The notes under the pieces: generated by a model | Seen by the model: only the letters and a program-made list of their open reading frames with translations | Told to the model about the DNA's origin: nothing | Database searches by the model: none | Assembly (NCBI RefSeq): GCF_000374165.1 | Contig: NZ_KB893730.1 | Location: 1 to 63,139 of the forward strand | Direction: 5' to 3' | DNA length: 63,139 nucleotides | Source of the DNA: Parafrankia elaeagni | GTDB taxonomy: Bacteria; Actinomycetota; Actinomycetes; Frankiales; Frankiaceae | Program-made: the position numbers and the translations under genes | In this document: positions 1 to 63,139 of the stretch, piece after piece | Position numbering within the stretch: the stretch's first letter is position 1 | Layout of the letters: each line of letters starts with the position of its first letter

Positions 1-175
1 CAGCGTCGGCGTCGATCTCCGCACGGCCCCTGGCGATCGTTCCCTTCGCGACGCCGGTCGCCCGCGCGACCGCGGCAATGCCCCCATACCCCCAGGAACG
101 CGCCTCCGCCCCCAACGCCAGCCGCCGGTCCCGCTCGTTCAACCGAGGCAACAGCACCTCAAGCCGTGCGGCCAT
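1..175 (-). mobile_element. ISAzo13-type transposase, N-terminal part, cut by window edge
   Basis: The minus strand encodes an N-terminal helix-turn-helix region from the ATG at 175 that stays open to base 1. It reads MAARLEVLLPRLNERDRRLA, then a stretch with AEARSWGYGGIAAVARATGV. This pattern (LNERxRRL, then GYGGIAAVARATG) is what I know from the N-terminus of ISAzo13-family DDE transposases. The frame is also open upstream of 175, so the true start may be earlier. The catalytic part lies outside the window, so I cannot tell whether the copy is intact. AT-rich bases at 220-290 just behind it may include the element end. Confidence 0.6.
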
Positions 176-268
176 CGCCGCGAACTCCACCGACCGGTCA
201 ACCGCCACAGCCCGGACTCTATCCAGGCAATCACACAAGCCGATCACGAACCGAACAAGAAAATCAAA

Positions 269-604
269 TTATTTCATTACAGTTCCATAGTTCGTCGCCA
301 CATCCCGCTGGAAAAGGTCGAGGTCGCCGTCGAGGGCGCCGCCGAAACCGAGTACCCCGGCATTGTTGACCAGGATTGTCGCATCCGTCGCCGTCTTCGC
401 CGCGGCGTCGACACTGGACTGGTCGGTGACATCCAGGGCCAGTACGTCGACCCGGGGGTCGGTACTCACGGTCGCCGTTACGCTGCGTGGATCCCGGGCT
501 GTCGCATAGACCCTGCGTGCGCCGGCGTCGAGGAGACGCTCGACCAGGCGGGCGCCGAGACCCCGGTTGGCGCCGGTCACCAGCGCGACGCTGCCTTCGA
601 TGCC
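269..604 (-). pseudogene. SDR oxidoreductase, N-terminal fragment
   Basis: The frame carries the start of a classical short-chain dehydrogenase: VALVTGANRGLGARLVERLL (the TGxxxGxG cofactor loop), a D-x-T motif in LALDVTDQ, then ILVNNAGVLG. It stops at about 100 residues, just after the ATNYGT segment, so the Ser-Tyr-Lys catalytic part is missing. Upstream, KGIEGS precedes the family start but an in-frame TGA follows at about 611 and no ATG or good ribosome site remains. Both ends are therefore lost. It butts head to tail against the aldo-keto reductase fragment starting near 600 on the other strand, so a rearrangement made the junction. Confidence 0.75.
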
Positions 605-1005
605 CTTGGGGCCGGCTCACCGGCCGGGTGCGCCGCGGTCAGCCACTGCCGCCGGAAAGCCGCCTGCACCAGACCGCCCTCTTCGCTCCGCCAGTGTCCG
701 AAGAGGATCTCTATGACGTCGTCGACGTCCTCGCCGAGATCTCCGAGGAGACCGGTCGCGCGATTCCGCAGATAGCTGTCAACTGGCTGCTCACCCGGCG
801 GACCGTCGCCTCCGTCATCATCGGCGCGCGGAACGAGGCGCAACTGCGGCAGAACCTGGGCGCCGTCGGATGGGCCCTGGCCCCGGAGTACCTGGAGAAA
901 CTGGAGGCCGCCACCGCGCGAACTGCCCCCTACCCCTATTTCCCCTACTACCGTCAGGCCGGCTTCGCGCGCCTGAACCCGCCCATCGTCGCTACCGCGC
1001 CGTAG
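598..1005 (+). pseudogene. Aldo/keto reductase, C-terminal fragment
   Basis: From about base 601 the frame reads PWGRLTGRVRRGQPLPPESR and then EETGRAIPQIAVNWLL and SVIIGARNEAQLRQNLGAVG, ending PPYP-type residues near NPPIVATAP. These are the C-terminal third of an NADP-dependent aldo/keto reductase: the PQIAVNWLL helix and the IIGARNxxQLxxNLGA cofactor-binding loop are diagnostic. The catalytic Asp-Tyr-Lys-His half is absent. Homology begins abruptly at the border of the SDR fragment, so an open frame that extends to 487 is accidental. Almost certainly not functional. Confidence 0.8.
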
Positions 1006-1015
1006 ACCGTAATAA

Positions 1016-1240
1016 GGCGTGGTCAACCACCGAGGCCAGCATTACACGGTGGATCGGGCCAGGATCTATTCGTTGCCCGACCAGGTGCCGCCGATTCTTG
1101 TCTCCGGCTTCGGGCCCACGGCGACGGCCCTGGCGGGACGGATCGGCGACAGGTACTGCGCGACCACGCCCGACCCCGAACTGATCCGACTGTTCGACAT
1201 CTCCGGCGGGGCGGGCAAACCCAAGCACGCGGCGCGGTTG
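1016..1240 (+). pseudogene. F420-dependent LLM-class oxidoreductase, internal fragment
   Basis: About 73 codons read VNHRGQHYTVDRARIYSLPD, then PPILVSGFGPTATALAGRIGD and FDISGGAGKPK. This is the central part of an F420-dependent glucose-6-phosphate-dehydrogenase-like (LLM) enzyme, where GFGPxAxxLAGRIGDG lines the cofactor pocket. N- and C-terminal parts are missing and a stop lies directly upstream. After about 1240 the frame runs into unrelated sequence, which is the antisense of the next fragment. Third truncated redox-enzyme remnant in a row. Confidence 0.75.
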
Positions 1241-1276
1241 CCGTTCGCGCTGCGGTCACCTGAGGGTGGGATCTCG

Positions 1277-1443
1277 TCAGCCGACGATTTCCCGTAGTCG
1301 GCGGGGGTTGCGGACGGTGTTTCCGCCGCCGTCGTTGTTGAAGTAGACGTAGGTCTCGTGGCCGCTGGTGAGCCATTCACCCACCCGGTCTGCCCACCAG
1401 CGCAGGTCACTGTCGTTGTACGAGCCGCCGTAAAGATCTCGGT
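1277..1443 (-). pseudogene. DUF72 family protein, C-terminal fragment
   Basis: The minus strand reads PDHRDLYGGSYNDSDLRWWA, then VYFNNDGGGNTVRNPRRL and a TGA at 1277. The W-A-D-R...YVYFNND..GNAVRNA pattern is the conserved C-terminus of DUF72 (YecE-like) proteins. Only about 55 residues remain of a family of roughly 250-300. The fragment starts at the stop codon of the response regulator gene (1446), so its missing 5' part was replaced by that gene. It is too short for automated gene finders. Confidence 0.75.
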
Positions 1444-1445
1444 GG

Positions 1446-1886
1446 TCAGGGCCGCGGCAGGCGTACCAGGCCGAGGTAGAAGTCGTCGATGGTGTGGACG
1501 GTGTCGAGGAAGGCGTCGAGGTCCGTCGGTTTGCAGACGTAGGCGTTGGCGTGGAGCTCGTAGCTGCTGGCGACGTCGTCAGGTGCGTCCGAGGTCGTCA
1601 GAATGACGACGGGGATGGTTCGCAGCGAGATATCAGCCTTGATCGCGGCCAACGTCTCGCGGCCGTCCATCCGTGGCATGTTCAGATCAAGAATGATCAG
1701 GTCGGGCCGGCGCCTGGCCGGGTCTCGAAGGTATTCCAACGCCTCCACCCCGTCGCAGACGGTGTGCAGGAGCTGGCCGAGCCCGCGGGAGAGAAAAGCC
1801 TCCTCCACGAGCAGGGCGTCACCGGCGTCGTCCTCGGCGAGAAGGATGTCGTAGGGGCGGCTCGGCGCGGCAGCACTCATAAGCAT
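1446..1886 (-). CDS. Single-domain response regulator (Rcp1-like)
   Basis: About 146 residues forming one receiver domain: acidic pocket LLAEDD, phosphoacceptor Asp in LIILDLNMPRMDG, conserved Thr in VVILTTSD and Lys in YVCKPTD. No output domain follows, as in Rcp1-type regulators that pair with phytochrome-like kinases. Several start codons are possible (1895, 1886, 1880); a GGAG four bases before 1886 makes that ATG the best choice. It is divergent from the CHASE3 histidine kinase at 2183, whose H-box is of the same phytochrome-kinase type, so they are a likely cognate pair. The reply regulator has no DNA-binding part and probably acts by protein contact. Confidence 0.9.
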   Translation of the reverse strand: MLMSAAAPSRPYDILLAEDDAGDALLVEEAFLSRGLGQLLHTVCDGVEALEYLRDPARRRPDLIILDLNMPRMDGRETLAAIKADISLRTIPVVILTTSDAPDDVASSYELHANAYVCKPTDLDAFLDTVHTIDDFYLGLVRLPRP

Positions 1887-2182
1887 GGTCTCCATCGGCC
1901 CCGTGCTCGGGTGGTGTCAGGGGCGCCGCGTCATCATCGCATGTCCGCGAGGCCCCAATGATGATCACAATGAGGGACGGGCGGTGGATCCTGCCTGCAC
2001 GATCTACCGTGAGGAGAGTGCGGGATCATGACGGGCGGCTGTCGGTGCCGTAGTTTGCGATAACTCACAGTCGCGCTGCTCCGTTCCCGGGCACCCGAGG
2101 CCGGCGACGGCGTTTCGGCGCGGGTGGGTCCGCATCACCCGGTCGGTGGGCTGGTGCGGGCGGCCGGCGGAAAGTAGGGAAC

Positions 2183-3871
2183 GTGACATCGCGCGAGGCT
2201 GGCTCCGACGAGCTTGACCACCCGGCGAGCGGGGCAACCGCGGCCTCGCCGGGGCCGGGACTCGAGCCGGTGCCCGAACCGGCCACCCGGCGGAGGCCCA
2301 CCCGGCGGAGGCCCACCGGGTGGACGACCAGCCGGTGGCTGACCGTCGGAGTGGGATGCACCCTGGTGGTGCTGGTCGTGCTCGGCCTGGTCGGCGCCTG
2401 GCTGCTGGCCCACGGGACGGCGGTGAACCAGCGGCTGATCAACCGGAGCACCCCTGCCCTGATCGCCGCGGTGCGGCTGGACGCCTCGCTGGTGAACCAG
2501 GAGACGGGGGCGCGTGGCTACGGGATGACCGGCCACGTCGACTTCCTCGAGCCCTATCGCCTCGGCGTCGCGGAGCAGGACCGGGCCGTGCGCGAGCTGC
2601 GTCAGCTGCTGACCGCGGACGGCGAGCGCACCGATGCCCTCGACACGCTGCTGACCCGGGCGGACAGGTGGCACGAGGTGTACGCCGACCCGATCGTGGC
2701 CGCGCCGTCAGGCCGGCCCGTGCCGCTCGCCACAGCTCAGGCGGGAGCCGGCAAGGCAGCCTTCGACGCGCTACGCGCCGCGAGCATCACCCTGAACGGG
2801 CAGCTGACCGAGGCCCGTGCGCAGGCGCGTGCCGACCTGGTCGCTGTCCGCACCCTGCGGAACTGGACCTTCACCGCGATCGCGGCTGTGATCCTCGTCG
2901 TGGCCGTGCTGGCGTTCGTGGGGCTGCGCCGGGCCGTGTCCGGGCCGCTGGCTCGGCTTGCCGGCGATGCCGAGCGGGTCACCGCCGGCAGCTTCGATCA
3001 TCCGATCCGCTCCGGTGGCCCCGCGGACATCCAGACTGTTGCCTGGGCTGTCGATCTGATGCGAAGCCGGCTCGCCGAGGCTTACACGACGTCCGAACAG
3101 GCCCGCCTGAAAGTTGATCGTCAGGCTGACGAGCTGCGTCGTTCCAATACCGATCTCGAGCAGTTCGCCTACGTCGCCTCCCACGACCTGCAGGAACCAC
3201 TCCGTAAGGTGACGAGTTTCTGCCAGCTGCTGCAACGCCGTTATGCCGGCCAGCTCGACGAACGGGGCGAGCAGTACATCGGCTTCATCGTCGACGGCGC
3301 GACGCGCATGCAGCGACTCATCCAGGATCTGCTCGCGTTCTCCCGTGCGGGCCGCGCGGATCAGCCCGCCGAGACCGTGGAGCTCGAGCAGGTCTACGAC
3401 CGCGCCACCGACAGCCTCGCGCTGGCCGTTCAGGAAGCGGGCGCGGAACTTTCCCACGACGTGCTCCCGGCCGTCGTCGGACACCCCTCGCACCTGGAGA
3501 TGCTGCTGACGAACCTGCTCGGCAATGCCGTCAAGTTCCGCCACCCCGACCGCGCCCCGGTGATTCACGTTGGTGCCGTGCGGGACGGCGACCAGTGGCA
3601 GATCAGCGTGACGGACAACGGCATCGGTATCGATCCTCAGTACAGCGACCGTGTCTTTGTCATCTTCCAACGGCTCCACGCCCGCGACGAGTTTCCCGGC
3701 ACCGGCATCGGCCTCGCGCTGTGCAAGAAGATCATTGAATACCATGGCGGACGAATCTGGCTCGACACCGAGTACTCCGGCGGCACCCGGGTGGTCTTCA
3801 CCCTGAACGCGGCCGGCCCGGCGGCAGCGGCCGGCCTGGCCGCGGCAGCCGGCACAGACTCGGCCGTCTGA
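2183..3871 (+). CDS. CHASE3-HAMP sensor histidine kinase
   Basis: 562 residues. A GTG start follows AGGGA at good spacing. The N-terminus is Arg/Pro-rich; a membrane helix lies at about 50-76, an extracytoplasmic CHASE3-like helical domain follows with NQETGARGYGMTG, then a second helix at about 230-252 and a HAMP linker with a coiled coil. The kinase core has H334 in ASHDLQEPLRKV, an N-box GNAVKF, G1 DNGIGIDP, an F-box and G2 GTGIGLALCKKI, so all catalytic boxes are present. The H-box matches the cyanobacterial phytochrome-type group that works with single-domain regulators, matching the divergent gene at 1446. The signal is unknown. The tail is Ala-rich. Confidence 0.93.
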   Translation: MTSREAGSDELDHPASGATAASPGPGLEPVPEPATRRRPTRRRPTGWTTSRWLTVGVGCTLVVLVVLGLVGAWLLAHGTAVNQRLINRSTPALIAAVRLDASLVNQETGARGYGMTGHVDFLEPYRLGVAEQDRAVRELRQLLTADGERTDALDTLLTRADRWHEVYADPIVAAPSGRPVPLATAQAGAGKAAFDALRAASITLNGQLTEARAQARADLVAVRTLRNWTFTAIAAVILVVAVLAFVGLRRAVSGPLARLAGDAERVTAGSFDHPIRSGGPADIQTVAWAVDLMRSRLAEAYTTSEQARLKVDRQADELRRSNTDLEQFAYVASHDLQEPLRKVTSFCQLLQRRYAGQLDERGEQYIGFIVDGATRMQRLIQDLLAFSRAGRADQPAETVELEQVYDRATDSLALAVQEAGAELSHDVLPAVVGHPSHLEMLLTNLLGNAVKFRHPDRAPVIHVGAVRDGDQWQISVTDNGIGIDPQYSDRVFVIFQRLHARDEFPGTGIGLALCKKIIEYHGGRIWLDTEYSGGTRVVFTLNAAGPAAAAGLAAAAGTDSAV

Positions 3872-3895
3872 CCGGAAGGACCGGGACCTGGGGGT

Positions 3896-4447
3896 TCAGG
3901 CGCCGGCAGGCGGCCGTTCCGGCGCGCCGCTCGCGCCGTCTCCGCCACCCGTGCCGCTCGACCCGCCGGTGCTGCCGGGCCCGTCGGGGCTCGCGGGGTC
4001 GACGGGGCTGTCGCCGGTGAAGAAGGAGATCCGGCCGTCGGCCTCGAAGACGGCGAGCCGGATGGCACCGAACCGTTCGATGCCCTGCTCGCGCGCCGCG
4101 GCCATGAGGTCGTCGAGCGAAAGCTGTTCCCTGCGCATCATGTCCAGCAGCGGCTCGCCGTTGTGGACGACGACGACCGGGATGCCGTGGGTGACCGAGC
4201 GCACCGCGGGCCAGCGGGCGTTGGCGGCCGTGAGGGCGATGGTGAGCAACGCGAAGACGCTGACCGCCAGCACGCCCGAGGTGATCGAGTAGTCCTGCTG
4301 GGTGACGGCCTGCTGGACCAGGTCGCCCATGGTCACATAGAGGAGGAGCTGGAAGGTGCTCAGCTCGCCGAGAGTCGAGCGCCCGACCACTCTGGTGATG
4401 AGCCACAGGAACGCGAACATGAACGCGGCCCGGTACACGATCTCCAT
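3896..4447 (-). CDS. DUF421 (YetF-like) membrane protein
   Basis: 183 residues. Membrane helices occupy about residues 3-20, 32-48 and 55-75, followed by the DUF421 cytoplasmic domain with VVVVHNGEPLLDMMRREQLS and IERFGAIRLAVFEADGRISF. YetF-family proteins of Bacillus are membrane proteins tied to spore or envelope stress; the biochemical role is not established. The Gly/Ser/Pro-rich tail after about 145 is low complexity. Its ATG overlaps the stop of the upstream membrane protein (TGATG at 4447), so the two are translationally coupled. It converges on the histidine kinase gene with a 24-bp gap. Confidence 0.88.
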   Translation of the reverse strand: MEIVYRAAFMFAFLWLITRVVGRSTLGELSTFQLLLYVTMGDLVQQAVTQQDYSITSGVLAVSVFALLTIALTAANARWPAVRSVTHGIPVVVVHNGEPLLDMMRREQLSLDDLMAAAREQGIERFGAIRLAVFEADGRISFFTGDSPVDPASPDGPGSTGGSSGTGGGDGASGAPERPPAGA

Positions 4448-4989
4448 CAGGGCACCAGCCAGGTGGTGAACTCCACGGTCACGACGGGCCTGCCGTCGAC
4501 GACGACCGCGAGTTCCCCGCTGCGCCCCAGCTGGCTGGAGGGTTGGATGTACGCGTCGTAGTCGAGGACGAACTCCGTCCCCTCCGGGGGGTCGAAGGTC
4601 AGGTAGCGCCGATCCCCGTCGGTGGTTTCCCCGGCGGCTTCGGGGGTGAGTCCCTGGGTTTCGAAGATGTGGAAGTACGACGCGGTCACGCTCAGCGTGA
4701 TCGGCCCGTCGAAGCCCTCCGGGCGTTGCAGCCTGGCCCGCCATGGTGCGTCAAGACCCGAACGAGCGACCTTCGGGTAGGTGAGGGTCAGGGTGAACCC
4801 CCCACCCTCGCCCGTCACCGTCGCTGACCGCACCCCCAGAAGACCGGTCGCGCCGGCCAGGACAACCAGGAGCAGCAGGCCGATACCGACGTGCCGGAAC
4901 CGGGCCCGTCGCGGCCCGCGTTCCGGGGAACGAACATCATCCAGCGTGGATCTGACGGGCGTCGTCGGTGTTTCCCGGGTGGGCGTCAC
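4447..4989 (-). CDS. Membrane-anchored protein coupled to DUF421
   Basis: 180 residues from a GTG preceded by GGAGG at five bases. One membrane helix at about 33-53 (GIGLLLLVVLAGATGLLGV) follows a basic N-terminus, so the bulk (FTLTLTYPKVARSG... to the C-terminus) should lie outside the cell. The outer part looks like a beta-rich domain, ending in VVTVEFTTWLVP. I do not recognise a named family. The one-base stop/start overlap with the DUF421 gene suggests the products act together. A longer open frame runs upstream to 6882 but it is antisense to the hydrolase gene and not real. Confidence 0.75.
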   Translation of the reverse strand: MTPTRETPTTPVRSTLDDVRSPERGPRRARFRHVGIGLLLLVVLAGATGLLGVRSATVTGEGGGFTLTLTYPKVARSGLDAPWRARLQRPEGFDGPITLSVTASYFHIFETQGLTPEAAGETTDGDRRYLTFDPPEGTEFVLDYDAYIQPSSQLGRSGELAVVVDGRPVVTVEFTTWLVP

Positions 4990-5262
4990 GGCTGCCTCCG
5001 CCCCGGAGACGAACGCCGTGATCTCAGCCGGCACTGGCACAACGCCCGCACCCACGCGGGCCACGACCCCGTCGACGGGAAATACGATGACATCGGCATC
5101 CACGTGCTCAATGGCGTGCTCCCATCCAACCACGGTCAGCTCTGAGCGGGCCCGGTCCTCCGGACGGCTGCGCGGTCCGGGCCACGCAACACGGTGCGGC
5201 CAGGGTGTCCGGCGCGGCCAGCGGCGCAGCGGTGGCCCTACCGATCGGCGAGGGGGGAGACC

Positions 5263-5586
5263 GTGCCTCACCTTCGGGCCCGCGTCATCGACCGCATCGA
5301 CCGGCTCGAGCAGCTCGCACACGCTGTTCCCGGGCCGTCCATCTGGAACACCCGGCAGGTCGCCGGTATGACGGGGGTTGCGCTCCCGGCCGCCGAGCAC
5401 GTCGCCCGGTGGAACCCGGCTACCGTGCTCGCGTTCTGCGCCGGCCTGCGGGAGATCACCGAGCTGCACGGCTACCGGCACGACTGCGAGGGCGACAACG
5501 GGCCCTGGAGTGTCCCCGATGGCCAGGTCTGCGCCACCCTGCGCGCCACCGCGCGGATGCTCGGCATCGATCCGGACCAGCACTGA
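5263..5586 (+). CDS. DUF6221-like small protein
   Basis: 107 residues. The GTG start has a GGGGGGAGA ribosome site. The pattern LRARVIDRIDRLEQLAHAVP, AEHVARWNPATVLAFCAGLR and ITELHGYRHDC, ending CATLRATARMLGIDPDQH, resembles the small actinobacterial DUF6221 proteins (HxARxDPxxVL, then ELH, then a C-terminal L-A-x-x-Y/D segment). Function unknown. The usual Cys pair is not clearly conserved here. It stands alone, 117 bp ahead of the serine hydrolase gene. Confidence 0.65.
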   Translation: MPHLRARVIDRIDRLEQLAHAVPGPSIWNTRQVAGMTGVALPAAEHVARWNPATVLAFCAGLREITELHGYRHDCEGDNGPWSVPDGQVCATLRATARMLGIDPDQH

Positions 5587-5703
5587 GGCCGTCCGGAACC
5601 GTCCCGGTCCGCTGCTGCCGGCGCCCGATGCCGGTCCGCGTCCGGTGGCGGGTGCGGCGGAAAAGCAGTGGCAGCTGTCGGCCGATGAGAAGATCCTGCG
5701 GGG

Positions 5704-7137
5704 ATGGTCAGCGAGCGGGCGATGACGGTGCCTTCCGGGGGGCTTCTGCCCGGCACCCGCCGGGCGCTGCTGCATCGGCTGGCCGTCGGGCAGGTGGAGG
5801 GGCGCACGCCTTCGCTGGTCGGCGCGGTCGTGCGGGCCGGCGAGCTGGTCTGGGCTGACGGCAGGAGCATGATCGACGGGCACAGCCCCGACGCCGACGT
5901 CCAGTACCGGATCGGTTCGATCACCAAGACCTTCGTCGCGGTGCAGGTCATGCGCCTGCGTGACGAGGGTGCGCTGGACCTGGCCGACCCGCTGGAGCGT
6001 CACCTGCCCGCCGCCACCACCACAACCGGAGCCGAGGCCGGGACGGGTGCCGGGGTCGGGTCGCTCACGATCGCCCAGCTGCTCGGCCACACCTCGGGTC
6101 TCGCGTCCGAGCCGCCCGGGCCCTGGTGGGAACGCACCCCCGGCACGCTGCGGCCACAGCTCGGTGACGTGCTCGGTGCGCCGTCGGTGCGCCATCCGGC
6201 GGGCCGCCGGTTCCACTACTCCAACCCTGGCTTCGCACTGCTCGGCGCACTGGTGAGCCGGCTGCGCGGGCAGCCATGGGGTGAGGTGCTGCGCCAGGAG
6301 GTGCTGGCGCCGCTCGGCCTCACCCGGACCACGCTGACCCCGCAGCCCCCGCACGCCGGGGGCTTCGCCGTCCACCCGTGGGCGGATGTGATGCTGCCCG
6401 AGCCGTTGGAGGACACCGGCGTGATGGCGCCGGCGGGCCAGCTCTGGTCGACCGCCGCCGACCTCTCCCGTTGGGCCGCGTTCCTGGCCCGCGGCGCCGA
6501 CGACGTCCTGAGCGCCGACACCCTCGCCGAGATGCGCCAGCCCTCGTCCGGCCCGGACGGGGCGGACGGCTGGACCACCGGTTACGGGCTCGGCCTGCAC
6601 CTGCGACGCCAGGACGGCCAGGTTCTGTACGGCCACGACGGCTCCATGCCGGGCTTCCTGGCCAGCCTGCTGGTGAGCCCGCGGGACGACCTCGCCGCCG
6701 TCGTCCTGGCGAACGCGACCGCCGGCCCGGAGGCCGCGCTGATCGGCGCGGATCTGATCCGGATCGTCGCCGAGCACGAACCGCGGATCCCGGAGCCCTG
6801 GCGACCACTCGCGGCGGCTGATCCCGAGCTTCTCGCGCTCACCGGCCTGTGGCACTGGGGGCCGGCGCCACACCTGCTGCACCTGCGCGCTGACCGTGGA
6901 CTCGAGCTCGTACCCCAGGGCGGGACTGGCCGCGGCGCCCGCTTCCGCGCCGAACCGGACGGCACCTGGACCGGCCTGGACGACTACTACGCGGGCGAGA
7001 CGCTGCGCGTCGTCCGGACGCCGGACGGCACCGCCTCCCAGCTGGACATCGGCACCTTCGTCTTCACCCGCGCGCCCTACGACCCGGCCTCGGACACCCC
7101 GGGCGGGGTGGATCCGGGCGGCTGGCAGACGTACTGA
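5704..7137 (+). CDS. Beta-lactamase-family serine hydrolase
   Basis: 477 residues. Class C beta-lactamase/esterase fold with nucleophile motif SITK (in YRIGSITKTF), YSN in RFHYSNPGFALLG, and HDG in YGHDGSMPGF. A domain of about 120 residues after the core resembles the C-terminal part seen in actinobacterial D-aminopeptidase-like members. No clear signal peptide, so probably cytosolic. Substrate unknown; such enzymes are often esterases or peptidases and not resistance factors. The ATG at 5704 is followed by a second ATG at 5719; neither has a strong ribosome site. Confidence 0.88.
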   Translation: MVSERAMTVPSGGLLPGTRRALLHRLAVGQVEGRTPSLVGAVVRAGELVWADGRSMIDGHSPDADVQYRIGSITKTFVAVQVMRLRDEGALDLADPLERHLPAATTTTGAEAGTGAGVGSLTIAQLLGHTSGLASEPPGPWWERTPGTLRPQLGDVLGAPSVRHPAGRRFHYSNPGFALLGALVSRLRGQPWGEVLRQEVLAPLGLTRTTLTPQPPHAGGFAVHPWADVMLPEPLEDTGVMAPAGQLWSTAADLSRWAAFLARGADDVLSADTLAEMRQPSSGPDGADGWTTGYGLGLHLRRQDGQVLYGHDGSMPGFLASLLVSPRDDLAAVVLANATAGPEAALIGADLIRIVAEHEPRIPEPWRPLAAADPELLALTGLWHWGPAPHLLHLRADRGLELVPQGGTGRGARFRAEPDGTWTGLDDYYAGETLRVVRTPDGTASQLDIGTFVFTRAPYDPASDTPGGVDPGGWQTY

Positions 7138-7163
7138 CGCGCGGGCTCGACGCCTCCGAGGTG

Positions 7164-7349
7164 TCAGGCGCGGCGACGGATCAGGGATCCGATGCCTCCG
7201 CCGAAAAGACCGATCGCACCGAGCAGGATCCCGAAGACCCCGAATGTCGTCGGCGTGTCCCAGGAAATGGCGGTGGTGAAAGCAAGAAGGACTCCGATCA
7301 CGATAAGCGTGATCGCGGCAAGGGCACCGACTACACCCAGATCATTCAT
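7164..7349 (-). CDS. Small two-helix membrane protein
   Basis: 61 residues with two membrane helices (about 6-28, VVGALAAITLIVIGVLLAFT, and 36-56) and a basic tail SLIRRRA, predicting an inside C-terminus. The hydrophobic profile and conserved-looking G-rich second helix (GVFGILLGAIGLFGGGIG) are like small hypothetical membrane proteins common in Streptomyces and Frankia. No functional family recognised. It sits next to CsbD and GlsB genes, which suggests a stress-related role, but that is only context. Confidence 0.65.
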   Translation of the reverse strand: MNDLGVVGALAAITLIVIGVLLAFTTAISWDTPTTFGVFGILLGAIGLFGGGIGSLIRRRA

Positions 7350-7538
7350 GTCGACGATCTACCCCGCAAACGCGGCTCATAACAACCGGAATCCGAGTCG
7401 GGACGGCTGGCCTTGCCCGCCGGCAGCCGCGCTGCCGCGCCGCCGCACCGCTGTGCGGCCCGCGCGGGTGACCGTGCCGAGGCCGGGTATAGCCGCACAG
7501 CGTCCGCACCCCCGTGGACACCGACAGAGGAGTTTCCG

Positions 7539-7709
7539 ATGAGCATGGTCGACAAGGCGAGGAATGCCCTGCAGCGCTTCACGGGGCGCAGCAGGCGAAC
7601 CGCGGGCCGGGTCAGTGGCGACCGGGAGATGGAAGCCCGGGGCGCCGCGGAGAAAATCGGCGGAGATCTGAAGCAGGCGGGCGAGAACCTCAAGAGCACC
7701 AGACGCTGA
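7539..7709 (+). CDS. CsbD-like stress protein
   Basis: 56 residues, hydrophilic and helical, ending EKIGGDLKQAGENLKSTRR. Short proteins with K-x-x-GDLKQAGENLK helices belong to the CsbD family, a general-stress (sigma-B dependent in Bacillus) group of unknown mechanism. AGAGGAG lies eight bases before the ATG. A GGGTAT at 7484 resembles a sigma-B type -10 element at a sensible distance, but I see no good partner -35, so this is only suggestive. A perfect hairpin terminator follows at 7732. Confidence 0.8.
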   Translation: MSMVDKARNALQRFTGRSRRTAGRVSGDREMEARGAAEKIGGDLKQAGENLKSTRR

Positions 7710-7731
7710 CCAGAACGACGAAGCTTCCCCG

Positions 7732-7775
7732 AAGGGGCGGCGGCTGCCGGCAGTTGCCGGCAGCCGCCGCCCCTT
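7732..7775. terminator. Strong hairpin terminator after csbD-like gene
   Basis: A perfect 21-bp inverted repeat (arms 7732-7752 and 7755-7775) with a two-base loop, beginning AAGGGGCGGCGGCTGCC. It lies 22 bp after the csbD-like stop. The 3' side is not U-rich on the plus strand beyond CCCCTTCT, as is common for actinobacterial terminators. Confidence 0.75.
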
Positions 7776-7824
7776 CTACTGCTCCACCACCGTCCGTCTC
7801 CCGCGGCGCTGCGCTGCGCAACGC

Positions 7825-7862
7825 GAGAGGGCCGACCAGTCCGTGGACTGGTCGGCCCTCTC
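7825..7862. terminator. Hairpin terminator for GlsB-like gene
   Basis: A perfect 18-bp inverted repeat (arms 7825-7842 and 7845-7862, starting GAGAGGGCCGACCAG) with a two-base GT loop. It lies 49 bp beyond the stop of the minus-strand GlsB-like gene and 50 bp from the other hairpin, so each convergent gene has its own stem. Confidence 0.7.
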
Positions 7863-7910
7863 AGGCTGCGGCGTTCTGGCGCGGGGCGAGGAGCTGGTGC
7901 CCCGGTCGGG

Positions 7911-8201
7911 TCAGTGCCGGACGTGGGCGCGGCTGTGGCCGCGGGTGTGCACCGCACGCCAGATCAGGAGCGCGACGATCGCGCCGATGATGGAACCGAT
8001 GATCCCGGACGGCTGCAGCGCGCCCTCACTGAGGTCATGGCCGAAGAGCACGTAGCCGAGCAGGCCGCCGATGAAAGAACCGACGACGCCCAGAAGAATG
8101 GTTGCCGGAATGCTCATCTGGTCACGGCCGGGAACGACCAGTCGCGCCACCGCGCCCGCGATGAGACCGAGAATAATCATGCTGACGATGAACCAGAGCA
8201 C
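7911..8201 (-). CDS. GlsB/YeaQ/YmgE family membrane stress protein
   Basis: 96 residues with three membrane helices: FIVSMIILGLIAGAVARLVV at the start, ILLGVVGSFIGGLLGYVLFG in the middle and GIIGSIIGAIVALLIW near the end. The GxIAGxxAR..PG and GxxGSxIGG motifs are the transglycosylase-associated/GlsB family. These are general-stress membrane proteins. The GTG at 8201 has AAGGTGG five bases upstream; the next GTG at 8210 has none, so 8201 is preferred. The His/Arg tail is short. Confidence 0.88.
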   Translation of the reverse strand: MLWFIVSMIILGLIAGAVARLVVPGRDQMSIPATILLGVVGSFIGGLLGYVLFGHDLSEGALQPSGIIGSIIGAIVALLIWRAVHTRGHSRAHVRH

Positions 8202-8722
8202 GTTGACCACCTTCGTCGTGAGGAAAAAATCCGTGTCCGGGTCTCTGTTGCACACCTCGGCATCGAAAATGTGCTCTCCGGATGTTTCTCGACTGTCGGT
8301 GCTTTCGCCCCGCGCCGCTGATCCACGAGTACCCGGGCCACCGGGCAACAAACCTTCTCTCTTCCGGGTGGGTTCGCCGCCCGTGACACGCGTCGCCTTC
8401 GGTGCAGGTAAGCGGACCGTCCGTAGTCGGGCGGCCCCTCCGGGCAGACCCGGTCCCGCCGGCCCCATCGGGCCCGGACCGGGCGGTTCCGCCCGCGCCC
8501 CGAGAAGGACGACGTTGATCGTGACGGTGACGGCATGGTCGCGCCAGCCTGTCCGCCATCTGCCGCCACGGTTGCTGTTTCCGGGCACGCCGGCTTCTCC
8601 CTGGGCCAGAGGATCGGGGCACGTCGCGACGAATCGCGGACGGCCGCAACGGCCGAGGTTCCTCGGATCAATGTGCGCTCAACGCAGTGATCTGATCACC
8701 TTCCGCCGCGCAGCTGGCCATA
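8202..8722. other. Gene-free 0.5 kb between GlsB-like and hydrolase genes
   Basis: Open frames exist on both strands but none has family-like residues, a ribosome site and a plausible length together. The segment presumably holds the promoter of the GlsB-like gene. I see no inverted repeat of note. Confidence 0.5.
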
Positions 8723-9835
8723 CTAGGGCAGGTTGCGAAGAAGTTCTCGGCTGGGAGCCGACCTCGGTCCCCTGCACCTGACTCCGGTCCGGCGCCTGCG
8801 CCGGGCCGGTGCCGCGCGGTTGACCAGCTCGCGGATGCGGGCGCTGACGGCGTTCGGGCGTTCGAGGATCACCGCGTGCCCGGCGCCGGCCTCCACCGAG
8901 AGTTCGGCCTGGGGCAGGGCTTCCGCGAGTGTCCGGCTGTGTTCCAGGGGGGTCATGACATCGGCGTCGCCGACGAGCAGCAGGGTCGAGACGTCGCGCA
9001 GCACACTCGCCGCCGCCAGGCGGTCGTGGTCGAGCAGCGTGTGCAGGAAGGCACCGACCACGGGGATCGGTGTGTTCGCGATCATCGCCTCGAGTCGTCC
9101 GACCACCGAGTCCGGCACCCGGGTCGTGCCGAAGCCGAGCCGCCGGGTCAGGGCTTTCGACACCGAGCTACCCCGCCACCTGGTTCGTTCGAGCAGCGGC
9201 GGCGAATGCCGCATCGCGACGGCCACCCCGGGCAGCGCGCGGCGCACCACGTTGGCGGCCGCGGCGGGCAGTCCGAGAAGCGACCGGGCGAGCCCGCCCG
9301 CGCTGGTGGACAGCAGGGCCACGGCGACGACGCGGTCGTCGAACAGTTCCGGGTGTGCCTCCGCCAGCCCGAGGATGGTCATCCCGCCCATCGAATGCCC
9401 GACGAGCACGATCGGGCCGGTGGGCACCCGGTCCTCGATGATCAGGCGCAGGTCGTCGGCGAGCTGGGTGATGGTGCAGTGCCCGGCCTCGGACGGCCCT
9501 GACCGGCCGTGGGCGCGCTGGTCGTAGCAGACCGTGCGCCCCAGGTCGGCGAGGTTGCGGCGCTGGAAGGACCAGGCGTCCGCGGTCATGCAGAAGCCGT
9601 GCACGAAGACCAGGGTCAACTCCGCGTCGTCGGGCCCGGCCTCCTCGACATGCAGAGGGACGCCGTCCGAGGCGGTCAGCGTCGTCACTCGCGGTGCCTG
9701 TGCCCGCGGTGCCTGCGCGGCGGGGATTGATGGCTTCCCCCGTCCCCGCGCGTGGCCTGGTCGCGGTTTCCCAGTGACGTACCGCGCCCGCGCCGGGGTG
9801 GCGGGCCCGCGTGCAGCCCGGGTCATCAGGCCCAC
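8723..9835 (-). CDS. Alpha/beta hydrolase
   Basis: 370 residues. Oxyanion motif HGFCMTADAW, nucleophile elbow GHSMGG, acid LLVGDADVMTP and catalytic His in GAGHAVILERP are all present, so it should be active. The first 50 residues are Arg/Pro/Ala-rich and not part of the fold; a later start may be used. Substrate unknown; the lid between the elbow and acid is Arg- and Leu-rich. The C-terminal 30 residues are basic. The gene is divergent from the DUF4235 gene, with a palindrome at 9906 between them. Confidence 0.87.
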   Translation of the reverse strand: MGLMTRAARGPATPARARYVTGKPRPGHARGRGKPSIPAAQAPRAQAPRVTTLTASDGVPLHVEEAGPDDAELTLVFVHGFCMTADAWSFQRRNLADLGRTVCYDQRAHGRSGPSEAGHCTITQLADDLRLIIEDRVPTGPIVLVGHSMGGMTILGLAEAHPELFDDRVVAVALLSTSAGGLARSLLGLPAAAANVVRRALPGVAVAMRHSPPLLERTRWRGSSVSKALTRRLGFGTTRVPDSVVGRLEAMIANTPIPVVGAFLHTLLDHDRLAAASVLRDVSTLLLVGDADVMTPLEHSRTLAEALPQAELSVEAGAGHAVILERPNAVSARIRELVNRAAPARRRRRTGVRCRGPRSAPSRELLRNLP

Positions 9836-9905
9836 CTCGCCCTCTCCATCAGCTGGACAGGCTCCGCCAGCTGAACGGGAAGGATCTGCCCCCTGACAGG
9901 GGGTG

Positions 9906-9917
9906 ATAACCGGTTAT
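9906..9917. promoter_or_regulatory. Perfect 12-bp palindrome ATAACCGGTTAT
   Basis: A perfect palindrome, 70 bp upstream of the minus-strand hydrolase start and 310 bp upstream of the DUF4235 gene. TAACCGGTTA is the shape of a TetR-type operator half-site pair. In this GC-rich context a 12-base AT-flanked palindrome is unlikely to be chance. No regulator gene is adjacent. Confidence 0.5.
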
Positions 9918-9957
9918 GCCGCCCGAAAGCCGGGCCGCCGCGGGTGTGACGCTGACG

Positions 9958-9985
9958 GCCCGGCCCGGCCCGGGCCGGGCCGGGC
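9958..9985. repeat. Loopless GC palindrome
   Basis: Alternating GGCCC/GGGCC bases make a perfect 28-base palindrome (14-bp arms, no loop) centred between 9971 and 9972. It lies in a divergent intergenic region, so it is not a simple terminator of either neighbour. It may be cruciform-forming or only low-complexity sequence. Confidence 0.5.
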
Positions 9986-10226
9986 TGGCGTGGCGTGGCG
10001 GGTTCAGTTCAGGGACGGGCTGGGGTTGGCCGGCGCGTCCTTCTCGCTGCGGGGGAGGCCGGCGTCGGCTCGTTCCTTGGTGCCGGTAGTGGACAGCAGC
10101 GGCGGGAAGCGGTGGAACCTGGATTTACGTGGCCTGGAGGGGGGACACCCGCCCGAACATGGCACCGGCGTTCAGGCCGCGACGAAGCGCGCCGACGGCG
10201 GTTGTCACCTTTCGTAGGAGGAGCAC

Positions 10227-10499
10227 GTGAGCAAGAGCGCGAAGATCGCGTACAAACCGATCGGCCTGCTCGGCGGCCTGCTGGCCGGAACCGTCTCCGG
10301 CATGGTCGTGACGCGGGTCTGGGCGGCCGCGGCCGGCGAGAACGAGACGCCCTCGGCGCTGCGTGCGGACTACAACTTCGGCAAGGTCGTGGCCGCCGCC
10401 GCGCTGCAGGGTGCCGTCTTCGCCGCCACGAAGACCGCGTTCGAGCGTGCGGGCGCCGTCGGCTTCCACCGTCTCACCGGAGCCTGGCCCGGAGACTGA
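10227..10499 (+). CDS. DUF4235 membrane protein
   Basis: 90 residues from a GTG with AGGAGGAG six bases upstream. Residues 8-30 (KPIGLLGGLLAGTVSGMVVT) form a membrane helix, followed by a W and a cytoplasmic or second amphipathic helix VVAAAALQGAVFAATKTAFERAG. This pattern is DUF4235, a small actinobacterial membrane family of unknown function often near stress genes. Next downstream is a broken SDR gene. Confidence 0.82.
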   Translation: MSKSAKIAYKPIGLLGGLLAGTVSGMVVTRVWAAAAGENETPSALRADYNFGKVVAAAALQGAVFAATKTAFERAGAVGFHRLTGAWPGD

Positions 10500-10546
10500 T
10501 CGGGCAGCCCGGTTTGGCCGCGCCCAGCTCCGAACACGTCTGAACG

Positions 10547-10714
10547 ATGCCGCCGGAGAAGATGGCCTCCTTCGGCGCCCAGGCACCGCTGGGCCGGCCG
10601 GCCCAGCCGGACGCGATCGCCCCCAGCTATGTCTTCCTCGCCTCGGAGCAGCTGTCGAGCTACTACAGCGGCCAGGTGCTCACGCCCGTCGGCGGCGAGG
10701 CCAAGCCGGGCTGA
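10547..10714 (+). pseudogene. SDR oxidoreductase, C-terminal remnant
   Basis: 55 codons: EKMASFGAQAPLGRPAQPDA, then APSYVFLASEQLSSYYSGQV and a TGA. This is the conserved end of glucose/ribitol-type SDR enzymes (PLGRPAQPxEIAPxYVFLAS..SSYYTGxVL). The catalytic and cofactor parts are gone. The upstream 50 bp and the DUF4235 gene carry no SDR sequence, so the 5' part was deleted. Too short for automatic gene calling but clear by homology. Confidence 0.8.
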
Positions 10715-10835
10715 GTCGGCCTGGCTCAGCCATCGGTCCGGGCCTGTCGCGGGAGCGCGTTTCGGTGCGGGAGGTCCGGGGACGGGCCGTCAGGAACGGG
10801 TGATGCGACGGGCGGGAACAGACGGGAGAGCGACG

Positions 10836-12017
10836 ATGAAGGCAGTGACGTGGCACGGCCGGCGGGACGTGCGGGTCGACGAGGTGCCCGACCCCCGGAT
10901 CGAGCAGCCCGGCGACGCGGTCATCCGGGTGACCAGCACCAACATCTGCGGGTCGGACCTGCACCTCTACGAGCCGCTGGCGGCCTTCATGACACCCGGC
11001 GACATTCTCGGCCACGAGGCGATGGGCGTCGTCGAGGCGGTCGGGGACGACGTCGGTGACCTCAGGGTGGGCCAGCGGGTCGTCGTGCCGTTCCAGATCT
11101 CGTGCGGCGCGTGTTTCATGTGCCACGAGCAGCTGTACTCGCAGTGCGAGACGACGCAGGTCCGCGACCAGGGGACGGGTGCGGCCCTGTTCGGGTACTC
11201 GAAGCTCTACGGGCAGGTTCCCGGCGGGCAGGCCCAGTATCTGCGGATTCCGCATGCCGACGCCACGCACATCAAGGTCCCCGAGGGCCCGGCCGACGAG
11301 CGTTTCGTGTACCTGTCGGACGTCCTGCCGACCGCGTGGCAGGCGGTGCGGTACGCGGCGGTCCCCAAGGGCGGGACGGTGGTGATCCTCGGCCTCGGCC
11401 CGATCGGGGACATGGCCGCGCGGGTGGCGGCGCACGAGGGTGCCCGGGTCATCGCCGTCGATCTGGTCCCCGACCGGCTCGCCCGCGCCGCCGCCCGCGG
11501 CGTCGAGGTGCTCGACCTCCGGGCGCACCGCGACGGTCTCGGGGACGTCCTGCGTGACATGACCGCGGGGCGGGGGCCGGATTCGGTGATCGACGCGGTC
11601 GGGATGGAGGCCCACGGCTCTCCGGTGGCCCGGGCGATGGTCCAGGTCGCCGCTCGCCTGCCGGCCGCGGTGGGGGCGCCGCTGGCCCGGAACGCGGGTG
11701 TCGACCAGCTCGGCGCGCTGCGTTCGGCGATCGACATCGTCCGCCGCGGCGGGACGATCTCGCTGAGCGGCGTGTACGGCGGGATGGCCGACCCGCTGCC
11801 GATGATGACGTTGTTCGACAAGCAGATCCAGCTCCGGATGGGCCAGGCGAACGTCCGCCGGTGGGTGCCGGAGATCCTGCCGCTGCTCACGAACGACGAC
11901 CCGCTCGGTGTCGACGGGTTCGCCACCCACGTCCTGCCGCTCGACGAGGCACCCCAGGCCTACGAGATGTTCCAGCGCAAGCAGGACGGCGTCGTGAAGG
12001 TCGTCCTGCGGCCGTAG
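10836..12017 (+). CDS. Zinc-dependent alcohol/formaldehyde dehydrogenase
   Basis: 393 residues; MDR superfamily. Catalytic zinc ligands are C-G-S-D in NICGSDLHLY and the GHEAMGVVE motif; the structural zinc site is CGACFMCHEQLYSQC. The Rossmann motif is ILGLGPIGDMAARV. The length, GYSKLYG segment and late loop around VPEILPLL resemble the glutathione-independent formaldehyde dehydrogenase-like group. The substrate is not certain. ATG follows GGGAGAG. The gene stands alone and converges with the epimerase gene (26-bp gap). Confidence 0.9.
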   Translation: MKAVTWHGRRDVRVDEVPDPRIEQPGDAVIRVTSTNICGSDLHLYEPLAAFMTPGDILGHEAMGVVEAVGDDVGDLRVGQRVVVPFQISCGACFMCHEQLYSQCETTQVRDQGTGAALFGYSKLYGQVPGGQAQYLRIPHADATHIKVPEGPADERFVYLSDVLPTAWQAVRYAAVPKGGTVVILGLGPIGDMAARVAAHEGARVIAVDLVPDRLARAAARGVEVLDLRAHRDGLGDVLRDMTAGRGPDSVIDAVGMEAHGSPVARAMVQVAARLPAAVGAPLARNAGVDQLGALRSAIDIVRRGGTISLSGVYGGMADPLPMMTLFDKQIQLRMGQANVRRWVPEILPLLTNDDPLGVDGFATHVLPLDEAPQAYEMFQRKQDGVVKVVLRP

Positions 12018-12042
12018 TGCCGTTGCCGTCAGCCGCAGGTGG

Positions 12043-13164
12043 TCAGGGGCGGCTGCCGACGCCGGTGAGGATCTCGCGCACCCGGCCCGCGGGTGTGTTC
12101 GGGGCGAGGGCGGCGGTGCCCTCGCCGGCGCCCTGTCGGAGCCCGACGAGGAAGCTCTGCAGCGCGGTGTGGGCGTTGTGCCGCGGTACCCAGCCGAGTT
12201 CCGTCCGGGCCCGGGTCGTGTCCATGAGGGGCAGGCGCAGGACGGCGTCGAGGAGCCCGGGTTCGGTGGGCACCAGGTGCAGGTGCCAGGCCGCCGCGAG
12301 CGCGGCCCGCGCCGCCTTCGCGGGCAGCTGGACGATCCGGGCGTCGAGGGCCTCGGCGAGGAGCCGGCTGTCGACCACGGGCTCGGCGGCGATGTTGAAC
12401 GGCCCGCGCACGGTCCGCTCGGCGGCGAGCCGGTAGGCCTCGCCCACGTCCTCGGCGTGCACCACCTGGAAACGCAGCCCGGGCAGGTCGGGGATCACCG
12501 GCACCGTGGCGGGCCGGACCAGCGTGCCGGGCAGGAACGGCCCGGCGAACAGGCGCCGCTGCTGGCTGGCCGCCCGCCGCTGGAAGATGAAACCGGGGCG
12601 GAGCCGGACCACCCGCATGGCCGGATGATCACGTTCGAAGGTGTCGAGGACCCGTTCGACGTAGGCCTTCTCCCGGGTGTAGGCGGCGCCGGGCCAGCCA
12701 TGGGTCGGCCAGCTCTCGTCGACGGCACGGTCCTTCGGCCCGGGTGAGTACGCCCCCACCGACGAGGCGCACACCAGCGCCGGAACGCCCGCCCGCGCCG
12801 CGGCCTCGAACACCCGGGTGCTGCCGAGGACGTTCACCCGCCAGGTCGTCAGCGGATCGTGCGTCGGCTGGAACAGCCAGGCCACGTGCATGACCACGTC
12901 GGCGCCGGCGAACACGTCGTCCAGATCGTCCTCGGCGACGTCGGCCGCCACCCAGGTGCTCTTGTCCGTGTTCCAGGGGGGCGGCCGGCGGGCCACACCG
13001 GTGACGCGGGCGATCGCGGGTGCGCGGTCGAGAGCCGCCAGGATGCTCGTGCCGACGTTGCCGGACGCGCCGACGACGACGACCCGCACCCCGGAGGGGG
13101 ACGTCCCGGGGGCGGGCGTTCTGGCGATGGACGCCCCGGTGGGGATTTCCGGCGAGCTCTGCAC
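12043..13164 (-). CDS. NAD-dependent epimerase/dehydratase family protein
   Basis: 373 residues, extended SDR. Cofactor loop GASGNVGTSI, D-V in VAADVAEDD, then S in CASSVGAY and YTREK as the catalytic Tyr-Lys. The substrate part has LRPGFIFQ. The first 25 residues are a Pro/Ser/Thr-rich extension before the Rossmann strand VRVVVVGAS, so a later start is possible. The closest known themes are sugar-nucleotide epimerases or 3-beta-HSD-like enzymes; I cannot choose. The start region faces the serine hydrolase gene divergently. Confidence 0.87.
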   Translation of the reverse strand: MQSSPEIPTGASIARTPAPGTSPSGVRVVVVGASGNVGTSILAALDRAPAIARVTGVARRPPPWNTDKSTWVAADVAEDDLDDVFAGADVVMHVAWLFQPTHDPLTTWRVNVLGSTRVFEAAARAGVPALVCASSVGAYSPGPKDRAVDESWPTHGWPGAAYTREKAYVERVLDTFERDHPAMRVVRLRPGFIFQRRAASQQRRLFAGPFLPGTLVRPATVPVIPDLPGLRFQVVHAEDVGEAYRLAAERTVRGPFNIAAEPVVDSRLLAEALDARIVQLPAKAARAALAAAWHLHLVPTEPGLLDAVLRLPLMDTTRARTELGWVPRHNAHTALQSFLVGLRQGAGEGTAALAPNTPAGRVREILTGVGSRP

Positions 13165-13290
13165 CTGGTGCCTCCTCGTCCTGGTGGTCTCCCGTACCGG
13201 CAGGGTCGCCGCTCAGGAGCAGGCAAAACACGGCGGGCCCCGCGGAAACCCGATGGATCAGCCTCGCGCTCTGCCCTAGGGTTTTGGAGC

Positions 13291-14433
13291 GTGGCGGAGG
13301 TAAGCGGCACATCCACGGAGACCTACGAGCCCGTGCGCGCGGTCCTCGCGGCCCAGCTCGACGCCGACGACACCGGGGCCGGGGCCTCGGTGGCCGTCCA
13401 CATCGACGGCGAACCGGTCGTGGACATCTGGGGCGGATACGCCGACGACGCCCGCACCGTTCCCTGGCAGCGGGACACGATCGTCAATGTCTGGTCGACG
13501 ACGAAGACGATGACGGCCCTGTGCGCGTTGATCCTCGCCGACCGCGGCCTGCTCGACCTGGACGCGCCGGTCGCCCGGTACTGGCCGGAGTTCGCCGCGG
13601 CGGGCAAGGAGAACGTGCTGGTCCGCCACGCCCTCTCGCACACCGCCGGCCTGCCCGCGCTGCACGGCCGCCGGACGATCCAGGATCTGTACGACTGGCC
13701 GGCCGTCACGGAGCGGCTGGCCGCCCAGGCCCCGGAGTGGGAGCCGGGCACCGCCGCCGGCTACCACAGCGTCACCCAGGGCTACCTGGTCGGCGAGGTG
13801 GTCCGCCGGGTCACCGGCCGCACGCTCGGGACGTTCTTCGCCGAGGAGGTCGCCGGCCCGCTCGGCGTCGACTTCCACATCGGGCTCGCGGCGGAACACG
13901 ACCACCGCGTCGCTCCGGTGATCCCGCCCCCGTCGGAGTTCGCGCGTCCCCCGGAGGACGCGGGCCCGGAGGACGTGGGGCCGGAGGACGCGGGCGAGGA
14001 GGGCGCGGGCGAGGAGGCCGAAAGCGGGCCGCGGCTCTACGCCTCGGCAGCGAACACCGTCGCCTGGAGACGGGCGGAGATCCCGGCCGCGAACGGGCAC
14101 GGGAACGCCCGCTCGGCCGCCGCCGCGCAGTCCGTGCTGGCCTGCGGGGGAGCCGTGCGGGGGGTGCGGCTGCTGTCGGAGGCGGGCTGCGCACGTGCCT
14201 GGGAGGAGCAGTTCCGCGGTGTGGACCGTGTCCTGGGCGGCGGCCCGGTCTGCTACGGCCTGGGGTACCGCCTGGAGGGCCGGACCTGTTCCTGGGGCGG
14301 CTGGGGCGGCTCGATCGTGCTGTTCGACCCCGATCACCGCATGGCCGTGTCGTACGTGATGAGACGGATGCGCGAAGGCGACAGTCGCGGCCTCGAGGTC
14401 ATTCTGGCCACGTACGACTGCCTTACCCGCTGA
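13291..14433 (+). CDS. Beta-lactamase-family serine hydrolase (EstB-like)
   Basis: 380 residues from a GTG preceded by TTGGAGC. Nucleophile motif STTK in VNVWSTTKTM, a Tyr-containing YHSVTQGYLVGE and a late WGGWGGS motif match carboxylesterase/beta-lactamase-like enzymes rather than true lactamases. An acidic spacer of about 27 residues (Glu/Asp/Gly/Pro, about 222-250) sits between core and tail and is encoded by GGACG-type repeats. Role unknown, likely esterase. The stop is followed within one base by the remnant of another gene. Confidence 0.87.
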   Translation: MAEVSGTSTETYEPVRAVLAAQLDADDTGAGASVAVHIDGEPVVDIWGGYADDARTVPWQRDTIVNVWSTTKTMTALCALILADRGLLDLDAPVARYWPEFAAAGKENVLVRHALSHTAGLPALHGRRTIQDLYDWPAVTERLAAQAPEWEPGTAAGYHSVTQGYLVGEVVRRVTGRTLGTFFAEEVAGPLGVDFHIGLAAEHDHRVAPVIPPPSEFARPPEDAGPEDVGPEDAGEEGAGEEAESGPRLYASAANTVAWRRAEIPAANGHGNARSAAAAQSVLACGGAVRGVRLLSEAGCARAWEEQFRGVDRVLGGGPVCYGLGYRLEGRTCSWGGWGGSIVLFDPDHRMAVSYVMRRMREGDSRGLEVILATYDCLTR

Positions 14434-14434
14434 C

Positions 14435-14581
14435 AACCTGAACCAGGTGGTGCTGGACATCACCGCGGTCGGCGGGCTCGGAAATCTGCTCGGTAATCTG
14501 CTCTGTGGCGTGACGAACCCGCTCGACGTGCTCGGGGCCGCCCAGCTGCTGGCGATTCTGAACGCGCTGCCCGGGCTGTGA
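14435..14581 (+). pseudogene. Remnant of a secreted-protein C-terminus
   Basis: 48 codons directly after the hydrolase stop: NLNQVVLDITAVGGLGNLLG, then NLLCGVTNPLDVLGAAQL, LAILNALPGL and TGA. The LDI..GLGNLLGNLLC..LL pattern is the C-terminus of a group of secreted actinobacterial hypothetical proteins. No start or N-terminal part exists. It lies antisense to the 3' tail of the TRIC channel gene, which suggests that the tail of that gene reads into foreign sequence. Confidence 0.6.
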
Positions 14582-15347
14582 CCGGCTCGTTCCGCGGCCG
14601 CCCTGGGACGGGTGTTTCGCCGGCCCAGGACGGCCACGTGCCCAGAGCCAGGCGGTCGGGAAACGCGGCTGTGGGCCCGCCCCGGGGTCGGCCGCCGCCT
14701 CCACCCGACGAGATCGGGTGGGTCGGCCGGGCCTCGGCGCGGACGGCCTCATGCCGGCGTCGCCGCCGCGCCAGCCGCGTGCCGTGCACCGTGCCGACAC
14801 GGAGCAGGAGGACGCCGATCAGCAGTGCGGTCGCGGTGGGAGTCTCCTCGCAGTGCGGGCCCATCACCCAGCACAGCACGCCGAGGACGAGCGGCGGAAC
14901 CAGACAGGACCTGTCTCTGAACACCATGGGCGTCCTGCCGGCCACGACGTCACTGCAGGCGCCGCCGCCCACCGCCGTCAGCGCGGCGAAACCGAGTGTC
15001 GGAACAAGGCCCAGCCCGGCGTCGCGCGCTGCCTGCGCGCCGATGTAGGAGAAGGCGACCAGGCCCACCGAGTCCAGGATCTCCATGGGGATGGAGATCC
15101 GCTCGACGTGACGGCGCCCGGCGAGGGCGAGCACCACCGCGACCATGACCGCGTACACATAGGCGTAGTCGTGGAAGTAAACCGGCTGGCGGTCGAGAAG
15201 AAGGTCGCGGACGGTTCCGCCGCCAAGCGCCGTGAGGGTGCCGCACGTGATGACACCCCAGATGTTCAGACGGCTCTCCGCGGCGCTGCCTGCACCGAAG
15301 AACGCGAAGGCGAAGACGCCGACGAGATCGAGTAGTCGAATATCCAC
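14460..15347 (-). CDS. TRIC-type (UPF0126) cation channel protein
   Basis: 295 residues. Two UPF0126 halves, each with G-G-G-T/A after a helix: TALGGGTVRDLLL and TAVGGGACSDVVAG, six or seven membrane helices. Prokaryotic TRIC proteins are trimeric K+ channels. The core ends near residue 200; the rest (about 95 residues, Arg/Pro/Gly-rich) is atypical and overlaps the remnant on the other strand, so it is probably a read-through tail. The GTG start at 15347 has no good ribosome site of its own; an AAGGAG serves a short leader ORF just upstream. Confidence 0.88.
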   Translation of the reverse strand: MDIRLLDLVGVFAFAFFGAGSAAESRLNIWGVITCGTLTALGGGTVRDLLLDRQPVYFHDYAYVYAVMVAVVLALAGRRHVERISIPMEILDSVGLVAFSYIGAQAARDAGLGLVPTLGFAALTAVGGGACSDVVAGRTPMVFRDRSCLVPPLVLGVLCWVMGPHCEETPTATALLIGVLLLRVGTVHGTRLARRRRRHEAVRAEARPTHPISSGGGGGRPRGGPTAAFPDRLALGTWPSWAGETPVPGRPRNEPVTARAARSESPAAGRPRARRAGSSRHRADYRADFRARRPR

Positions 15348-15349
15348 GC

Positions 15350-15370
15350 TCAGAGCGCCCCAGGGTGCAT
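15350..15370 (-). promoter_or_regulatory. Six-codon leader ORF before the TRIC gene
   Basis: AAGGAG sits five bases before an ATG at 15370 that opens the peptide MHPGAL and stops at 15350, two bases ahead of the channel start GTG. The frame differs from that of the channel. Either ribosomes terminate and restart on the GTG, or the leader is coincidental. The good ribosome site belongs to the leader and not to the channel gene. Confidence 0.45.
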
Positions 15371-15637
15371 TGCGGCTCCTTCTTCGAGCTCAGGTGCTCC
15401 ACGCCGTCGTGGGCCTGTAATTCGCCGGCGAGTCCCCGGTGATATCTGCGGGACTCGCCCACCCCTACTCGTCCGGGGACGTTGTTTCTAGCTGCGCGAC
15501 AACCGTACCGCCCTGTTCTCCGGCCGGGCAACGACAGTCCGGAGCGGTACATCACAGCGGTTTGAGTGAACCGTTCGCGCGCGCCGGACGTCAGGAAAAA
15601 GGTGCACCGTGTTGCGCCCGCGCGGCGCGCGCGGTCC

Positions 15638-16657
15638 TCACCCGACGGTGAGGACGACCTTTCCCGGCGCGTGGCCCTCCTCCTGGTAGGCGACGGCCGT
15701 CGGCATCTCCTCGAACGGGTAGGTGCGGTCAATGACCGGCGTCACCTCGCCGCTCTCGAGGAGGCGGGTCAGCGTCACGAGATTCGCCCGGTTCTCCGCG
15801 CCCGTGCATCTGCCGATCTCGGCCATGACCATCCGCTGGGGCACGAACGGCGACTGGGCCACGGCGGCGAAGACGTGGCCGGCGGGCTGTATCCATCGGC
15901 CGGCGTGCCCGCCGACCGCGACGAAGGTCCCGTCCCTGGCCAGCACCCGGCGGCAGGCCGACGCCCGGCGGCTCCCCGCGTTGTCGATCAGCAGCTCGTA
16001 GGACTGTGCGGCCCGGGTGAAGTCGGCCGTGGTGTAGTCGACGACCTCGCTCGCGCCGAGGGAGGAGACCAGCTTCGTGTTCCGCGTGCTGCAGACGCCG
16101 GTGACCTCGGCACCGAACGCCCGGGCGAGCTGCACCGCGAACGTGCCCACCCCGCCCGACGCGCCGTTGACGAGAACGCGTTGCCCCGCCTGGAGCCGCC
16201 CCCGGTCGCGCACGGCGAGCAGCGCCGTGCAGGCCGCCAGCGGTACCGCCGCCGCCTGCGCGAACGACAGGTTCGCCGGCTTCGGTGCCAGCTCGTCGGC
16301 CCGCACGCACGTGTACTCGGCGAAGCCACCGTGGCTGAGCAGGGCGAACACCTCGTCGCCCGGTTCCGGACCCGTGACGCCCGGCCCGAGAGCCTCGACC
16401 TGCCCGGCGACGTCCGCCCCCAGGATGGGGAACCGCGGCCGGCGCAGCCCGACCCCGCCTCCCATGACCCGCGCGAGGTAGGGCTGGCCGCGCAGGTGAT
16501 GCCAGTCGTACGGGTTCACGGAGGTGGCGTGTACCCGCACCAGCACCTCCCCGGGCCCGGGCACGGGCCGGGGGAGCTCGGTGAGTCGCAGGGAGTCCGG
16601 CGGGCCGAACCGGTCGCAGACAAAGGCCCGCATGGTGGTGGTCGCGGTGGTGCTCAA
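15638..16657 (-). CDS. Quinone oxidoreductase-like NAD(P)-dependent dehydrogenase
   Basis: About 339 residues. MDR family without the zinc-site cysteines; cofactor motif NGASGGVGTFAVQLA, SVNPYDWHHLRG and FVAVGGHAG are typical of NADPH-quinone reductase-like proteins. A TTG at 16657 overlaps the TGA of the upstream gene and has AGGAG six bases before it, whereas the ATG at 16633 (MRAFVCDRF) has no ribosome site, so the TTG start is favoured. Last gene of a three-gene operon with a small membrane protein and an ArsR-type regulator, which probably controls it. Confidence 0.87.
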   Translation of the reverse strand: MSTTATTTMRAFVCDRFGPPDSLRLTELPRPVPGPGEVLVRVHATSVNPYDWHHLRGQPYLARVMGGGVGLRRPRFPILGADVAGQVEALGPGVTGPEPGDEVFALLSHGGFAEYTCVRADELAPKPANLSFAQAAAVPLAACTALLAVRDRGRLQAGQRVLVNGASGGVGTFAVQLARAFGAEVTGVCSTRNTKLVSSLGASEVVDYTTADFTRAAQSYELLIDNAGSRRASACRRVLARDGTFVAVGGHAGRWIQPAGHVFAAVAQSPFVPQRMVMAEIGRCTGAENRANLVTLTRLLESGEVTPVIDRTYPFEEMPTAVAYQEEGHAPGKVVLTVG

Positions 16658-16935
16658 TCGACGCTCCTGAGGATCTTCTCGATCGACGCCGTCCGGGTGC
16701 GCAGCTCGGAGACGTCGGTGGCCACCCGCTGCTGGGCGTCCAGGGTGTTCTCGGCCAGCTGCTCGAAGCGCCCGACGAGCTGTCGCAGATCCTCGGTCTG
16801 GGCGGACCGCAGCTTCGACTTGCGGTAGTCGACGGTGAACCACAGGACGGCGATGATCACGACCGCGGCAGCCGTCATGAAGCCGACGGCGGCGATCGCC
16901 TCACCGGTCCCGAGATTTTCGGCGGCGACGTACAT
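16654..16935 (-). CDS. Small membrane protein with coiled coil
   Basis: 93 residues: one membrane helix (about 14-33, VGFMTAAAVVIIAVLWFTV), then a basic stretch and a coiled coil DLRQLVGRFEQLAENTLDAQ to the end. The layout resembles PspB-like phage-shock proteins but I cannot claim that family. Its ATG shares bases with the stop of the regulator (TGATG at 16935) and its stop overlaps the next start, so all three genes are coupled. It may anchor or sense for the regulator or the oxidoreductase; that is inference. Confidence 0.75.
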   Translation of the reverse strand: MYVAAENLGTGEAIAAVGFMTAAAVVIIAVLWFTVDYRKSKLRSAQTEDLRQLVGRFEQLAENTLDAQQRVATDVSELRTRTASIEKILRSVD

Positions 16936-17285
16936 CAGGGGCTCTCCTTGGAAGCTGGACCCTTCTCCGGGTCAGGGGCTGTCAGGGTGCGGGCCGCCTC
17001 GGCGAGGGCCGCCGCGGTCAGGCGCAGGTCGAAGTCGGTGATCTCGTAGTACTTCATGGCCTTGCCGTCGTCGGAGAGCTCGAGGCTGCCGACGACCAGG
17101 CCGGCGCTTTCCAGGCGCTGCAGGTGCATGTGCAGCAGGGGGCGACTGACCCCGATCTCGCGGGCCAGGTGACTCACGTAGTCCCGCCCGCCGGCCAGCG
17201 TCGCGACGATGCGCACCCGCAGTGGGTTGGCCAGCGCCGCCAGGATCGTGACCAGCTCATCGCCGGTCGGCCGGTCTACCGTCAT
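16935..17285 (-). CDS. ArsR-type winged-helix regulator
   Basis: 116 residues. The winged HTH reads ILAALANPLRVRIVATLAGG, YVSHLAREIGVSRPLLHMHL and RLESAGLVVGSLELSDDGKA. No metal-binding Cys set is seen, so it is an ArsR-like protein with a non-metal effector. First gene of the operon with the membrane protein and quinone oxidoreductase. Three CATGACGG boxes flank its start codon, one overlapping the ATG, which suggests autoregulation. Confidence 0.88.
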   Translation of the reverse strand: MTVDRPTGDELVTILAALANPLRVRIVATLAGGRDYVSHLAREIGVSRPLLHMHLQRLESAGLVVGSLELSDDGKAMKYYEITDFDLRLTAAALAEAARTLTAPDPEKGPASKESP

Positions 17286-17341
17286 GGCCCTCCGTCATGT
17301 GTAAGAAGTTTCTGACAGGTGAAACCGTAGCATGACGGAGG
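17279..17341. promoter_or_regulatory. Three-box operator at the regulator start
   Basis: CATGACGG (read on the minus strand) occurs at 17286-17279, across the ATG of the regulator, and at 17299-17292; the plus-strand copy is at 17331-17338. The outer pair extends to an 11-bp perfect inverted repeat (CCTCCGTCATG at 17289-17299 and CATGACGGAGG at 17331-17341) 31 bp apart. The spacing of the two same-direction boxes is 13 bp. The layout fits binding of a dimeric regulator, most likely the product of the gene it precedes. Confidence 0.6.
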
Positions 17342-17539
17342 AAGATGCGGAAGGGCGCGGGAACATACGGTCATGGGCTCCAGCCCGGCCGGAACGGGAG
17401 AACCCCGCGCGTCAGCGCGTCAGCCGCGTTCTGGCGGGCCAGCGGACCCGCAGGCGGCCAGCGGGCACCTCTCTGCCTCTGCCGGCCCGCCGCCCGGGCC
17501 CGCTTACCGTCACCGCTGACATCCGGCCATGGACCCGGC

Positions 17540-18583
17540 TCAGCGCTTCGACCCGGCCGCCCCGGTTGCCCCAGCCGGCTCGTCAAGCTCGTCGGGCTCG
17601 CTCGGCGTCGCCCCATCCGCATCGCCGTCATCGCTCGTTGCCTGGGCGGTCGCTGCATCCGGTGTCTCCGGCGAAGCCTCGCTGGAGGCCTCGCCGGATG
17701 CTTCCTGCGATGTCTCGCGGGATCCGGTCTCGCGGGATCCGGACTCGTCCTCATCCTCGTCCGGTGAGCGCACGACCTCTCCGTCGCGGATCTCGCCCCG
17801 CCAGGAGCCGGTGGCCTCTCCGCGGAGCATGACGAAACGGCGGAAATGTTTGAGATCCAGCCGGGCTCGTCGCCCACCGGCGCGCCACAGGTTGCCCGTC
17901 TTCTCCATGAATCCGCTGGGGTAGTACTCCATGGCCAGGAGCACGCGCGTCAGGTCGTCGGCGATCGGATGGAAGGTGATAGCACCGTTGACCGAGCCCT
18001 TCGCTCCTTCGGAGGTCCAGACGATTCTGCGGTCGGGGACCTGTTCGGTCACCTTCGCCTGCCAGGTGCGCCGTGACTTGAAGACCTTGACCCGCCAGTT
18101 CTGCTCGGTCTCGCTTTTCGTCTCGACCCCCTGGACGCCCTTCATGAACTTGGCGAACTCCGGGTACTGGGTCCACTGGTCATAGGCGACGGAAACGGGA
18201 ACACCGACGTCGACCGCCTCCTCGATGTTCGTCGCCTTGGCCGGGCCGCCCTTCTTACCGCCGCCCTTGCCCTTGGCGCCACCGAGGGCCCCTTTGACCT
18301 TGTCCTTGATGTTTGCCATGGCCGTCCCGGCCGCCGCCTTCAGCGGGGACTGGCCCTCGGCCAGCTTCCCGGCGCCTCTGGCGAGCGACGTGATCTGCCC
18401 GCCGGACTCGCTGAGATCGTTGAGCTTGCCCTCGCCGGAGGTGAGCCGCTCGCTGAGCTGCCCGATCAGCCGGCTGCCGCCCGCCTTCGCCAGATCTCCG
18501 GCCTCGTCGGCGAGCCTTTTGGTCGCCGGATTGTGCTTAAGGACGTCGATGAGGCCTTTCGGGTGCTCCGCTGTCTGTGTCAT
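17540..18583 (-). CDS. SRPBCC (polyketide cyclase/START-like) protein of the gvp cluster
   Basis: 347 residues. Residues 115-250 form the SRPBCC fold: TNIEEAVDVGVPVSVAYDQW, YPEFAKFMKGVQGVETKSET and RIVWTSEGAKGSVNGAITFH. The N-terminal 110 residues are helical and Lys/Gly-rich; the C-terminal 70 are acidic and repetitive (ETGSRETSQEASGEASSEAS). SRPBCC proteins are regular members of actinobacterial gas vesicle clusters but their role is unknown. It is the last gene of the operon; its ATG overlaps the stop of the preceding gene (ATGA at 18580-18583). Confidence 0.85.
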   Translation of the reverse strand: MTQTAEHPKGLIDVLKHNPATKRLADEAGDLAKAGGSRLIGQLSERLTSGEGKLNDLSESGGQITSLARGAGKLAEGQSPLKAAAGTAMANIKDKVKGALGGAKGKGGGKKGGPAKATNIEEAVDVGVPVSVAYDQWTQYPEFAKFMKGVQGVETKSETEQNWRVKVFKSRRTWQAKVTEQVPDRRIVWTSEGAKGSVNGAITFHPIADDLTRVLLAMEYYPSGFMEKTGNLWRAGGRRARLDLKHFRRFVMLRGEATGSWRGEIRDGEVVRSPDEDEDESGSRETGSRETSQEASGEASSEASPETPDAATAQATSDDGDADGATPSEPDELDEPAGATGAAGSKR

Positions 18584-19227
18584 CGCGAGCCTCCACTGCT
18601 CGATGGCTGCGCCAGCTGCTCGAGCGGGCCGCGACGTGCCTCCCGGCGCCGTCCGGCGGACCTGCCCGGGACCTGGCGTCCGGCGGCGGAGCCGGTCCCG
18701 CTCCCGTTCCCGCCCCCGTCCTCGTCGTCCGCGTCGCGTTCGTCCGCGTCGCGTTCGTCGGTGTCGCGCTGATCGGTGTCTCGCTGATCGGTCGCCTGGT
18801 CCGTGTCCGTCCGGCCCTGCCCGCTGCGATCACTGCGGATGCCGGACACGGCCGAGCCGAGAACTGATCCGACAGCCTCCCCGGCCGTCCCGGCGCCCTC
18901 CTTGACGGTCTTCGTCGAGTCACCCAGTGCCGCCGTCAGGCGTTCGGTGCGTTCCGCCAGTGACTGGGAGAGCCGATCGAGCTGGCTCTCGTACACCGCC
19001 ACCGCGGCGCGCCTGCCGGCTTCCGTCGCCGGGCCCCTGATCTGACTGATCAACTGGCCGCCCTCCTCGGAGTGCAGCAGCCGCACCACCTGGTCCCGCA
19101 GGACGTCCTTCGCGTGGAAATTGCGGCCGGAAACCCACAGCCCCAGGCTGATGGCAGCCTTGCCCTTCTTCGTCCGACCGAGGACATAGCCTCCCATGAG
19201 CGCCAGGGCGCATTTGATGTTGCTCAT
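18580..19227 (-). CDS. Gas-vesicle-linked membrane protein with acidic repeat tail
   Basis: 215 residues. N-terminus MSNIKCALALMGGYVLGRTK gives one short membrane-like segment, as in small proteins found in actinobacterial gvp clusters that databases sometimes call primase-like. Residues 25-120 are helical (ISQIRGPATEAGRRAAVAVY). The tail is a Asp/Arg repeat with units QRDTDQRDTDERDADERDAD, encoded by near-repeats at 18718-18800. AAGGA precedes the ATG. The ATG overlaps the gvpF/L stop (TGATG at 19227). Function unknown. Confidence 0.75.
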   Translation of the reverse strand: MSNIKCALALMGGYVLGRTKKGKAAISLGLWVSGRNFHAKDVLRDQVVRLLHSEEGGQLISQIRGPATEAGRRAAVAVYESQLDRLSQSLAERTERLTAALGDSTKTVKEGAGTAGEAVGSVLGSAVSGIRSDRSGQGRTDTDQATDQRDTDQRDTDERDADERDADDEDGGGNGSGTGSAAGRQVPGRSAGRRREARRGPLEQLAQPSSSGGSR

Positions 19228-20192
19228 CAGAATTCCTTTCTCTGTCCGAGGTTCCCGCCGCGGCGGCCTGTCGCAGATCGATCCGCCGTGCGACCCCAGC
19301 CCCACCGGCCCGACCCGTCGAACGAGTCGCCAGAGGTGCCGCCCGGCGCCTCGCCGAAGGAGCTGCCAAAGGAATCGCCAAAGGAATCGCCAGAGGAGCG
19401 GTCGGCGGATCCGCTGAAGGAGTCGCCGCCGGGGTCGGCGTCGTGGGGATCGGTGAGCACGCGGGCCGGGAACTCGACGAAGTCGACCGCGGGCAGCGGT
19501 CCCACGTACTCGACGGTGAGGGACGGATGGGTCGCCCGGATCCGGTCCACGGCGGCGTCGAAGTCGTCCAGTGCGTCGGCGGGAACGAGGAACGCCCAGC
19601 TCAGGGCGGGATCCTCCGGCCCGCCATGATGCCGTCGCGGCCGGTCCGCGCGTGCCAGCGGGCGCAGCTCGTCGAGGATCTCCTCCGCCTGTTCCGTGCG
19701 GCGCGCGGTGACGAGCTCCGCGATCCGCTGCCCCAGCTCGATTCGGCCGTCCAGATCCGCCGGGGGCGGGGCGTGAGCCAGCGATGTGCCGGCCACCGCC
19801 TCGGCGAGCTCGGTCTGCTCCGCCTCCTCGACGTCCAGGTGCAGCTCGACCAGACCGTCGATCGCGTCCAGGCGTTCGGGAAGGCTGTCCCGGACCGGGT
19901 CGAGCACCTCGGCCCGGACGGCGCCGTCGTCCGGCGCGACCGTGCCCAGCCGCACCGGCAGCACCGGGCCGTCGGCGAGCAGCCGCTGGAGGATCTCCAG
20001 GTGCCGGACGGCCTCCTGCTCCCCGAGCTCGCCGATGTCGTCCGTTGCGCTGACGACCGCGGCGAGCGGCCCGGAGCGCACCAGCCGCAGCGGGGCGCGG
20101 GGATGGCCGATGCCGAGCGCGGCGTTCGCACCCTGCGCGGGGTCCGGGAGGGGATGGCCGGCTCGGACGATTCCGTAGAGCACGACAGGCAT
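19227..20192 (-). CDS. gvpF: GvpF/GvpL family gas vesicle protein
   Basis: 321 residues. The family signature YGIVRAGHPLP at the start, then VRSGPLAAVVSATDDI, HLEILQRLLADGPVLPVRLG and later SWAFLVPADALDDFDAAVDR mark a GvpF/L protein, which caps or nucleates gas vesicle assembly. The last 85 residues are a Ser/Gly/Asp/Phe tail with SGDSFGDSFGSSFGE repeats that family members lack. ATG 20192 has GGAGGGG eight bases before it; a GTG at 20201 also exists, overlapping the gvpA stop. It lies after gvpA and before the acidic-tail protein. I use gvpF only for position after gvpA; F and L cannot be told apart here. Confidence 0.88.
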   Translation of the reverse strand: MPVVLYGIVRAGHPLPDPAQGANAALGIGHPRAPLRLVRSGPLAAVVSATDDIGELGEQEAVRHLEILQRLLADGPVLPVRLGTVAPDDGAVRAEVLDPVRDSLPERLDAIDGLVELHLDVEEAEQTELAEAVAGTSLAHAPPPADLDGRIELGQRIAELVTARRTEQAEEILDELRPLARADRPRRHHGGPEDPALSWAFLVPADALDDFDAAVDRIRATHPSLTVEYVGPLPAVDFVEFPARVLTDPHDADPGGDSFSGSADRSSGDSFGDSFGSSFGEAPGGTSGDSFDGSGRWGWGRTADRSATGRRGGNLGQRKEF

Positions 20193-20197
20193 GGGGC

Positions 20198-20647
20198 TCA
20201 CCCCTCCCGGCCGCCGCGGCGCTCCGCCGGCGCGGTCCGCCCGTCGGGCCGGCCGCGCCCGTTGTACGCGGCGGCGGCGGCCCCGGCGTCGGACGGCGAT
20301 CCGCGCAGTACCTCGGCGACGTCCTCAGCGGTGTCCCGGAGCCCGCCCAGGGCACCCTTGACCCGGTGCCGGCTCGTGCCGTCGGTGACTTCGCGCATCA
20401 GCCCCGGCAGCCCCGCCACCTGTTCCTTGGGCTGGATGTCCAACCGGTTCACGGCTTCGGCGAACCGGAGGTAGGTGTCGACACTGGCGATCACGATGCG
20501 TGCGTCGATCGTCAGAATCTCGATGCCCACGAGGGCGACGCGTACATAGGCGTCGATGACGATGCCCTTGTCGAGGACGACGTCGAGGACGTCGGCCAGG
20601 CCGCTCGGCCTGGGCGCCCGTCCCATGGGATAGCTGGCGACGGTCAT
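20198..20647 (-). CDS. gvpA: Gas vesicle structural protein GvpA
   Basis: 149 residues. Residues 15-75 carry the GvpA core: [40 protein letters not shown] and [15 protein letters not shown]. This is the main shell-forming fold. The C-terminus after 80 is an extra tail, as in other actinobacterial GvpA proteins. The gene is unusual in being late in the operon, after gvpK; in many clusters gvpA comes first or second and is the most strongly expressed. ATGA overlap with gvpK at 20644. No separate promoter or gap is seen before it, so its high dosage would depend on translation rate. Confidence 0.9.
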
Positions 20648-21186
20648 GGCGGTGTCCTCGCCTCCTCCCGGAGGCCCGGCCTCCGAGTGCTTGCCCTGGG
20701 CTCGCCCGCCTCCGGGCCGGCTGATCGCGCTCTGACGTCGCCCCTGCCTGCCCGCTCCTGGCGGGAGATGCCCCGGTTGTCCGGCCGTTCGACCGGGTTG
20801 TCCGGCCGTGCGCGCGCCGTGGAGCCGGGCGGCCAGGGTGTGGCGGCCCGCGGGCCGGCCCGGCTGTCGTCAGTGGCCCGGCTGTCGTCAGCGGCCAGGA
20901 TCCGGCCGGCGCGCGCGACGGCGGCCTCGGCATCCTGGGCCGACAGACCCAGCGACTCCCGGACCTGCACCAGGCTGGCGCGGATCTCCAGCAGTGCCCG
21001 CCCGAGGTCGTCGATCTGCGCGGCGGTCAGCCCGCCGCCCTCCATCCGGCGGATGGCCTGGCGTTCCAGCACCTCGCGCAGCAGCTCCAGGACCACCACC
21101 ACGAGCTGGCCGAGCCCGCGCCCCACGTCATCGGGGTCCGCGTCGAGCCGCAGGCGCCGGCCGTCATCGCGCCTGGCGGTCGTCAT
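20644..21186 (-). CDS. gvpK: Gas vesicle protein GvpK
   Basis: 180 residues. Residues 8-85 show the GvpK family: [40 protein letters not shown] and [20 protein letters not shown]. The rest is an Arg/Pro/Asp-rich tail without recognised fold. The role of GvpK is not settled; it is needed for vesicle formation in several species. Its ATG lies four bases inside the end of the upstream gvpS-like gene and its stop overlaps the gvpA start, consistent with a fixed-ratio operon. Confidence 0.9.
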
Positions 21187-21518
21187 GGCCGGACCTCGCC
21201 GCTTCCTTCGCTGCTTCCTTCGATGGCGGTCTGGACGCCGACCAGCAGCAGGCGGAGATCGACGCGCAGCAGGTCCACCCCGGCGAGGGCGACGACCACG
21301 TCACCACTGACGACCGCGCCGGTGTCGACCAACCTGTCCAGCAGGTCCGCGAGCGGCTGCGCCGAACTGCGGGCGGATCGCCGCCCCGGCGGGCTCCCCG
21401 GCCGCGACCGGGCCGGCCGCGACCGGGCACCGGCGCCACCGCCCGGGTAACCGCCACCGCCCAGGTAATCGCTGCCGCCCCGGTACCGCGGCGTCGGGAC
21501 GAATCGCTGATCAGCCAC
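21183..21518 (-). CDS. GvpS-like protein of the GvpA/J/M/S group
   Basis: 111 residues from GTG 21518 (an alternative GTG lies at 21545). Residues 45-105: PLADLLDRLVDTGAVVSGDV, VVALAGVDLLRVDLRLLLVG. This is the short GvpA-superfamily fold in the variant called GvpS in Streptomyces clusters, a minor structural protein. The N-terminus is a Gly/Tyr/Arg stretch with YRGGSDYLGGGGYPGGGAG. Order, size and the V-x-L-A-G-V-D-L-L motif favour GvpS over GvpJ, but the label is by similarity only. Starts within the end of the gvpL/F gene. Confidence 0.8.
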   Translation of the reverse strand: MADQRFVPTPRYRGGSDYLGGGGYPGGGAGARSRPARSRPGSPPGRRSARSSAQPLADLLDRLVDTGAVVSGDVVVALAGVDLLRVDLRLLLVGVQTAIEGSSEGSGEVRP

Positions 21519-22758
21519 TCTCCTCACCTGGTCCGATCTGGTCACCTGGTCCGGGCCGGGGCGCTGAAGCAGGTAGGGCGGAACCCGTCCCGTGGACGGA
21601 GTCGACCTGCCCGTTCCCGCCCAGCGTCAGGTGGACGAAGGAGTAGGGCGGCCACGGCCCCGAAACCGCGCAGAGATACCCGGCCTCCTCCAGGGGCGGA
21701 CCCAGCCGTTCAGTGGCCTCGAGGAACCGCTCCTCCTCGTCGCGTTCGACGAGGTAGGCACCGTCGAAGACCCGGTCCGGCCGGCCGGGGCGACGGGCCG
21801 CGTCACGCGCATGGGCGGACAGCTCCCGATGTGTCCGCTCGATGAGCCGGGCCGCCTCGTCGCGCCGTCGCTCCTCCTCGTGCAGCTCGTCCCGGCGGGC
21901 CGCGAGGTAGGCGGTGCCCGCCCCCGCACCAGCGGTGCCCCCCGCCGCGGCCGCCGCGGTCGTCCCGTCAGCCCCCGCTGTGGGCACGGCAGCCGTCGAC
22001 GCCTCGGCCTCACCCGCTGTGTCGATTCGGAAACCCCACTCGCGCGCGCCATGAAGCGCGTCGAGCGCACGCGGCAGCTCCTGGTCAGGATCGTCAAGCA
22101 CGGCGGCCGCCTCGTCCTCGCCGGGGAGCACAGTCCCGAACCGGAGCGGCAGGACGCCCGCGCGATCCTGCAGCTCCCGCAGGACCTGATCGTGGCCGCG
22201 GGCCAGGGCCGCGAGACGTCCGGTCTCCGACAGATCCTCCTCGACGTCCCGCAGCAGGCCCGGATCGATGGCTGAGACCACGAGCGAGATACCACCGCGC
22301 GTGACGGTTTGGACGCCTGTTCCCTCAGCGAGGCCGGGCAGGCCCGCAACCTCGGTGTCGGAGCGGACGATCCCGTAGGCGTAGAGCACTCGCGCCTGCT
22401 CGATGCCCCCGGGCGACCGGCCGTCGCGGCCGTCGCGGCCGGCTGGCCCGGCATCGCGGTCGGTCGCCGCGGGGCCACCGCGACCAGCCCGGTGATGTTC
22501 CCGGCGTTCCGGCGCCGGCTGGCGGGCCGGGGGGCCCGGGTCCGATCGGTGTTCCCGGACTTCCGGTGCCGGTGGCAGGGGCCACGTCGTCGAGCCCCGC
22601 CCATCGCAGGCGGCTCTGGTTATCTCCTGCGCCAGGAGCTGGGCCAGTTGCGCGCGCGCGACCTCGCGGGCTTCGGTCACGGCTTCGGCCATGACGCCGG
22701 GCGCGAGCCGGGTGGCCAGCTCGTCGAGCCCGCTGAAGTCAGCGTCCGCCGGGGCCAC
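21511..22758 (-). CDS. gvpL: GvpL/GvpF family protein with N-terminal extension
   Basis: 415 residues. The family core begins late, at about residue 130, with RVLYAYGIVRSDTEV, then ISLVVSAIDPGLLRD, LQDRAGVLPLRFGTVLPG and the C-terminal PPYSFVHLTLG. The first 130 residues include an alpha-helical LATRLAPGVMAEAVTEAREV segment and a disordered Arg/Pro/Gly linker; they do not match GvpG as I know it. GGAGG is seven bases before the GTG at 22758, so the start lies 20 bases inside gvpJ. A second GvpF/L copy is at 19227, so the cluster has two. Confidence 0.83.
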   Translation of the reverse strand: MAPADADFSGLDELATRLAPGVMAEAVTEAREVARAQLAQLLAQEITRAACDGRGSTTWPLPPAPEVREHRSDPGPPARQPAPERREHHRAGRGGPAATDRDAGPAGRDGRDGRSPGGIEQARVLYAYGIVRSDTEVAGLPGLAEGTGVQTVTRGGISLVVSAIDPGLLRDVEEDLSETGRLAALARGHDQVLRELQDRAGVLPLRFGTVLPGEDEAAAVLDDPDQELPRALDALHGAREWGFRIDTAGEAEASTAAVPTAGADGTTAAAAAGGTAGAGAGTAYLAARRDELHEEERRRDEAARLIERTHRELSAHARDAARRPGRPDRVFDGAYLVERDEEERFLEATERLGPPLEEAGYLCAVSGPWPPYSFVHLTLGGNGQVDSVHGTGSALPASAPRPGPGDQIGPGEESG

Positions 22759-23326
22759 CGCCACGCCTCCGTCCGTCCTGCCTTGGTCCGTCCTGCCTTC
22801 GTGCGTCACGCCCACGTTCCGAGTCCTGGACCCAGAACGGCCGCGGCCCGTCGCGGCGGAGGCCTGCTTCCGTCGGAAGGGCCGCCTCGGCGGGAATGCC
22901 AGTGGGGGGATTCGCCCGGGATTCGACCGCAACCTCGTCCCGGTACGGGAGGCCTTCCCGTACCGAGCTTTCGAGCGTGGCGAGCCGCGCACGGAGTTCC
23001 TGGTTCTCCATGTGGAGCGCCTGCATGGTCTCGTCCCGCAGTTCCCGCTCCTGCTCCCGCTGCAGCGACTGTGCCTCGCGGCTGTAGAACGGATCCGTGG
23101 TCCACCAGTCGAGGCCCATTTCGCGTGCGGTGTCGGCCGATGCGATGAAAAGGCGCAGTTTGAGTGTGAGCAGCTCGACGTCGAGGACACTGATGACGAC
23201 GTCTCCGACGATCACAACTCCCTTGTCGAGAACTCTCTCCAGCACGTCGGCGAGAGAGTCCGAGTGCGACCCGCTCAGCGCGCGCAGCCGCGGGGGCCCT
23301 GCGAGAGATCCGCGATCGACCGTCAT
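22739..23326 (-). CDS. gvpJ: Gas vesicle protein GvpJ
   Basis: 195 residues. The GvpA-fold core at 18-75: SLADVLERVLDKGVVIVGDV, ISVLDVELLTLKLRLFIASA, then GLDWWTTDPF. The G-[IL]-D-W-W motif after the fold is a GvpJ marker, separating it from GvpA. After it comes a coiled coil (SLQREQERELRDETMQALHM) and an Arg-rich tail. A minor tip protein of the vesicle. ATG 23326 has GGAAG ten bases upstream; the open frame reaches 23431 but the extension lacks family sequence. 102 bp separate it from gvpO, the only real gap in the operon. Confidence 0.88.
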   Translation of the reverse strand: MTVDRGSLAGPPRLRALSGSHSDSLADVLERVLDKGVVIVGDVVISVLDVELLTLKLRLFIASADTAREMGLDWWTTDPFYSREAQSLQREQERELRDETMQALHMENQELRARLATLESSVREGLPYRDEVAVESRANPPTGIPAEAALPTEAGLRRDGPRPFWVQDSERGRDARRQDGPRQDGRRRGGGPGGR

Positions 23327-23427
23327 GATGCACGTTCTTCCAGCTGTCTGCCGTGCTCCGGATACCTGCGGTGCCGCCCGGCGGCGGTGGCCCCTGGCAG
23401 CCGCGCTGAGCGCTCGGAGATCAGGGC

Positions 23428-23733
23428 TCAATCGGTGGAGCCGCGCACGAATCTCCGCAACCGCTCATAGCCGACCAGGAAGCCCTGCTCGTCGACGTCG
23501 AGCCGGTAGGTGGCGAGCACGCTGGTTGTCGACGGGATGCGTTCCAGCTCGGTGAGGTCCACCAGCAACGACCATCCCGCGTCCGTCCGGCGTGCCCCGG
23601 TGACCCGTTCGGGAGCCTGGCCCACCAGATCCCCGAACTCCGCGAGCGAGCGACTGACAATGGTGCCGAGTCCGTCGTGTCCACTTATCTGGTGCGTCCG
23701 CTCGCCCTCGTCCGCCGAGTCGTCGCGTGGCAT
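23428..23733 (-). CDS. gvpO: Gas vesicle protein GvpO
   Basis: 101 residues. The family runs IVSRSLAEFGDLVGQAPERV, GARRTDAGWSLLVDLTELER, IPSTTSVLATYRLDVDEQGF and LVGYERLRRFVRG. GvpO proteins are small and needed for vesicle formation in haloarchaea, and open most actinobacterial clusters, as here. ATG 23733 and the ATG 13 codons upstream (23772) are both possible; neither has a strong ribosome site. The promoter should lie in the 417 bp shared with the ferritin-like gene. Confidence 0.85.
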   Translation of the reverse strand: MPRDDSADEGERTHQISGHDGLGTIVSRSLAEFGDLVGQAPERVTGARRTDAGWSLLVDLTELERIPSTTSVLATYRLDVDEQGFLVGYERLRRFVRGSTD

Positions 23734-24150
23734 GACACCCACCGGGTGATATGTCGGCCGTCCCGGGCTCATGGCGGCGGTCCGACGACAATGTGGCGCC
23801 CTCCCCCTGCCCGACCGAACCTGCCGCAAACCCTCTGTCCGGCCTGCGCAGAGCCGCCGCCCTCCCCCGGGACGGTCGGTGTTTGACGGCGTCTGGCGAC
23901 GGAACGAGTCAGAGGGCGGGGGAGCAGACACCCCGCAGCATCAGCGAGCAGTCGGCCGTGCACGGAGGTTCTGCGCGGAGGCGCCTCATGGCGTTTTTAT
24001 GCGCGGGCGTGTCCCAGGTGAGGCCGGCACATTGTGACGTCATCAGCTGATCGTGATGTCCCCAGCGCACGTGGCTGGCGAGGGACCGCGACGCCAGCGG
24101 ACCCGCTCAGGCAGCAGCCCGCACAATCAGTGGACCGGGGAGCCGGACTT
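23734..24150. promoter_or_regulatory. Divergent promoter region gvpO / ferritin-like gene
   Basis: No gene found. Two palindromes adjoin: TGACGTCA at 24035-24042 and ATCAGCTGAT at 24042-24051, about 100 bp before the ferritin-like ATG. A T-run GCGTTTTTATGCGCGG lies at 23991-24005. It is the only sizeable promoter-like space between the gvp operon and the + strand genes, so it may coordinate both. Confidence 0.5.
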
Positions 24151-25365
24151 ATGAGCTTTGATCCTCTGCACGAGAAGGGCATCGCCCTCGACGACCAGGT
24201 GCGCAACTGGTCGGAACTGAACGTCGCACCCTACGACCGCAACGAGGTCGACCCCTACACCCGGTGCCGGGTGATCGCGATGAACGGCATCGAGGTCGAG
24301 AGCATTCTGTTCAGCCACCAGTTCAACCGGCACACCGACGTGCCGGAGGTCAAGGAGGTCCTGGCCGAGGCCAGGGCCCTTGAGCAACAACAGCAGAAGG
24401 TCGTCAACTGGCTCATACCCGGCGACGAATCGACGTTGGAAGTCACCCTCGGATACGAACAGGTGGCCGTCGACCTGACGGCCTGGCTCGCCCGCAGCGA
24501 GCCGGACCCGTATCTGAAGCAGACCTATGACTTCGGCCTTGTCGAGGATTTCGACCATCTGTACCGGTACGCCAACCTTTACGAGCTCCTGGAGGGCAGG
24601 ACCGCCGAGGGGGTCGTGCGGCAGCTCACCGAGGTGATGCCGGGCCGCCCGACCGCCAACGAACACCGGCACCCGCGGGACAACATCCGCCGGCACCTTG
24701 ACGCGCACACCGCCGATCCGCGCAGCCGCCTGCACGCCATCACCATCACCGCGGCCGAGCAGCAGACCATGAACTTCTACATGAACATCGGCAACAGGTA
24801 CATGGAGCCGCTGGCGCGGTCGCTCTACGCGGAGATCGCGATGGTCGAGGAGGAACACGTCACCCAGTACGAGTCGATGCTCGACCCGGCCGAGAGCTGG
24901 TTCGAGCAGCTCGTCCAGCATGAGTACAACGAGTGCTACATGTACTACTCCTTTGCCGCCCAGGAGCCGGACCGGCGCATCAGGGACATCTGGGAGCTGC
25001 ACCTGGCGATGGAGATCGGGCAGCTTCAGGCGGCGACTGAGCTGCTGAAGCGGTACGACGGCCGGGAGCCCGAGGAGATCCTGCCCGCGGCGCTGCCGGA
25101 GCCCGTCCGGTTCGAGCCCAACAAGGAGTACGTGCGGGACATCCTCGCGGACCAGGTTGACCTGACGAGCCTCGGAACGGGCTACGTCATGGACTCCCAC
25201 CGCCGGTTCCAGGAGCGCCAGGCGAAGGTCAACGCGGGTGGAGTGCCCAGCGAGCAGGTCATCGACGACCACCGGCAGCGGTTCGGCACGGACTACCGGC
25301 TGGAGACCGAGGGCCCGCACCCGGTGGAGCGGCTGCGGGCCGAGTCGTACGCCCGTTCGACCTGA
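24151..25365 (+). CDS. Large ferritin-like/rubrerythrin-like protein
   Basis: 404 residues. The second half has di-iron helices: E and ExxH in YAEIAMVEEEHVTQYESML, then EYNECYMYYSFAAQE, RIRDIWELHLAMEIGQLQAA, with carboxylate and His ligands spaced as in ferritin-like folds. The first half (MSFDPLHEKGIALDDQVRNW, then VIAMNGIEVESILFSHQFNR with a helix-rich part) contains further E..H pairs, so two di-iron domains are possible. Function unknown; oxygen or iron handling would fit. ATG has GGGGAG nine bases upstream. A second ferritin-like gene begins 11 bases downstream, so the two form an operon. Confidence 0.8.
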   Translation: MSFDPLHEKGIALDDQVRNWSELNVAPYDRNEVDPYTRCRVIAMNGIEVESILFSHQFNRHTDVPEVKEVLAEARALEQQQQKVVNWLIPGDESTLEVTLGYEQVAVDLTAWLARSEPDPYLKQTYDFGLVEDFDHLYRYANLYELLEGRTAEGVVRQLTEVMPGRPTANEHRHPRDNIRRHLDAHTADPRSRLHAITITAAEQQTMNFYMNIGNRYMEPLARSLYAEIAMVEEEHVTQYESMLDPAESWFEQLVQHEYNECYMYYSFAAQEPDRRIRDIWELHLAMEIGQLQAATELLKRYDGREPEEILPAALPEPVRFEPNKEYVRDILADQVDLTSLGTGYVMDSHRRFQERQAKVNAGGVPSEQVIDDHRQRFGTDYRLETEGPHPVERLRAESYARST

Positions 25366-25376
25366 CAGGAGTGAAA

Positions 25377-26084
25377 ATGCCAGTCACCGTGGTACGCCCC
25401 GAGACCGGAGCCGTCATCCGGCCCGGACCGATGGTCACCGTATCCCCGCTGCGCGAGGTCGCCGAGGACGACTACGGCGACCTCGCCCGGGACACGGGCC
25501 TGCACGGGCCGTTTCTGGCCGATCAGCTCTCCGCGTTCGTCGCGCACGAGCGGAAGCGGGTCAGCCTGCTCCGCACCCTGCGGGCCCGTGCGGACAACCC
25601 CGGCCTGCGTTCCCGCTACGGCGAGCTCGAGAGCGAGACCTTCCAGGCGATCGGGATCTGGGAGCGGTTGATCGAGAGCCTCGGCGGGAACCCCCAGTAC
25701 GCCAGTCCCGCCGGTCGCGCCGTCGAAGGTCTGGACACGAAGACGACTGAGGCACTCCTGTTGTCCGGTTCAGCTGATCCGGAGACCTTCGACCAGGCCG
25801 GGCTACGGGCCTTCGCCGCCGCCGCGACGCAGTCCGGGCTGAACGTGCGGCTGCTCGCCGCCCTCGCCCGCGGAGCGGACAAGGGCACCTCCCGGGATCT
25901 GCTGGAGTCGGCGGTTCGGGAGCTGGAACCCACGGCGCATGGCCATGCCGACTGGGCGGGCGAGAAACTGGAGAAGGTCGCGATCTCCCACGCGAAGCAT
26001 TCCGCCGTCCGGAAGGTCGCGCAGGCTGCCGAACGGATGACCGCGAAGGCACGGTCCGTCCTCGGCGGCGACCGGGACGGCTGA
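25377..26084 (+). CDS. Ferritin-like (DUF892-type) protein
   Basis: 235 residues. Four-helix pattern with FLADQLSAFVAHERKRVSLL, SRYGELESETFQAIGIWERL, a helix LLAALARGADKGTSRDLLES and a C-terminal HAKHSAVRKVAQAAERMTAK. E/H residues placed in paired helices (VAHE..., LESETF) suggest an iron or stress protein like YciF/DUF892, but the match is loose. AGGAG is five bases before the ATG at 25377; a GTG at 25371 is less well placed. Directly follows the larger ferritin-like gene. Confidence 0.7.
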   Translation: MPVTVVRPETGAVIRPGPMVTVSPLREVAEDDYGDLARDTGLHGPFLADQLSAFVAHERKRVSLLRTLRARADNPGLRSRYGELESETFQAIGIWERLIESLGGNPQYASPAGRAVEGLDTKTTEALLLSGSADPETFDQAGLRAFAAAATQSGLNVRLLAALARGADKGTSRDLLESAVRELEPTAHGHADWAGEKLEKVAISHAKHSAVRKVAQAAERMTAKARSVLGGDRDG

Positions 26085-26133
26085 CGGCCACCCGGTCTCC
26101 TCCCACCCGCTCCCACCCGCCACCCGCTGCTCG

Positions 26134-27093
26134 TCACACCGGCTGGCTCGCGCGGGGCTCTGCCGTGGTGACGGTGGCGTGATCCCCGCCGCGGGCCGGC
26201 AGCAGTTCTCGGCCCGTGGAGGGCCCGACGGGGTTGGCCCGCAGCGAGCGGACCTCCGACCGGCGCAGTTCCACCCGCCCGGCGGTCTCGCGGACCTCGT
26301 ACACCGGCTGCGGACGAGTCGCCGGGCCCTGGACGACCTCGCCGGAGGCCAAATCGAACTGACTTCCGTGCCAGGGGCAGCGCACACAGCCGCCGGTGCG
26401 CTCGCCCTCGTGCAGCGGGGCACCCCGGTGCGTGCAGCGGTCGCTGATGGCGACGACCCGGCCGTCGACCCGGGTCAGCAGCACCGGCACCCCGTCGATC
26501 TCGACCTGCCGCAGGTCCGTGGTGACCTCGCCGGCCGCGAGGACGTCCGTCCACTCGGTGGGGCCGCGCTGGAAGGCGGTGGTGTCCACCCCGACTCCGA
26601 GGGCATAGGCCAGATGGCCGCCCAGCCAGCCACCGACACCGAGGGCGGTCGCCCCGGCGAGGCTGGCCGCCAGCCCGCTCCCGCCACGGCGCCGCTGGCG
26701 CCACGACACCGCGTAGCTCGCGAGCCCGACGATGTTGGACGCGGCGTGGACGAGGCCGACGCGGCGCTCGGCGCCCGCGGTGTCGAGCCAGTCCGACCAG
26801 CCGGCCAGTGCGGCCGCGGGGGCCGTCAGGAGACCGAGGCCGATCAGCCGGCGGGCGGCGGGGCGAAGCTCCGCGCCGCCGGTGACGTCCAGCAGGGTCG
26901 CGCTCAGCAGCGTCCCGGCCGGTACGAGCACGGCCGCCGGATGCAGTGGGTGCCCGAGCTGCCGGCCGCTGAGGACGTCCCGCAGCTTCTCCGATCGGAG
27001 CGCCGACATCCAGAATGCCGACACGCGCCCGGCGACCGGATCAATCCTCTCCTCCCGCTCGATGCGATCGAACATTTGTTCTGATCCACGCAT
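26134..27093 (-). CDS. DUF2231-Rieske [2Fe-2S] fusion protein
   Basis: 319 residues. The N-terminal 170 residues hold a DUF2231-type membrane domain: GHPLHPAAVLVPAGTLLSAT with further helices through AGATALGVGGWLGGHLAYAL. The C-terminal 110 residues are a Rieske domain with cluster ligands C-T-H in DRCTHRGAPLHEG and C-P-W-H in CVRCPWHGSQFDL. Fusions of this kind occur in actinobacteria and are thought to be membrane electron carriers; the partner is unknown. Its C-terminus is polar and probably disordered. It converges with the ferritin-like gene (49-bp gap). Confidence 0.9.
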   Translation of the reverse strand: MRGSEQMFDRIEREERIDPVAGRVSAFWMSALRSEKLRDVLSGRQLGHPLHPAAVLVPAGTLLSATLLDVTGGAELRPAARRLIGLGLLTAPAAALAGWSDWLDTAGAERRVGLVHAASNIVGLASYAVSWRQRRRGGSGLAASLAGATALGVGGWLGGHLAYALGVGVDTTAFQRGPTEWTDVLAAGEVTTDLRQVEIDGVPVLLTRVDGRVVAISDRCTHRGAPLHEGERTGGCVRCPWHGSQFDLASGEVVQGPATRPQPVYEVRETAGRVELRRSEVRSLRANPVGPSTGRELLPARGGDHATVTTAEPRASQPV

Positions 27094-27119
27094 GTTCGCC
27101 TCTTTTCACATCGTGCGCG

Positions 27120-27614
27120 TCACCTCGTGCGCGCCGCGGCGGTGGCTCGCCGGTTCGCCTTCTTGATGGCCTCCACGAGGTCGGCCTTCTTCATCGTCGA
27201 ACGCCCCGCGATGTCGAGATCGCGGGCGACCTCCCGCAGGTGCGCCACGGAGGCGTTGGCGTCGACGCCCTCCGCTGTCCGGGACGGATTGCGCAGCGAC
27301 TGCGGTGCCCGCTTCGCGGCCTGCGCGTCGGAAGGTCCGGCCTTGGCCTTCGGTTCCCAGTGGTCGCCCGTCTTCTCATGGGTGTGCTTGAGGGAGGCGA
27401 AGGCGGCCCGGTGTGCCCGTGCGCCTTCCCCGTAGGTCTCGACGGCTGAATCGTGGGTCTTCTTCCACGTGCGCACGGCCTTGTCGTCCGAACGGGCCAC
27501 CGTCGAGGGGACGTCGGAGCGGGCCTGTTCCGCCTGCCGCCGCTTGTCCTGCGTCCTGCCCGGCGCCTTGCCGTCCTGCTTCCCGGCCCCGCCGTCCTGC
27601 TTCCTGGTTGCCAT
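27120..27614 (-). CDS. ChaB-like protein with Rho N-terminal motif
   Basis: 164 residues. After a Lys/Arg/Gln-rich start, VRTWKKTHDSAVETYGEGAR and AHRAAFASLKHTHEKTGDHW match the ChaB fold (short helical protein linked by name to cation transport). The C-terminal 35 residues LREVARDLDIAGRSTMKKAD and LVEAIKKANRR are a SAP-like Rho N-terminal motif, which can bind nucleic acid. An ATG three bases upstream (27617) is also possible. Function unknown; stress-linked in several actinobacteria. Confidence 0.8.
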   Translation of the reverse strand: MATRKQDGGAGKQDGKAPGRTQDKRRQAEQARSDVPSTVARSDDKAVRTWKKTHDSAVETYGEGARAHRAAFASLKHTHEKTGDHWEPKAKAGPSDAQAAKRAPQSLRNPSRTAEGVDANASVAHLREVARDLDIAGRSTMKKADLVEAIKKANRRATAAARTR

Positions 27615-27799
27615 CACTCGCTCGCTCTCCGCGGTTCAACCGGTCCCCCGCTTGACGTCCGGGGTCTTCCCGGGGCTCTGGGGATGAACCCCGGTTCTGC
27701 CGGGCCCGCCGGAGGTGTTTTGGTCCTGGCCGCCGGGGGAGAGCGCTCGGGAGCGCCGGGACGCGGCCCGCCCGCCGGAGTGCGAAAGGACCCCCTGAC

Positions 27800-29587
27800 A
27801 TGAGTCAGACCGTCGGTGACCACGTTCTCGCCCGTCTGCGTGAGTGGGGGGTCGAGCAGGTCTTCGGCTATCCGGGGGACGGCATCAACGGACTGCTGGC
27901 CGCCTGGGGTCGAGCTGACAACCAGCCGCGGTTCGTGCAGACCCGCCACGAGGAGATGGCGGCGCTGGCCGCGGTCGGGTACGCGAAGTTCTCCGGACAC
28001 GTCGGAGTGTGCGCCGCGACGTCCGGCCCGGGGGCGATTCACCTCCTCAACGGCCTCTACGACGCGAAGCTGGACCACGTTCCGGTGGTCGCGATCGTCG
28101 GCCAGACGGACCGCTCGGCGATCGGCGGCTCCTACCAGCAGGAGGTGGACCTGCTCAGCCTGTTCAAGGACGTCGCCAGCGACTACGTGCAGATGGTGAC
28201 CGTTCCCGAGCAGCTGCCGAACGTGCTGGACCGGGCGTTCCGGGTGGCGATGGCGGAGCACGCCCCCACCTGCGTGATCATTCCGGCGGATGTCCAGGAG
28301 CTCAGGTACACCGGGCCGTCGCACGAGTTCAAGATGGTCCCGTCCAGTCTGGGCGTTCGCTGGCCGGCGGTGTCCCCGGACGACAACGGGGTGCGTGCGG
28401 CGGCGGAGCTGCTGAACGCCGGCAGGCGGGTCGCGATTCTGGCCGGGCAGGGCGCCCGGGGCGCGCGGGCGGAGCTGACGCAGGTCGCGGACCTGCTGGG
28501 CGCCGGGGTCGCGAAGGCGCTGCTGGGCAAGGACGTCCTGGCTGACGATCTGCCCTACGTCACCGGGGCGATCGGCCTGCTGGGCACCCGGCCGAGCTAC
28601 GAGCTGATGCGGGACTGCGACACGCTGCTCACGGTCGGGTCGAACTTCCCCTACACCCAGTTCCTGCCCGAGCTGGACCAGGCGCGCGCCGTGCAGATCG
28701 ACATCGACGCGAAGTACATCGGAATGCGGTACCCGTACGAGGTCAATCTGGTCGGGGACGCCGCCGCCACCCTGCGCGCGCTCATGCCCCTGCTCCAGCG
28801 CAAGGAGGACCGGGGCTGGCGGGAGAGGGTCGAGAGCAATGTCGCCCGGTGGTGGGAGACGGTCGAGCGGGAGGCATTCGTCGAGGGAAAGCCCATCAAC
28901 CCGATGCGGCTGTTCTGGGAGGCCTCGTCACGGCTGCCGGACAACGCGATCATCGCCGCGGACTCCGGTTCGGCCGCCAACTGGTATGCGCGTGACCTGC
29001 GGTTCCGTGGCGAGATGCGCGGTTCTCTGTCAGGCACGCTGGCGACGATGGGCCCAGGTGTGCCCTATGGCATCGGGGCGAAGTACGCGCATCCCGACCG
29101 ACCGGTCGTCATCTTCGAGGGTGACGGGGCGATGCAGATGAACGGAATGGCCGAGCTGCTCACCATCGCCCGCTACTGGCGGGAGTGGTCGGACCCGCGG
29201 TTCGTGATCGCCGTCCTGCACAACAACGACCTGAACCAGGTGACCTGGGAGATGCGGGCCATGCAGGGCGCGCCGAAGTTCACCGAGTCGCAGACGCTGC
29301 CCGACGTGTCCTACGCCGACTTCGCCCGCTCGGTGGGGCTCGACGGGATCGCCGTCGACGAGCCCGGGCAGATCGGGGGCGCCTGGGAGCGGGCTCTGTC
29401 GGCCGGGCGGCCGGTGGTGCTGGACGTCCGTACCGATCCGGACTTCCCCCCGATTCCCCCGCACGCCACGTTCGAGCAGGTGCGCGACGCCGCCGCGGCC
29501 CTCCTCAAGGGGGACGAGAACCGCTGGGGCGTGTTCTCCGCCGGCCTGCGGACCAAGGCTCAGGAACTGCTGACCCGCCGCGGCTGA
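27800..29587 (+). CDS. Thiamine-diphosphate-dependent pyruvate oxidase-like enzyme
   Basis: 595 residues. Three-domain ThDP enzyme: Pyr domain with catalytic Glu in RHEEMAALAAVGYAKFSGHV, middle domain, and PP domain with VVIFEGDGAMQMNGMAELL and HNNDLNQVTWEMR (GDG...NN cofactor motif). The Gly-rich SGTLATMGPGVPYGIGA segment is also typical. Similar to pyruvate dehydrogenase (quinone)/oxidase PoxB-like proteins. The C-terminal membrane-binding stretch of PoxB is not obvious. ATG is preceded by GAAAGGAC. A hairpin terminator follows. Confidence 0.9.
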   Translation: MSQTVGDHVLARLREWGVEQVFGYPGDGINGLLAAWGRADNQPRFVQTRHEEMAALAAVGYAKFSGHVGVCAATSGPGAIHLLNGLYDAKLDHVPVVAIVGQTDRSAIGGSYQQEVDLLSLFKDVASDYVQMVTVPEQLPNVLDRAFRVAMAEHAPTCVIIPADVQELRYTGPSHEFKMVPSSLGVRWPAVSPDDNGVRAAAELLNAGRRVAILAGQGARGARAELTQVADLLGAGVAKALLGKDVLADDLPYVTGAIGLLGTRPSYELMRDCDTLLTVGSNFPYTQFLPELDQARAVQIDIDAKYIGMRYPYEVNLVGDAAATLRALMPLLQRKEDRGWRERVESNVARWWETVEREAFVEGKPINPMRLFWEASSRLPDNAIIAADSGSAANWYARDLRFRGEMRGSLSGTLATMGPGVPYGIGAKYAHPDRPVVIFEGDGAMQMNGMAELLTIARYWREWSDPRFVIAVLHNNDLNQVTWEMRAMQGAPKFTESQTLPDVSYADFARSVGLDGIAVDEPGQIGGAWERALSAGRPVVLDVRTDPDFPPIPPHATFEQVRDAAAALLKGDENRWGVFSAGLRTKAQELLTRRG

Positions 29588-29623
29588 CCCGAGGGCCCCG
29601 GTGGTTCGGCACCCCGGCCACAC

Positions 29624-29659
29624 CAGGCGGCTGTCGAACCACGGTTCGGCAGCCGCCTG
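29624..29659. terminator. Bidirectional hairpin terminator
   Basis: A 17-bp stem (29624-29640 and 29643-29659) with a two-base loop and one G-T pair, starting CAGGCGGCTGTCGAACC. It lies between the convergent ThDP enzyme and DUF6328 genes, 37 bp after one stop and 16 bp from the other, so it can serve both. Confidence 0.75.
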
Positions 29660-29674
29660 TCTCAGTCGCCTGTC

Positions 29675-30211
29675 TCAGTCGATCGCGGTCGCCAGTGGCC
29701 GGATGGCGACCGGAACCGCGACCCACAGGACCGCGAACATCACCAGGCTGACCGCACCGGCGACAACGCCGGCCGTGAAGCCCTTGGTCACGTCGAAGAT
29801 GAGCACCACGACGCCGGAGACAGCCACCGCGAACAGGGCCAGGCCCGCCTGGGCCAGCCGGTTCGCCACCACCACCAGATTCTCCTTCTCCTTCTTCCGG
29901 AACATGGCGCGATGCATGCTGACCGGAGTCACCAGCAGGCCCATGGCGGAGATTGCCAGCCCCACGACCCCGAGATAGAGCCACTCCTGGCCCGAACTCA
30001 GCGTGGAGAACCTGTTCTGGAACGGCAGCGCGAGGAGGAACGCCGAGAGCAGCTGCACGCCGGTCTGCGCGACCCGCAGTTCCTGGAGAATCTCCGCCCA
30101 GTTGCGGTTGCGGCGCTCCTCCGGTGTCTCGCCCGGCCCAGGGCCGCGGTTCTCGTCATCGGCCTGTGGGTGGCGGTCCGGTTCGGCGGATTTTTCCACG
30201 ACCTCGCTCAT
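29675..30211 (-). CDS. DUF6328 membrane protein
   Basis: 178 residues. Four membrane helices: VQLLSAFLLALPFQNRF, LYLGVVGLAISAMGLLV, ALFAVAVSGVVVLIFDVTKG and a last one in AVSLVMFAVLWVAVPVA. The NWAEILQELRVAQTGVQLL motif before helix one and the PVSMHRAMFRK loop are DUF6328. Function unknown. ATG has GGAAG five bases upstream. The IS630 element is inserted 62 bp ahead of the start (TA at 30273), so its original promoter may be displaced. Confidence 0.85.
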   Translation of the reverse strand: MSEVVEKSAEPDRHPQADDENRGPGPGETPEERRNRNWAEILQELRVAQTGVQLLSAFLLALPFQNRFSTLSSGQEWLYLGVVGLAISAMGLLVTPVSMHRAMFRKKEKENLVVVANRLAQAGLALFAVAVSGVVVLIFDVTKGFTAGVVAGAVSLVMFAVLWVAVPVAIRPLATAID

Positions 30212-30294
30212 GATCTTCCAATTACCCAGTTCAGGCGTGTTGATGCCGGTTGGATACCTGGAAAGAACGCGGTACTGAACTTTAATGCGTAGAG

Positions 30295-30471
30295 TCATGT
30301 TGACCACAGCTCCTCCCAGGCCAGGCCGGTTTCGGCGAAGAACCCGAAGAGCAGACCGGGCCGGTACTGCAGCTGTTTCAGTCCGTGCTTGACCGCCTGG
30401 CAGACCTCGTCGAGGCCGCGGGCTGCCAGGTGCACCAGGGCGGTGCGTTTGAGTTGGGACCATGCTCCCTC
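30295..30471 (-). pseudogene. IS630 transposase, separated C-terminal part
   Basis: About 59 codons: EGAWSQLKRTALVHLAARGL, then DEVCQAVKHGLKQLQYRPG and LLFGFFAETGLAWEELWST. This is the normal end of an IS630 transposase (EGxWSxLKR..LxxRLKRxQYRP..GF..ETGL). It continues exactly where the segment at 32984 stops (GAG codon shared). It has no start codon of its own. Confidence 0.85.
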
Positions 30472-30591
30472 AGTCGGTTTGCCGCAGTGCGGGCTGCGAT
30501 GGACAGGGCGGTGTTGACGCGCCGATTATCGGTAGGGAGGGCCTGCTGCGGCTGGTTGAGCTGGTTGATCGACTGCGGGTCCGTGGGCAGT

Positions 30592-30792
30592 GTGAAGGCG
30601 GTGCGTCGTGGACAGCGCCGGGACAGGAGACGGCCTCCCCAGATCGAGGCGGTCGTGCGGTGGGCGTTGCTGCCGGAGCCGAACCGGCGGGAGGCGACCG
30701 AAATTCTGATCATGCTGGTGGAGCGGCTGGCGGGTCGGATGGTCGACGGCGGCGGGTTGGGCGGCGGTGATGTTGATGCTGCTGCTGGGTGA
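30592..30792 (+). CDS. Small ORF preceding the serine recombinase
   Basis: 66 residues from GTG 30592: Arg-rich start (KAVRRGQRRDRRRPPQIEAV), then ALLPEPNRREATEILIMLVE and RLAGRMVDGGG. The L-P-E-P-N-R-R pattern reminds me of small proteins that precede large serine recombinases in actinobacteria. It overlaps the recombinase start by 26 bases, so it could be coupled. No strong ribosome site. Alternative frames in this segment have no recognised features either. Confidence 0.4.
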   Translation: MKAVRRGQRRDRRRPPQIEAVVRWALLPEPNRREATEILIMLVERLAGRMVDGGGLGGGDVDAAAG

Positions 30793-32944
30793 GCGTGAGA
30801 CGGGCAAGGTCCAGGGTCGGCATCGGGACCGTCTGGCGGTGGTGTACGTGCGCCAGTCCTCCCGTCAGCAGGTGGTTGACCATGGCGAGTCGACCCGGCT
30901 GCAGTACGGGCTGAGGGAACGGGCGGTGGCGTTGGGCTGGCCGTCCTCGCGGGTGCTGCTGATCGATGAGGATCTGGGGCGTTCGGCGGGTGGTGCGGCT
31001 GAGCGGCCGGGGTTCGCCCGGCTGGTCACCGAGATCAGCCTGGGGCATGTGGGTCTGGTGCTGGGGTTGGAGATGTCGCGGCTGGCTCGGGTAGGCCGTG
31101 ACTGGTATCAGCTGGTCGAGTTGTGTTCGCTGGCGGGAGTGCTGCTGGCCGACACCGATGGGGTTTACGATCCGAATGAGTACAACGATCGGCTGCTGCT
31201 CGGGTTGAAGGGCACCATGAGCGAGGTCGAGCTGCACCTGCTTAAGCAGAGGATGACGGCGGGGCGGTGGGTCAAGGCGGGCCGTGGGGAGTTGGCGGTG
31301 CCGCTGCCGGCCGGATATGTGCGCCGCTCCTCGGGAGAGGCTGCCCTCGATCCGGACGAGCAGGTCCAGGCTGTGGTGCGTCTGGTGTTCGAGATGTTCG
31401 ACCGGCTGGGTACCGTGCACGCGGTGTTGCGGTTCCTGGTGGAAAACCGTGTGCAGATCGGGATGCGGGAGCGGTCGGGGCCGGGGAAGGGCGAGGTGGT
31501 CTGGCGTCCGCCGCACCAGCAGGGCCTGGTCAACATGCTTCGTAATCCGGTGTATGCGGGGATCTACGCCTATGGTCGTAGCCGCACCGATCCGTCTCGG
31601 CGGCGCCCCGGGTGCGAGCATTCCGGACGGGTCCGCGGCCTGGGTGCCGAGCAGTGGCGGGTGCGTATCGACGGTGCGCTGCCGGCCTATATCAGTGTCG
31701 AGCAGTACGAGCGCCATCTCGCGCGGATGGCCGCGAACCGGGCGCGGGCGGACAGCCCAGGAGCCCCGCGGGATGGTCCGGCGCTGCTGGCCGGGCTGGT
31801 GGTCTGCGGACGTTGCGCGCATCGGATGCAGGTCTCCTACGAGTCCGGGGCTGGCGGGCTGCTGCACCGCTACTGCTGTCAGCGGCGCCATCACACCTAC
31901 GGTGAGCCGCGTTGCCAGCAGCTGGCCGGGGCCGTGGTAGACGATCATGTTGTCTCCCGGGTGCTGGTAGCGCTGGCACCGTCGGGACTGGAAGTGTCGC
32001 TGCGTGCAGCCGAGCAGATCGAGGCGCACCGCGCGCAGGTGGAACGGATCTGGGGGCAGCGCCGGGAACGCGCCGAGTACGCCTGCGAACGCGCCCGCCG
32101 CCAGTACCAGCTGGCCGAGCCTGAGAACCGTCTGGTGACCAGGCAGCTTGAACGCGAGTGGGAACAGGCACTGGCCGCCCGGGCACAGCTCGCCGAGGAC
32201 CATACGCGGTTCACCCGCCAGCGCCCCGCCCGTCTCTCCGCCGCCGACCAGGCCGCGATCCGCGCTCTGGCTGCCGACATCCCGGCGCTGTGGTCGGCTC
32301 CGACGACCACCGTGGCCGACCGCAAGAGACTGATCCGCGCGGTGGTCGACCAGGTCACGGTCACCGTCGCCGGCGCCAGCGAGCGGGTGCACGCCGTCAT
32401 CACCTGGGCCGGCGGCTACCAGACCCACGCCGACCTGGTCCGCCCGGTGGCCCGGATCGACCAGCTGTCCTACCGCCCGGCGCTGGCCAGACGGCTCGAA
32501 CAGCTCGTCGCGGCGGGCCTGGGTAACTCCGCGATCGCCGACCAGCTCGCCGCCGACGGGTTCCACACCCCCCACCTGCATGAACGTTTCAACGTCGGCG
32601 AGATCCAGCATCTGGTCCGCCGTCTGGGCCTGCGCCCCGGCCTGGATGACAACCGTCGCACCGACCAGGGCAGCCTCGGCCCCGACCAGTGGTGGCTGAC
32701 CGCGCTTGCTCGCCAGATCGGGATGCCGGCGGCGACCTTGTACACCTGGATCCGGCGTGGCTGGGCCACCGGACGCCAGGACAGCCGACCGCCCTACCGC
32801 TGGATCATCACCGCCGACCAGGCCGAGATCGAACGGCTGCGTGCCCTGCACCAGCTCCCGGCCGGCTACCACAACCGCCGCCGCTGGACCGACGACCCCG
32901 CCGAGGAGCAACCCTCATATCGGCAAGGAGAAAGAACATCATGA
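30767..32944 (+). CDS. Large serine recombinase
   Basis: 725 residues. The N-terminal resolvase domain has the catalytic Ser in VVYVRQSSRQQ, with Arg residues in EMSRLARVGRDW and the DTDGVYDP segment. Next is the recombinase domain (AGRWVKAGRGELAVPLPAGY, LVFEMFDRLG, MLRNPVYAGIYAYG) and a zinc ribbon VVCGRCAHRMQV...YCCQRR...PRCQQL. A coiled coil (about 425-500) follows, and the C-terminus has an HTH, LARQIGMPAATLYTWIRRGW. GTG 30767 or ATG 30770. It should move the element that carries it. Confidence 0.9.
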   Translation: MMLMLLLGERETGKVQGRHRDRLAVVYVRQSSRQQVVDHGESTRLQYGLRERAVALGWPSSRVLLIDEDLGRSAGGAAERPGFARLVTEISLGHVGLVLGLEMSRLARVGRDWYQLVELCSLAGVLLADTDGVYDPNEYNDRLLLGLKGTMSEVELHLLKQRMTAGRWVKAGRGELAVPLPAGYVRRSSGEAALDPDEQVQAVVRLVFEMFDRLGTVHAVLRFLVENRVQIGMRERSGPGKGEVVWRPPHQQGLVNMLRNPVYAGIYAYGRSRTDPSRRRPGCEHSGRVRGLGAEQWRVRIDGALPAYISVEQYERHLARMAANRARADSPGAPRDGPALLAGLVVCGRCAHRMQVSYESGAGGLLHRYCCQRRHHTYGEPRCQQLAGAVVDDHVVSRVLVALAPSGLEVSLRAAEQIEAHRAQVERIWGQRRERAEYACERARRQYQLAEPENRLVTRQLEREWEQALAARAQLAEDHTRFTRQRPARLSAADQAAIRALAADIPALWSAPTTTVADRKRLIRAVVDQVTVTVAGASERVHAVITWAGGYQTHADLVRPVARIDQLSYRPALARRLEQLVAAGLGNSAIADQLAADGFHTPHLHERFNVGEIQHLVRRLGLRPGLDDNRRTDQGSLGPDQWWLTALARQIGMPAATLYTWIRRGWATGRQDSRPPYRWIITADQAEIERLRALHQLPAGYHNRRRWTDDPAEEQPSYRQGERTS

Positions 32945-32983
32945 CCAGAGAAATCTACGCACCCCGCAGTCCGGCAAACCCAT

Positions 32984-33891
32984 CTCGGCCGGGTTCAGGT
33001 CCGGGGCGTAGGCGGGCAGGAGCACCGTGCTCACCCAGCCGGTGTGCTCCCGTAGGAACGTGGTCATCTCCGCCTGCCGGTGGATGTTCACCCGGTCCCA
33101 GACCAGTACCAGCCGGCCCCCGGGAAGCTGGGCGTGCGCGGCGGCCAGCAGATCCCGGCAGTCGGCCCAGCCGATACCTTTCTGTCCGCCACCACCACGC
33201 CAGGTCCGGGTCCGGTAGAGCAGTCGTGGCCGCCACCCGGGCCGGTAGCAGACCATCCCGACCACGCTCACCCGGCCGTTCCCGCCCCGCCCGGGTACCC
33301 GCACCACCGGTGTCCGCCCGCGCCGACCCCAGGTCCGTGCCCGTGGCGGCCTCAGGCTCTGTCCTGTCTCGTCGAGGAAACAGATCCAGGCGCCCTGGGC
33401 CGCCGCGGTGGTTTTACCGCCGGCCACTCCTGTCGCGTCCAGGTCTCGACCGTGGCGTCGTCGCGTTCGAGCGCGCGGCGAGCGGGCAGCTGGCACGACC
33501 AGCCATGGCGGTCCAGCAGCAGCCACACCCCGGCCAGGGTGTAGGTGACTCCGAACTCCTGCTCGATCACCTCGGCGATCCGGGCCAGGGTCCACCGCTG
33601 ATCATCCCAGCCGTACGGTCCCGGACCACGGCGCAGGATCGCTTCCAGCCGGGCCAGGTCCCGGTTGTTCAACCGGCACCGCGACCCCGACCCGGCCGAG
33701 CGCAGCCCGGCCTCACCCTCGGTCTCCCAGAGTCGGTGCCAGCGGCTCGCGGTCTTCGGGGTCACCCGGAACTCCCGGGCGACCTCGGCCTGGCTCGCCC
33801 CCGCCGCGAACCGGCTGGCCGCGGCCAACCGGACCCGCTCACGTTCCACCTGATCGGCGGGCGTCAACCCGCCACCCGTCGCATACCTCAT
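32984..33891 (-). pseudogene. IS630 transposase, N-terminal and catalytic part
   Basis: Begins at 33891 (MRYATGGGLTPADQVERERV) with an HTH (ASQAEVAREFRVTPKTASRW) and runs in one frame to about 33415, then continues in the -1 frame: AAAQGAWICFLDETGQSL, LVLVWDRVNIHR, LLPAYAPDLNPAE. So the catalytic Asp, Asp and Glu are all present and the gene breaks immediately after the Glu codon. An A-A-A-A run at 33412-33415 marks the frame change, as in IS elements that use programmed -1 frameshifting. The gene is not functional as it stands. Confidence 0.85.
33412..33415 (-). other. Likely -1 frameshift site in the transposase
   Basis: On the minus strand GTA AAA CCA is frame one and GGT AAA ACC is the -1 frame. 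A-site and P-site slippage on four A bases is plausible. Frame one ends about 62 bp later, so a shift is required to reach the DDE domain. A sequencing or decay frameshift is the alternative. Confidence 0.5.
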
Positions 33892-33971
33892 ACAACCGGT
33901 CTACCCAACACAAACCCGCTGGTAGACAGGGACAGAAAACCGCTCTGACCTCAAAGATTAAAGCTCAGTAG

Positions 33972-34703
33972 TCACACCCGCCCCGTCGCTTCGGGTGGTG
34001 GCCAGTAGCCGCGGCTGCGCAGGTGGTCAATGGTGACGGCGGCGCAGGAGCGCACGTGCTCCTCGCTGGTCCGCGTCGCCTCCGCCACGTCACCGGACCG
34101 GATCGCGCCGAGCAGCTGCTCCCGGTACTTCGCCTCGTTGCCCGCCGACGCCGGAGAATCGAAGTAGAAGCTGCCCTGGAGCACCCCGCCGAGGAACGCG
34201 AGAATCGCGTCCAGCCGCGGTGACTTCCCCGCCGTGGCGACGATCTGGAAGAAACGGCGGTCGAGAGCCCTGCGGCGGGACGCCTCCTCGGTGCCGGCGA
34301 TTTCCCGGTGCAGCCGGTCCAGCTCGTCCAGCTCCTGTGCCGTCAGTTTCCGTACCGCGCGCCGCGTGGTCATCCCGGACACCAGCGCGACGACCTCGTA
34401 GTGGTCCTCGATGTCCTCGACGGTGACCTCGGCGACGAACGCGCCGCGGCGGGGAACCGCGTCCACGAAGCCCTTCTGCGCCAGTTCGATGAGCGCCTCG
34501 CGGACCGGTGCGCGGCTGATCCCGAGCACCTCGGCGATCTCGTCCTGGTCGACCTTGCTCCGTGGGGGCAGGCTGCCGGAGACCACCGCCTCCCGGATGA
34601 AGGCGGCGGCCTCGTCCTTCAGATTGCCGTAGCGCCGCCGACCCGCCGCGAGCCGGCGGATCGCGCTCGGGTCGGCGGCACCCGTCACTGCACTGCCTGC
34701 CAC
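33972..34703 (-). CDS. GntR-family (FadR-like) regulator
   Basis: 243 residues. GntR winged HTH at 30-90: AFIREAVVSGSLPPRSKVDQ, DEIAEVLGISRAPVREALIE. The rest is an all-helical FCD effector domain (ALDRRFFQIVATAGKSPRLD, LLGAIRSGDVAEATRTSEEH). FCD regulators bind acids or acyl compounds. GTG 34703 gives full length; GTG 34688 overlaps the APH stop. Last gene of the acyl-CoA dehydrogenase operon, so it probably controls it. The IS630 right end lies two bases past its stop, so the gene itself is intact. Confidence 0.88.
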   Translation of the reverse strand: MAGSAVTGAADPSAIRRLAAGRRRYGNLKDEAAAFIREAVVSGSLPPRSKVDQDEIAEVLGISRAPVREALIELAQKGFVDAVPRRGAFVAEVTVEDIEDHYEVVALVSGMTTRRAVRKLTAQELDELDRLHREIAGTEEASRRRALDRRFFQIVATAGKSPRLDAILAFLGGVLQGSFYFDSPASAGNEAKYREQLLGAIRSGDVAEATRTSEEHVRSCAAVTIDHLRSRGYWPPPEATGRV

Positions 34704-35836
34704 GGCACCGCCGGGTAGTCGCTCGAGGCGGCGGTTTCCGCCGCCTCACGCATGTACCTGACCACGTAACCTCCGAAATCCTCGAGCTTCGGGTCGCCGT
34801 CGGCACGCTGGTAGCCCTGCTCAAGGACGATTGCCAGCTTCCATTTTGCCAGCACCAGGTAGTAGTCGAAGTCATCCACCTGCCGACCGGAGCGCTCCGC
34901 GTAGAACGCGAGGAGTTTCGAGCGCGGCGGCATGCCCGCGAGGTGCTCGTGGTCCGCCGGGCCGTCGGGATCCTCCGGCCAGCTGTGCAGCGCCCAGGCG
35001 ACGTCCAGTTTCGGGTCGCCGATCGTGCCCATCTCCCAGTCCAGGATGGCCGCCAGCCGGGCCGGTGTGCCATGCCGGAACATCACGTTCGGGAACTGGT
35101 AGTCGCCGTGCATGACACCCGGGACGAAGTCGAGTGGCCGGTGGCACGCCAGCCAGGCCGTCGCCTCGTCGAGACCCGGGATCTCCCGGCCGCGGATCCG
35201 CTCGTAGAACCGCGTCCAGCGCGCCACCTGCCGCTCGTGGTAGCCGTCGGGCCGGCCGAGGTCGCCGAGGCCGCGGGCCCGCCAGTCCACGGCGCCCATC
35301 CGCGCGATGCCGTCGACGAGCTCGTAGGCCAGGTCGCCGCGGGCCTCCAGATCCTGGTCGAACGGCGGTGCCCACCACCCCGGCGTGCTCATCACCGACC
35401 AGCCGTCCACCACGTCCATCAGGTAGAAGGGACGGCCGATGACGCTCGGGTCATCGCAGACGGCGATCGCGTCGGCGACCGGGACGTCCGTGCCGGTGAG
35501 CGCCTCGATGATCCGCCACTCCCGCAGGATGCCGGCGTCCCGCTCGGCCGGGGCCGCTGCCGGCGGCCGGCGCAGCGCGGCGCGGAAGTCGCCCCGGCCG
35601 ACCTCGAAGATCTCGTTCTGTCGCCCACCGGAGAGCAGCCGCGCGGTAACCGGGTGCCCGCTGCCGGGCAGGTCCTGGCTGTCCATCCACCGGCCCAGCG
35701 CGCCGACATCGAGGCCCGCGCCGACATCGAGGCCTGCGCCGACGTCGAGGCCTGCGGTGACGTCGGCGTCGGCCTCACCGCCGGCGCCGGCGGTGAGCTC
35801 CGCAGCCGACGCCGGGTTCGCGTCAGTCGTGCTCAT
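34685..35836 (-). CDS. APH-type phosphotransferase linked to acyl-CoA dehydrogenase
   Basis: 383 residues. Aminoglycoside-phosphotransferase fold: Brenner motif VMHGDYQFPNVMF with catalytic Asp, metal Asp in ILDWEMGTIGDPKLDVAW. This subgroup is regularly coded next to acyl-CoA dehydrogenases and is part of ACAD10/11-like pathways, where it phosphorylates hydroxyacyl-CoA substrates. The N-terminus has three near-identical 18-bp repeats (35706-35760) encoding GLDVGA units. Its ATG overlaps the dehydrogenase stop (ATGA at 35833-35836). Confidence 0.9.
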   Translation of the reverse strand: MSTTDANPASAAELTAGAGGEADADVTAGLDVGAGLDVGAGLDVGALGRWMDSQDLPGSGHPVTARLLSGGRQNEIFEVGRGDFRAALRRPPAAAPAERDAGILREWRIIEALTGTDVPVADAIAVCDDPSVIGRPFYLMDVVDGWSVMSTPGWWAPPFDQDLEARGDLAYELVDGIARMGAVDWRARGLGDLGRPDGYHERQVARWTRFYERIRGREIPGLDEATAWLACHRPLDFVPGVMHGDYQFPNVMFRHGTPARLAAILDWEMGTIGDPKLDVAWALHSWPEDPDGPADHEHLAGMPPRSKLLAFYAERSGRQVDDFDYYLVLAKWKLAIVLEQGYQRADGDPKLEDFGGYVVRYMREAAETAASSDYPAVPWQAVQ

Positions 35837-37164
35837 ACGATGTCTTCCCCGCCCACGAGCGCCGGGTCCGTGGCGTCGATACCGAGCAGCTCGGCGTACT
35901 TCCTGCGGGCCTTCTCCTGCCGGTTCGGCAGGTAGTAGGTCGGCCAGATGCCCTCGGCGGGCCTGCCCGTGCGCAGCACGGCGCGCGCGACCGTCACCCG
36001 GTGGATCTCGCTGGGGCCGTCGGCCAGGCCCAGGATCATCGAGCCGGAGAACCACTCGTTGAGGGGCAGGTCGTTCGTCGTCCCGAGCGCTCCGTGCACC
36101 TGCAGCGCCCGCTGGGTGATGTTGTGCATGACCTGCGGCGTGAGGACCTTCACGGCGGCGATGTCGTGCCGGACGGCGCGGTAGTCCTTCAGCTTGTCGA
36201 TGCGCCAGGCCACGTACAGCACGTACAGCCGGAACTGGGTGAGCTCGGCGTAGGAGTCGGCCAGGTAGTTCTGCACCGACTGCTTGTCGGACAGCCGGCT
36301 GCCCTTCGTCTCCCGGCTCAGCGCGCGTTCGACCATCATGTCCAGGGCACGGCGGGCCTGGCTGACAGTGCGCATCGCGTGGTGGATCCGCCCCCCGCCG
36401 AGACGGGTCTGGCTGATCGCGAAGGCCTGCCCCTCACCGCCGAGAACGTTCTCGGCCGGGACGTGGACGTCGGTGAAGCGGACGGTCCCGTGAGTGCCGT
36501 TCCCGGCCTTCTCCTGCCCGAACAGCGCCTGGTTGCGTTCGATCACGATGCCCGGCGTGTCGCTGGGCACGATGAACATCGACGCGCCCTGGTGGACGCT
36601 GACGTCCGGGTTGGTGACCGCCATGACGAGGTAGAACGACGCCCACCGGGCGTGCGAGGCGAAGAACTTCAGGCCGTTGATGACCCAGCCGTCGCCGTCC
36701 CGCTCGGCACGGGTGGTGAACACGCTCGGGTCGGAGCCGCCCTGCGGCTCGGTCATCGCGAAGCAGGAGACGATGTCGCCGTCCAGCAGGGGCTGGAGGT
36801 AGCGCTTCTTCTGCTCCTCGGTCCCGTAGTGGGCGAGGATCTCGGCGTTGCCCGTGTCGGGCGCGGCCGTCCCGAAGATCACCGGTCCCCAGGCCGCCCG
36901 TCCGATGATCTCGTTGAGCAGCGCGAGCTTCACCTGGCCGTAGCCCTGGCCGCCGAGGTCGGCGCCGAGGTGGCAGGCCCACAGTTCCTGGTCGCGGACC
37001 TGCTGCTTGAGCGGTTCGATGATGCGGGCCAGCAGCGGGCTGACCGGCCGCTGGAAGACCTGGTGCCGCCACAGGGTCTCGAGCGGCTCGACCTCCTCGG
37101 TGACGAACTCCTCGGCCCAGTCGAGCTTCTTCTGGAACTCGGGCTCGGTCTCGAACTCCCACAC
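35833..37164 (-). CDS. Acyl-CoA dehydrogenase
   Basis: 443 residues. Flavin-binding and substrate motifs: CFAMTEPQGGSDPSVFTTRA, FFASHARWASFYLVM, and late VHGALGTTNDLPLNEWFSGS and LADGPSEIHRVTVAR, in which the final stretch is typical of the medium/long-chain group. The N-terminal segment WEFETEPEFQKKLDWAEEFV fits the same clade as ACAD10/11. GTG 37164 has GGAGG six bases upstream. First gene of an operon with the APH protein and GntR regulator, so the three probably act on the same hydroxy/acyl-CoA substrates. Confidence 0.92.
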   Translation of the reverse strand: MWEFETEPEFQKKLDWAEEFVTEEVEPLETLWRHQVFQRPVSPLLARIIEPLKQQVRDQELWACHLGADLGGQGYGQVKLALLNEIIGRAAWGPVIFGTAAPDTGNAEILAHYGTEEQKKRYLQPLLDGDIVSCFAMTEPQGGSDPSVFTTRAERDGDGWVINGLKFFASHARWASFYLVMAVTNPDVSVHQGASMFIVPSDTPGIVIERNQALFGQEKAGNGTHGTVRFTDVHVPAENVLGGEGQAFAISQTRLGGGRIHHAMRTVSQARRALDMMVERALSRETKGSRLSDKQSVQNYLADSYAELTQFRLYVLYVAWRIDKLKDYRAVRHDIAAVKVLTPQVMHNITQRALQVHGALGTTNDLPLNEWFSGSMILGLADGPSEIHRVTVARAVLRTGRPAEGIWPTYYLPNRQEKARRKYAELLGIDATDPALVGGEDIV

Positions 37165-37295
37165 AGGGCGCCTCCAGCGGCTTGGGGGGGATTGCTTTCT
37201 CAAGTCTCAAAAATATTATCTGGAGTGTGACGACTCGGGACAGCGATGGCAAGAGACAGCACGACGGACAGGCCGGCGGGGACGGAGGCGCCCCG
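37165..37295. promoter_or_regulatory. Divergent promoter between dehydrogenase operon and thiolase gene
   Basis: The 131-bp gap contains the AT-rich TCTCAAAAATATTATCTGG at 37205-37223, unusual in this GC-rich region. It may be the -10 of the fusion gene or a regulator site shared by both directions. No palindrome is obvious. The GntR-type regulator in the operon is a candidate binder. Confidence 0.4.
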
Positions 37296-39038
37296 GTGGC
37301 CCGCCCACTGCCGGCGGTGGACGATCTCAACGCCTTCTACTGGTCCGCGGGTCGGGACGGCGTCCTGCGGTTCCAGCGCTGCGAGGACTGCGCCTCGCTC
37401 ACCCACCCTCCGCAGCCCGTCTGCCGCTACTGCCGCTCCGAGCGTCGAGGGGCCGCCGAGGTCAGCGGCCGCGGGACCGTCGTCGGCGTCACCGTCAACC
37501 ACCAGCAGTGGGAGCCGGCCTTCCCGCCCCCCTTCGTCGTCGCCTCCGTGGCGATCGACGAGGATCCGCGGGTCCGCGTGGTCACGAGCCTGGTGGACGT
37601 CCCGCCCGCGGACGCGGCGGTCGGGCTGCGGGTCCGCGTGCGGTTCGAGCAGCGCGAGGACGTGTGGCTACCGGTCTTCGCGCCGGACCCGCCGCTGGCG
37701 GACCTGGGAACTCCGTCCGACGTGGCAGCCTCGCCCGCACCGGGCGGGAGCGTCCACGGCCCGGTGTTCGGGCCCCTGCCCGATGACATCGTGCCGCCCG
37801 CCGAGCACGGGCGGCATGTGCGTCCCATGGTGCGCGCCGACAAGTTCGAGGACAGGGTGGCGATCACCGGCATCGGCATGTCGCCGGTCGGCCGGCGGCT
37901 CATGCTGCCACCGCTCACCCTGGCCGCCACCGCAGCCAGAGCGGCGGTCGCCGACGCCGGGCTGGACCTGGCCGACATCGACGGGCTGTCCACCTTCCCC
38001 GGCGGCGAGCTGATCGGCGGCTTCACCGAGGGCGGGGTGGTCGCGCTCGCCGACACCCTCGGTATCCAGCCCACCTGGTACAACGGCGGTGCGGAGACCT
38101 TCGGCCCCGGCGGCGCGGTCATCGGCGCCATGCTCGCGGTCGCCAGCGGCCTCGCCCGGCACGTCCTGTGCTTCCGGACGGTGTGGCAGGCCACCTACGC
38201 CGCGCAGCAGCGTGCGGCCAACCCCGGGGGCGCCAGCCCCTACGGCATCGGCGGCCGAGGCGGCCGGGTGGCGGGGCCGCAGGGGTATGTCGCGCCGTAC
38301 GGCCTGGGTTCCGTCGCGCTCAACCTCGGCATGATCGCCTCGAACTACTTCCGCCGCTACGGTGCCACCCGCGAGGCTCTGGGCTGGATCGCGATCAACC
38401 AGCGTGCCAACGCGGCGCTCAACCCGCACGCCGTGTACCGCGACCCGATGACCATGGACGACTACCTCTCCGCCCGCATGATCACCACTCCGTTCGGGCT
38501 GTACGACTGCGACGTCCCGATGGACGCGAGCATCGCCGTCATCGTCTCGGCGGTGGAGACCGCGCACGACCTCGCCAGGCCGCCCGTGTTCGTCGAGGCG
38601 GTCGGCACCCAGGTCACGGAGCGTTTTCTCTGGCACCAGAGCACGATGAGCCACGAGCCGCAGACCCTCGGCCCCTCCGCGCACATGTGGTCACGCACCT
38701 CGCTGCGCCCGGCCGACGTGCAGGCCGCGCAGCTCTACGACGGCTTCACTTTCAACTGTCTGTCGTGGCTGGAGGCCATGGGCTTCTGCGGTGTCGGCGA
38801 GGCGGCGGACTTCGTCGCCGGCGGCCACAACATCGCCCGCGAAGGCGGGATCGTGGCGCTCAACACCCACGGGGGGCAGCTCTCCGCGGGTCGTACGCAC
38901 GGGATGGGCATGATCCACGAGGCGGTCGTCCAGCTGCGTGGCGAGGCCGGCCCGCGTCAGGTCGACAGCTGCTCCGCCGTCGCCGTCAGCACCGGCGGCC
39001 TCGCCCCGGCCGGCGCGATGCTGCTGCGCCGGCCCTGA
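37296..39038 (+). CDS. OB-fold (DUF35)-thiolase fusion (lipid-transfer protein-like)
   Basis: 580 residues. Residues 1-130: zinc-ribbon/OB-fold of the DUF35 type with CEDCASLTHPPQPVCRYC and later GTVVGVTVNHQQWEPAFPPP. Residues 180-580: SCP-x-type thiolase: DRVAITGIGMSPVGRRLMLP and the C-terminal NTHGGQLSAGRTHGMG. The usual nucleophile Cys of degradative thiolases is replaced, so this is an acyl-CoA lyase or retro-Claisen-type enzyme, as in steroid side-chain degradation where OB-fold and thiolase are normally separate subunits. GTG 37296 has GGAGG seven bases before it; earlier starts are possible. Confidence 0.87.
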   Translation: MARPLPAVDDLNAFYWSAGRDGVLRFQRCEDCASLTHPPQPVCRYCRSERRGAAEVSGRGTVVGVTVNHQQWEPAFPPPFVVASVAIDEDPRVRVVTSLVDVPPADAAVGLRVRVRFEQREDVWLPVFAPDPPLADLGTPSDVAASPAPGGSVHGPVFGPLPDDIVPPAEHGRHVRPMVRADKFEDRVAITGIGMSPVGRRLMLPPLTLAATAARAAVADAGLDLADIDGLSTFPGGELIGGFTEGGVVALADTLGIQPTWYNGGAETFGPGGAVIGAMLAVASGLARHVLCFRTVWQATYAAQQRAANPGGASPYGIGGRGGRVAGPQGYVAPYGLGSVALNLGMIASNYFRRYGATREALGWIAINQRANAALNPHAVYRDPMTMDDYLSARMITTPFGLYDCDVPMDASIAVIVSAVETAHDLARPPVFVEAVGTQVTERFLWHQSTMSHEPQTLGPSAHMWSRTSLRPADVQAAQLYDGFTFNCLSWLEAMGFCGVGEAADFVAGGHNIAREGGIVALNTHGGQLSAGRTHGMGMIHEAVVQLRGEAGPRQVDSCSAVAVSTGGLAPAGAMLLRRP

Positions 39039-39103
39039 GAGGTCACCACATCGCCGCTGGCGCGCCGCGCCGCGTCGCTCGCGCCGCGCCGCGCCGCGCC
39101 GCG

Positions 39104-39712
39104 TCAGCGGATGCCGAGATCGCCGTCGCCGGGCGGCGCGGCCTGCCGGACCGCCCCGCTGCCCGGCCCCGACCCCGGTCCTGCCCCCGGCCGTGGTCCG
39201 AGCGTGCCGTAGCTGCCGTCGTGGTAGATCAGCGGCGGGTCAGCCCGGCCGACGCGGCTCTCCAGGATCTCCGCGATGACCAGGTGGTGGTCCCCTTCGA
39301 CCGTGCGCCGCCGGATGCGGCAGCGCATCCAGACCTCCGCGTCGAGGAGCAGGGGCTCGCCCCCGGGCAGCCTGCGCCAGCGGGTCGGGGGCGCGAACCG
39401 GTCGGCTCCGGGCCGCGCGAACCGGGCCGCGAGGTCGTCATGGCCCGCGGAGAGCAGATGGACCACGAGCGTGCTGGCCCCGGTCAGCACGGAGGCGAGG
39501 GACGAGCGGGTCGACAGCGCCAGCGAGACCAGCGGCGGCTCCTCGGACAGCGACGCCACGGAAGTCGCGGTGAAGCCCACCGGGCCGCGCGGGCCCGCCA
39601 TGGTCACGATCGTGACACCGGCGGCGTGCCGCCGGAACACACGGCGCAGGTCGACAGGCCCGCGTGCGGATGCCTCCGCCGCGGGCCGGGGGGACACGGC
39701 CCGCTCAGCCAT
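39104..39712 (-). CDS. Flavin reductase-like protein
   Basis: 202 residues. Split-barrel FMN-binding domain: FRRHAAGVTIVTMAGPRGPV, GFTATSVASLSEEPPLVSLA, then LLDAEVWMRCRIRRR and GDHHLVIAEILESR, GTLGPRP. This is the two-component monooxygenase reductase group (DIM6/NTAB). The C-terminus is a Gly/Pro-rich tail. The ATG lies seven bases inside the end of the CYTH-CHAD gene, and the gene ends at a GC-rich repeat region. Near lipid-degradation genes it may supply reduced flavin. Confidence 0.85.
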   Translation of the reverse strand: MAERAVSPRPAAEASARGPVDLRRVFRRHAAGVTIVTMAGPRGPVGFTATSVASLSEEPPLVSLALSTRSSLASVLTGASTLVVHLLSAGHDDLAARFARPGADRFAPPTRWRRLPGGEPLLLDAEVWMRCRIRRRTVEGDHHLVIAEILESRVGRADPPLIYHDGSYGTLGPRPGAGPGSGPGSGAVRQAAPPGDGDLGIR

Positions 39713-41234
39713 GGAGCCAGCGCCGGTAGCGCCTGCGGGCGAGTCCGGGCCAGCGCGCCGTGAACTCGTCGATCGTCCGCTCGGCGCGTGCGTTCTCGGC
39801 GCCGGTGAGCAGCCCGTAGGTGTAGGACGACTCGCCGGCCAGGTTCGCCGCGATCGCGAGTGTCCGCATCCGCTCCCGGGCCACGACGCAGTCCTGGTGC
39901 TCGCCGAGCATGTCCTGGACCTTCTTCGCCCGCCTGCCGAGCCGCGCCGCATCCGGGCCGAAGACGGGGGCGACCGCCTCGCAGGCGTACCGCAGCCGCT
40001 TGGCCGCCTTGCGGGCGTCGTGGTGGGCGACATCGCTGGGCCGGCCGGCTGCCGCGCGCTCGGCCCGCGCCACCCGCCGGGTCAGCCGCCGGTCAGCCTT
40101 GCGGGCCAGCTTCGGGAGCACCTGGGACGCGGGACGGCGGGCAGGCGCGGTCTGCTCCGTGTCAGCCACAAAGGCCAGCAGGGTCTCGATGAACGTCAGG
40201 TACTGCTCGCTGCGCAGATAGGCGACGGCGCGCTGCGCGCCGCGGAGCCGCTCACCCAGGAAGGTCTGCTCCACCCTGGCGCGGACCGGGCCGAGGACGG
40301 CTTCCGTCGGCTGCGAGTCGACGGCGCGCAGGTGGCGCGCCAGCTGCACCTCGGCATCGCGCGGGACGCCGAGAGCCTCGCCGAGCGCTCTGAGGCCCGT
40401 CTGGATCTCGGCCGCCCGCGCCGGGTCGAACAGCGGGCGGAACGTCTGCACCGTGCTGCGCAGCCGCCTGGCCGCCACCCGCATGTCGTGTACGGCTTCC
40501 GGGGTGTCCAGGCGGACCCGTGGGTCCTCCTCCAGCAGCCGCGCCGTCTGCTCGGCCAGATAGCCGTGGATGACCGCGCTGGCGCGGTCATCCACGGTCA
40601 GCGGCCCGGCAGGGATCTCGACCTCGGCAGGCCCGACATCGTCGCCCAGGGCGCGCAGCAGCTTCGCGGGGGCGTGGGACGGCCGGGCGCCCGCCTCGCG
40701 AAGCGCCTTCGCGGTGGCGGGCAGGACCCTCGTTCCGGCCCTGTCGACGGCCTCGAGCTCGATCTCGCGCCAGGTCGACACGACCGTCCTGTCGCCCATT
40801 GTCTGGGCCTTGACCAGGTCGTCCGCAACCTCGATCAGGTCGGCGCCGGTCGCATCGCTCAGCCGCTGGGCACGGCGGACGGTGGACAGGTGGGCCACCG
40901 GCCGTAGTGCGTGCCCGCGGGTGCGTACCGAGACCAGGTCGAGCAGGTCCTCCGGGATGACATCGGGATCACCCAGGGAGCGCTGGATCTCGTCGCGCTC
41001 CCCGTCCGCGGCGGGCAGTTTCAGATGCCAGCCCTGGTCCGCACCGCCCCGGCGGCGGCGCAGCACCAGGCGGTTGCGAGCCAGCCGCAGGTCGTCGGTG
41101 TCGTAGTAGACGGCGTCGAGGTGGCGCTCCTCGACGCCGGAGGCGGAACTGACGCCGCGCACGCGGGTGAGCGCCGGCAAGGCGAAGGTGCTGTCCACGT
41201 CGAACTTCCGCTCGACCTCGTGCGTGCTGCCCAT
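39705..41234 (-). CDS. CYTH and CHAD domain protein
   Basis: 509 residues. ATG 41234 opens the CYTH domain (HEVERKFDVD, the ExExK-like motif, then RNRLVLRRRRGG and LKLPA). Residues 210-500 are CHAD: DMRVAARRLRSTVQTFRPLF and later DARKAAKRLRYACEAVAPVF, His/Arg-rich helices that bind polyphosphate. CYTH proteins act on triphosphates. Function in Frankia is not known; linkage to phosphate or polyphosphate metabolism is reasonable. Upstream start codons are not in the domain and lack a ribosome site. Confidence 0.9.
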   Translation of the reverse strand: MGSTHEVERKFDVDSTFALPALTRVRGVSSASGVEERHLDAVYYDTDDLRLARNRLVLRRRRGGADQGWHLKLPAADGERDEIQRSLGDPDVIPEDLLDLVSVRTRGHALRPVAHLSTVRRAQRLSDATGADLIEVADDLVKAQTMGDRTVVSTWREIELEAVDRAGTRVLPATAKALREAGARPSHAPAKLLRALGDDVGPAEVEIPAGPLTVDDRASAVIHGYLAEQTARLLEEDPRVRLDTPEAVHDMRVAARRLRSTVQTFRPLFDPARAAEIQTGLRALGEALGVPRDAEVQLARHLRAVDSQPTEAVLGPVRARVEQTFLGERLRGAQRAVAYLRSEQYLTFIETLLAFVADTEQTAPARRPASQVLPKLARKADRRLTRRVARAERAAAGRPSDVAHHDARKAAKRLRYACEAVAPVFGPDAARLGRRAKKVQDMLGEHQDCVVARERMRTLAIAANLAGESSYTYGLLTGAENARAERTIDEFTARWPGLARRRYRRWLHG

Positions 41235-41480
41235 GACCACGCTCCGTCTCCGTCGTACCCGCTTTCGTACCCGCGCCGGCACCCTGCGCAACGGGGCCGG
41301 ACCCATCATCGTGGCGGCACGTCGCAGGCGGGTACCGACACGTCCGCTATTCCGCGCGGGCGGCGGCCAAAACCCCGCGATGCCCGCATGCACCTCGAAT
41401 CCGCCACCCGCGGACCTGTCCGACAGTTCTGATCATCGGCCGCTCGCATGGGTGCGCGTCCGCGTGGGTAGCAGCGTCCG

Positions 41481-42464
41481 GTGACCGCTGTTACGCCCAC
41501 TGCCCAGGCGGGCCCGGTGGCCTTCGTGCTCGGTGGCGGCGGGGTGCTCGGCGCCGCGGAGGTCGGCATGCTCGGCGCGCTGCTGGACGCCGGCACCCGG
41601 CCCGACCTGGTCGTCGGGACGTCGGTCGGGGCCATCAACGGCGCGGTTGTCGCCGGTGATCCGACAGCCGCCGCGATCGGTCGGCTGACCGAGCTGTGGT
41701 CCGATCTCGGCAACTCGGAGGTGTTCGCGGGCGGGCCGGCGAAGCGCCTGGCGACGGTCGTCCAGCATGGCTGTCTGCATTCGAACGCGCCGTTGCGGCG
41801 GCTGCTGCACCAGCATCTCGCGGCCACCTTCGAGGAGCTGCCCGTCCCGTTCCAGTGTGTCGCCGCCAGCATCGAGCGTGCGGCGGCGCACTGGTTCGGG
41901 CAGGGGGCGCTCGTCGACGCGGTCCTGGCATCCTGCGCGGTGCCCGCGCTGCTCCCGCCGGTGAGGATCGACGGCGAGCACTACGTGGACGGTGGCCTGA
42001 TCGACAGCACCCCGGTGGGCCGGGCGGTGGCCCTCGGCGCGCGGACGGTGTATGTGCTGCACGTCGGCCGGATCGAACGTCCGCTCAGCCCGGGGCGCTG
42101 GCCGTGGGAGGCCGGGCTGGTCGCCTTCGAGATCGCCCGCCGCCGTGGCTTCGCCGACGCGATGGCGAGTCTGCCGGCGGGGGTCGCGGTGCACGTCCTG
42201 CCGGTGGGCAGCGAGAACGGGCCGCCGCTGCTCGGGCTGCGTTACCGGTCGGCCGCCGGGGTGCGCCGCCGGATCGAGCAGGCCCGCCAGGCCACCGCCG
42301 AGTACCTCGAACGGATCGGGACCGGTGTCCCGCCGCAGGCACCGTCCGTGTCCGCCACACCGGCCGGGCCTGCGCCTGCTGCGCCTGCTGTGCCCGCTGC
42401 GCCGTCCCGGCCATCTGTACCGCCCGCGCCGCCCGGGGTATCGGGGTCGGGTCGGGCCAGGTGA
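41481..42464 (+). CDS. Patatin-like phospholipase
   Basis: 327 residues. Oxyanion loop GGGGVLGAAEVG, nucleophile G-T-S-V-G in VVGTSVGAINGAVVAGD, and dyad Asp in HYVDGGLIDSTPVG. The tail after about 275 is Pro/Ala-rich. Likely acts on lipids in the cytosol. GTG start. Its TGA overlaps the GTG of the acyltransferase (GTGA at 42461), so the two should be made together and may form a deacylation/reacylation pair. Confidence 0.9.
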   Translation: MTAVTPTAQAGPVAFVLGGGGVLGAAEVGMLGALLDAGTRPDLVVGTSVGAINGAVVAGDPTAAAIGRLTELWSDLGNSEVFAGGPAKRLATVVQHGCLHSNAPLRRLLHQHLAATFEELPVPFQCVAASIERAAAHWFGQGALVDAVLASCAVPALLPPVRIDGEHYVDGGLIDSTPVGRAVALGARTVYVLHVGRIERPLSPGRWPWEAGLVAFEIARRRGFADAMASLPAGVAVHVLPVGSENGPPLLGLRYRSAAGVRRRIEQARQATAEYLERIGTGVPPQAPSVSATPAGPAPAAPAVPAAPSRPSVPPAPPGVSGSGRAR

Positions 42465-43495
42465 GGGTCCCGCCGCGGGCCGTCCGCCGGCTGGTCATCG
42501 ATCCGGTTTTCGTCCCGGCCGCGGTCGCGGGGACGGCGCTCGGGGCCGCGGTGGCGGTGCTGGGCCTGATCGGCGCGCCGCTGGACCGGAGGTTACGGCT
42601 CAGTCGCATCGCCGCGCTGGCCGCGACCTACCTTGCCGTCGAGGCAGTAGTGATCATTGCGGGGTTCGGGCTCTGGCTGGTCCGGCCGCTGCTGCGAATG
42701 CGGTGGGAGCGGGCCCATCTCGCGTTGCTGCGCGGCATGCTGGGGCTGGTCATGGCGGCGGCGCGCCGGCTGATGAGCTTCCGGCTGACCGTGCACGAGC
42801 CCCCGCCGGGGGTGCCGGGGTGTGTCGGCCGCCCTGTGTTGGTCGCGAGCAGGCACGCCGGTGTCGGCGACTCGTTCGTGCTGGTCGACCTCGTGCTGAA
42901 CCGCTATCAGCGAATCCCGCGGGTCGTGCTGCTGGCCAGCCTTCAGCTCGACCCGGCGATCGACATCCTGCTCGGCCGGCTCGGCGCCTGTTTCCTGCGG
43001 ACGGACGGCGCCGACGCGACGGCCGTCGCGCGGGTCAACGAACTCGCGGCCCGGCTGACCGACCGGGACGCGCTGGTCATCTTCCCCGAAGGGGCGAACT
43101 TCACCGCCAGGCGCCGCCAGCGGGTGATCACCGGGCTGCGCCGCCGCGGGCAACGCGCCCACGCCCGGATCGCAGAGGACCTCACCCACGTGCTCCCGCC
43201 GCGGCCCGCCGGGGTGCTCGCCGCGCTGGACGCCGGCACCGTCACCGGGACGGTCGTGGTTGCCCACACGGGCCTGGACAGCCTGGTCACGCCGGGTCTG
43301 GTGTGGCAGGCGCTGCCGCTGCGGGAGCCGATGGAGGTGCGCTGGTGGTGGATTCCGGCCGGCGAGCTCCCCGCGGTGGGCACGGAGCGCACGGACTGGC
43401 TGACCATGCAGTGGGCGGTGGTGGACGCCTGGATCGACGCCCACCGGCCCGCTGGCCCCGTTAGCCCCGCCGGCCCGCAACCATCCCAGGCCTGA
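42461..43495 (+). CDS. 1-acylglycerol-phosphate acyltransferase-like protein
   Basis: 344 residues. Two membrane helices at the N-terminus (FVPAAVAGTALGAAVAVLGL, then LAVEAVVIIAGFGLWLVRPL). The PlsC active site H-x4-D is in ASRHAGVGDSFVLVDL; the substrate motif is FPEGANFT. Later RLGACFLRTDGAD and WWWIPAGELP. Acts on phospholipid precursors in the membrane. The C-terminus contains short Pro/Ala repeats. Coupled to the patatin gene. Confidence 0.88.
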   Translation: MRVPPRAVRRLVIDPVFVPAAVAGTALGAAVAVLGLIGAPLDRRLRLSRIAALAATYLAVEAVVIIAGFGLWLVRPLLRMRWERAHLALLRGMLGLVMAAARRLMSFRLTVHEPPPGVPGCVGRPVLVASRHAGVGDSFVLVDLVLNRYQRIPRVVLLASLQLDPAIDILLGRLGACFLRTDGADATAVARVNELAARLTDRDALVIFPEGANFTARRRQRVITGLRRRGQRAHARIAEDLTHVLPPRPAGVLAALDAGTVTGTVVVAHTGLDSLVTPGLVWQALPLREPMEVRWWWIPAGELPAVGTERTDWLTMQWAVVDAWIDAHRPAGPVSPAGPQPSQA

Positions 43496-43512
43496 CCCGG
43501 CGCCGGCCGGAC

Positions 43513-43550
43513 GGAGGGGCTCACGAGGGCTGGAGGGGCTCACGAGGGCT
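43513..43550. repeat. Tandem 19-bp repeat at the kinase 3' end
   Basis: Two exact copies of a 19-bp unit (GGAGGGGCTCACGAGGGCT) at 43513-43531 and 43532-43550, the second overlapping the kinase stop. The first copy contains the same stop in the next unit. Confidence 0.7.
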
Positions 43551-45456
43551 GGAGGGCGAAGATGGTCCGGCGGATTTCCTCGATGGTCTGGTCGAGGGCG
43601 CTGGTGGCGGCGGTGAGGCGGGCCGCGGCGAGATCCCCGATCAGGCGGACGAGGGACTGCAGCTGCAGTCCGATCGCGAACAGCCGCTGGATGACCTGGT
43701 CGTGCAGGTCCCGGGCGATCCGGTCCCGGTCCCTGAACACCGCGAGCCGGGCGCGTTCCTGCTGGGCGCGGACGAGTTCGACGGCGAGGGCGGCGTCGTT
43801 CGCGAACGCCTGCACCAGTTCCACGTCGCCGGGTGGGCGTCGGGTGCTCTCCGCATGATTGCCCAGGATGAGAACGGCCGGCGACTGGTCCGTGATACGC
43901 ATCGGGACGATCAGTGCGGTGGCGAACGAGACGTCCGGTGCGGGCAGGACGCGGCTGCCGCGAAGGTCGAGGCAGTCGAGGAGCACCGTCCGGCTGCGGG
44001 CCAGTTCGTCGCGGATCTGGCTGCCGGCGAGCCCGATGGTCAGGCCGCGCAGCGCGTCGGGCCGGAGGGGCAGGTCGGAGGCGACGTCGGCCGCGGTGAG
44101 CACCAGGTTGCCGTGTTCGTCGGGGACGGCGATCGCGGCGAGGTCGACGGCCGCCATCTGCCGCGCCATGGCCACCACCGCGTCGAAGGCGGCGGGCATG
44201 CCGGGTGCCGTCAGCACGCCGGCGGTCATCCGGGCGCTCGCGGCGAGCCAGGCCTTGCCGCGTTCGGCCCGTTCGTACAGCCCGCGCAGCTCGTGTTCGG
44301 CCCGGTCCCGCTCGATGGCCGCGGTGAGGACGTGCGCGACAGCCTGGACGAACGTCTTCTCGTCCTCGCCGAGCTGACGCGCTGCCGGTGGCCAGACCGC
44401 CAGGAAGCCAACCGGAGACCACACGCCGCCGATCCGGGCGGTGACGATGGTCGGCTCCCCGTCCGGGATATGGCCGTCGGGCCGGACCAGCTCGCACCGC
44501 GTGCCGTCGAGGACGGAGGTGATCAGACGGATCGCCTCGGCGACCAGCGCGTCGACTCCGGAACCGGACACGGCCTGGCTGCCGAGCCGGGCCAGGCCCG
44601 CCTGCCGGTTCTCGGCCCGGCGCAGGTCGGTGATGTCGGTGAGGACGACCGCCAGCACCTCCTCGCCGTCCTGCAGACTGGGGATCACCGATACCCGCAG
44701 GGACATGACGGGCCCTCGCCCGACGGTGACATCGAGGTCGCCGGTCTGGGCGTGGTTGGTGCGCAGGGCGGTGGGCACCATCCCCCACTCACCCCCGAGG
44801 GGCCGCTGCCGCGGATCGGCCGGCGACAGCAGGTCCACCAGGTCGGAGAGCGGGGCGCCGAGACGCTGCGGGGTGCCGGCGACCCGGTCGATGACCGGGG
44901 AGGTGCGCCGCAGCCGCAGGTCGGCGCCGTAGACAGCCACGCCGACCGGCAGGTCGCCGCCGCCGACCTGGGCCGGGACCAGCTCGAGCAGGGCGGCATG
45001 CTCCCCGATCGTCTCCGTGCCGTGGCGCGACGCGCTGACGTCCAGGATCGTGCCGGTGTTGCCGACCACCGCACCCGTCTCGTCGCGGATCACCATCGCC
45101 CGGATCTGGACCCTGCGGTAGCCGCCGTCCCGGGTGCGGTAGCGGGTCTCGTGGTGGCAGTGATCAGCGCCGCCGGCCACCACCCCCATGAACAGGGCGA
45201 TCGTGTACTCCAGCTCGTCAGGGTGGACGTAGTCGAGGAAACGGGTTCCCAGGCTGGGCCCGGTCTCGAAACCGGTGAGCCTCTCCCACGCCTTGTTGAG
45301 ATAGGTCCACCGGCCCTCGGCGTCGGTCTGGAACACCACCTCGCCGAGTGTGTCGAGCAGCTGGGCGGCGTCCACCCGCCGGTCACCAGCCGGCCCCTGC
45401 TCGGGTATCTGCACAGTGTCACGCGACACCGATGTCACCGACGGCCCCCGATCCAT
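43540..45456 (-). CDS. PAS-GAF sensor protein with DHp but no ATPase domain
   Basis: 638 residues. Start at ATG 45456; the ATG at 45510 lies inside the neighbouring terminator and is less likely. PAS 1 has LGEVVFQTDAEGRWTYLNKA, PAS 2 follows at about 150, GAF domains at 275 and 410 (LDGTRCELVRP, LVLTAADVASDLPLRPD). The last 60 residues carry a HisKA_3 helix RDRIARDLHDQVIQRLFAIG with a His-Asp motif and end IEEIRRTIFALQPS, so the protein stops just before a HATPase_c domain. Either a natural kinase fragment that pairs with another kinase or a loss event. Confidence 0.85.
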   Translation of the reverse strand: MDRGPSVTSVSRDTVQIPEQGPAGDRRVDAAQLLDTLGEVVFQTDAEGRWTYLNKAWERLTGFETGPSLGTRFLDYVHPDELEYTIALFMGVVAGGADHCHHETRYRTRDGGYRRVQIRAMVIRDETGAVVGNTGTILDVSASRHGTETIGEHAALLELVPAQVGGGDLPVGVAVYGADLRLRRTSPVIDRVAGTPQRLGAPLSDLVDLLSPADPRQRPLGGEWGMVPTALRTNHAQTGDLDVTVGRGPVMSLRVSVIPSLQDGEEVLAVVLTDITDLRRAENRQAGLARLGSQAVSGSGVDALVAEAIRLITSVLDGTRCELVRPDGHIPDGEPTIVTARIGGVWSPVGFLAVWPPAARQLGEDEKTFVQAVAHVLTAAIERDRAEHELRGLYERAERGKAWLAASARMTAGVLTAPGMPAAFDAVVAMARQMAAVDLAAIAVPDEHGNLVLTAADVASDLPLRPDALRGLTIGLAGSQIRDELARSRTVLLDCLDLRGSRVLPAPDVSFATALIVPMRITDQSPAVLILGNHAESTRRPPGDVELVQAFANDAALAVELVRAQQERARLAVFRDRDRIARDLHDQVIQRLFAIGLQLQSLVRLIGDLAAARLTAATSALDQTIEEIRRTIFALQPS

Positions 45457-45471
45457 CGTGAGAGTGGACCG

Positions 45472-45513
45472 CTGGTGCCGGTGGCCCGCGGGTGAGCCGG
45501 CCACCGGCACCAG
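45472..45513. terminator. Hairpin terminator of the DUF5995 gene
   Basis: Perfect 15-bp arms (45472-45486 and 45499-45513, CTGGTGCCGGTGGCC) with a 12-base loop, 13 bp after the DUF5995 stop. It overlaps the annotated upstream extension of the kinase gene, so the kinase probably starts at 45456. Confidence 0.65.
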
Positions 45514-45525
45514 TCGGTCACGGCA

Positions 45526-46467
45526 TCAGGAACGTGCCATGCAGTAGGCGTCCCTGTCCTGGCCCGGCGGAAGAAGGCCGGGTACGGAGTACACCGTCCG
45601 CAGGGTGTTCGCGGTGACCGCGGCCGCCGTCTCGATCTCCTTCTCGACGCGGGCGCGTGCCTCGGCGGTGGGAGCGTTCACCAGGCGCTCGGCGTTGCGC
45701 CAGGCAGTCTCCCGCCAGGTCACCAGCAGCTGCATGAGCACGGTGTACGACAGGCCCAGCGGGGTCGCGATGTTGTCGATCGAGGGGTCGAACCGGTCGG
45801 CCGCCTCCCGCAGCAGCGGATCGACGACCTGGTTGAGCATGACGTTGACCTTGTCGTGGTCGGGCTTGCGGCTGCGGCCGTCCGCCGAGACCAGCCCCAG
45901 CGAGGCCAGCACGAACGGCAGATCCCGGTTCACGTGCGCGTTCATGCCCAGCAGGATGTTTCCGGCGCCGGTGAGGCGGCGGCCCGCTGCCGCGTCGAAC
46001 GCGATCCGCCACGCCGCGGGAACCTCGGCGCCGTCGCCGGCCCGCCAGCTGTCGTGGGCGTGGAAGTAGTACGCGGCGAACACGGCGTCTTCGGTGTTGA
46101 CGTGGGAGACGTCCTGGAAGAAACCAGGCTGCGCCGCCACCCGCCGGTATTCCTCGGTGGTGCGCAGGTAGGTCAGCGCGAACACCGCGTTGTGGTCACA
46201 GCTCGCCGCCAGTGGGTCGTAGCGGTCCTGCATGCGCGCGATCGTCGCGTCGACGCACCCGGGGTCGCCGTCGATGCACTCCTGCACGTCGGCCGGGGCA
46301 TACGCGGTGGGAAGCGGCGGCAGCAGGCCCGACCAGCCGATGAACAGGGGCGTTGCCGCCGAGGCGGGGACGGCCGTCCAGAAGGCGAGCCCTACCGCCA
46401 GTGTTCCTGAGACCAATGAAATGAATGCACCGGCGATCCGACTCCATCCAGCAGGCGAGAACGTCAT
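45526..46467 (-). CDS. DUF5995 family secreted protein
   Basis: 313 residues. A signal peptide with a hydrophobic core AFISLVSGTLAVGLAFWTAV and cleavage near ASA-AT. The body is helical: EYRRVAAQPGFFQDVSHVNT, DAVFAAYYFHAHDSWRAGDG, LLGMNAHVNRDLPFVLASLG. His/Asp residues lie in helices as in DUF5995. Function unknown. Four Cys may form disulfides. No operon partner. Confidence 0.85.
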   Translation of the reverse strand: MTFSPAGWSRIAGAFISLVSGTLAVGLAFWTAVPASAATPLFIGWSGLLPPLPTAYAPADVQECIDGDPGCVDATIARMQDRYDPLAASCDHNAVFALTYLRTTEEYRRVAAQPGFFQDVSHVNTEDAVFAAYYFHAHDSWRAGDGAEVPAAWRIAFDAAAGRRLTGAGNILLGMNAHVNRDLPFVLASLGLVSADGRSRKPDHDKVNVMLNQVVDPLLREAADRFDPSIDNIATPLGLSYTVLMQLLVTWRETAWRNAERLVNAPTAEARARVEKEIETAAAVTANTLRTVYSVPGLLPPGQDRDAYCMARS

Positions 46468-46601
46468 GGTTCCGCATCATAGGGCCGTCATCGGACGAAA
46501 ACTTCTCGCGCTATCATTAGATGAAACTAGAATCGAATACCTTTTAGGCCTTTCGTGCTCGCGCCAGATCTCCGGAACGGCGCATCAGGTCGCCGGAGGT
46601 G

Positions 46602-48077
46602 CTACAGGGGGATGTTGCCGTGGTCGCCCCGGCGGGCGGGTGCGCCGGCGAGGGCTTCGGCGAGGTGGCGGCGGGTGTGCGCCGTGTCGATGACGGCGTC
46701 GATGACGCCGAGGGCAAGCCCGCGGTCGACGCCGCCCGCGGAGCGGGTGTGCTCCTCGGCGAGCTCGGCGAGCACCTTCGGCCGTTCCTCCTCCGACGCG
46801 GCGGCCAGGGTGCGCCGGTGCAGGATGCCAACCGCGGCCTCGGCCCCCATGACGGCGATCTCGGCTTCCGGCCAGGCGAGGACGGCGGTCGCGCCGAGCG
46901 AGCGGGAGTTCATCGCGATGTACGCCCCGCCGAACGACTTGCGGGTGACCAGCGTGACCCGGGGCACGGTCGCCTCGGCGAACGCATAGAGCAGTTTGGC
47001 GCCGCGGCGGACCACGCCGTCCCATTCCTGCCGAACACCGGGCAGATAACCGGGGACGTCCACGAGCACCACGAGCGGAACGCCGAAGGAATCGCACATC
47101 CGGACGAATCGGGAGATCTTCTCCGCGCTGAGCGAGTCCAGGCAGCCGCCCTTGCGGATCGGATTGTTCGCGATGACTCCGACGGGCTGGCCGTAGAGGC
47201 GGCCGAGGCCGACGACCGCGTTCGCGGCCCATTTCGGCTGGAGTTCCTCGAACGGGTGCGGGCCGTCGTCGAGGATGCGCAGGATCAGCGGCCGGACGTC
47301 GTAGGCCCGGCGGGGCCGTTCCGGCAGCAGCGCGCCCGGGTCGGGCCGCAGGTGCTCGTCCGCGTCCAGCCTGGCGGTGAGGCCGGGATCGAGGACGAAC
47401 GGGCCCGCCCCGGCAAGGAGGCCGGTGATGCGTCGCGCCCGCGCGAACGCGTCGCTCTCCGAGGACGCCTGCACGTGGACGACGCCGGACCGGCGGCCGT
47501 GGGCGTCGGCCCCGCCGAGGCCCTCCATGTCGATCTGCTCACCGGTCACGCTGCGGACGACGTCCGGGCCGGTCACGAAGATGCGGCCGGCCGGCGCCAT
47601 GATGACGACGTCGGTCAGCGCCGGTCCGTAGGCGGCGCCGCCGGCGGCCGGCCCCAGGACCACCGAGATCTGCGGGATCTTCCCCGATGCGTGGATCATG
47701 GCGGAGAAGATGCGGCCGATGCCGTCGAGGGACTGCACACCCTCGCCGAGGCTCGCCCCGCCGGAATGCCACAGGCCGATGACGGGGTGCCCGCTGCGCA
47801 CCGCCTCCTCGATGGCGGCGGCGATCCGGGCGGCACCCTCGGCGCCTAGGGCGCCGCCCATGCGGGTGCCGTCCGTGCAGAAGGCGACGGCGATGTCACC
47901 GTCGATCCGGCCCCGGCCGGCGAGCACGCGGCTGCTCGCCGCCGCGGCGCCGGCGCCGGGGAACGGGACGAACGAGCCGGGGTCGAACAACTGGGTGAGC
48001 CTGTGGTGGGGCCCGCGCCGGTCGTCCTGTTCCGGAATGACCACCCGGAGCCGATCGCCGCTTGCTACCTCCGTCAT
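46602..48077 (-). CDS. Acyl-CoA carboxylase beta (carboxyltransferase) subunit
   Basis: 491 residues. Carboxyltransferase motifs: FCTDGTRMGGALGAEGAARI, LWHSGGASLGEGVQSLDGIG, VLGPAAGGAAYGPALTD, then FVRMCDSFGVPLVVLVDVPG and KSFGGAYIAMNSRSLGA. The protein would use carboxylated biotin to carboxylate acetyl- or propionyl-CoA. No alpha subunit is nearby. ATG 48077 has AAGGGA five bases upstream. It faces the YtrA-type regulator across a palindromic operator. Confidence 0.92.
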   Translation of the reverse strand: MTEVASGDRLRVVIPEQDDRRGPHHRLTQLFDPGSFVPFPGAGAAAASSRVLAGRGRIDGDIAVAFCTDGTRMGGALGAEGAARIAAAIEEAVRSGHPVIGLWHSGGASLGEGVQSLDGIGRIFSAMIHASGKIPQISVVLGPAAGGAAYGPALTDVVIMAPAGRIFVTGPDVVRSVTGEQIDMEGLGGADAHGRRSGVVHVQASSESDAFARARRITGLLAGAGPFVLDPGLTARLDADEHLRPDPGALLPERPRRAYDVRPLILRILDDGPHPFEELQPKWAANAVVGLGRLYGQPVGVIANNPIRKGGCLDSLSAEKISRFVRMCDSFGVPLVVLVDVPGYLPGVRQEWDGVVRRGAKLLYAFAEATVPRVTLVTRKSFGGAYIAMNSRSLGATAVLAWPEAEIAVMGAEAAVGILHRRTLAAASEEERPKVLAELAEEHTRSAGGVDRGLALGVIDAVIDTAHTRRHLAEALAGAPARRGDHGNIPL

Positions 48078-48297
48078 GTGATCCCTTCCCAGCTTCGGCG
48101 GCCGTCGGAGGGGACACCTCCGCGGCACCGGCGGAAGACGCCCGCCGCCCGTTCGGCCCGCTCGGCCCGGTGGGCCCACCGGGCTCCATCACGTCCAACT
48201 GGTCCGATGATGACGAGAGGTGCTTACGGATCTCTGTAGCGGCGCTCAAGTCCCGGTGAACACTGCCGGTCACAGCAGTCGCCTGACGATCTATGGT

Positions 48298-48331
48298 TCA
48301 CTGGTACATTAGTTGAGTAACTAACCAGTGA
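48298..48331. promoter_or_regulatory. Palindromic operator between carboxylase and YtrA genes
   Basis: TCACTGGT at 48298-48305 and ACCAGTGA at 48324-48331 form a perfect 8-bp pair 18 bp apart; inside, TTAGTT (48309-48314) and AACTAA (48319-48324) form a second pair. It is 31 bp ahead of the GntR start. The layout is a good candidate for the site bound by the YtrA-type regulator. Confidence 0.7.
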
Positions 48332-48361
48332 TCGGCGCCGGGACCGGCGCAGGGGGTGGCT

Positions 48362-48739
48362 GTGCTGGATGACGGAACGCCGCTGTTCGCCCAGATCGCT
48401 GGGCAGCTGGCGGACGAGATCGCCGACGGCTCGCTGGCGGAGGGCGAACGCGCCCCGTCCACCAACGAGCTGGCGGCGTACCACCGGATCAACCCGGCCA
48501 CCGCGGCGAAGGGCCTCAACGTGCTGATTGACGACGGACTGCTGGAGAAGCGCCGGGGTGTGGGCATGTTCGTGGCGGCCGGCGCCCGCGACCGCCTGCT
48601 CGCCGACCGGCGCAGGTACTTCGCCGAGCGCTACGTGCAGCCCCTGGTCGCCGAGGCACAGCGGCTCGGGATCGATGCCGACGCGCTGGTGGAGCTGGTC
48701 CGCGAGGCCGGCCGGGTTCAGGAGGCGGGAGCACTGTGA
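48362..48739 (+). CDS. YtrA-type GntR regulator
   Basis: 125 residues from a GTG five bases after AGGGG (an earlier GTG at 48356 is possible). HTH at 5-75: LFAQIAGQLADEIADGSLAE, GERAPSTNELAAYHRINPAT, AAKGLNVLIDDGLLEKRRGV. After the HTH comes a short helix pair, as in YtrA proteins that control ABC operons. Its stop overlaps the start of the ABC ATPase (GTGA at 48736). Confidence 0.9.
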   Translation: MLDDGTPLFAQIAGQLADEIADGSLAEGERAPSTNELAAYHRINPATAAKGLNVLIDDGLLEKRRGVGMFVAAGARDRLLADRRRYFAERYVQPLVAEAQRLGIDADALVELVREAGRVQEAGAL

Positions 48740-49728
48740 CGGCGTCCGTCCCGACTGGCGGTGCCGCGGCCCAGGCCGGCCCGGCGGCTGAGCCGGCCTC
48801 CGGCGTGGCTCCTGGCCCGGTGCCTGTCTTGGTGCCTGTCTCGGCCACCGGCCTGACCCGCCGGTACCGCGGTCACCTCGCCCTCGACGATGTGACGATC
48901 GACTTCGGTGGGCCGTCCATCATCGGGTTGCTGGGGCGTAACGGTGCCGGGAAGACGACGTTGCTGAGGCTCGTCGCCGCCCAGGAACTGCCGTCGCAGG
49001 GGCAGGTCCTGGTGTTCGGCTCCAGCCCGGTGGAGAACGACGCGGTGTTGCGGCGCATGGTGTTCGTGCGTGAGGACCAGGTGTTTCCCGATTTCAAGGT
49101 CCGTCATGCGCTGAAGGCGGCGTCCTGGTTCTATCCGAACTGGAGTGATGCGGCCGCCGCGGCGCTGGTCGAGGAGTTCGAGCTGCCGACCGGGCGGGCG
49201 GTGAAGAAGCTCTCCCGCGGAATGCGATCGGCACTGAGCATCGTGATCGGCCTGGCGGCCCGGGCGGAGGTGACGCTGTTCGACGAGCCGTACGCCGGGC
49301 TGGACGCCGTCGCGCGCCAGCTGTTCTACGACCGGCTGCTGACCGAGTACGCCGAGCATCCCCGGACGATCGTGCTCTCCACCCACCTGGTCGACGAGGT
49401 CGCCGGCCTGCTGGAACGGGTGGTGATGATCGACGGTGGCCGGGTGGTCCTCGACGCGCCCGCCGACGATCTGCGCGGTGCGTTCACCGCCGTGAGCGGC
49501 CCGGCCGCCGCGGTGGAGACCCTCGTCGAGGGACGTCGCGTCTGGGGCCGCCGCCGGGTCGCCGCCCGGGAGTCGGTCGTGGTCGGCCCGCTGGACGGCA
49601 TCGACCGGCTGCGCGCACGGGACCTGAACCTGCGCCTGGAAACCCTGTCGCTGCAGCAGGTGATGGTGCACACCTCGGGCCGCTCGGACGGCGGCCCGGC
49701 GGGGTCGCCGGAGAGGACAAGCGCGTGA
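48736..49728 (+). CDS. ABC transporter ATP-binding protein (YtrB-like)
   Basis: 330 residues. After 35 Pro/Ala-rich residues: Walker A GRNGAGKTTLL, signature LSRGM, Walker B VTLFDEPYAGLD, and a switch His in STHLVDEV. It is the partner of the 228-residue permease that follows. YtrA-controlled transporters often serve cell-wall-antibiotic stress; the real cargo is unknown. GTG start and four-base overlap on both sides (48736, 49725). Confidence 0.9.
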   Translation: MTASVPTGGAAAQAGPAAEPASGVAPGPVPVLVPVSATGLTRRYRGHLALDDVTIDFGGPSIIGLLGRNGAGKTTLLRLVAAQELPSQGQVLVFGSSPVENDAVLRRMVFVREDQVFPDFKVRHALKAASWFYPNWSDAAAAALVEEFELPTGRAVKKLSRGMRSALSIVIGLAARAEVTLFDEPYAGLDAVARQLFYDRLLTEYAEHPRTIVLSTHLVDEVAGLLERVVMIDGGRVVLDAPADDLRGAFTAVSGPAAAVETLVEGRRVWGRRRVAARESVVVGPLDGIDRLRARDLNLRLETLSLQQVMVHTSGRSDGGPAGSPERTSA

Positions 49729-50411
49729 CCAGCTGGAGCACCATCGTCAGGGTTGCCCGCTACCATTTGATCCAGCGTCCCATCTACCTGTCGCTGCCCT
49801 GGGCGCTGACCATCTTCAGCCTGGTCATCAACCTGGTGATCGCGTCCCAGACGCCCACCAGCAACACCGGCGGGCTGCTCACGATGTACTCGTGGATGTT
49901 CGTCGGCGGCCTGCTGAGCACCACCCGCTCGTTCCCGTTCGGGCTCACGCTCGGCATCAGCCGGCGCTCGTACTACCTGGGGACCACGGCACTCGCGGTC
50001 ATTCTCGCCGCTGGCAACGGGGCCGTGCTCACCGCGCTGCACGCGCTGGAGGGGACCACCGACGGATGGGGCGTCGGCCTGCACTTCTTCCGGGTGCCCT
50101 ACATTCTCGACGGCCCCTGGTATCTCACCTGGCTGACGTCGTTCGTGGGCATCGGGCTGCTGTTCGTGTACGGCATGTGGTTCGGCATCGTGTACCGGCG
50201 CTGGAATCTCACCGGGCTGGTCGCCTTCCTCGCCGGCCAGATGACGCTGGCGCTCGCCGTCATCCTCGCCGTGACCTGGACCGATGCCTGGGCGGCCACG
50301 GGCCGTTTCTTCACTGACCTGAGCGCGACCGGGCTCACCGGGATCCTCGCCGTGCTCACCGCGGCGCTGTTCGCCGGCGGGTTCACCACGATCCGCCGCG
50401 CCACCGTCTGA
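49725..50411 (+). CDS. ABC transporter permease
   Basis: 228 residues with six membrane helices: LPWALTIFSLVINLVIASQ, SWMFVGGLLSTTRSFPFGLT, TALAVILAAGNGAVLTALHA, LTSFVGIGLLFVYGMWFGIV, GLVAFLAGQMTLALAVILAV and GILAVLTAALFAGGFTTI. The sequence fits membrane partners of YtrB-like ATPases. Its stop lies ten bases from that of the convergent CrcB gene. Confidence 0.85.
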   Translation: MTSWSTIVRVARYHLIQRPIYLSLPWALTIFSLVINLVIASQTPTSNTGGLLTMYSWMFVGGLLSTTRSFPFGLTLGISRRSYYLGTTALAVILAAGNGAVLTALHALEGTTDGWGVGLHFFRVPYILDGPWYLTWLTSFVGIGLLFVYGMWFGIVYRRWNLTGLVAFLAGQMTLALAVILAVTWTDAWAATGRFFTDLSATGLTGILAVLTAALFAGGFTTIRRATV

Positions 50412-50421
50412 CCGGAGGGCG

Positions 50422-50796
50422 TCAGCCCCACCACAGTTCGGCGATCCCGACGCCCGCGGCGGCAGCGGCGAACGTGGCGAGCACACTGCCCGCGACGTTC
50501 GCGGCGGCCAGCAGCAGGGCACCCTCCTCGACGAGCAGCAGGGTCTCGTAGGAGAAAGTGGAGTAGGTGCTCAGAGCGCCGCACAGCCCCGGCCCCAGCA
50601 GCAGCGTGAGGCTGTCCGAGGCGGCCCCGGCGGCGACGGCGCCGGTCACCACGCCCAGAACCAGGCTGGCGACGACGTTCACGGCGAACGTCCCCCAGGG
50701 GAAGCGGCTGGAGTGCCGGGCCTGCACGGCCCGGTCGGTCAGGTAGCGCAGCGGCGCGCCGACCGCGGCGCCGGCGATCACCAGCAGCCAGGTCAC
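50422..50796 (-). CDS. crcB: Fluoride channel CrcB (first type)
   Basis: 124 residues. Four helices and family motifs [32 protein letters not shown]. The pattern is CrcB/Fluc. Fluc channels are dimers that export fluoride. The second gene at 50793 is a divergent paralogue, so a heterodimer is likely, as in other Gram-positives. GTG start with GAGGAGG in the end of the upstream gene; GTGA overlap at 50793-50796. Confidence 0.9.
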
Positions 50797-51281
50797 CCGG
50801 CCTCCTCGCGCACTGCCTGTCGGATCTCCCCGAGCTGGCGGGTCACCGCGGTGGCCGCGCTCACCGCGACCAGCGCGCCCAGCACCGTCCCGCCCAGATA
50901 GGCGAGGGCGAACCCGGCTCGACCGGCGGTGACCAGGCCGCGCGCTTCGACCGCGTAGGCGGAGAAGGTCGTGAACCCGCCCAGTACCCCGACGCCGAGG
51001 AAGGGGCGGACCAGCGGATGCACCCCGTGACGCTGGACCCCGTGACGCACCGAGATCACCGCCATCAGCACGCCGATAGCGGCGCAGCCGGCCAGGTTCA
51101 CTCCGAGAGTCGTCCAGGGGAAGGCCTCGGCCGGGGTCGGCCAGAGCAGCGACGCCCCGCGGCGCAGGCACGCTCCGGCCGCGCCGCCGACCGCGATCAC
51201 CACCAGCAGCGACAGCGGAGCGCGCCGGCCGCCGGCCACTGCCGGCCCCGCGCGGCCCCGGTCGTTGCGCTTTGCCACCAC
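50793..51281 (-). CDS. crcB: Fluoride channel CrcB (second type)
   Basis: 162 residues. Core from 24: [57 protein letters not shown], with the T-T-F-S-x-Y-A-x-E motif of CrcB. The first 24 residues are basic. Upstream sequence shows no fluoride riboswitch as far as I can read. Starts at ATG 51281. Confidence 0.9.
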
Positions 51282-51355
51282 AGGTCACTGTAGCCGCCCG
51301 TGCGCCACCCGTGCCCTGGGGAAGAGGCGGGCCAGACCCTTCGGACGACGGCCGG

Positions 51356-51553
51356 CCCACCTTCAACTCCGAGTTGGGGCGAACCCGCATCGAAGGTGAG
51401 AACGTCGTCTCCACCTTCGACATCGCGCACAGGCCCGACATGCCGAACTTCCCGGTTCTCTACCAGGGCGGCATCCGGTACCGCTGGGATGGCGAGGAAA
51501 CCTACGGAATGCTGGAGCGCTCCACCATGCGCGACAAAATCATCTGGTCCTGA
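51356..51553 (+). pseudogene. C-terminal remnant of a hypothetical protein
   Basis: The frame reads FNSELGRTRIEGENVVSTFD, IAHRPDMPNFPVLYQGGIRY, RWDGEETYGMLERSTMRDKI and stops at 51553. The ending with RYRWDGEETYGMLERS looks like the conserved end of a family of actinobacterial proteins (DUF7064/7065-like) but I cannot place it firmly. There is no start codon with a ribosome site and the sequence upstream is antisense to the CrcB promoter. Confidence 0.5.
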
Positions 51554-51604
51554 CCGGTCCTGACCGGTCCGGCCGGGGTCTTCGTCGGCAGGCCGGCGGG
51601 AAGT

Positions 51605-51652
51605 ACACCTCGACCACCGGGCGGCGGAACGCGGCGCCGGTGGTCGAGGTGT
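51605..51652. terminator. Hairpin terminator
   Basis: 16-bp perfect arms (51605-51620 and 51637-51652, ACACCTCGACCACCGG) with a 16-base loop. It is 52 bp after the remnant stop and 35 bp before the convergent DUF1540 stop. Confidence 0.7.
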
Positions 51653-51686
51653 GCCGGTCAGTGGCTGATCTACCGCACTCCCACCG

Positions 51687-51974
51687 TCACTTCTGGTACG
51701 TGAGGCAGTCCACGCCGTTCAGGTTGAAGCCGACGGTGATGCCGTCCGCCCTGCAGGTGAACTCCTTGTTGTGCTTGCAGTCGGTGACCTTACAGGCGCC
51801 GACATGACCGGTTTCGGACCTGCTCCCGCCCTTGGAAGGCGCCACGAAGAAAGTGTCGCAGTGTGCCACCAGGGCACCCGAATCGCCCACCGTGATGGCC
51901 GGGGCGTGGCAGGCCTGCTTGTTGTTGTACGCGCACGCGTCGACCGCGCATTTCGTGATAACGGGAAGTTCCAT
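51687..51974 (-). CDS. Two-domain DUF1540 protein
   Basis: 95 residues. Two Cys repeats: KCAVDACAYNNKQACHAPAI and ACKVTDCKHNKEFTCRADGI, each followed by T-V and a further Cys (HCDTFF, DCLTY). This is DUF1540, a small metal-binding (probably zinc) fold. Function unknown. ATG 51974 is preceded by GAGGAGAGTC. It stands alone. Confidence 0.88.
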   Translation of the reverse strand: MELPVITKCAVDACAYNNKQACHAPAITVGDSGALVAHCDTFFVAPSKGGSRSETGHVGACKVTDCKHNKEFTCRADGITVGFNLNGVDCLTYQK

Positions 51975-52152
51975 GACTCTCCTCGTCTCTGTCGGTCCTC
52001 GCTGCGGAGGAAAAACCCTGCGACCACTTTTTAGAAGTACCGCAGGCCTCCGTCAAGACGATCGTGACCGACGAGAAATGGAGGAGAGGGAGCCTTCTGG
52101 TCGTGGCTAGCCCCGCATCCCGCCGGCGCCGCTCCTCTTTCGAGAACCGAAG

Positions 52153-52171
52153 ACAGGTAAGGCTAACCTGA
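52153..52171 (+). promoter_or_regulatory. DtxR/IdeR-type iron box, target unclear
   Basis: ACAGGTAAGGCTAACCTGA matches the actinobacterial iron box TTAGGTTAGGCTAACCTAA at 15 of 19 positions and is palindromic about the centre. Just downstream, an ATG at 52176 opens only a short peptide. The next real gene on the + strand is far off; the minus-strand genes start about 180 bp on the other side and have no match. The controlled gene may have been lost. Confidence 0.55.
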
Positions 52172-52343
52172 ATTCATGGTCGGGCTGATGAAGTGCCGCC
52201 AGGATGTCGCATGAAAGGTCCGGAGCGCCTTCCGCGGGCCGGGGCCACGGCATGGTTTGCCCTGACCCCGAGCACGCAGCCGCCCGTAGTGTCGGAGGAA
52301 GTCAGGAAACCTGTGCTGCCGCACCGTTGTCAACCGCGTTGCC

Positions 52344-53723
52344 TCAGCGCGGTGACGGGATGGCGAAGTAGCCGAGGACGTCGACTCCGTGGCGGGCAAG
52401 ATCCTCGTCGGTCAGGCCGGCCTGCTGATGCGCCTCGCGGGGGAGGGCGGGCAGTTCGGCAAGATCAACCAGCATGAAGTAGACACGTGTCGTGATTCCG
52501 GAGTACCCGCCGTAGCCGAGGTTGTACGGCTGGACCATGAAGCAGTTCTGATCGGTCAGTTCCAGCGGATGGCCGGGGAAGAACCGGCCGGTGCCGGGGT
52601 TGCGGGCCGGGGTGGAGTCCGTCGTCGTGGGATCGGCCCAGGCCGCCGCCACCAGAATCCTGCCGTCGGCGGGGCGGGAGTCGAGCTGGCCACCCAGCAT
52701 CACCGAAGGACTCCAGGCCGGGAAGTACTGGTACGAGGCCGCCGTGACCCGAATGCCGCCCGGTTCGCTTTCCGGGCCGTCGATGATCTCGGCGGTGGTC
52801 GGCAGTGGCAGTGTGTAGCAGCCCGAGGTAGCGGCCGCGCCTCCGCTGCCCGCGCCTGCCCCTGGAACAGCCCCCGCAGCAGGCGCTCCGCCCTGGCCGG
52901 AGGCTTCGAACGGCGGGGGCAGCCCGGGCCCCGGCGGGGGACCGGGCCCTCCTACCGGCGCCGGAGCCCCGGGACCGCCCGGACCGAACGGCAGCGGCTT
53001 CACGCCGTCCCCCGGACGGGACGAAGCCTGCTCGATGCCGCCTGGTTCCAGCACGACGGTGGAATCATCGTTGGTCAACACGAACACCATGGCCGCGACA
53101 GCCGCGACGGCGGCGAGCAGCGCCGAACCGGTCAGCGCCCGGGCTGTTCGCTGCGACAGCTGGGCCGCCCCCGGCTCGGCCGGCTCGACCGGCGCCGCTG
53201 ACGCTGCACCGACCGGCTCGACCGGCTCGACCGGCTCGACCGGCGTGGCCGGGGCGCTCAGGGCGTTCCGAGTCGCGGAGATCTCCGCACCAGCAGGGAC
53301 GTCCGGGCCGGAGCGGTCCACCCGAGTCTCGGAGCCAGCCAGGTCGGTAGGAGCACCGGGGACGCCGGGGACCGCAGCAGAAGGCGCTGCGGGGATCTGA
53401 GTCGGGCCGCTGGCAGCCGGCTGGGGACGGGGCACGGGAATCGGCCGCGGGTGCAGCCGGTGCCAGGCGGCCAGCCAGGCGTCCCGGCGGTCGGGGTCGT
53501 AGGCCTCCGCGATCAGCGTGAGCGTTTTCAGTGTCAGCCGGCGGCGCCCGTTGCGCAGGTCGTTCACGGTCGTCTTGGAGACGCCGACGCGCCTCTCGAC
53601 CGCGCGGTCGTCGGACGTCCCCAGCATGTGCACGACCGCGGCGCGCAGTTCATCGGTGCTGGAGATCCCGTCCGGCCCGGTGCCCGGGCCCGCGGAGTCC
53701 CTGTCCGGCGGTCGCTGCGTCAT
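52344..53723 (-). CDS. Membrane-anchored HTH protein
   Basis: 459 residues. HTH (about 20-85): DELRAAVVHMLGTSDDRAVE, RVGVSKTTVNDLRNGRRRLT. One membrane helix follows at about 205-225 (ALTGSALLAAVAAVAAMVFV), then Pro/Gly-rich and a C-terminal outer domain with a Cys pair and LGYGGYSGITTRVYFML. The EPVEPVEPVGA repeat is low complexity. The HTH is thus on the inside and a sensor-like domain outside. Function unknown; it may be a transmembrane regulator. Three repeats lie directly upstream. Confidence 0.75.
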   Translation of the reverse strand: MTQRPPDRDSAGPGTGPDGISSTDELRAAVVHMLGTSDDRAVERRVGVSKTTVNDLRNGRRRLTLKTLTLIAEAYDPDRRDAWLAAWHRLHPRPIPVPRPQPAASGPTQIPAAPSAAVPGVPGAPTDLAGSETRVDRSGPDVPAGAEISATRNALSAPATPVEPVEPVEPVGAASAAPVEPAEPGAAQLSQRTARALTGSALLAAVAAVAAMVFVLTNDDSTVVLEPGGIEQASSRPGDGVKPLPFGPGGPGAPAPVGGPGPPPGPGLPPPFEASGQGGAPAAGAVPGAGAGSGGAAATSGCYTLPLPTTAEIIDGPESEPGGIRVTAASYQYFPAWSPSVMLGGQLDSRPADGRILVAAAWADPTTTDSTPARNPGTGRFFPGHPLELTDQNCFMVQPYNLGYGGYSGITTRVYFMLVDLAELPALPREAHQQAGLTDEDLARHGVDVLGYFAIPSPR

Positions 53724-53733
53724 CGTTCCCTCG

Positions 53734-53803
53734 GTGTCGTCGCCTTCCAGGCGCTCTGTGTCGTCGCCTTCCAGGCGCCTGTGCTGTCGCCTGCCAGGCG
53801 GTT
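53734..53803. repeat. Three tandem 23-24-bp repeats ahead of the HTH gene
   Basis: Units at 53734-53757, 53758-53780 and 53781-53803. The first two are nearly exact, the third diverged. Each contains CGCCTTCCAGGCG or a close variant, a 5-bp inverted pair. The set begins 11 bp before the start codon, so it could be an operator array for the HTH protein. Confidence 0.6.
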
Positions 53804-53962
53804 GTCCGCCGCGCAGATTGCCCTGCACCACAGCGATTGTCCCAGGAGCGACCGTACGGCAGGACAGGACGGGACAGGCAGGACGTGCCGTTCTCCGCAG
53901 GGGATGGCCCGGGATCAGGACACGGATAACCTTTGTCTGGCGTTCGGGGGGACGTCCAGCAA

Positions 53963-53992
53963 CCGGGCGCCGGGTTCAGACCCGGTGCCCGG
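53963..53992. terminator. Hairpin terminator after the SDR gene
   Basis: 13-bp arms with one G-T pair (53963-53975 and 53980-53992, CCGGGCGCCGGGT) and a four-base loop, 58 bp beyond the minus-strand SDR stop. Confidence 0.6.
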
Positions 53993-54049
53993 AGGCTGGC
54001 AGACCTCGAGGCCGCCAAGGCCAGGGGCTGGCGGACGGGGCGCCGCCGG

Positions 54050-54796
54050 TCAGCTGACGGTGAGCCCGTTGTCGATGGTGTAGACGGCGCCGGTGATCGC
54101 CCGGGCTTCGTCCGAGGCGAGAAACGCGAACAGCGCCGCGATGTCCTCCGGTTCTGCCAGGCCGCGCATGCCCGCCATGCGGCGGGTCAGGTCGGGGTCC
54201 ATGCCAGCCGGGAACGTCGCTCCGGTGGCGATGTTGGTCCTGGTGCCGGCGGGCGCGATGGCGTTGACCCGCAGCGGCGTCTTGAGGAACTCGACGGCGA
54301 GTGAGCGGGTGAGCTGGATGATGCCGCCCTTGCTCATGCTGTAGGCCGCGGAGTACGGCACACCCTGCAGACCCGAGTTCGACGCGATGTTGATGATCGA
54401 CCCACCGGTCTCCAGCAGGTGCGGGATGGCTGCCTGGGCGAGGAAGAACGCGCCGTCGAGGTTCACGCCCATGACCCGCCGGTACTGCTCTACCGACGTC
54501 TGGGTCGTGTGCGCGGCGAGGTAGATGCCGGCGACGTTGCCCAGGATGTCCAGGCGCCCGAACTCCGCCACGCAGGCGGCCACCGCCTCGGCGCACGCCG
54601 CCGGGTCGCTGACGTCGGCCTGGCGCACCGACACCCGGCCGGTCGTGAGCGCCTTCGTCTCGGCGAGCCGGCCCTCGTCGATGTCCAGGCCGAGCACGGA
54701 CGCGCCCTGGCTCGCGAGGCGTAAGGCGATCGCGCGGCCCATACCGGAGCCGGCCCCGGTGATCAGTGCGGCCCTGCCGTCGAATGATGCGGTCAT
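54050..54796 (-). CDS. SDR oxidoreductase
   Basis: 248 residues, complete classical SDR. Cofactor loop [16 protein letters not shown] in RQADVSD, NVAG in ILGNVAGIY, Ser in IINIASNSG and Y-S-M-S-K. C-terminus [18 protein letters not shown](H) use is likely from D36 in LGLDIDEG. Substrate unknown; 3-oxoacyl or hydroxysteroid-type activity possible. No near partner. Confidence 0.9.
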
Positions 54797-54874
54797 GGGG
54801 TGAGTCCTCCGTGTCGTCAGATCAGGGGTTGCGGACGTCGACGTGCGGGTTGCAGAGGCGACGACAATGCCAGG

Positions 54875-55342
54875 TCAGGATGTCGGGTCCTGATCGACGA
54901 AGATCGCGGGTTCGCCGGAGTGGATCTCGATCCATTCGGCGCCCTCCTCTCCTGCCCGCCAGGCGTAGAGCAGGTCGGGGGTGAAGAAGCCCATTCCTGG
55001 GCCGACCCGCCGCCGTCCGAAGACGAGTTCACCGCGCAGGACGTAGTTCAGCTGATGGGTGCCGTGGCGGTGGGGTTTGACCTGCTCGCCGGGCTGGGCC
55101 TTCTCGTGGAAGACGGAAAGCCGCGGCGTCTGGACGATTGTCTTCGTGACGAGGTCTCGCCCGAGGAGGTCCAGGTAGCCCTGGACCTCCTCCCCGTCGC
55201 CGAAGATCTCGGCGTTGGTGCGGCCCGGGAGCTCGTCGACGTCGAAGAAGAACTGCCGGGGCCGCTGCCCGTCCTGGGCCTGGGCCTGGTTCGGCTGCCG
55301 GTCCTCGGGCTCCTGGTGCTTTCCGGCGGGCTCGTCAGCCAT
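54875..55342 (-). CDS. Cupin-domain protein
   Basis: 155 residues. The cupin motif has PHRHGTHQLNYVLRGELVF and later GFFTPDLLYAWRAGEEGAEW. His residues in H-R-H and a Glu would bind a metal. The first 30 residues are Gln/Glu/Pro-rich. ATG at 55342 with a GGAAGGAG-like ribosome site. Possibly a sensor or a dioxygenase-like enzyme; the substrate is unknown. Confidence 0.8.
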   Translation of the reverse strand: MADEPAGKHQEPEDRQPNQAQAQDGQRPRQFFFDVDELPGRTNAEIFGDGEEVQGYLDLLGRDLVTKTIVQTPRLSVFHEKAQPGEQVKPHRHGTHQLNYVLRGELVFGRRRVGPGMGFFTPDLLYAWRAGEEGAEWIEIHSGEPAIFVDQDPTS

Positions 55343-55578
55343 TGGCTGACTCCTTCCGAGTTGGTGGGGTTACATCCTCATGTTCCCCCTGGTAGTAGGC
55401 CGAAGGGACCAGAACTGGCCGCCCGCGCCCGCGCCCGCGCCCGCCGAACGCCGAACGCCCCGTCTCCGGCCGGGAGGAAGCCCTTCCACCCGGCCAGTTG
55501 ACCCGAGATGCCCGCGGGCCACCGCAGACCACGACGAATGGCGGGGAGGACGATCGTCGGGTCGCTGACGCTGGTGCG

Positions 55579-57645
55579 GTGAAGCAGGATCCTGAATCTC
55601 CCGGTCCCGTTCCCGTCCAGCGGCCCGCCGCGGCCGCGCCCGCGCCTCCCCCCGGGCCTCCCCCCGCGGTGGCGCCGACCCCCGCGGCGGCGCCGGTCCC
55701 GGCCGCGGGGAGTAGCCCCACACCGGGCCGTGACCAGGTGCTGACCTACGGTCGGGAGGATGATCCCAAGGTCCGGGCATGGTCGAAGCACGACCTCACG
55801 ATGAGCCGCACGGGCGTCCTCGCGATGGGCCGGCGGCTACCCGGCCTGCTCCGGCTGGCCTGGTCGCTGGCCTGGGAAGCCGATCGGTCGGGGCTGATCG
55901 CCCTGGTCAGCCTGCGGGTGCTGGCAGGAGTGGTCGAGGCCGTCGGGCTGCTTGCGGTGGCGGGCGCGCTGACCGCCGTGCTCAGCGAGGGCCCGACCCC
56001 CGACCGGCTGCGGGAGGCGCTGCCCGCACTCCTGATCGTCATCGGGGCCGGGGTGCTGCGGACCGCGCTCTCTCTGATCACCAATCTGCTGCAGAGCCGG
56101 TTCGGCCCGCGGGTCGATCGTGTCTCGCTCGTCCGGCTGCTTGACCTGGCGACGCGGACGTCCGTCATGTCCTTCGACGACCCGCAGTTCGTCGACGATC
56201 TCGACGCGGCGGAGCGCGGTGCGACCAGCGGGCGCAAACTCGTCGACGACGCCGTCGAGGTGTTCACCTCGGGAGTGCAGATGGTGGCCGCGGGCGGAGT
56301 CCTCACCGCGCTGCATCCCGTCCTGCTGCCGTTGCTGGTGGCCTCGATCCTGCCGGACGGCTGGGCGTCGGCGCGGTCGGCACGGCTGGCGTACCTGTCG
56401 TGGCTGGGGCGGATCCGGCAGGTCAGACGGCAGTTCATGCTGCGTCACCACATGACGGCACGCGACTGCGCGGCGGAGATCCGCTCCTTCGGTCTGAGCC
56501 GGTTCCTGCTCGACGAGTACGAGTACCTGGCGCGGGACATCGAGGCCGAGCAGATCCGGGTCGGCCGCGGCCAGGCGAGGTACCGGCTGACCGGCGAGCT
56601 CGTCTCCGGCCTCGCCCTCGGCGCGGTCTACACGACGCTGGTCCTGCTGCTGAACGCCGAGATCATGCCACTGGCGGCGGCGGGAACCGCGGTGCTGGCG
56701 ATCCGGACCGGGCGCGGAGCACTCTCCACCGCTCTGACCAGCCTGAACAGTGCGTACGAGAACTTCCTGTATTTCGACGAGTACCGCTCGTGGATGGCGG
56801 AGGCGGTGCAGCGTGTGCCGGTGACACGCGCCGGCTCGGCTCCGGCCGAGCCCGCGGTCATCCGGGTCGAGGACGCCACCTACACCTACCCGCAGACCGA
56901 CACCCCGGCGCTGCACGGCGTCACGGTGGAACTGCGCCGCGGCCAGGTCGTCGCGTTCGTCGGGGCGAACGGCAGCGGCAAGTCCACCCTCGCGAAGGTT
57001 CTAGCCGGCCTGTACGAGCCGGACTCCGGCCAGGTCACCTGGGACGGGGTCGACCTCGCCGGCGTCGACCCGGCCAGCGTCCGGTCCCGGATCGGGCTGA
57101 TCCCGCAGCAGTACACGCAGTGGCCGATGTCCGCCCGGATGAACATCGCCGTCGGGGAGATCAGCCGGCTGTGGGCCGAGGGCCCGGACAGCGTCATCCC
57201 GGCAGCGCGCGCCACCGCCGCCGACGAGGTGATCGACAAGCTGCCGCACGGCTACGACACCTCGCTGGCCAGGCAGTACAGCGCCGGGCACGATCTGTCC
57301 GGCGGGCAGTGGCAGCGAATCGCCTGCGCCCGGGCGGTCTACCGGGACGCCCCGGTGCTCATCGCGGACGAACCGTCCGCGGCCCTGGACGCCCGCGCGG
57401 AGCAGGCCCTGTTCGACCTGATCCGGGACCTGGGCCGCGACCGGGCCGTCCTGCTGATCACCCATCGGCTGGCCAGTGTCCGCACCGCCGACCGGATCTA
57501 CGTCCTCGACGAGGGCCGGGTCGTCGACCAGGGCACGCACCCTGAGCTGATGGAGCGCCCGGGGATCTACCGGGACCTGTTCACACTCCAGGCCCGCCAC
57601 TTCGTCGACCTGCCTGATTCCGGCCGGGAGGCTGTGGACGCCTGA
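55579..57645 (+). CDS. ABC exporter, fused membrane and ATPase domains
   Basis: 688 residues. Membrane domain of six helices between about 90 and 390, ATPase domain at 440-680 with Walker A GANGSGKSTLAKVLAGLYEP, Q-loop IPQQYTQWP, signature DLSGGQWQR and Walker B VLIADEPSAALD, H-loop ITHRLASVRTADRIYVLDEG. Heterodimer or homodimer exporter type. Start unclear: GTG 55579 is in frame but has no ribosome site; the open frame reaches 55498 (TTG). The Pro/Ala stretch at 10-50 is odd. No peptidase domain. Cargo unknown. Confidence 0.88.
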   Translation: MKQDPESPGPVPVQRPAAAAPAPPPGPPPAVAPTPAAAPVPAAGSSPTPGRDQVLTYGREDDPKVRAWSKHDLTMSRTGVLAMGRRLPGLLRLAWSLAWEADRSGLIALVSLRVLAGVVEAVGLLAVAGALTAVLSEGPTPDRLREALPALLIVIGAGVLRTALSLITNLLQSRFGPRVDRVSLVRLLDLATRTSVMSFDDPQFVDDLDAAERGATSGRKLVDDAVEVFTSGVQMVAAGGVLTALHPVLLPLLVASILPDGWASARSARLAYLSWLGRIRQVRRQFMLRHHMTARDCAAEIRSFGLSRFLLDEYEYLARDIEAEQIRVGRGQARYRLTGELVSGLALGAVYTTLVLLLNAEIMPLAAAGTAVLAIRTGRGALSTALTSLNSAYENFLYFDEYRSWMAEAVQRVPVTRAGSAPAEPAVIRVEDATYTYPQTDTPALHGVTVELRRGQVVAFVGANGSGKSTLAKVLAGLYEPDSGQVTWDGVDLAGVDPASVRSRIGLIPQQYTQWPMSARMNIAVGEISRLWAEGPDSVIPAARATAADEVIDKLPHGYDTSLARQYSAGHDLSGGQWQRIACARAVYRDAPVLIADEPSAALDARAEQALFDLIRDLGRDRAVLLITHRLASVRTADRIYVLDEGRVVDQGTHPELMERPGIYRDLFTLQARHFVDLPDSGREAVDA

Positions 57646-57812
57646 CAGGACGGCCGGTGCCGCCCGCCTCGATCCGGAGTGTGAGGTGGGACGCGGCTGG
57701 GCGGGGAAGGATCGGGCGGCCAAACTGATTGAAGCCTCAAGAGAATGGCAGCCCCGGAACCACGCCGGGCACCACGGAGCGGCACGTGTCGCGCGGCCAG
57801 AGCGGAGATCCC

Positions 57813-58415
57813 ATGTCCAAGCCCCTTCTGCAGGTCATCGTCGCCAGCACGAGACCGAACCGGGTCGGTGCGGCGGTGGGCTCGTGGATCGCCGAGGCAG
57901 CCCGGGCGCAGGGCGGGTTCGACGTCGAGGTCGTCGACCTCGCCGACGTCGACCTGCCGCTCTTCAACGAGCCGCACCACCCGATGACCGGCAACTACGT
58001 CCACGACCACACGAAGCGGTGGAGCGCCATCGTCTCGCGCGCGCAGGCGTTCGTGGTGGTGACGCCGGAGTACAACCACAGTTTCCCGGCCTCGCTGAAG
58101 AACGCGCTGGACTATCTCGCCCGCGAGTGGCGCTACAAGGCCGTCGGCCTCGTCTCCTACGGCGGGGTGTCCGCCGGCCTGCGGTCGGTCGCGCAGCTCA
58201 AGCCGGTTCTCGCCGCGCTGCGCCTGGTGCCGGTGACGGACGGTGTCTCGGTGCCGTTCGTCGCCCAGCGGCTGGACGAGTCCGGAACCTTCCGCAGCGA
58301 CGAGGTGCTCGACGCGTCCGCGAGGAAGATGCTCGAAGAGCTGGTGACCGTGGGCACCCCGCTGATCGCGCTGCAGGAGCCCGCAGCCACCTCCATTCCC
58401 GCGCCGAGGGCCTGA
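57813..58415 (+). CDS. NADPH-dependent FMN reductase
   Basis: 200 residues. Flavodoxin-like: VIVASTRPNRVGAAVGSWIA and VVVTPEYNHSFPASLKNALDY and VGLVSYGGVSAGLRSVAQLK. Chromate or quinone reductase-like group (SsuE/ArsH superfamily). ATG 57813 has GGAG six bases upstream. Its stop falls within the first of three short direct repeats. Confidence 0.88.
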   Translation: MSKPLLQVIVASTRPNRVGAAVGSWIAEAARAQGGFDVEVVDLADVDLPLFNEPHHPMTGNYVHDHTKRWSAIVSRAQAFVVVTPEYNHSFPASLKNALDYLAREWRYKAVGLVSYGGVSAGLRSVAQLKPVLAALRLVPVTDGVSVPFVAQRLDESGTFRSDEVLDASARKMLEELVTVGTPLIALQEPAATSIPAPRA

Positions 58416-58454
58416 ACCGCCGAGGGCCTGAACCGCCCTCCGAGGGCCTGAACC
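58405..58454. repeat. Triplicated 14-bp repeat at the reductase 3' end
   Basis: CGAGGGCCTGAACC at 58405-58418, 58421-58434 and 58441-58454. Each copy includes TGA, so the stop codon region of the reductase has been duplicated behind the gene. Confidence 0.7.
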
Positions 58455-58515
58455 TGCGCGCCGTCGCGCCCTTGGCCGGGTGCGCGGGGCGCGCAGGGGT
58501 GACGTCCGCTCGGCC

Positions 58516-58562
58516 GCTGCCGGGGGCCTCCGGCAGCGCTGCTACCGGGGGCCTCCGGCAGC
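58516..58562. repeat. Two hairpin repeats at the NTF2-like gene end
   Basis: A 22-bp unit (GCTGCCGGGGGCCTCCGGCA and on) at 58516-58537 and 58541-58562, differing at one base. The unit contains 8-bp inverted arms (GCTGCCGG and CCGGCAGC) with a six-base loop. The second copy overlaps the stop of the NTF2-like gene. May work as tandem terminators. Confidence 0.65.
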
Positions 58563-58979
58563 GGCCTCGAACCAGACGTTCTCCTCGACGAGTTTCCTGC
58601 TCTTCCAGCCCTCGCCGGTACGCACCATCTGATGGCGGTAGAACCCGCCGCAGTAGCTGAGGCCGGAGGTGCCGGGCAGGATCATGGGATTGAAGAACAT
58701 CGCCAGCACCTCGGCGGTGTCACCGTCCAGGGTGATCTCGACATTGGTGATGTAGTGCTGCGTCATCGGCATTGCGCCGATGCCGGCGCGCAGCCAGGCG
58801 CCCATGTCGTCGCGTGAGCCGAAGCTGGTGGGTGAGGAGCTCGCCGCGCGGAAGTCAAGGAAGGCGTCGGGGGTGAAGACCGTCTCCCACAGCTCCCAGT
58901 CCTTGGTGTCGACCCCGCGGGCGTAGCGCGCGAGCACCTCGTTGATCTCGATCCGGTCGGCGACTTCCTGTAAGTCCAT
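58542..58979 (-). CDS. NTF2-like (SnoaL-type) protein
   Basis: 145 residues. Nuclear-transport-factor-2 fold: EINEVLARYARGVDTKDWEL, WETVFTPDAFLDFRAASSSP, QHYITNVEITLDGDTAEVLA and EGWKSRKLVEENVWFE. Usual in polyketide cyclases and dehydratases of lipid or steroid metabolism. ATG has AAGGGAAC upstream. Substrate unknown. Confidence 0.87.
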   Translation of the reverse strand: MDLQEVADRIEINEVLARYARGVDTKDWELWETVFTPDAFLDFRAASSSPTSFGSRDDMGAWLRAGIGAMPMTQHYITNVEITLDGDTAEVLAMFFNPMILPGTSGLSYCGGFYRHQMVRTGEGWKSRKLVEENVWFEAAAGGPR

Positions 58980-59054
58980 GGGTTCCCTTCACGAAGACGG
59001 TGGCCGTGACGTGGTGCCCGGCCCGTGCCGGTCACCACCGTGCCGAGAGTGGTC

Positions 59055-59429
59055 CTAGCCCGGCGCGGGGCTGCCGGCCGGGTGGCGCAACTCCCAGCGG
59101 TTGCCGGCCGGATCGGCGCAGAACAGCACGGTCAGGTCGCCCCGCCCGGCGGACCGGAACGTGATTCCGGCGGCGGCGAGCCGGGTCTCGAGCACCACGA
59201 CGTCGTCGTCGACCTCGATCGCCGTGTGCGCGCGGGCAGCGGGCCGGTGCTCGGGGTCGATGCTGAGATGGATCTGGCTGCCGTCGGTCGCCTCGTACCA
59301 CCGGGCGACGCCGGCGAGATCCGCCGGCACCTCCATCCTGCGGTAGCCGAGAACGTCGACCAGGAACGCGCCCTCGACCTCCTCGAGGCCAGGTGGCACA
59401 CCCAGGTTCGCGTGGTGGAAGCGTGGCAT
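59055..59429 (-). CDS. VOC (glyoxalase-like) family protein
   Basis: 124 residues. VOC fold: RFHHANLGVPPGLEEVEGAF, LGYRRMEVPADLAGVARWYE, HTAIEVDDDVVVLETRLAAA and FCADPAGNRWELRHP. His and Glu residues could bind a metal. ATG 59429 has GGAAAG near; the ATG at 59447 lacks a ribosome site. Role unknown. Confidence 0.85.
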   Translation of the reverse strand: MPRFHHANLGVPPGLEEVEGAFLVDVLGYRRMEVPADLAGVARWYEATDGSQIHLSIDPEHRPAARAHTAIEVDDDVVVLETRLAAAGITFRSAGRGDLTVLFCADPAGNRWELRHPAGSPAPG

Positions 59430-59871
59430 GGCTTTCCAAGCTGCCATGAAAGTGAGCCACGCGCCAGCGCCTGCGCTCGCTGACCGCGGCGCGGGGGTGT
59501 CGCGGGAGCGGCCAGCCCGTGCGGGCCTCGTGTGCCGGGCGTCCCGCCGCCGCTTCCCGCCGCTTCCCGCCGCTTCCCGCCGTCGCGGCCGGGAGCGGAC
59601 CGCTGCGCCCACCTGGCCCATCGTCCTCATTTCCCGCAGGACTTCGGTGCTTTATCGCTCTCCTTCCGGACGCTCGGGAGGTGACCTTTCTCCCGGTCGT
59701 GTCACATCTCATTCGAGAAATGCGGGTGAGTATGGCATCGATGCGGTCCGAGGTCTTTCCAGGTGCGTAGCATCTTCGCCGATGTCCTGGTCGCCGTGCG
59801 GTCCACACGGCGGCCCAGGACTGTGAAACGGGCATCGGTCGCGGGGCGCGCGGTGAAAGGGGCTGGGACCT
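59430..59871. other. Gene-free 0.44 kb with a short tandem repeat
   Basis: Three exact copies of CGCTTCCCGC at 59551-59580, preceded by a partial copy. No plausible ORF, no long inverted repeat. It should contain the promoters of the VOC gene and the + strand acyltransferase. Confidence 0.55.
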
Positions 59872-61197
59872 GTGACGGAGCCGCAGAAGGCGCCCGACGA
59901 GGGCGGGCGTGATCACAGCCTGGACGCGCTGCGCGGCATCCTCATGCTGGTGGGCGTCTTCGTGCATGTCGCTACCCTGGGCGTCGACCCGGTGTTCGAC
60001 GGCATCGCGCGGGCCTCGAGTCTGTTCCGCATGGAGGCCTTCTTCGTCATCTCCGGATTTCTTTCCGCGATGCTCGTCGCGAAGCACGGCGCGGTCCGCA
60101 CCATGCGCCGGAGATTCGCCGCGGTGGGAATCCCGCTGCTCGCGACGTTGGTGCTGGTCAATCCGCCGACCCTCTGGATGATCAGCGTCTTCCACGGCCG
60201 GGAGACATCCTTTCCCGACTATCTGCGGGCTGCCGCCGGGCCGGCGCTGACCGGCCGGCTGAACTGGTACCTGCACCTGTGGTTCCTGCTGGTACTGCTC
60301 GGTTTCGCGCTGCTCACCCCGGCAGCGGTGCGCGCACTGGCCGCGCTGACCCGGACCCGCGGCTACCAGCGGGTGACGGCCGGGCGGCCGGCGGCGATGA
60401 CCGCGCTCACGCTGTCGGTGCTGGCGGTCATGGCCGCCGGGCGGACGTGCTGGAGCGTGGCGATCGAGCCGGTGCTCGGCTCGGGCTTCCACGCCGACAT
60501 CGTCCGCAGGGTCCTGGAGTTCCTGCCGTTCTTCCTGCTCGGTCTGCTGCTGCGGCTGGACCAGGCCCGGCTCCTGCCCGTCTTCCGCCGGCCCACCCCC
60601 GCCCTGTTCGCGGTCTCCGGGTTGCTGCTGCTCGCCTCCTGGCGGCAGTGGGTGGACGTCCTGTCGGCGGGCACCGGCCGCCTGCTCGTCGAGACCCTGT
60701 TCGCGATCCCGGTGACGGCGACCCTGTTCGCGGTGGCAGGCCGGTTCGGGGCCCGGCCGCATCCCGTCTTCCAGTACCTCTCGGACGCGTCCTACACCGT
60801 CTATCTGTTCCACTTCTTCTGGATCTTCTTCTTCGCGCGGGTTCTCGGCCTGGACCCCGGCCTCGGGTTCGGCCAGATGACGCTGCTCGTCGTCGCCACC
60901 TACGCCGCCACGTTCGCGACGCACCACTTCGCCATCCGGCGGTCCGCGCTGCTGCGGATGATGTTCAACGGCAGGCGGGCGACCACCCGAGGCCGCGGTG
61001 TCGCCGGCCAGGGGAGCGGCCCGACGCCGGAGCACCCCGGTCCGCCGGCTCTGGCGGCCCCGGGGAAGCCCGGCCTGCCGCGACCGGCGCGTCCCGTGAC
61101 CAGCAACCCGCGATCGACCCGGATCGCGCGGTGCTCGGCCAGCCCGAGGCTGCCACACCACCGGCGGACGACGCGGCCAGCGCGGCGAGGAGGCTGA
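59872..61197 (+). CDS. Acyltransferase-3-like membrane protein
   Basis: 441 residues with about ten membrane helices. SLDALRGILMLVGVFVHVA is the start of acyltransferase-3/OpgC-like proteins with the Arg and His of the active site; MEAFFVISGFLSAML is next. Later FQYLSDASYTVYLFHFFWIF with the family His. Such enzymes move acyl groups onto sugars. The last 80 residues are Pro/Arg-rich and not part of the fold. GTG with AAAGGGG upstream. The SDR gene follows at 61377. Confidence 0.88.
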   Translation: MTEPQKAPDEGGRDHSLDALRGILMLVGVFVHVATLGVDPVFDGIARASSLFRMEAFFVISGFLSAMLVAKHGAVRTMRRRFAAVGIPLLATLVLVNPPTLWMISVFHGRETSFPDYLRAAAGPALTGRLNWYLHLWFLLVLLGFALLTPAAVRALAALTRTRGYQRVTAGRPAAMTALTLSVLAVMAAGRTCWSVAIEPVLGSGFHADIVRRVLEFLPFFLLGLLLRLDQARLLPVFRRPTPALFAVSGLLLLASWRQWVDVLSAGTGRLLVETLFAIPVTATLFAVAGRFGARPHPVFQYLSDASYTVYLFHFFWIFFFARVLGLDPGLGFGQMTLLVVATYAATFATHHFAIRRSALLRMMFNGRRATTRGRGVAGQGSGPTPEHPGPPALAAPGKPGLPRPARPVTSNPRSTRIARCSASPRLPHHRRTTRPARRGG

Positions 61198-61376
61198 CCA
61201 GAACGGCGTCCACGGCCAGCCCGCAGCGCCGCAGCGCCTCGCCGCCGCACTGGCCGTGTCGGATCCCTGGCCGTGCGCGACGTGTCGCCTTCGGGCTCCT
61301 GGCCAACCGGGGCGTCACCCGGTGGTGGCTGCGGACGACGGGTGCCCGCCGACCGCCGATCGGCGAGACTCGGACC

Positions 61377-62162
61377 GTGACTGAAGACGAGATGAGTGCA
61401 CCTGATCGGATGTTCGACCTTTCGGGGCGGGTCGCCGTCGTCACCGGGGGCAGCAGGGGCATCGGCCGGGCAGTCGCCCAGGGCCTCGCCGCCGCCGGGG
61501 CCGACGTCGTGGTCGCGAGCCGCAAGTTCGACGCCTGCAAGGAGGCGGCCACTCAGATCGAGGTGGCGACAGGACGCCGTGCCCTGCCTGTCGCCTGCCA
61601 CGTCGGCCGGTGGGACGACTGCGACAGCCTGGTGGACACCGTCTACGCGGAGTTCGGTCGCTGTGACGTCCTGGTGAACAACGCCGGTATGTCGCCTGTC
61701 TACGACAGTCTTCCCGCGGTGAGCCGGGAGCTGTACGACAAGGTCCACGCCGTGAACGCGAGTGGGCCGTTCCGGCTGAGCGCCCTGGTCGGCACCCGGA
61801 TGGCGGCGGGGGAGGGCGGGTCGATCATCAACGTCACGACGGCCGGTTCCCTGCGCCCGAACGCGAGCGACCTGCCCTACGCGATGGCGAAGGCGGCCCT
61901 CAACGCGATGACGCTCGGCCTCGCCGGAACGTGGGCGCCCAGGGTGCGGGCGAACCTGGTCCTGCCGGGCGCGTTCGACACCGACATCACCAGGGCCTGG
62001 GGGCCCGACGCGAAGCGCACCGCCGCCGAGATCAACCCGATGAAGCGGATCGGTGCCCCCGGCGACATGGTCGGAGTCTGCGTCTTCCTCGCGAGCGAGG
62101 CCTCCGCCTATGTCAACGGTGCCCAGATTCTCGTCGACGGCGGCCTGTTCCGGACCCTCTGA
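61377..62162 (+). CDS. SDR oxidoreductase
   Basis: 261 residues. Cofactor loop TGGSRGIGRAVAQGLA, D/CH in VACHVGRW, NNAG in VLVNNAGMSP, catalytic Ser region INVTTAGSLRP, YAMAK. C-terminus VNGAQILVDGGLFRTL. In the Ser position Thr is found in VTTAGS, with a later Ser; the family allows this. GTG 61377 or ATG 61392. The C-terminal part fits 2-hydroxyacyl/3-oxoacyl reductases. It precedes an acyl-CoA dehydrogenase, so a lipid role is likely. Confidence 0.88.
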   Translation: MTEDEMSAPDRMFDLSGRVAVVTGGSRGIGRAVAQGLAAAGADVVVASRKFDACKEAATQIEVATGRRALPVACHVGRWDDCDSLVDTVYAEFGRCDVLVNNAGMSPVYDSLPAVSRELYDKVHAVNASGPFRLSALVGTRMAAGEGGSIINVTTAGSLRPNASDLPYAMAKAALNAMTLGLAGTWAPRVRANLVLPGAFDTDITRAWGPDAKRTAAEINPMKRIGAPGDMVGVCVFLASEASAYVNGAQILVDGGLFRTL

Positions 62163-62564
62163 CGGCTACCGGAACACCTGTGTCTCCCACCGCGGACAGG
62201 ACGTCGGCGGATGTGCGACGAGGCATACCCGCCGCCGTACGGGTGGAGCCTGACAGCGTTTTGACTGGGTTGAGGATGTGGTAGCTTCTTTTTCGCTGAC
62301 AAGAATCAGCTTCTCGGCTGGAGAGAACTGGTAGTACTCGCGGCCGGGTCGGATGGATCTCCGGTCGCGGGCCGGTCGCCACGGGTGGCATCGGCGTCCG
62401 CCAGGCCATCCATGCCAGCGAGCCTGCCGTCGGGTCAGGGAGGACCACGATGTCGATGCCTTCGGAGTCTGCAGCCCGCCACACCGCTGCCTCCGCCCCC
62501 GCCTCCCTCGCCGCCGGTCGAAGGCGTCGGGACGTCGGCCTGGTCGGCAGGCACGACAGACGGG
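62163..62564. other. Gene-free 0.4 kb before the acyl-CoA dehydrogenase
   Basis: AT-richer bases at 62250-62335 include TTTTGACTGGG and TGTGGTAGCTTCTTTTTC, which can be read as -35 and -10 regions, but the spacing is not convincing. Open frames here are antisense extensions. I see no hairpin. Confidence 0.45.
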
Positions 62565-63139
62565 GTGGCTGACGTGGAGGTCGCGGAGTTCCGGTCGGCC
62601 GTACGGGCCTGGCTGGACGAGAACGATCTGACGCCGGGCCCCGACCACTCCCTCGACGGCCAGGTGGCGCAGCTCGCCCGGGTCCGCCGCGAGCTGTACG
62701 ACGCGGGGTGGATGCGGTACGGCTGGCCCGCCGAGGTCGGGGGGCTGGGCGGGCCGGCGGTGCTGCGCGCGGTGCTCGGTGAGGAGGTCGCCACCCGCGG
62801 CCTGGCCGAGCCGGGCATCTACTCGATGATCGAGGTCCTCGTCCCGACGCTGATCTCGTACGCGCCGCCGGAGCTCGCCGCCGAGATGGTGCCGCTGCTG
62901 ATGTCGGGCGCGGAGAGCTGGTGCCAGGGGTTCTCCGAGCCCGGTTCGGGCAGTGACCTGGCGTCCCTGTCGACCCGGGCCGAGCCGCGCGGCGACGACT
63001 GGGTGGTCAACGGGCAGAAGGTGTGGACGAGCCTGGCCCAGTACTCCCAGCGCTGCGTGCTGCTCACCCGCACCGCGCCGGGCCACGGCGGCATCACGGC
63101 GTTCTTCGTCGACATGGACACCCCGGGCATCACCGTCCG
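62565..63139 (+). CDS. Acyl-CoA dehydrogenase, N-terminal part, cut by window end
   Basis: 191 residues in the window. After GTG 62565 (ADVEVAEFRSAVRAWLDEND): YDAGWMRYGWPAEVGGLGGP, VLGEEVATRGLAEPGIYSMI, then QGFSEPGSGSDLASLSTRAE and VNGQKVWTSLAQYSQRCVLL. These are the N-terminal and middle domain with the FSEPGSGSDLAS flavin motif. The catalytic Glu region is beyond the window. Second acyl-CoA dehydrogenase of this window. Confidence 0.9.
   Translation, partial: MADVEVAEFRSAVRAWLDENDLTPGPDHSLDGQVAQLARVRRELYDAGWMRYGWPAEVGGLGGPAVLRAVLGEEVATRGLAEPGIYSMIEVLVPTLISYAPPELAAEMVPLLMSGAESWCQGFSEPGSGSDLASLSTRAEPRGDDWVVNGQKVWTSLAQYSQRCVLLTRTAPGHGGITAFFVDMDTPGITV

Follow-up and report, generated by a model that had tools for sequence, protein, structure and literature searches.

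Large serine recombinase units that appear to integrate at the catalytic glutamate codon of DDE transposases from several insertion sequence families

How does the gene for a large serine recombinase (LSR) come to lie inside the transposase gene of an IS630-family element? The question is raised by a 63,139-nucleotide stretch of Parafrankia elaeagni DNA (contig NZ_KB893730.1; hereafter the window), in which an original prediction made from the sequence alone had described a serine recombinase element nested within an IS630 copy. Our analysis bears out that arrangement, with the IS630 copy split by a 2,515-bp unit (Table 1). Sequence reading confirmed the predicted TA target duplications and inverted IS630 ends, CTGAACTTTAAT at 30275-30286 and its partner at 33957-33968, which match by eye at 11 of 12 positions. 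The transposase is likewise divided between NPAE and GAWSQLKR, both pieces being read on the minus strand with the Glu codon at each junction: ...APDLNPA precedes that codon (the N-terminal piece ends at 32987), and the protein resumes as EGAWSQLKR from 30471. Read on into the LSR element, the catalytic frame ends ...NPAEMGLPDCGVRRFLWS. The N-terminal piece matches the NCBIfam IS630 model NF033545 with an E-value of 2.2e-18 and 66.8 bits, which lies under the whole-protein cut-off of 100 because the piece is truncated. The TA duplication and a DDE_3 transposase with an NPxE motif place the host in the IS630 family, and the same genome holds an unsplit IS630 relative (C92:9632-10560; 83% over 928 bases).

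Table 1. Positions of the IS630 host and of the LSR element within the window
Feature	Position	Strand	Basis
IS630-family element, TA target duplications included	30273-33970	-	sequence reading
IS630 TA target duplications	30273-30274 and 33969-33970		
IS630 transposase C-terminal piece, from Glu codon (EGAWSQLKR...ELWST)	30298-30471	-	
LSR element, one core TC copy plus unit, 2,515 bp	30470-32984	+	end searches; multi-copy relatives similarly bounded
Left crossover core TC (GA of Glu codon on minus strand)	30470-30471	.	only TC common in L027, L034
Left end arm, one attP half-site	30476-30498	+	20/23 complementary to right arm
Leader with two overlapping small frames (GLLRLVELV... and W.LLPEPNRR...LVERL...)	30500-30790	+	frame reading
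LSR, 725 aa, no internal stop	30767-32944	+	ORF, Pfam
Right end arm, other attP half-site	32958-32980	-	pairs with left arm
Right crossover core TC	32985-32986	.	end search
IS630 transposase second frame, catalytic part to first two Glu-codon bases	32985-33601	-	DDE_3
IS630 first frame (HTH domains)	33352-33891	-	

As predicted, CTC is present at both junctions (30469-30471 and 32984-32986). In two relatives with GAA targets (L027 and L034), both junctions have only TC in common, which identifies the first two bases of the Glu codon, GA, as the crossover dinucleotide and gives the unit the 2,515 bp listed in Table 1. These junctions move the exchange from one codon past the catalytic Glu, where it had been placed, onto that codon, which is retained on either side of the element. 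The imperfect inverted repeats at the insert ends are real: the two arms match at 20 of 23 positions, a level reached by none of 1000 mononucleotide shuffles of both 60-nt ends (maximum 18). Known LSR systems have a dyad-symmetric attP and a 2-bp core, and integration places the attP halves at both ends of the element. The argument that inverted ends are unusual for an LSR therefore falls away, since the supposed terminal repeats together make up a dyad attP split at the short common core TC, as in an LSR integrative element.

The cargo is a single LSR in one open reading frame, as had been noted. Pfam matches above cut-offs are to PF00239 Resolvase, PF07508 Recombinase and PF13408 Zn_ribbon_recom, with the catalytic domain N-terminal (residues 24-175). 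Residues Y27, R29, Q30 and S31 and Cys 347, 350 and 371 are invariant in alignments of 10 and 20 rows, and Cys 383 is invariant in the larger and nearly so in the smaller. We take S31 to be the catalytic Ser of the family; a Resolvase domain with this residue, a Recombinase domain and a zinc ribbon together characterize a large serine recombinase. Two relatives, L081 and L085, show stops in the LSR when the whole range is read in one frame. Between the small leader frames lies a C tract (here CCCC, 30637-30640), and frames and tract recur ahead of the LSR among relatives. For the small-frame protein, Pfam returned nothing of note and PHROGs nothing at all, and a role as an excision factor is only a guess.

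To survey the relatives we used at least 593 pattern matches, of which 546 were confirmed and the best 80 of those 546 kept. All counts derive from a frame-blind end search over 98 loci in which the core was fixed to TC or GA and no frame was set; scans that seek an E were used solely to pick out further examples by eye and were left out of the counts because requiring an E is circular. An arm score of at least 14 was reached by 37 loci, giving 35 distinct end pairs after two loci present twice were dropped. The Glu codon of a DDE transposase is the site in 27 of these 35, 14 of them confirmed by NCBIfam and the others by near-identity or by motif, judged by eye. Among 256 combinations, 'preceding TC/core TC' was the commonest at every threshold: 26 of 95 loci at a score of at least 14 (runner-up 22), 20 loci at 15 or more (runner-up 10) and 15 loci at 16 or more (runner-up 8). 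The window element, whose core likewise coincides with the GA of that codon, belongs to the group proposed on this basis. The rule for calling ends was tuned on the loci counted here. Of ten further loci that were held out, three reach a score of 15, all three at the Glu, and the seven below 15 include all five with less than 46% identity.

The interrupted proteins point to the same position. All 19 N-terminal pieces run against NCBIfam match transposases, the best match of each extending to the last residue of the piece, and matches reaching the piece end stop at one profile position per model: 265/299 for IS630 (2 loci), 275/314 for ISAs1 (2 loci), 281/405 for IS4_3 (2 loci), 237/340 for IS4_2 (5 loci), 321/363 for IS701 (2 loci), 221/258 for IS5_3 (3 loci), 334/419 for IS1380 (1 locus) and 385/483 for IS1634 (1 locus, weak). 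Pfam DDE_Tnp_1 stops at 163/200 in 5 of 7 matched pieces, which come from three families. The YREK motif of IS4 supplies the DDE glutamate with its E (PMC2266710). Related elements from Actinomycetota, Cyanobacteria, Proteobacteria and Planctomycetota, with 43-87% LSR identity, occupy the homologous Glu codon in DDE transposases of seven IS families. Across 31 loci, the attP half and the attB half that lies upstream of the Glu agree at 6.5 of 14 positions, compared with 3.9 for shuffled sequences (maximum 4.84 of 1000) and 5.39 for swapped pairs (maximum 6.45 of 2000); the downstream halves gave no clear match.

The remaining 8 of the 35 end pairs lack the Glu-codon position. L069/L079 and their kin are inserted in IS21 istA away from the Glu, L058 lies in a frame without a recognisable transposase, L114 is at the Asp codon of an IS66-like motif, and L033, L041, L084 and L099 look like wrongly called ends. 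Within the 27 Glu-codon loci, another frame stays open longer in eight, in GC-rich DNA.

We built a quick tree without a mixture model and assigned target labels by hand, partly by eye; on it the target IS family switches often. The window LSR forms a clade with L027, L044 and L043, which also lie in IS630 at the same codon, with both junctions at the Glu codon in L027 and L044 and the left junction only in L043. From one genome to the next, members of this clade interrupt different IS630 copies. In its own genome the window element occurs once in its exact form, and a 60%-identical relative lies inside an IS5 element there. The variety of hosts favors the predicted separate, minimal and apparently mobile unit. 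That part of the original prediction stands, its inverted-end argument does not, and the repeated, non-accidental targeting of the catalytic Glu codon in several transposase families had been overlooked.

One genome, that of Leptolyngbya sp. PCC 7375, showed insertion into IS copies that had already diverged. There, one IS4-type IS was found in 11 copies, every one of them occupied, and none of the 11 IS4_2 and three IS4_3 matches is an empty site, each running into an insert. The third IS4_3 copy, L149, is joined on its left to another element. Among the IS4-type copies, the IS parts differ at up to 52 of 1319 bases and the inserts at up to 7 of 2557. L144 and L148 differ at 52 of 1319 IS bases versus 0 of 2559 insert bases (Fisher 2e-25), and L061 and L149 at 138 of 1119 versus 1 of 2558 (Fisher 1e-72). 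The inserts have accumulated far fewer differences than the ISs around them, which places at least five insertions after the divergence of the IS copies. Gene conversion is an unlikely source of the near-identical inserts, since differences between L144 and L148 reappear at 3 bases from the insert in one flank and 39 in the other.

We also examined how these data bear on other readings. By analogy with the skin elements, whose excision restores sigK (PMC5025042), the LSR and a small leader-encoded factor might form a reversible switch that excises and restores the transposase. With a Glu codon retained at either junction, a precise excision would leave the transposase frame intact, and the small frames and C tract recur ahead of the LSR; against this, we found 11 IS4-type copies in PCC 7375, none of them empty, and the small frames have no family match, and we give the switch only a modest chance. 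Quite unlikely, in our judgment, is that the LSR is an IS passenger, the composite transposing whole and the position being a frozen accident. The IS5 composite in the window's genome (3.49 kb, at least 99.97% identical) has two left flanks and two right flanks, the right ones by contig matches, and no unsplit copy was found among the 4 matches to its IS5 part, so it may have moved as a unit there. Six of the 11 IS4-type composites in PCC 7375 (L141-L143 and L150-L152) differ at only 1-5 IS and 0-4 insert bases and so could also be composite moves. As a general account, however, a fixed composite, the outcome named at the outset as counting against a separate unit, fails: seven IS families are struck at the same codon, and in PCC 7375 the insert is much less diverged than the hosting IS for L144, L145, L148 and others, with L144/L148 divergence resuming as close to it as stated above.

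An RNA guide encoded in the leader, picking the target as in IS110 elements, would suit a leader of about 300 bases and the frequent changes of target family on the tree, and the longest match of leader or trailer to its own attB slightly exceeds that of swapped pairs, a value attained in 8 of 200 swaps. This excess is small (7.83 versus 7.53 bases), however, the predicted fold of the leader is hardly more stable than that of shuffled sequences (z -1.3), Rfam gave no match, and attP itself resembles the target, making a guide very improbable. Least credible is the reading in which a prophage remnant or an ordinary LSR integrative element landed in IS630 by chance. Although the LSR resembles phage integrases (phrog_95; those of phiC31, SPbeta (YokA) and TP901-1), the three other clade members share the IS630 codon, a pattern scan placed 3 relatives in viral contigs, and the units are of 2.4-2.6 kb with no phage genes seen, the LSR being the only large gene in the window unit and unlinked to any phage gene there.

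We thus regard it as highly probable that the window holds a minimal mobile unit, integrated by its LSR at the catalytic-Glu codon of a DDE transposase and mostly faithful to that codon across IS families. Our comparison establishes the position, the core, the use of several IS families and, in one genome, insertion into diverged IS copies; catalysis by the LSR, inactivation of the transposase, a circular intermediate and the mode of copy multiplication are inferred. The unit would comprise a dyad-symmetric attP, a leader bearing small frames and a single LSR, which would recombine attP with attB at the core TC/GA. The attB would be the DNA coding for the catalytic-Glu motif (NPxE in IS630, RWxxE-type in IS4/IS5/IS701, and so on), and integration would split the transposase within its Glu codon, at the GA, and leave the attP halves as imperfect inverted ends. 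Since the codon motif recurs in many IS families, an IS-bearing bacterium would offer many targets. Element lineages would have changed IS family and orientation and mostly retained the codon, with the probable gain of landing in dispensable, multi-copy, horizontally moving DNA.

Site-specific integrases use conserved attB sites in ordinary genes, and LSRs are borne by elements such as Tn4451 and Tn5397. The window LSR shares the Resolvase, Recombinase and zinc-ribbon architecture of LSR-borne elements and phages. It differs in that the cargo is LSR and leader only, the C-terminus has weak HTH-like matches, and the target is a catalytic codon motif common to several transposase families. Several target genes per LSR and more than one copy per genome are also described for the multi-targeting LSR clade (Durrant et al. 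2022, PMC10083194) and the MTI integrases (PMC13137831). DUF4368 is present in 63% of that clade, one example of which combines a TT core with AT-rich relaxed targets (PMC10083194), whereas the window LSR has no DUF4368 among its Pfam matches, and a GA/TC core and a coding-motif attB are found here. The group II intron RmInt1 of Sinorhizobium likewise has its natural target inside an IS, the IS630-family ISRm2011-2, whose spread its insertion blocks (PMC5894124); RmInt1 uses RNA retrohoming and one or few ISs, whereas the present units would use DNA recombination and reach seven IS families through the catalytic Glu. Transposition by a serine recombinase with minimal gene content is also seen in IS607, which has an inverted domain order with the DNA-binding domain N-terminal, minimal target specificity and no TIRs (PMC4058570, PMC6188088), unlike the 725-aa window LSR with its N-terminal catalytic domain. 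A full-text search of largely open-access literature, judged by title and abstract, returned no description of LSRs at transposase catalytic codons.

By our reading, these elements attach at a codon for the active site of other mobile elements, one common to several IS families. Judged from sequence comparison, the split transposase is probably inactive, and because the group repeatedly inserts into the catalytic-Glu codon, its members look like hyperparasites of transposons. We think it likely, with somewhat less assurance than for the unit itself, that such autonomous LSR elements span phyla as specialized hyperparasites of DDE transposons with a near-universal Glu-codon attB, able to use at least seven IS families with repeated switching, to fill all copies of one IS in a genome and to act as a natural brake on transposition, and that a frameshift-controlled leader protein may govern excision. 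If so, some 'interrupted transposases' annotated beside 'recombinase family protein' genes would be insertions at this one codon, which calls for care in annotation, and the group would be a source of LSRs with a natural, definable coding-motif specificity. It would also offer a testable arms race between hyperparasite and transposon, and might help to explain why the spread of IS families halts in some genomes.

The original prediction of an IS630 transposase gene interrupted by a unit with a serine recombinase is borne out by sequence reading and by ORF and domain analysis. The insert ends in 23-nt arms matching at 20/23 positions, a value reached by 0/1000 mononucleotide shuffles, and its only cargo is a 725-aa large serine recombinase (LSR), encoded on the plus strand with no stop. 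The transposase is otherwise readable, with ...APDLNPA ahead of the codon for the catalytic DDE glutamate (Glu), EGAWSQLKR... starting at that codon and a second Asp-to-Glu spacing of 36 residues; an insert-free related IS630 is present on contig C92 of the same genome. The overlapping transposase frames listed below seem, by eye, to have a like in an uninterrupted relative (L022), given which the frame change may be programmed. The LSR C-terminal stretch is weakly like three helix-turn-helix models (HTH_Tnp_1, Phage_CI_repr and MerR), none of which scores above its cut-off, and is a possible extra DNA-reading domain.

Positions of the split IS630 element and associated features in the window
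Feature	Position	Remark	Basis
IS630-family element, including TA duplications	30273-33970	transposase gene on minus strand, split	sequence read
Insert, 2,515 bp	30470-32984	inside IS630 transposase gene	
Leader upstream of LSR	30500-30790	two small frames and C tract	
C-terminal stretch of LSR	32700-32860		
Overlapping transposase frames	33352-33601	two frames	

LSR elements integrate by exchange between an element site (attP) and a target site (attB), with a core of 2 bp. Because attP has dyad symmetry, an integrated element terminates in two inverted half-sites. The arms in the window flank a centre at TC, and in relatives with a GAA target codon (L027, L034) TC alone is common to both junctions. 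Given a dyad attP and a TC-only core, the "TIRs" and the "CTC" are therefore expected LSR leavings, and the inverted ends, earlier taken as a surprise for such an element, are ordinary attP half-sites around the core.

We searched for such ends in 98 loci: the best 80 among at least 546 confirmed relatives from genome contigs, and 18 others, comprising the window and loci from genome searches and plasmids. The criteria were a TC or GA core, a TC before it and complementary arms; reading frame played no part. A score of at least 14 was reached in 37/98 loci, or 35 after dropping duplicates (L035/L048 and L042/L056, each the same locus fetched twice). In 27 of these 35 end pairs the core coincides with a DDE transposase's Glu codon; several of the 27 are same-genome copies (L059/L060/L063, L061/L115, L054/L055). 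A different frame is open longer in 8/27 (GC-rich DNA). At score 13, placement on the Glu codon was found in 6/17 further rows (L027, L044, L070, L075, L089, L098). Kept out of these counts as leads are five cases from E-seeking scans and inspection by eye (L047, L066, L081, L087, L090), loci with the left junction alone seen at Glu (L043, L046, L052) or the right alone (L028/L045, NPVE), and two with IS630 halves flanking both sides in the other orientation (L100, L109). Distant LSRs at L114 and L116 adjoin IS66-like motifs (VDNSAAE, LDNNLVE); the called core of L114 is on the Asp codon of VDN.

Loci scoring at least 14, by placement of the core
Placement	Loci
Glu codon (27)	window, L009, L034, L038, L039, L048-L051, L053-L057, L059-L061, L063-L065, L067, L071, L072, L078, L085, L103, L115
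Outside Glu count (8)	L058, L069, L079, L114, L033, L041, L084, L099

What stands out about these elements is where they insert. The window's genome also carries a 60%-identical LSR inside an IS5-family transposase; there, too, the core coincides with the GA of a Glu codon, GAG (HAV[E]CGINRLK). This 3.49-kb IS5-type element was seen at L009, L010 and L011 (contigs C101, C74 and C36), apparently as two copies with differing flanks, and no uninterrupted copy was found in that genome.

When all 256 pairings of a core with a preceding dinucleotide were compared, TC/TC was the commonest at every threshold: narrowly at 14 or more (26/95 loci vs 22 for the runner-up), and clearly at 15 or more (20 vs 10, with an average of 1.03 per pairing) and 16 or more (15 vs 8). 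The orientation-swapped form, TC then GA, reached 7 at 15 or more; other pairings that were also frequent may in part reflect the same arms read in a shifted register. The rule for calling ends was developed on the loci on which it was counted; applied unchanged to ten later, held-out loci (nine plasmid, one viral-contig), it gave a score of at least 15 in 3/10, all three at Glu (L183, L184, L186; RWIVE or RWVVE). L185 had Glu placement in its second-ranked pair, at score 12 (RWTI[E]ECF, IS701-like by eye), and the other 6/10, including all five loci below 46% identity, stayed below 15.

Transposase pieces before (N) and after (C) the split were scored separately against Pfam and NCBIfam. The best NCBIfam match was a transposase for 19/19 N-pieces, of which 14 come from the 27 loci, and each best match extends to the last residue ahead of Glu. 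Many scores for these truncated pieces fall below whole-protein cut-offs. Matches reaching that residue stop at a single profile position per model (Pfam DDE_Tnp_1 extends to 163/200 in 5/7 pieces matched), and some secondary matches stop earlier. Seven IS families were best matches: IS630, IS5, IS4, IS701, IS1380, ISAs1 and IS1634, the last named from L051 alone (E 2e-6). C-pieces were mostly too short for scoring, with any match in 3/10, one of these meaningless; L044, supplied as a C-piece only, had none. The residue we take to be the catalytic Glu of IS630, IS1380, ISAs1 and IS5 was assigned by alignment position. In the Y-(2)-R-(3)-E-(6)-K motif of IS4 transposases, the E is the DDE glutamate (PMC2266710); L085 reads Y-HE-R-WEI-E-TAYLEV-K.

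Leptolyngbya sp. PCC 7375 holds 16 near-identical element copies, 11 of them inside one IS4-type IS (9/11 with a visible 9-bp IS duplication); every copy of this IS found there was occupied. Between IS4-type composites, the IS parts differ at up to 52/1319 positions and the inserts at 0-7 in about 2,558; for a second IS type the values are 138/1119 and 1/2558. The L149 comparison used the right-hand IS part only, its left end being joined to another element. At least five IS lineages (L144, L145, L148, the L146/L147 pair and the rest) thus carry nearly the same insert, so one codon must have taken at least five insertions after the IS copies diverged. In six composites (L141-L143, L150-L152) the IS parts are as similar as the inserts, and IS and insert could have moved together here. 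The surroundings of another copy (L058/L157) contain no recognisable transposase, and one more (L164) was counted in no IS group. A second, 69%-identical PCC 7375 element occurs in several places (L069, L079, L170, L171, L173-L177), sitting by eye in IS21 istA at YYS|MSVPYW, away from the catalytic Glu. Copies of the two are adjacent or near each other on C1 at about 163,400 (L149/L172) and on C5 at about 2,688,000 (L164/L177); on C1 their left ends are joined, as if their att sites had recombined.

In 31 loci (including near-copies; transposase orientation), the upstream attP half resembles the attB half upstream of Glu, at 6.5/14 vs 3.9 for shuffles (maximum 4.84) and 5.39 for halves swapped between loci (maximum 6.45). 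The downstream halves gave no clear match (4.39 vs a shuffle maximum of 4.58). The upstream likeness is in keeping with a protein recognising a half-site whose coding of W-x-x-E or N-P-x-E is incidental. Target choice by a guide RNA has little support, since the match of an element's own leader or trailer to attB (7.83) compares with 7.53 when swapped, 8/200 swaps being as high. In a tree built quickly from 42 LSRs, that of the window falls in a clade of four rows (support 100), all in IS630. The fewest target-state changes on the tree were 15, counted over 36 rows with six uncertain labels omitted and "IS701/4" and "IS21 istA" as states; the fewest orientation changes were 5.

The leader arrangement, a C tract plus two small frames, recurs upstream of the LSR at L057, L069, L098 and others. 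The tract, often 6-8 C, lies between the small frames; at L057 and L069 one frame spans both. At least 6 C were found in 44/94 loci (copies included) vs 1/490 control stretches within the LSR gene, and of the 16 near-identical PCC 7375 copies, 13 have a tract of 6 C and three a tract of 5 C. The tract has the look of a site for frameshifting or slippage, and the leader may encode a second protein.

The recombinase class is already known. A full-text literature search found no description of this target, nor of such a breadth of IS families entered at a single catalytic codon, and the terms "DDE" and "insertion sequence" do not occur in the main text of the study by Durrant et al. (PMC10083194). 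The N-terminal transposase piece retains D, D and E and has lost everything past Glu, from which we infer that the split transposase is inactive. Our best reading of the unit is a minimal selfish element with other transposons as its niche. Were all copies of an IS filled, that IS would stop, much as ISRm2011-2 is blocked when RmInt1 inserts into it (PMC5894124).
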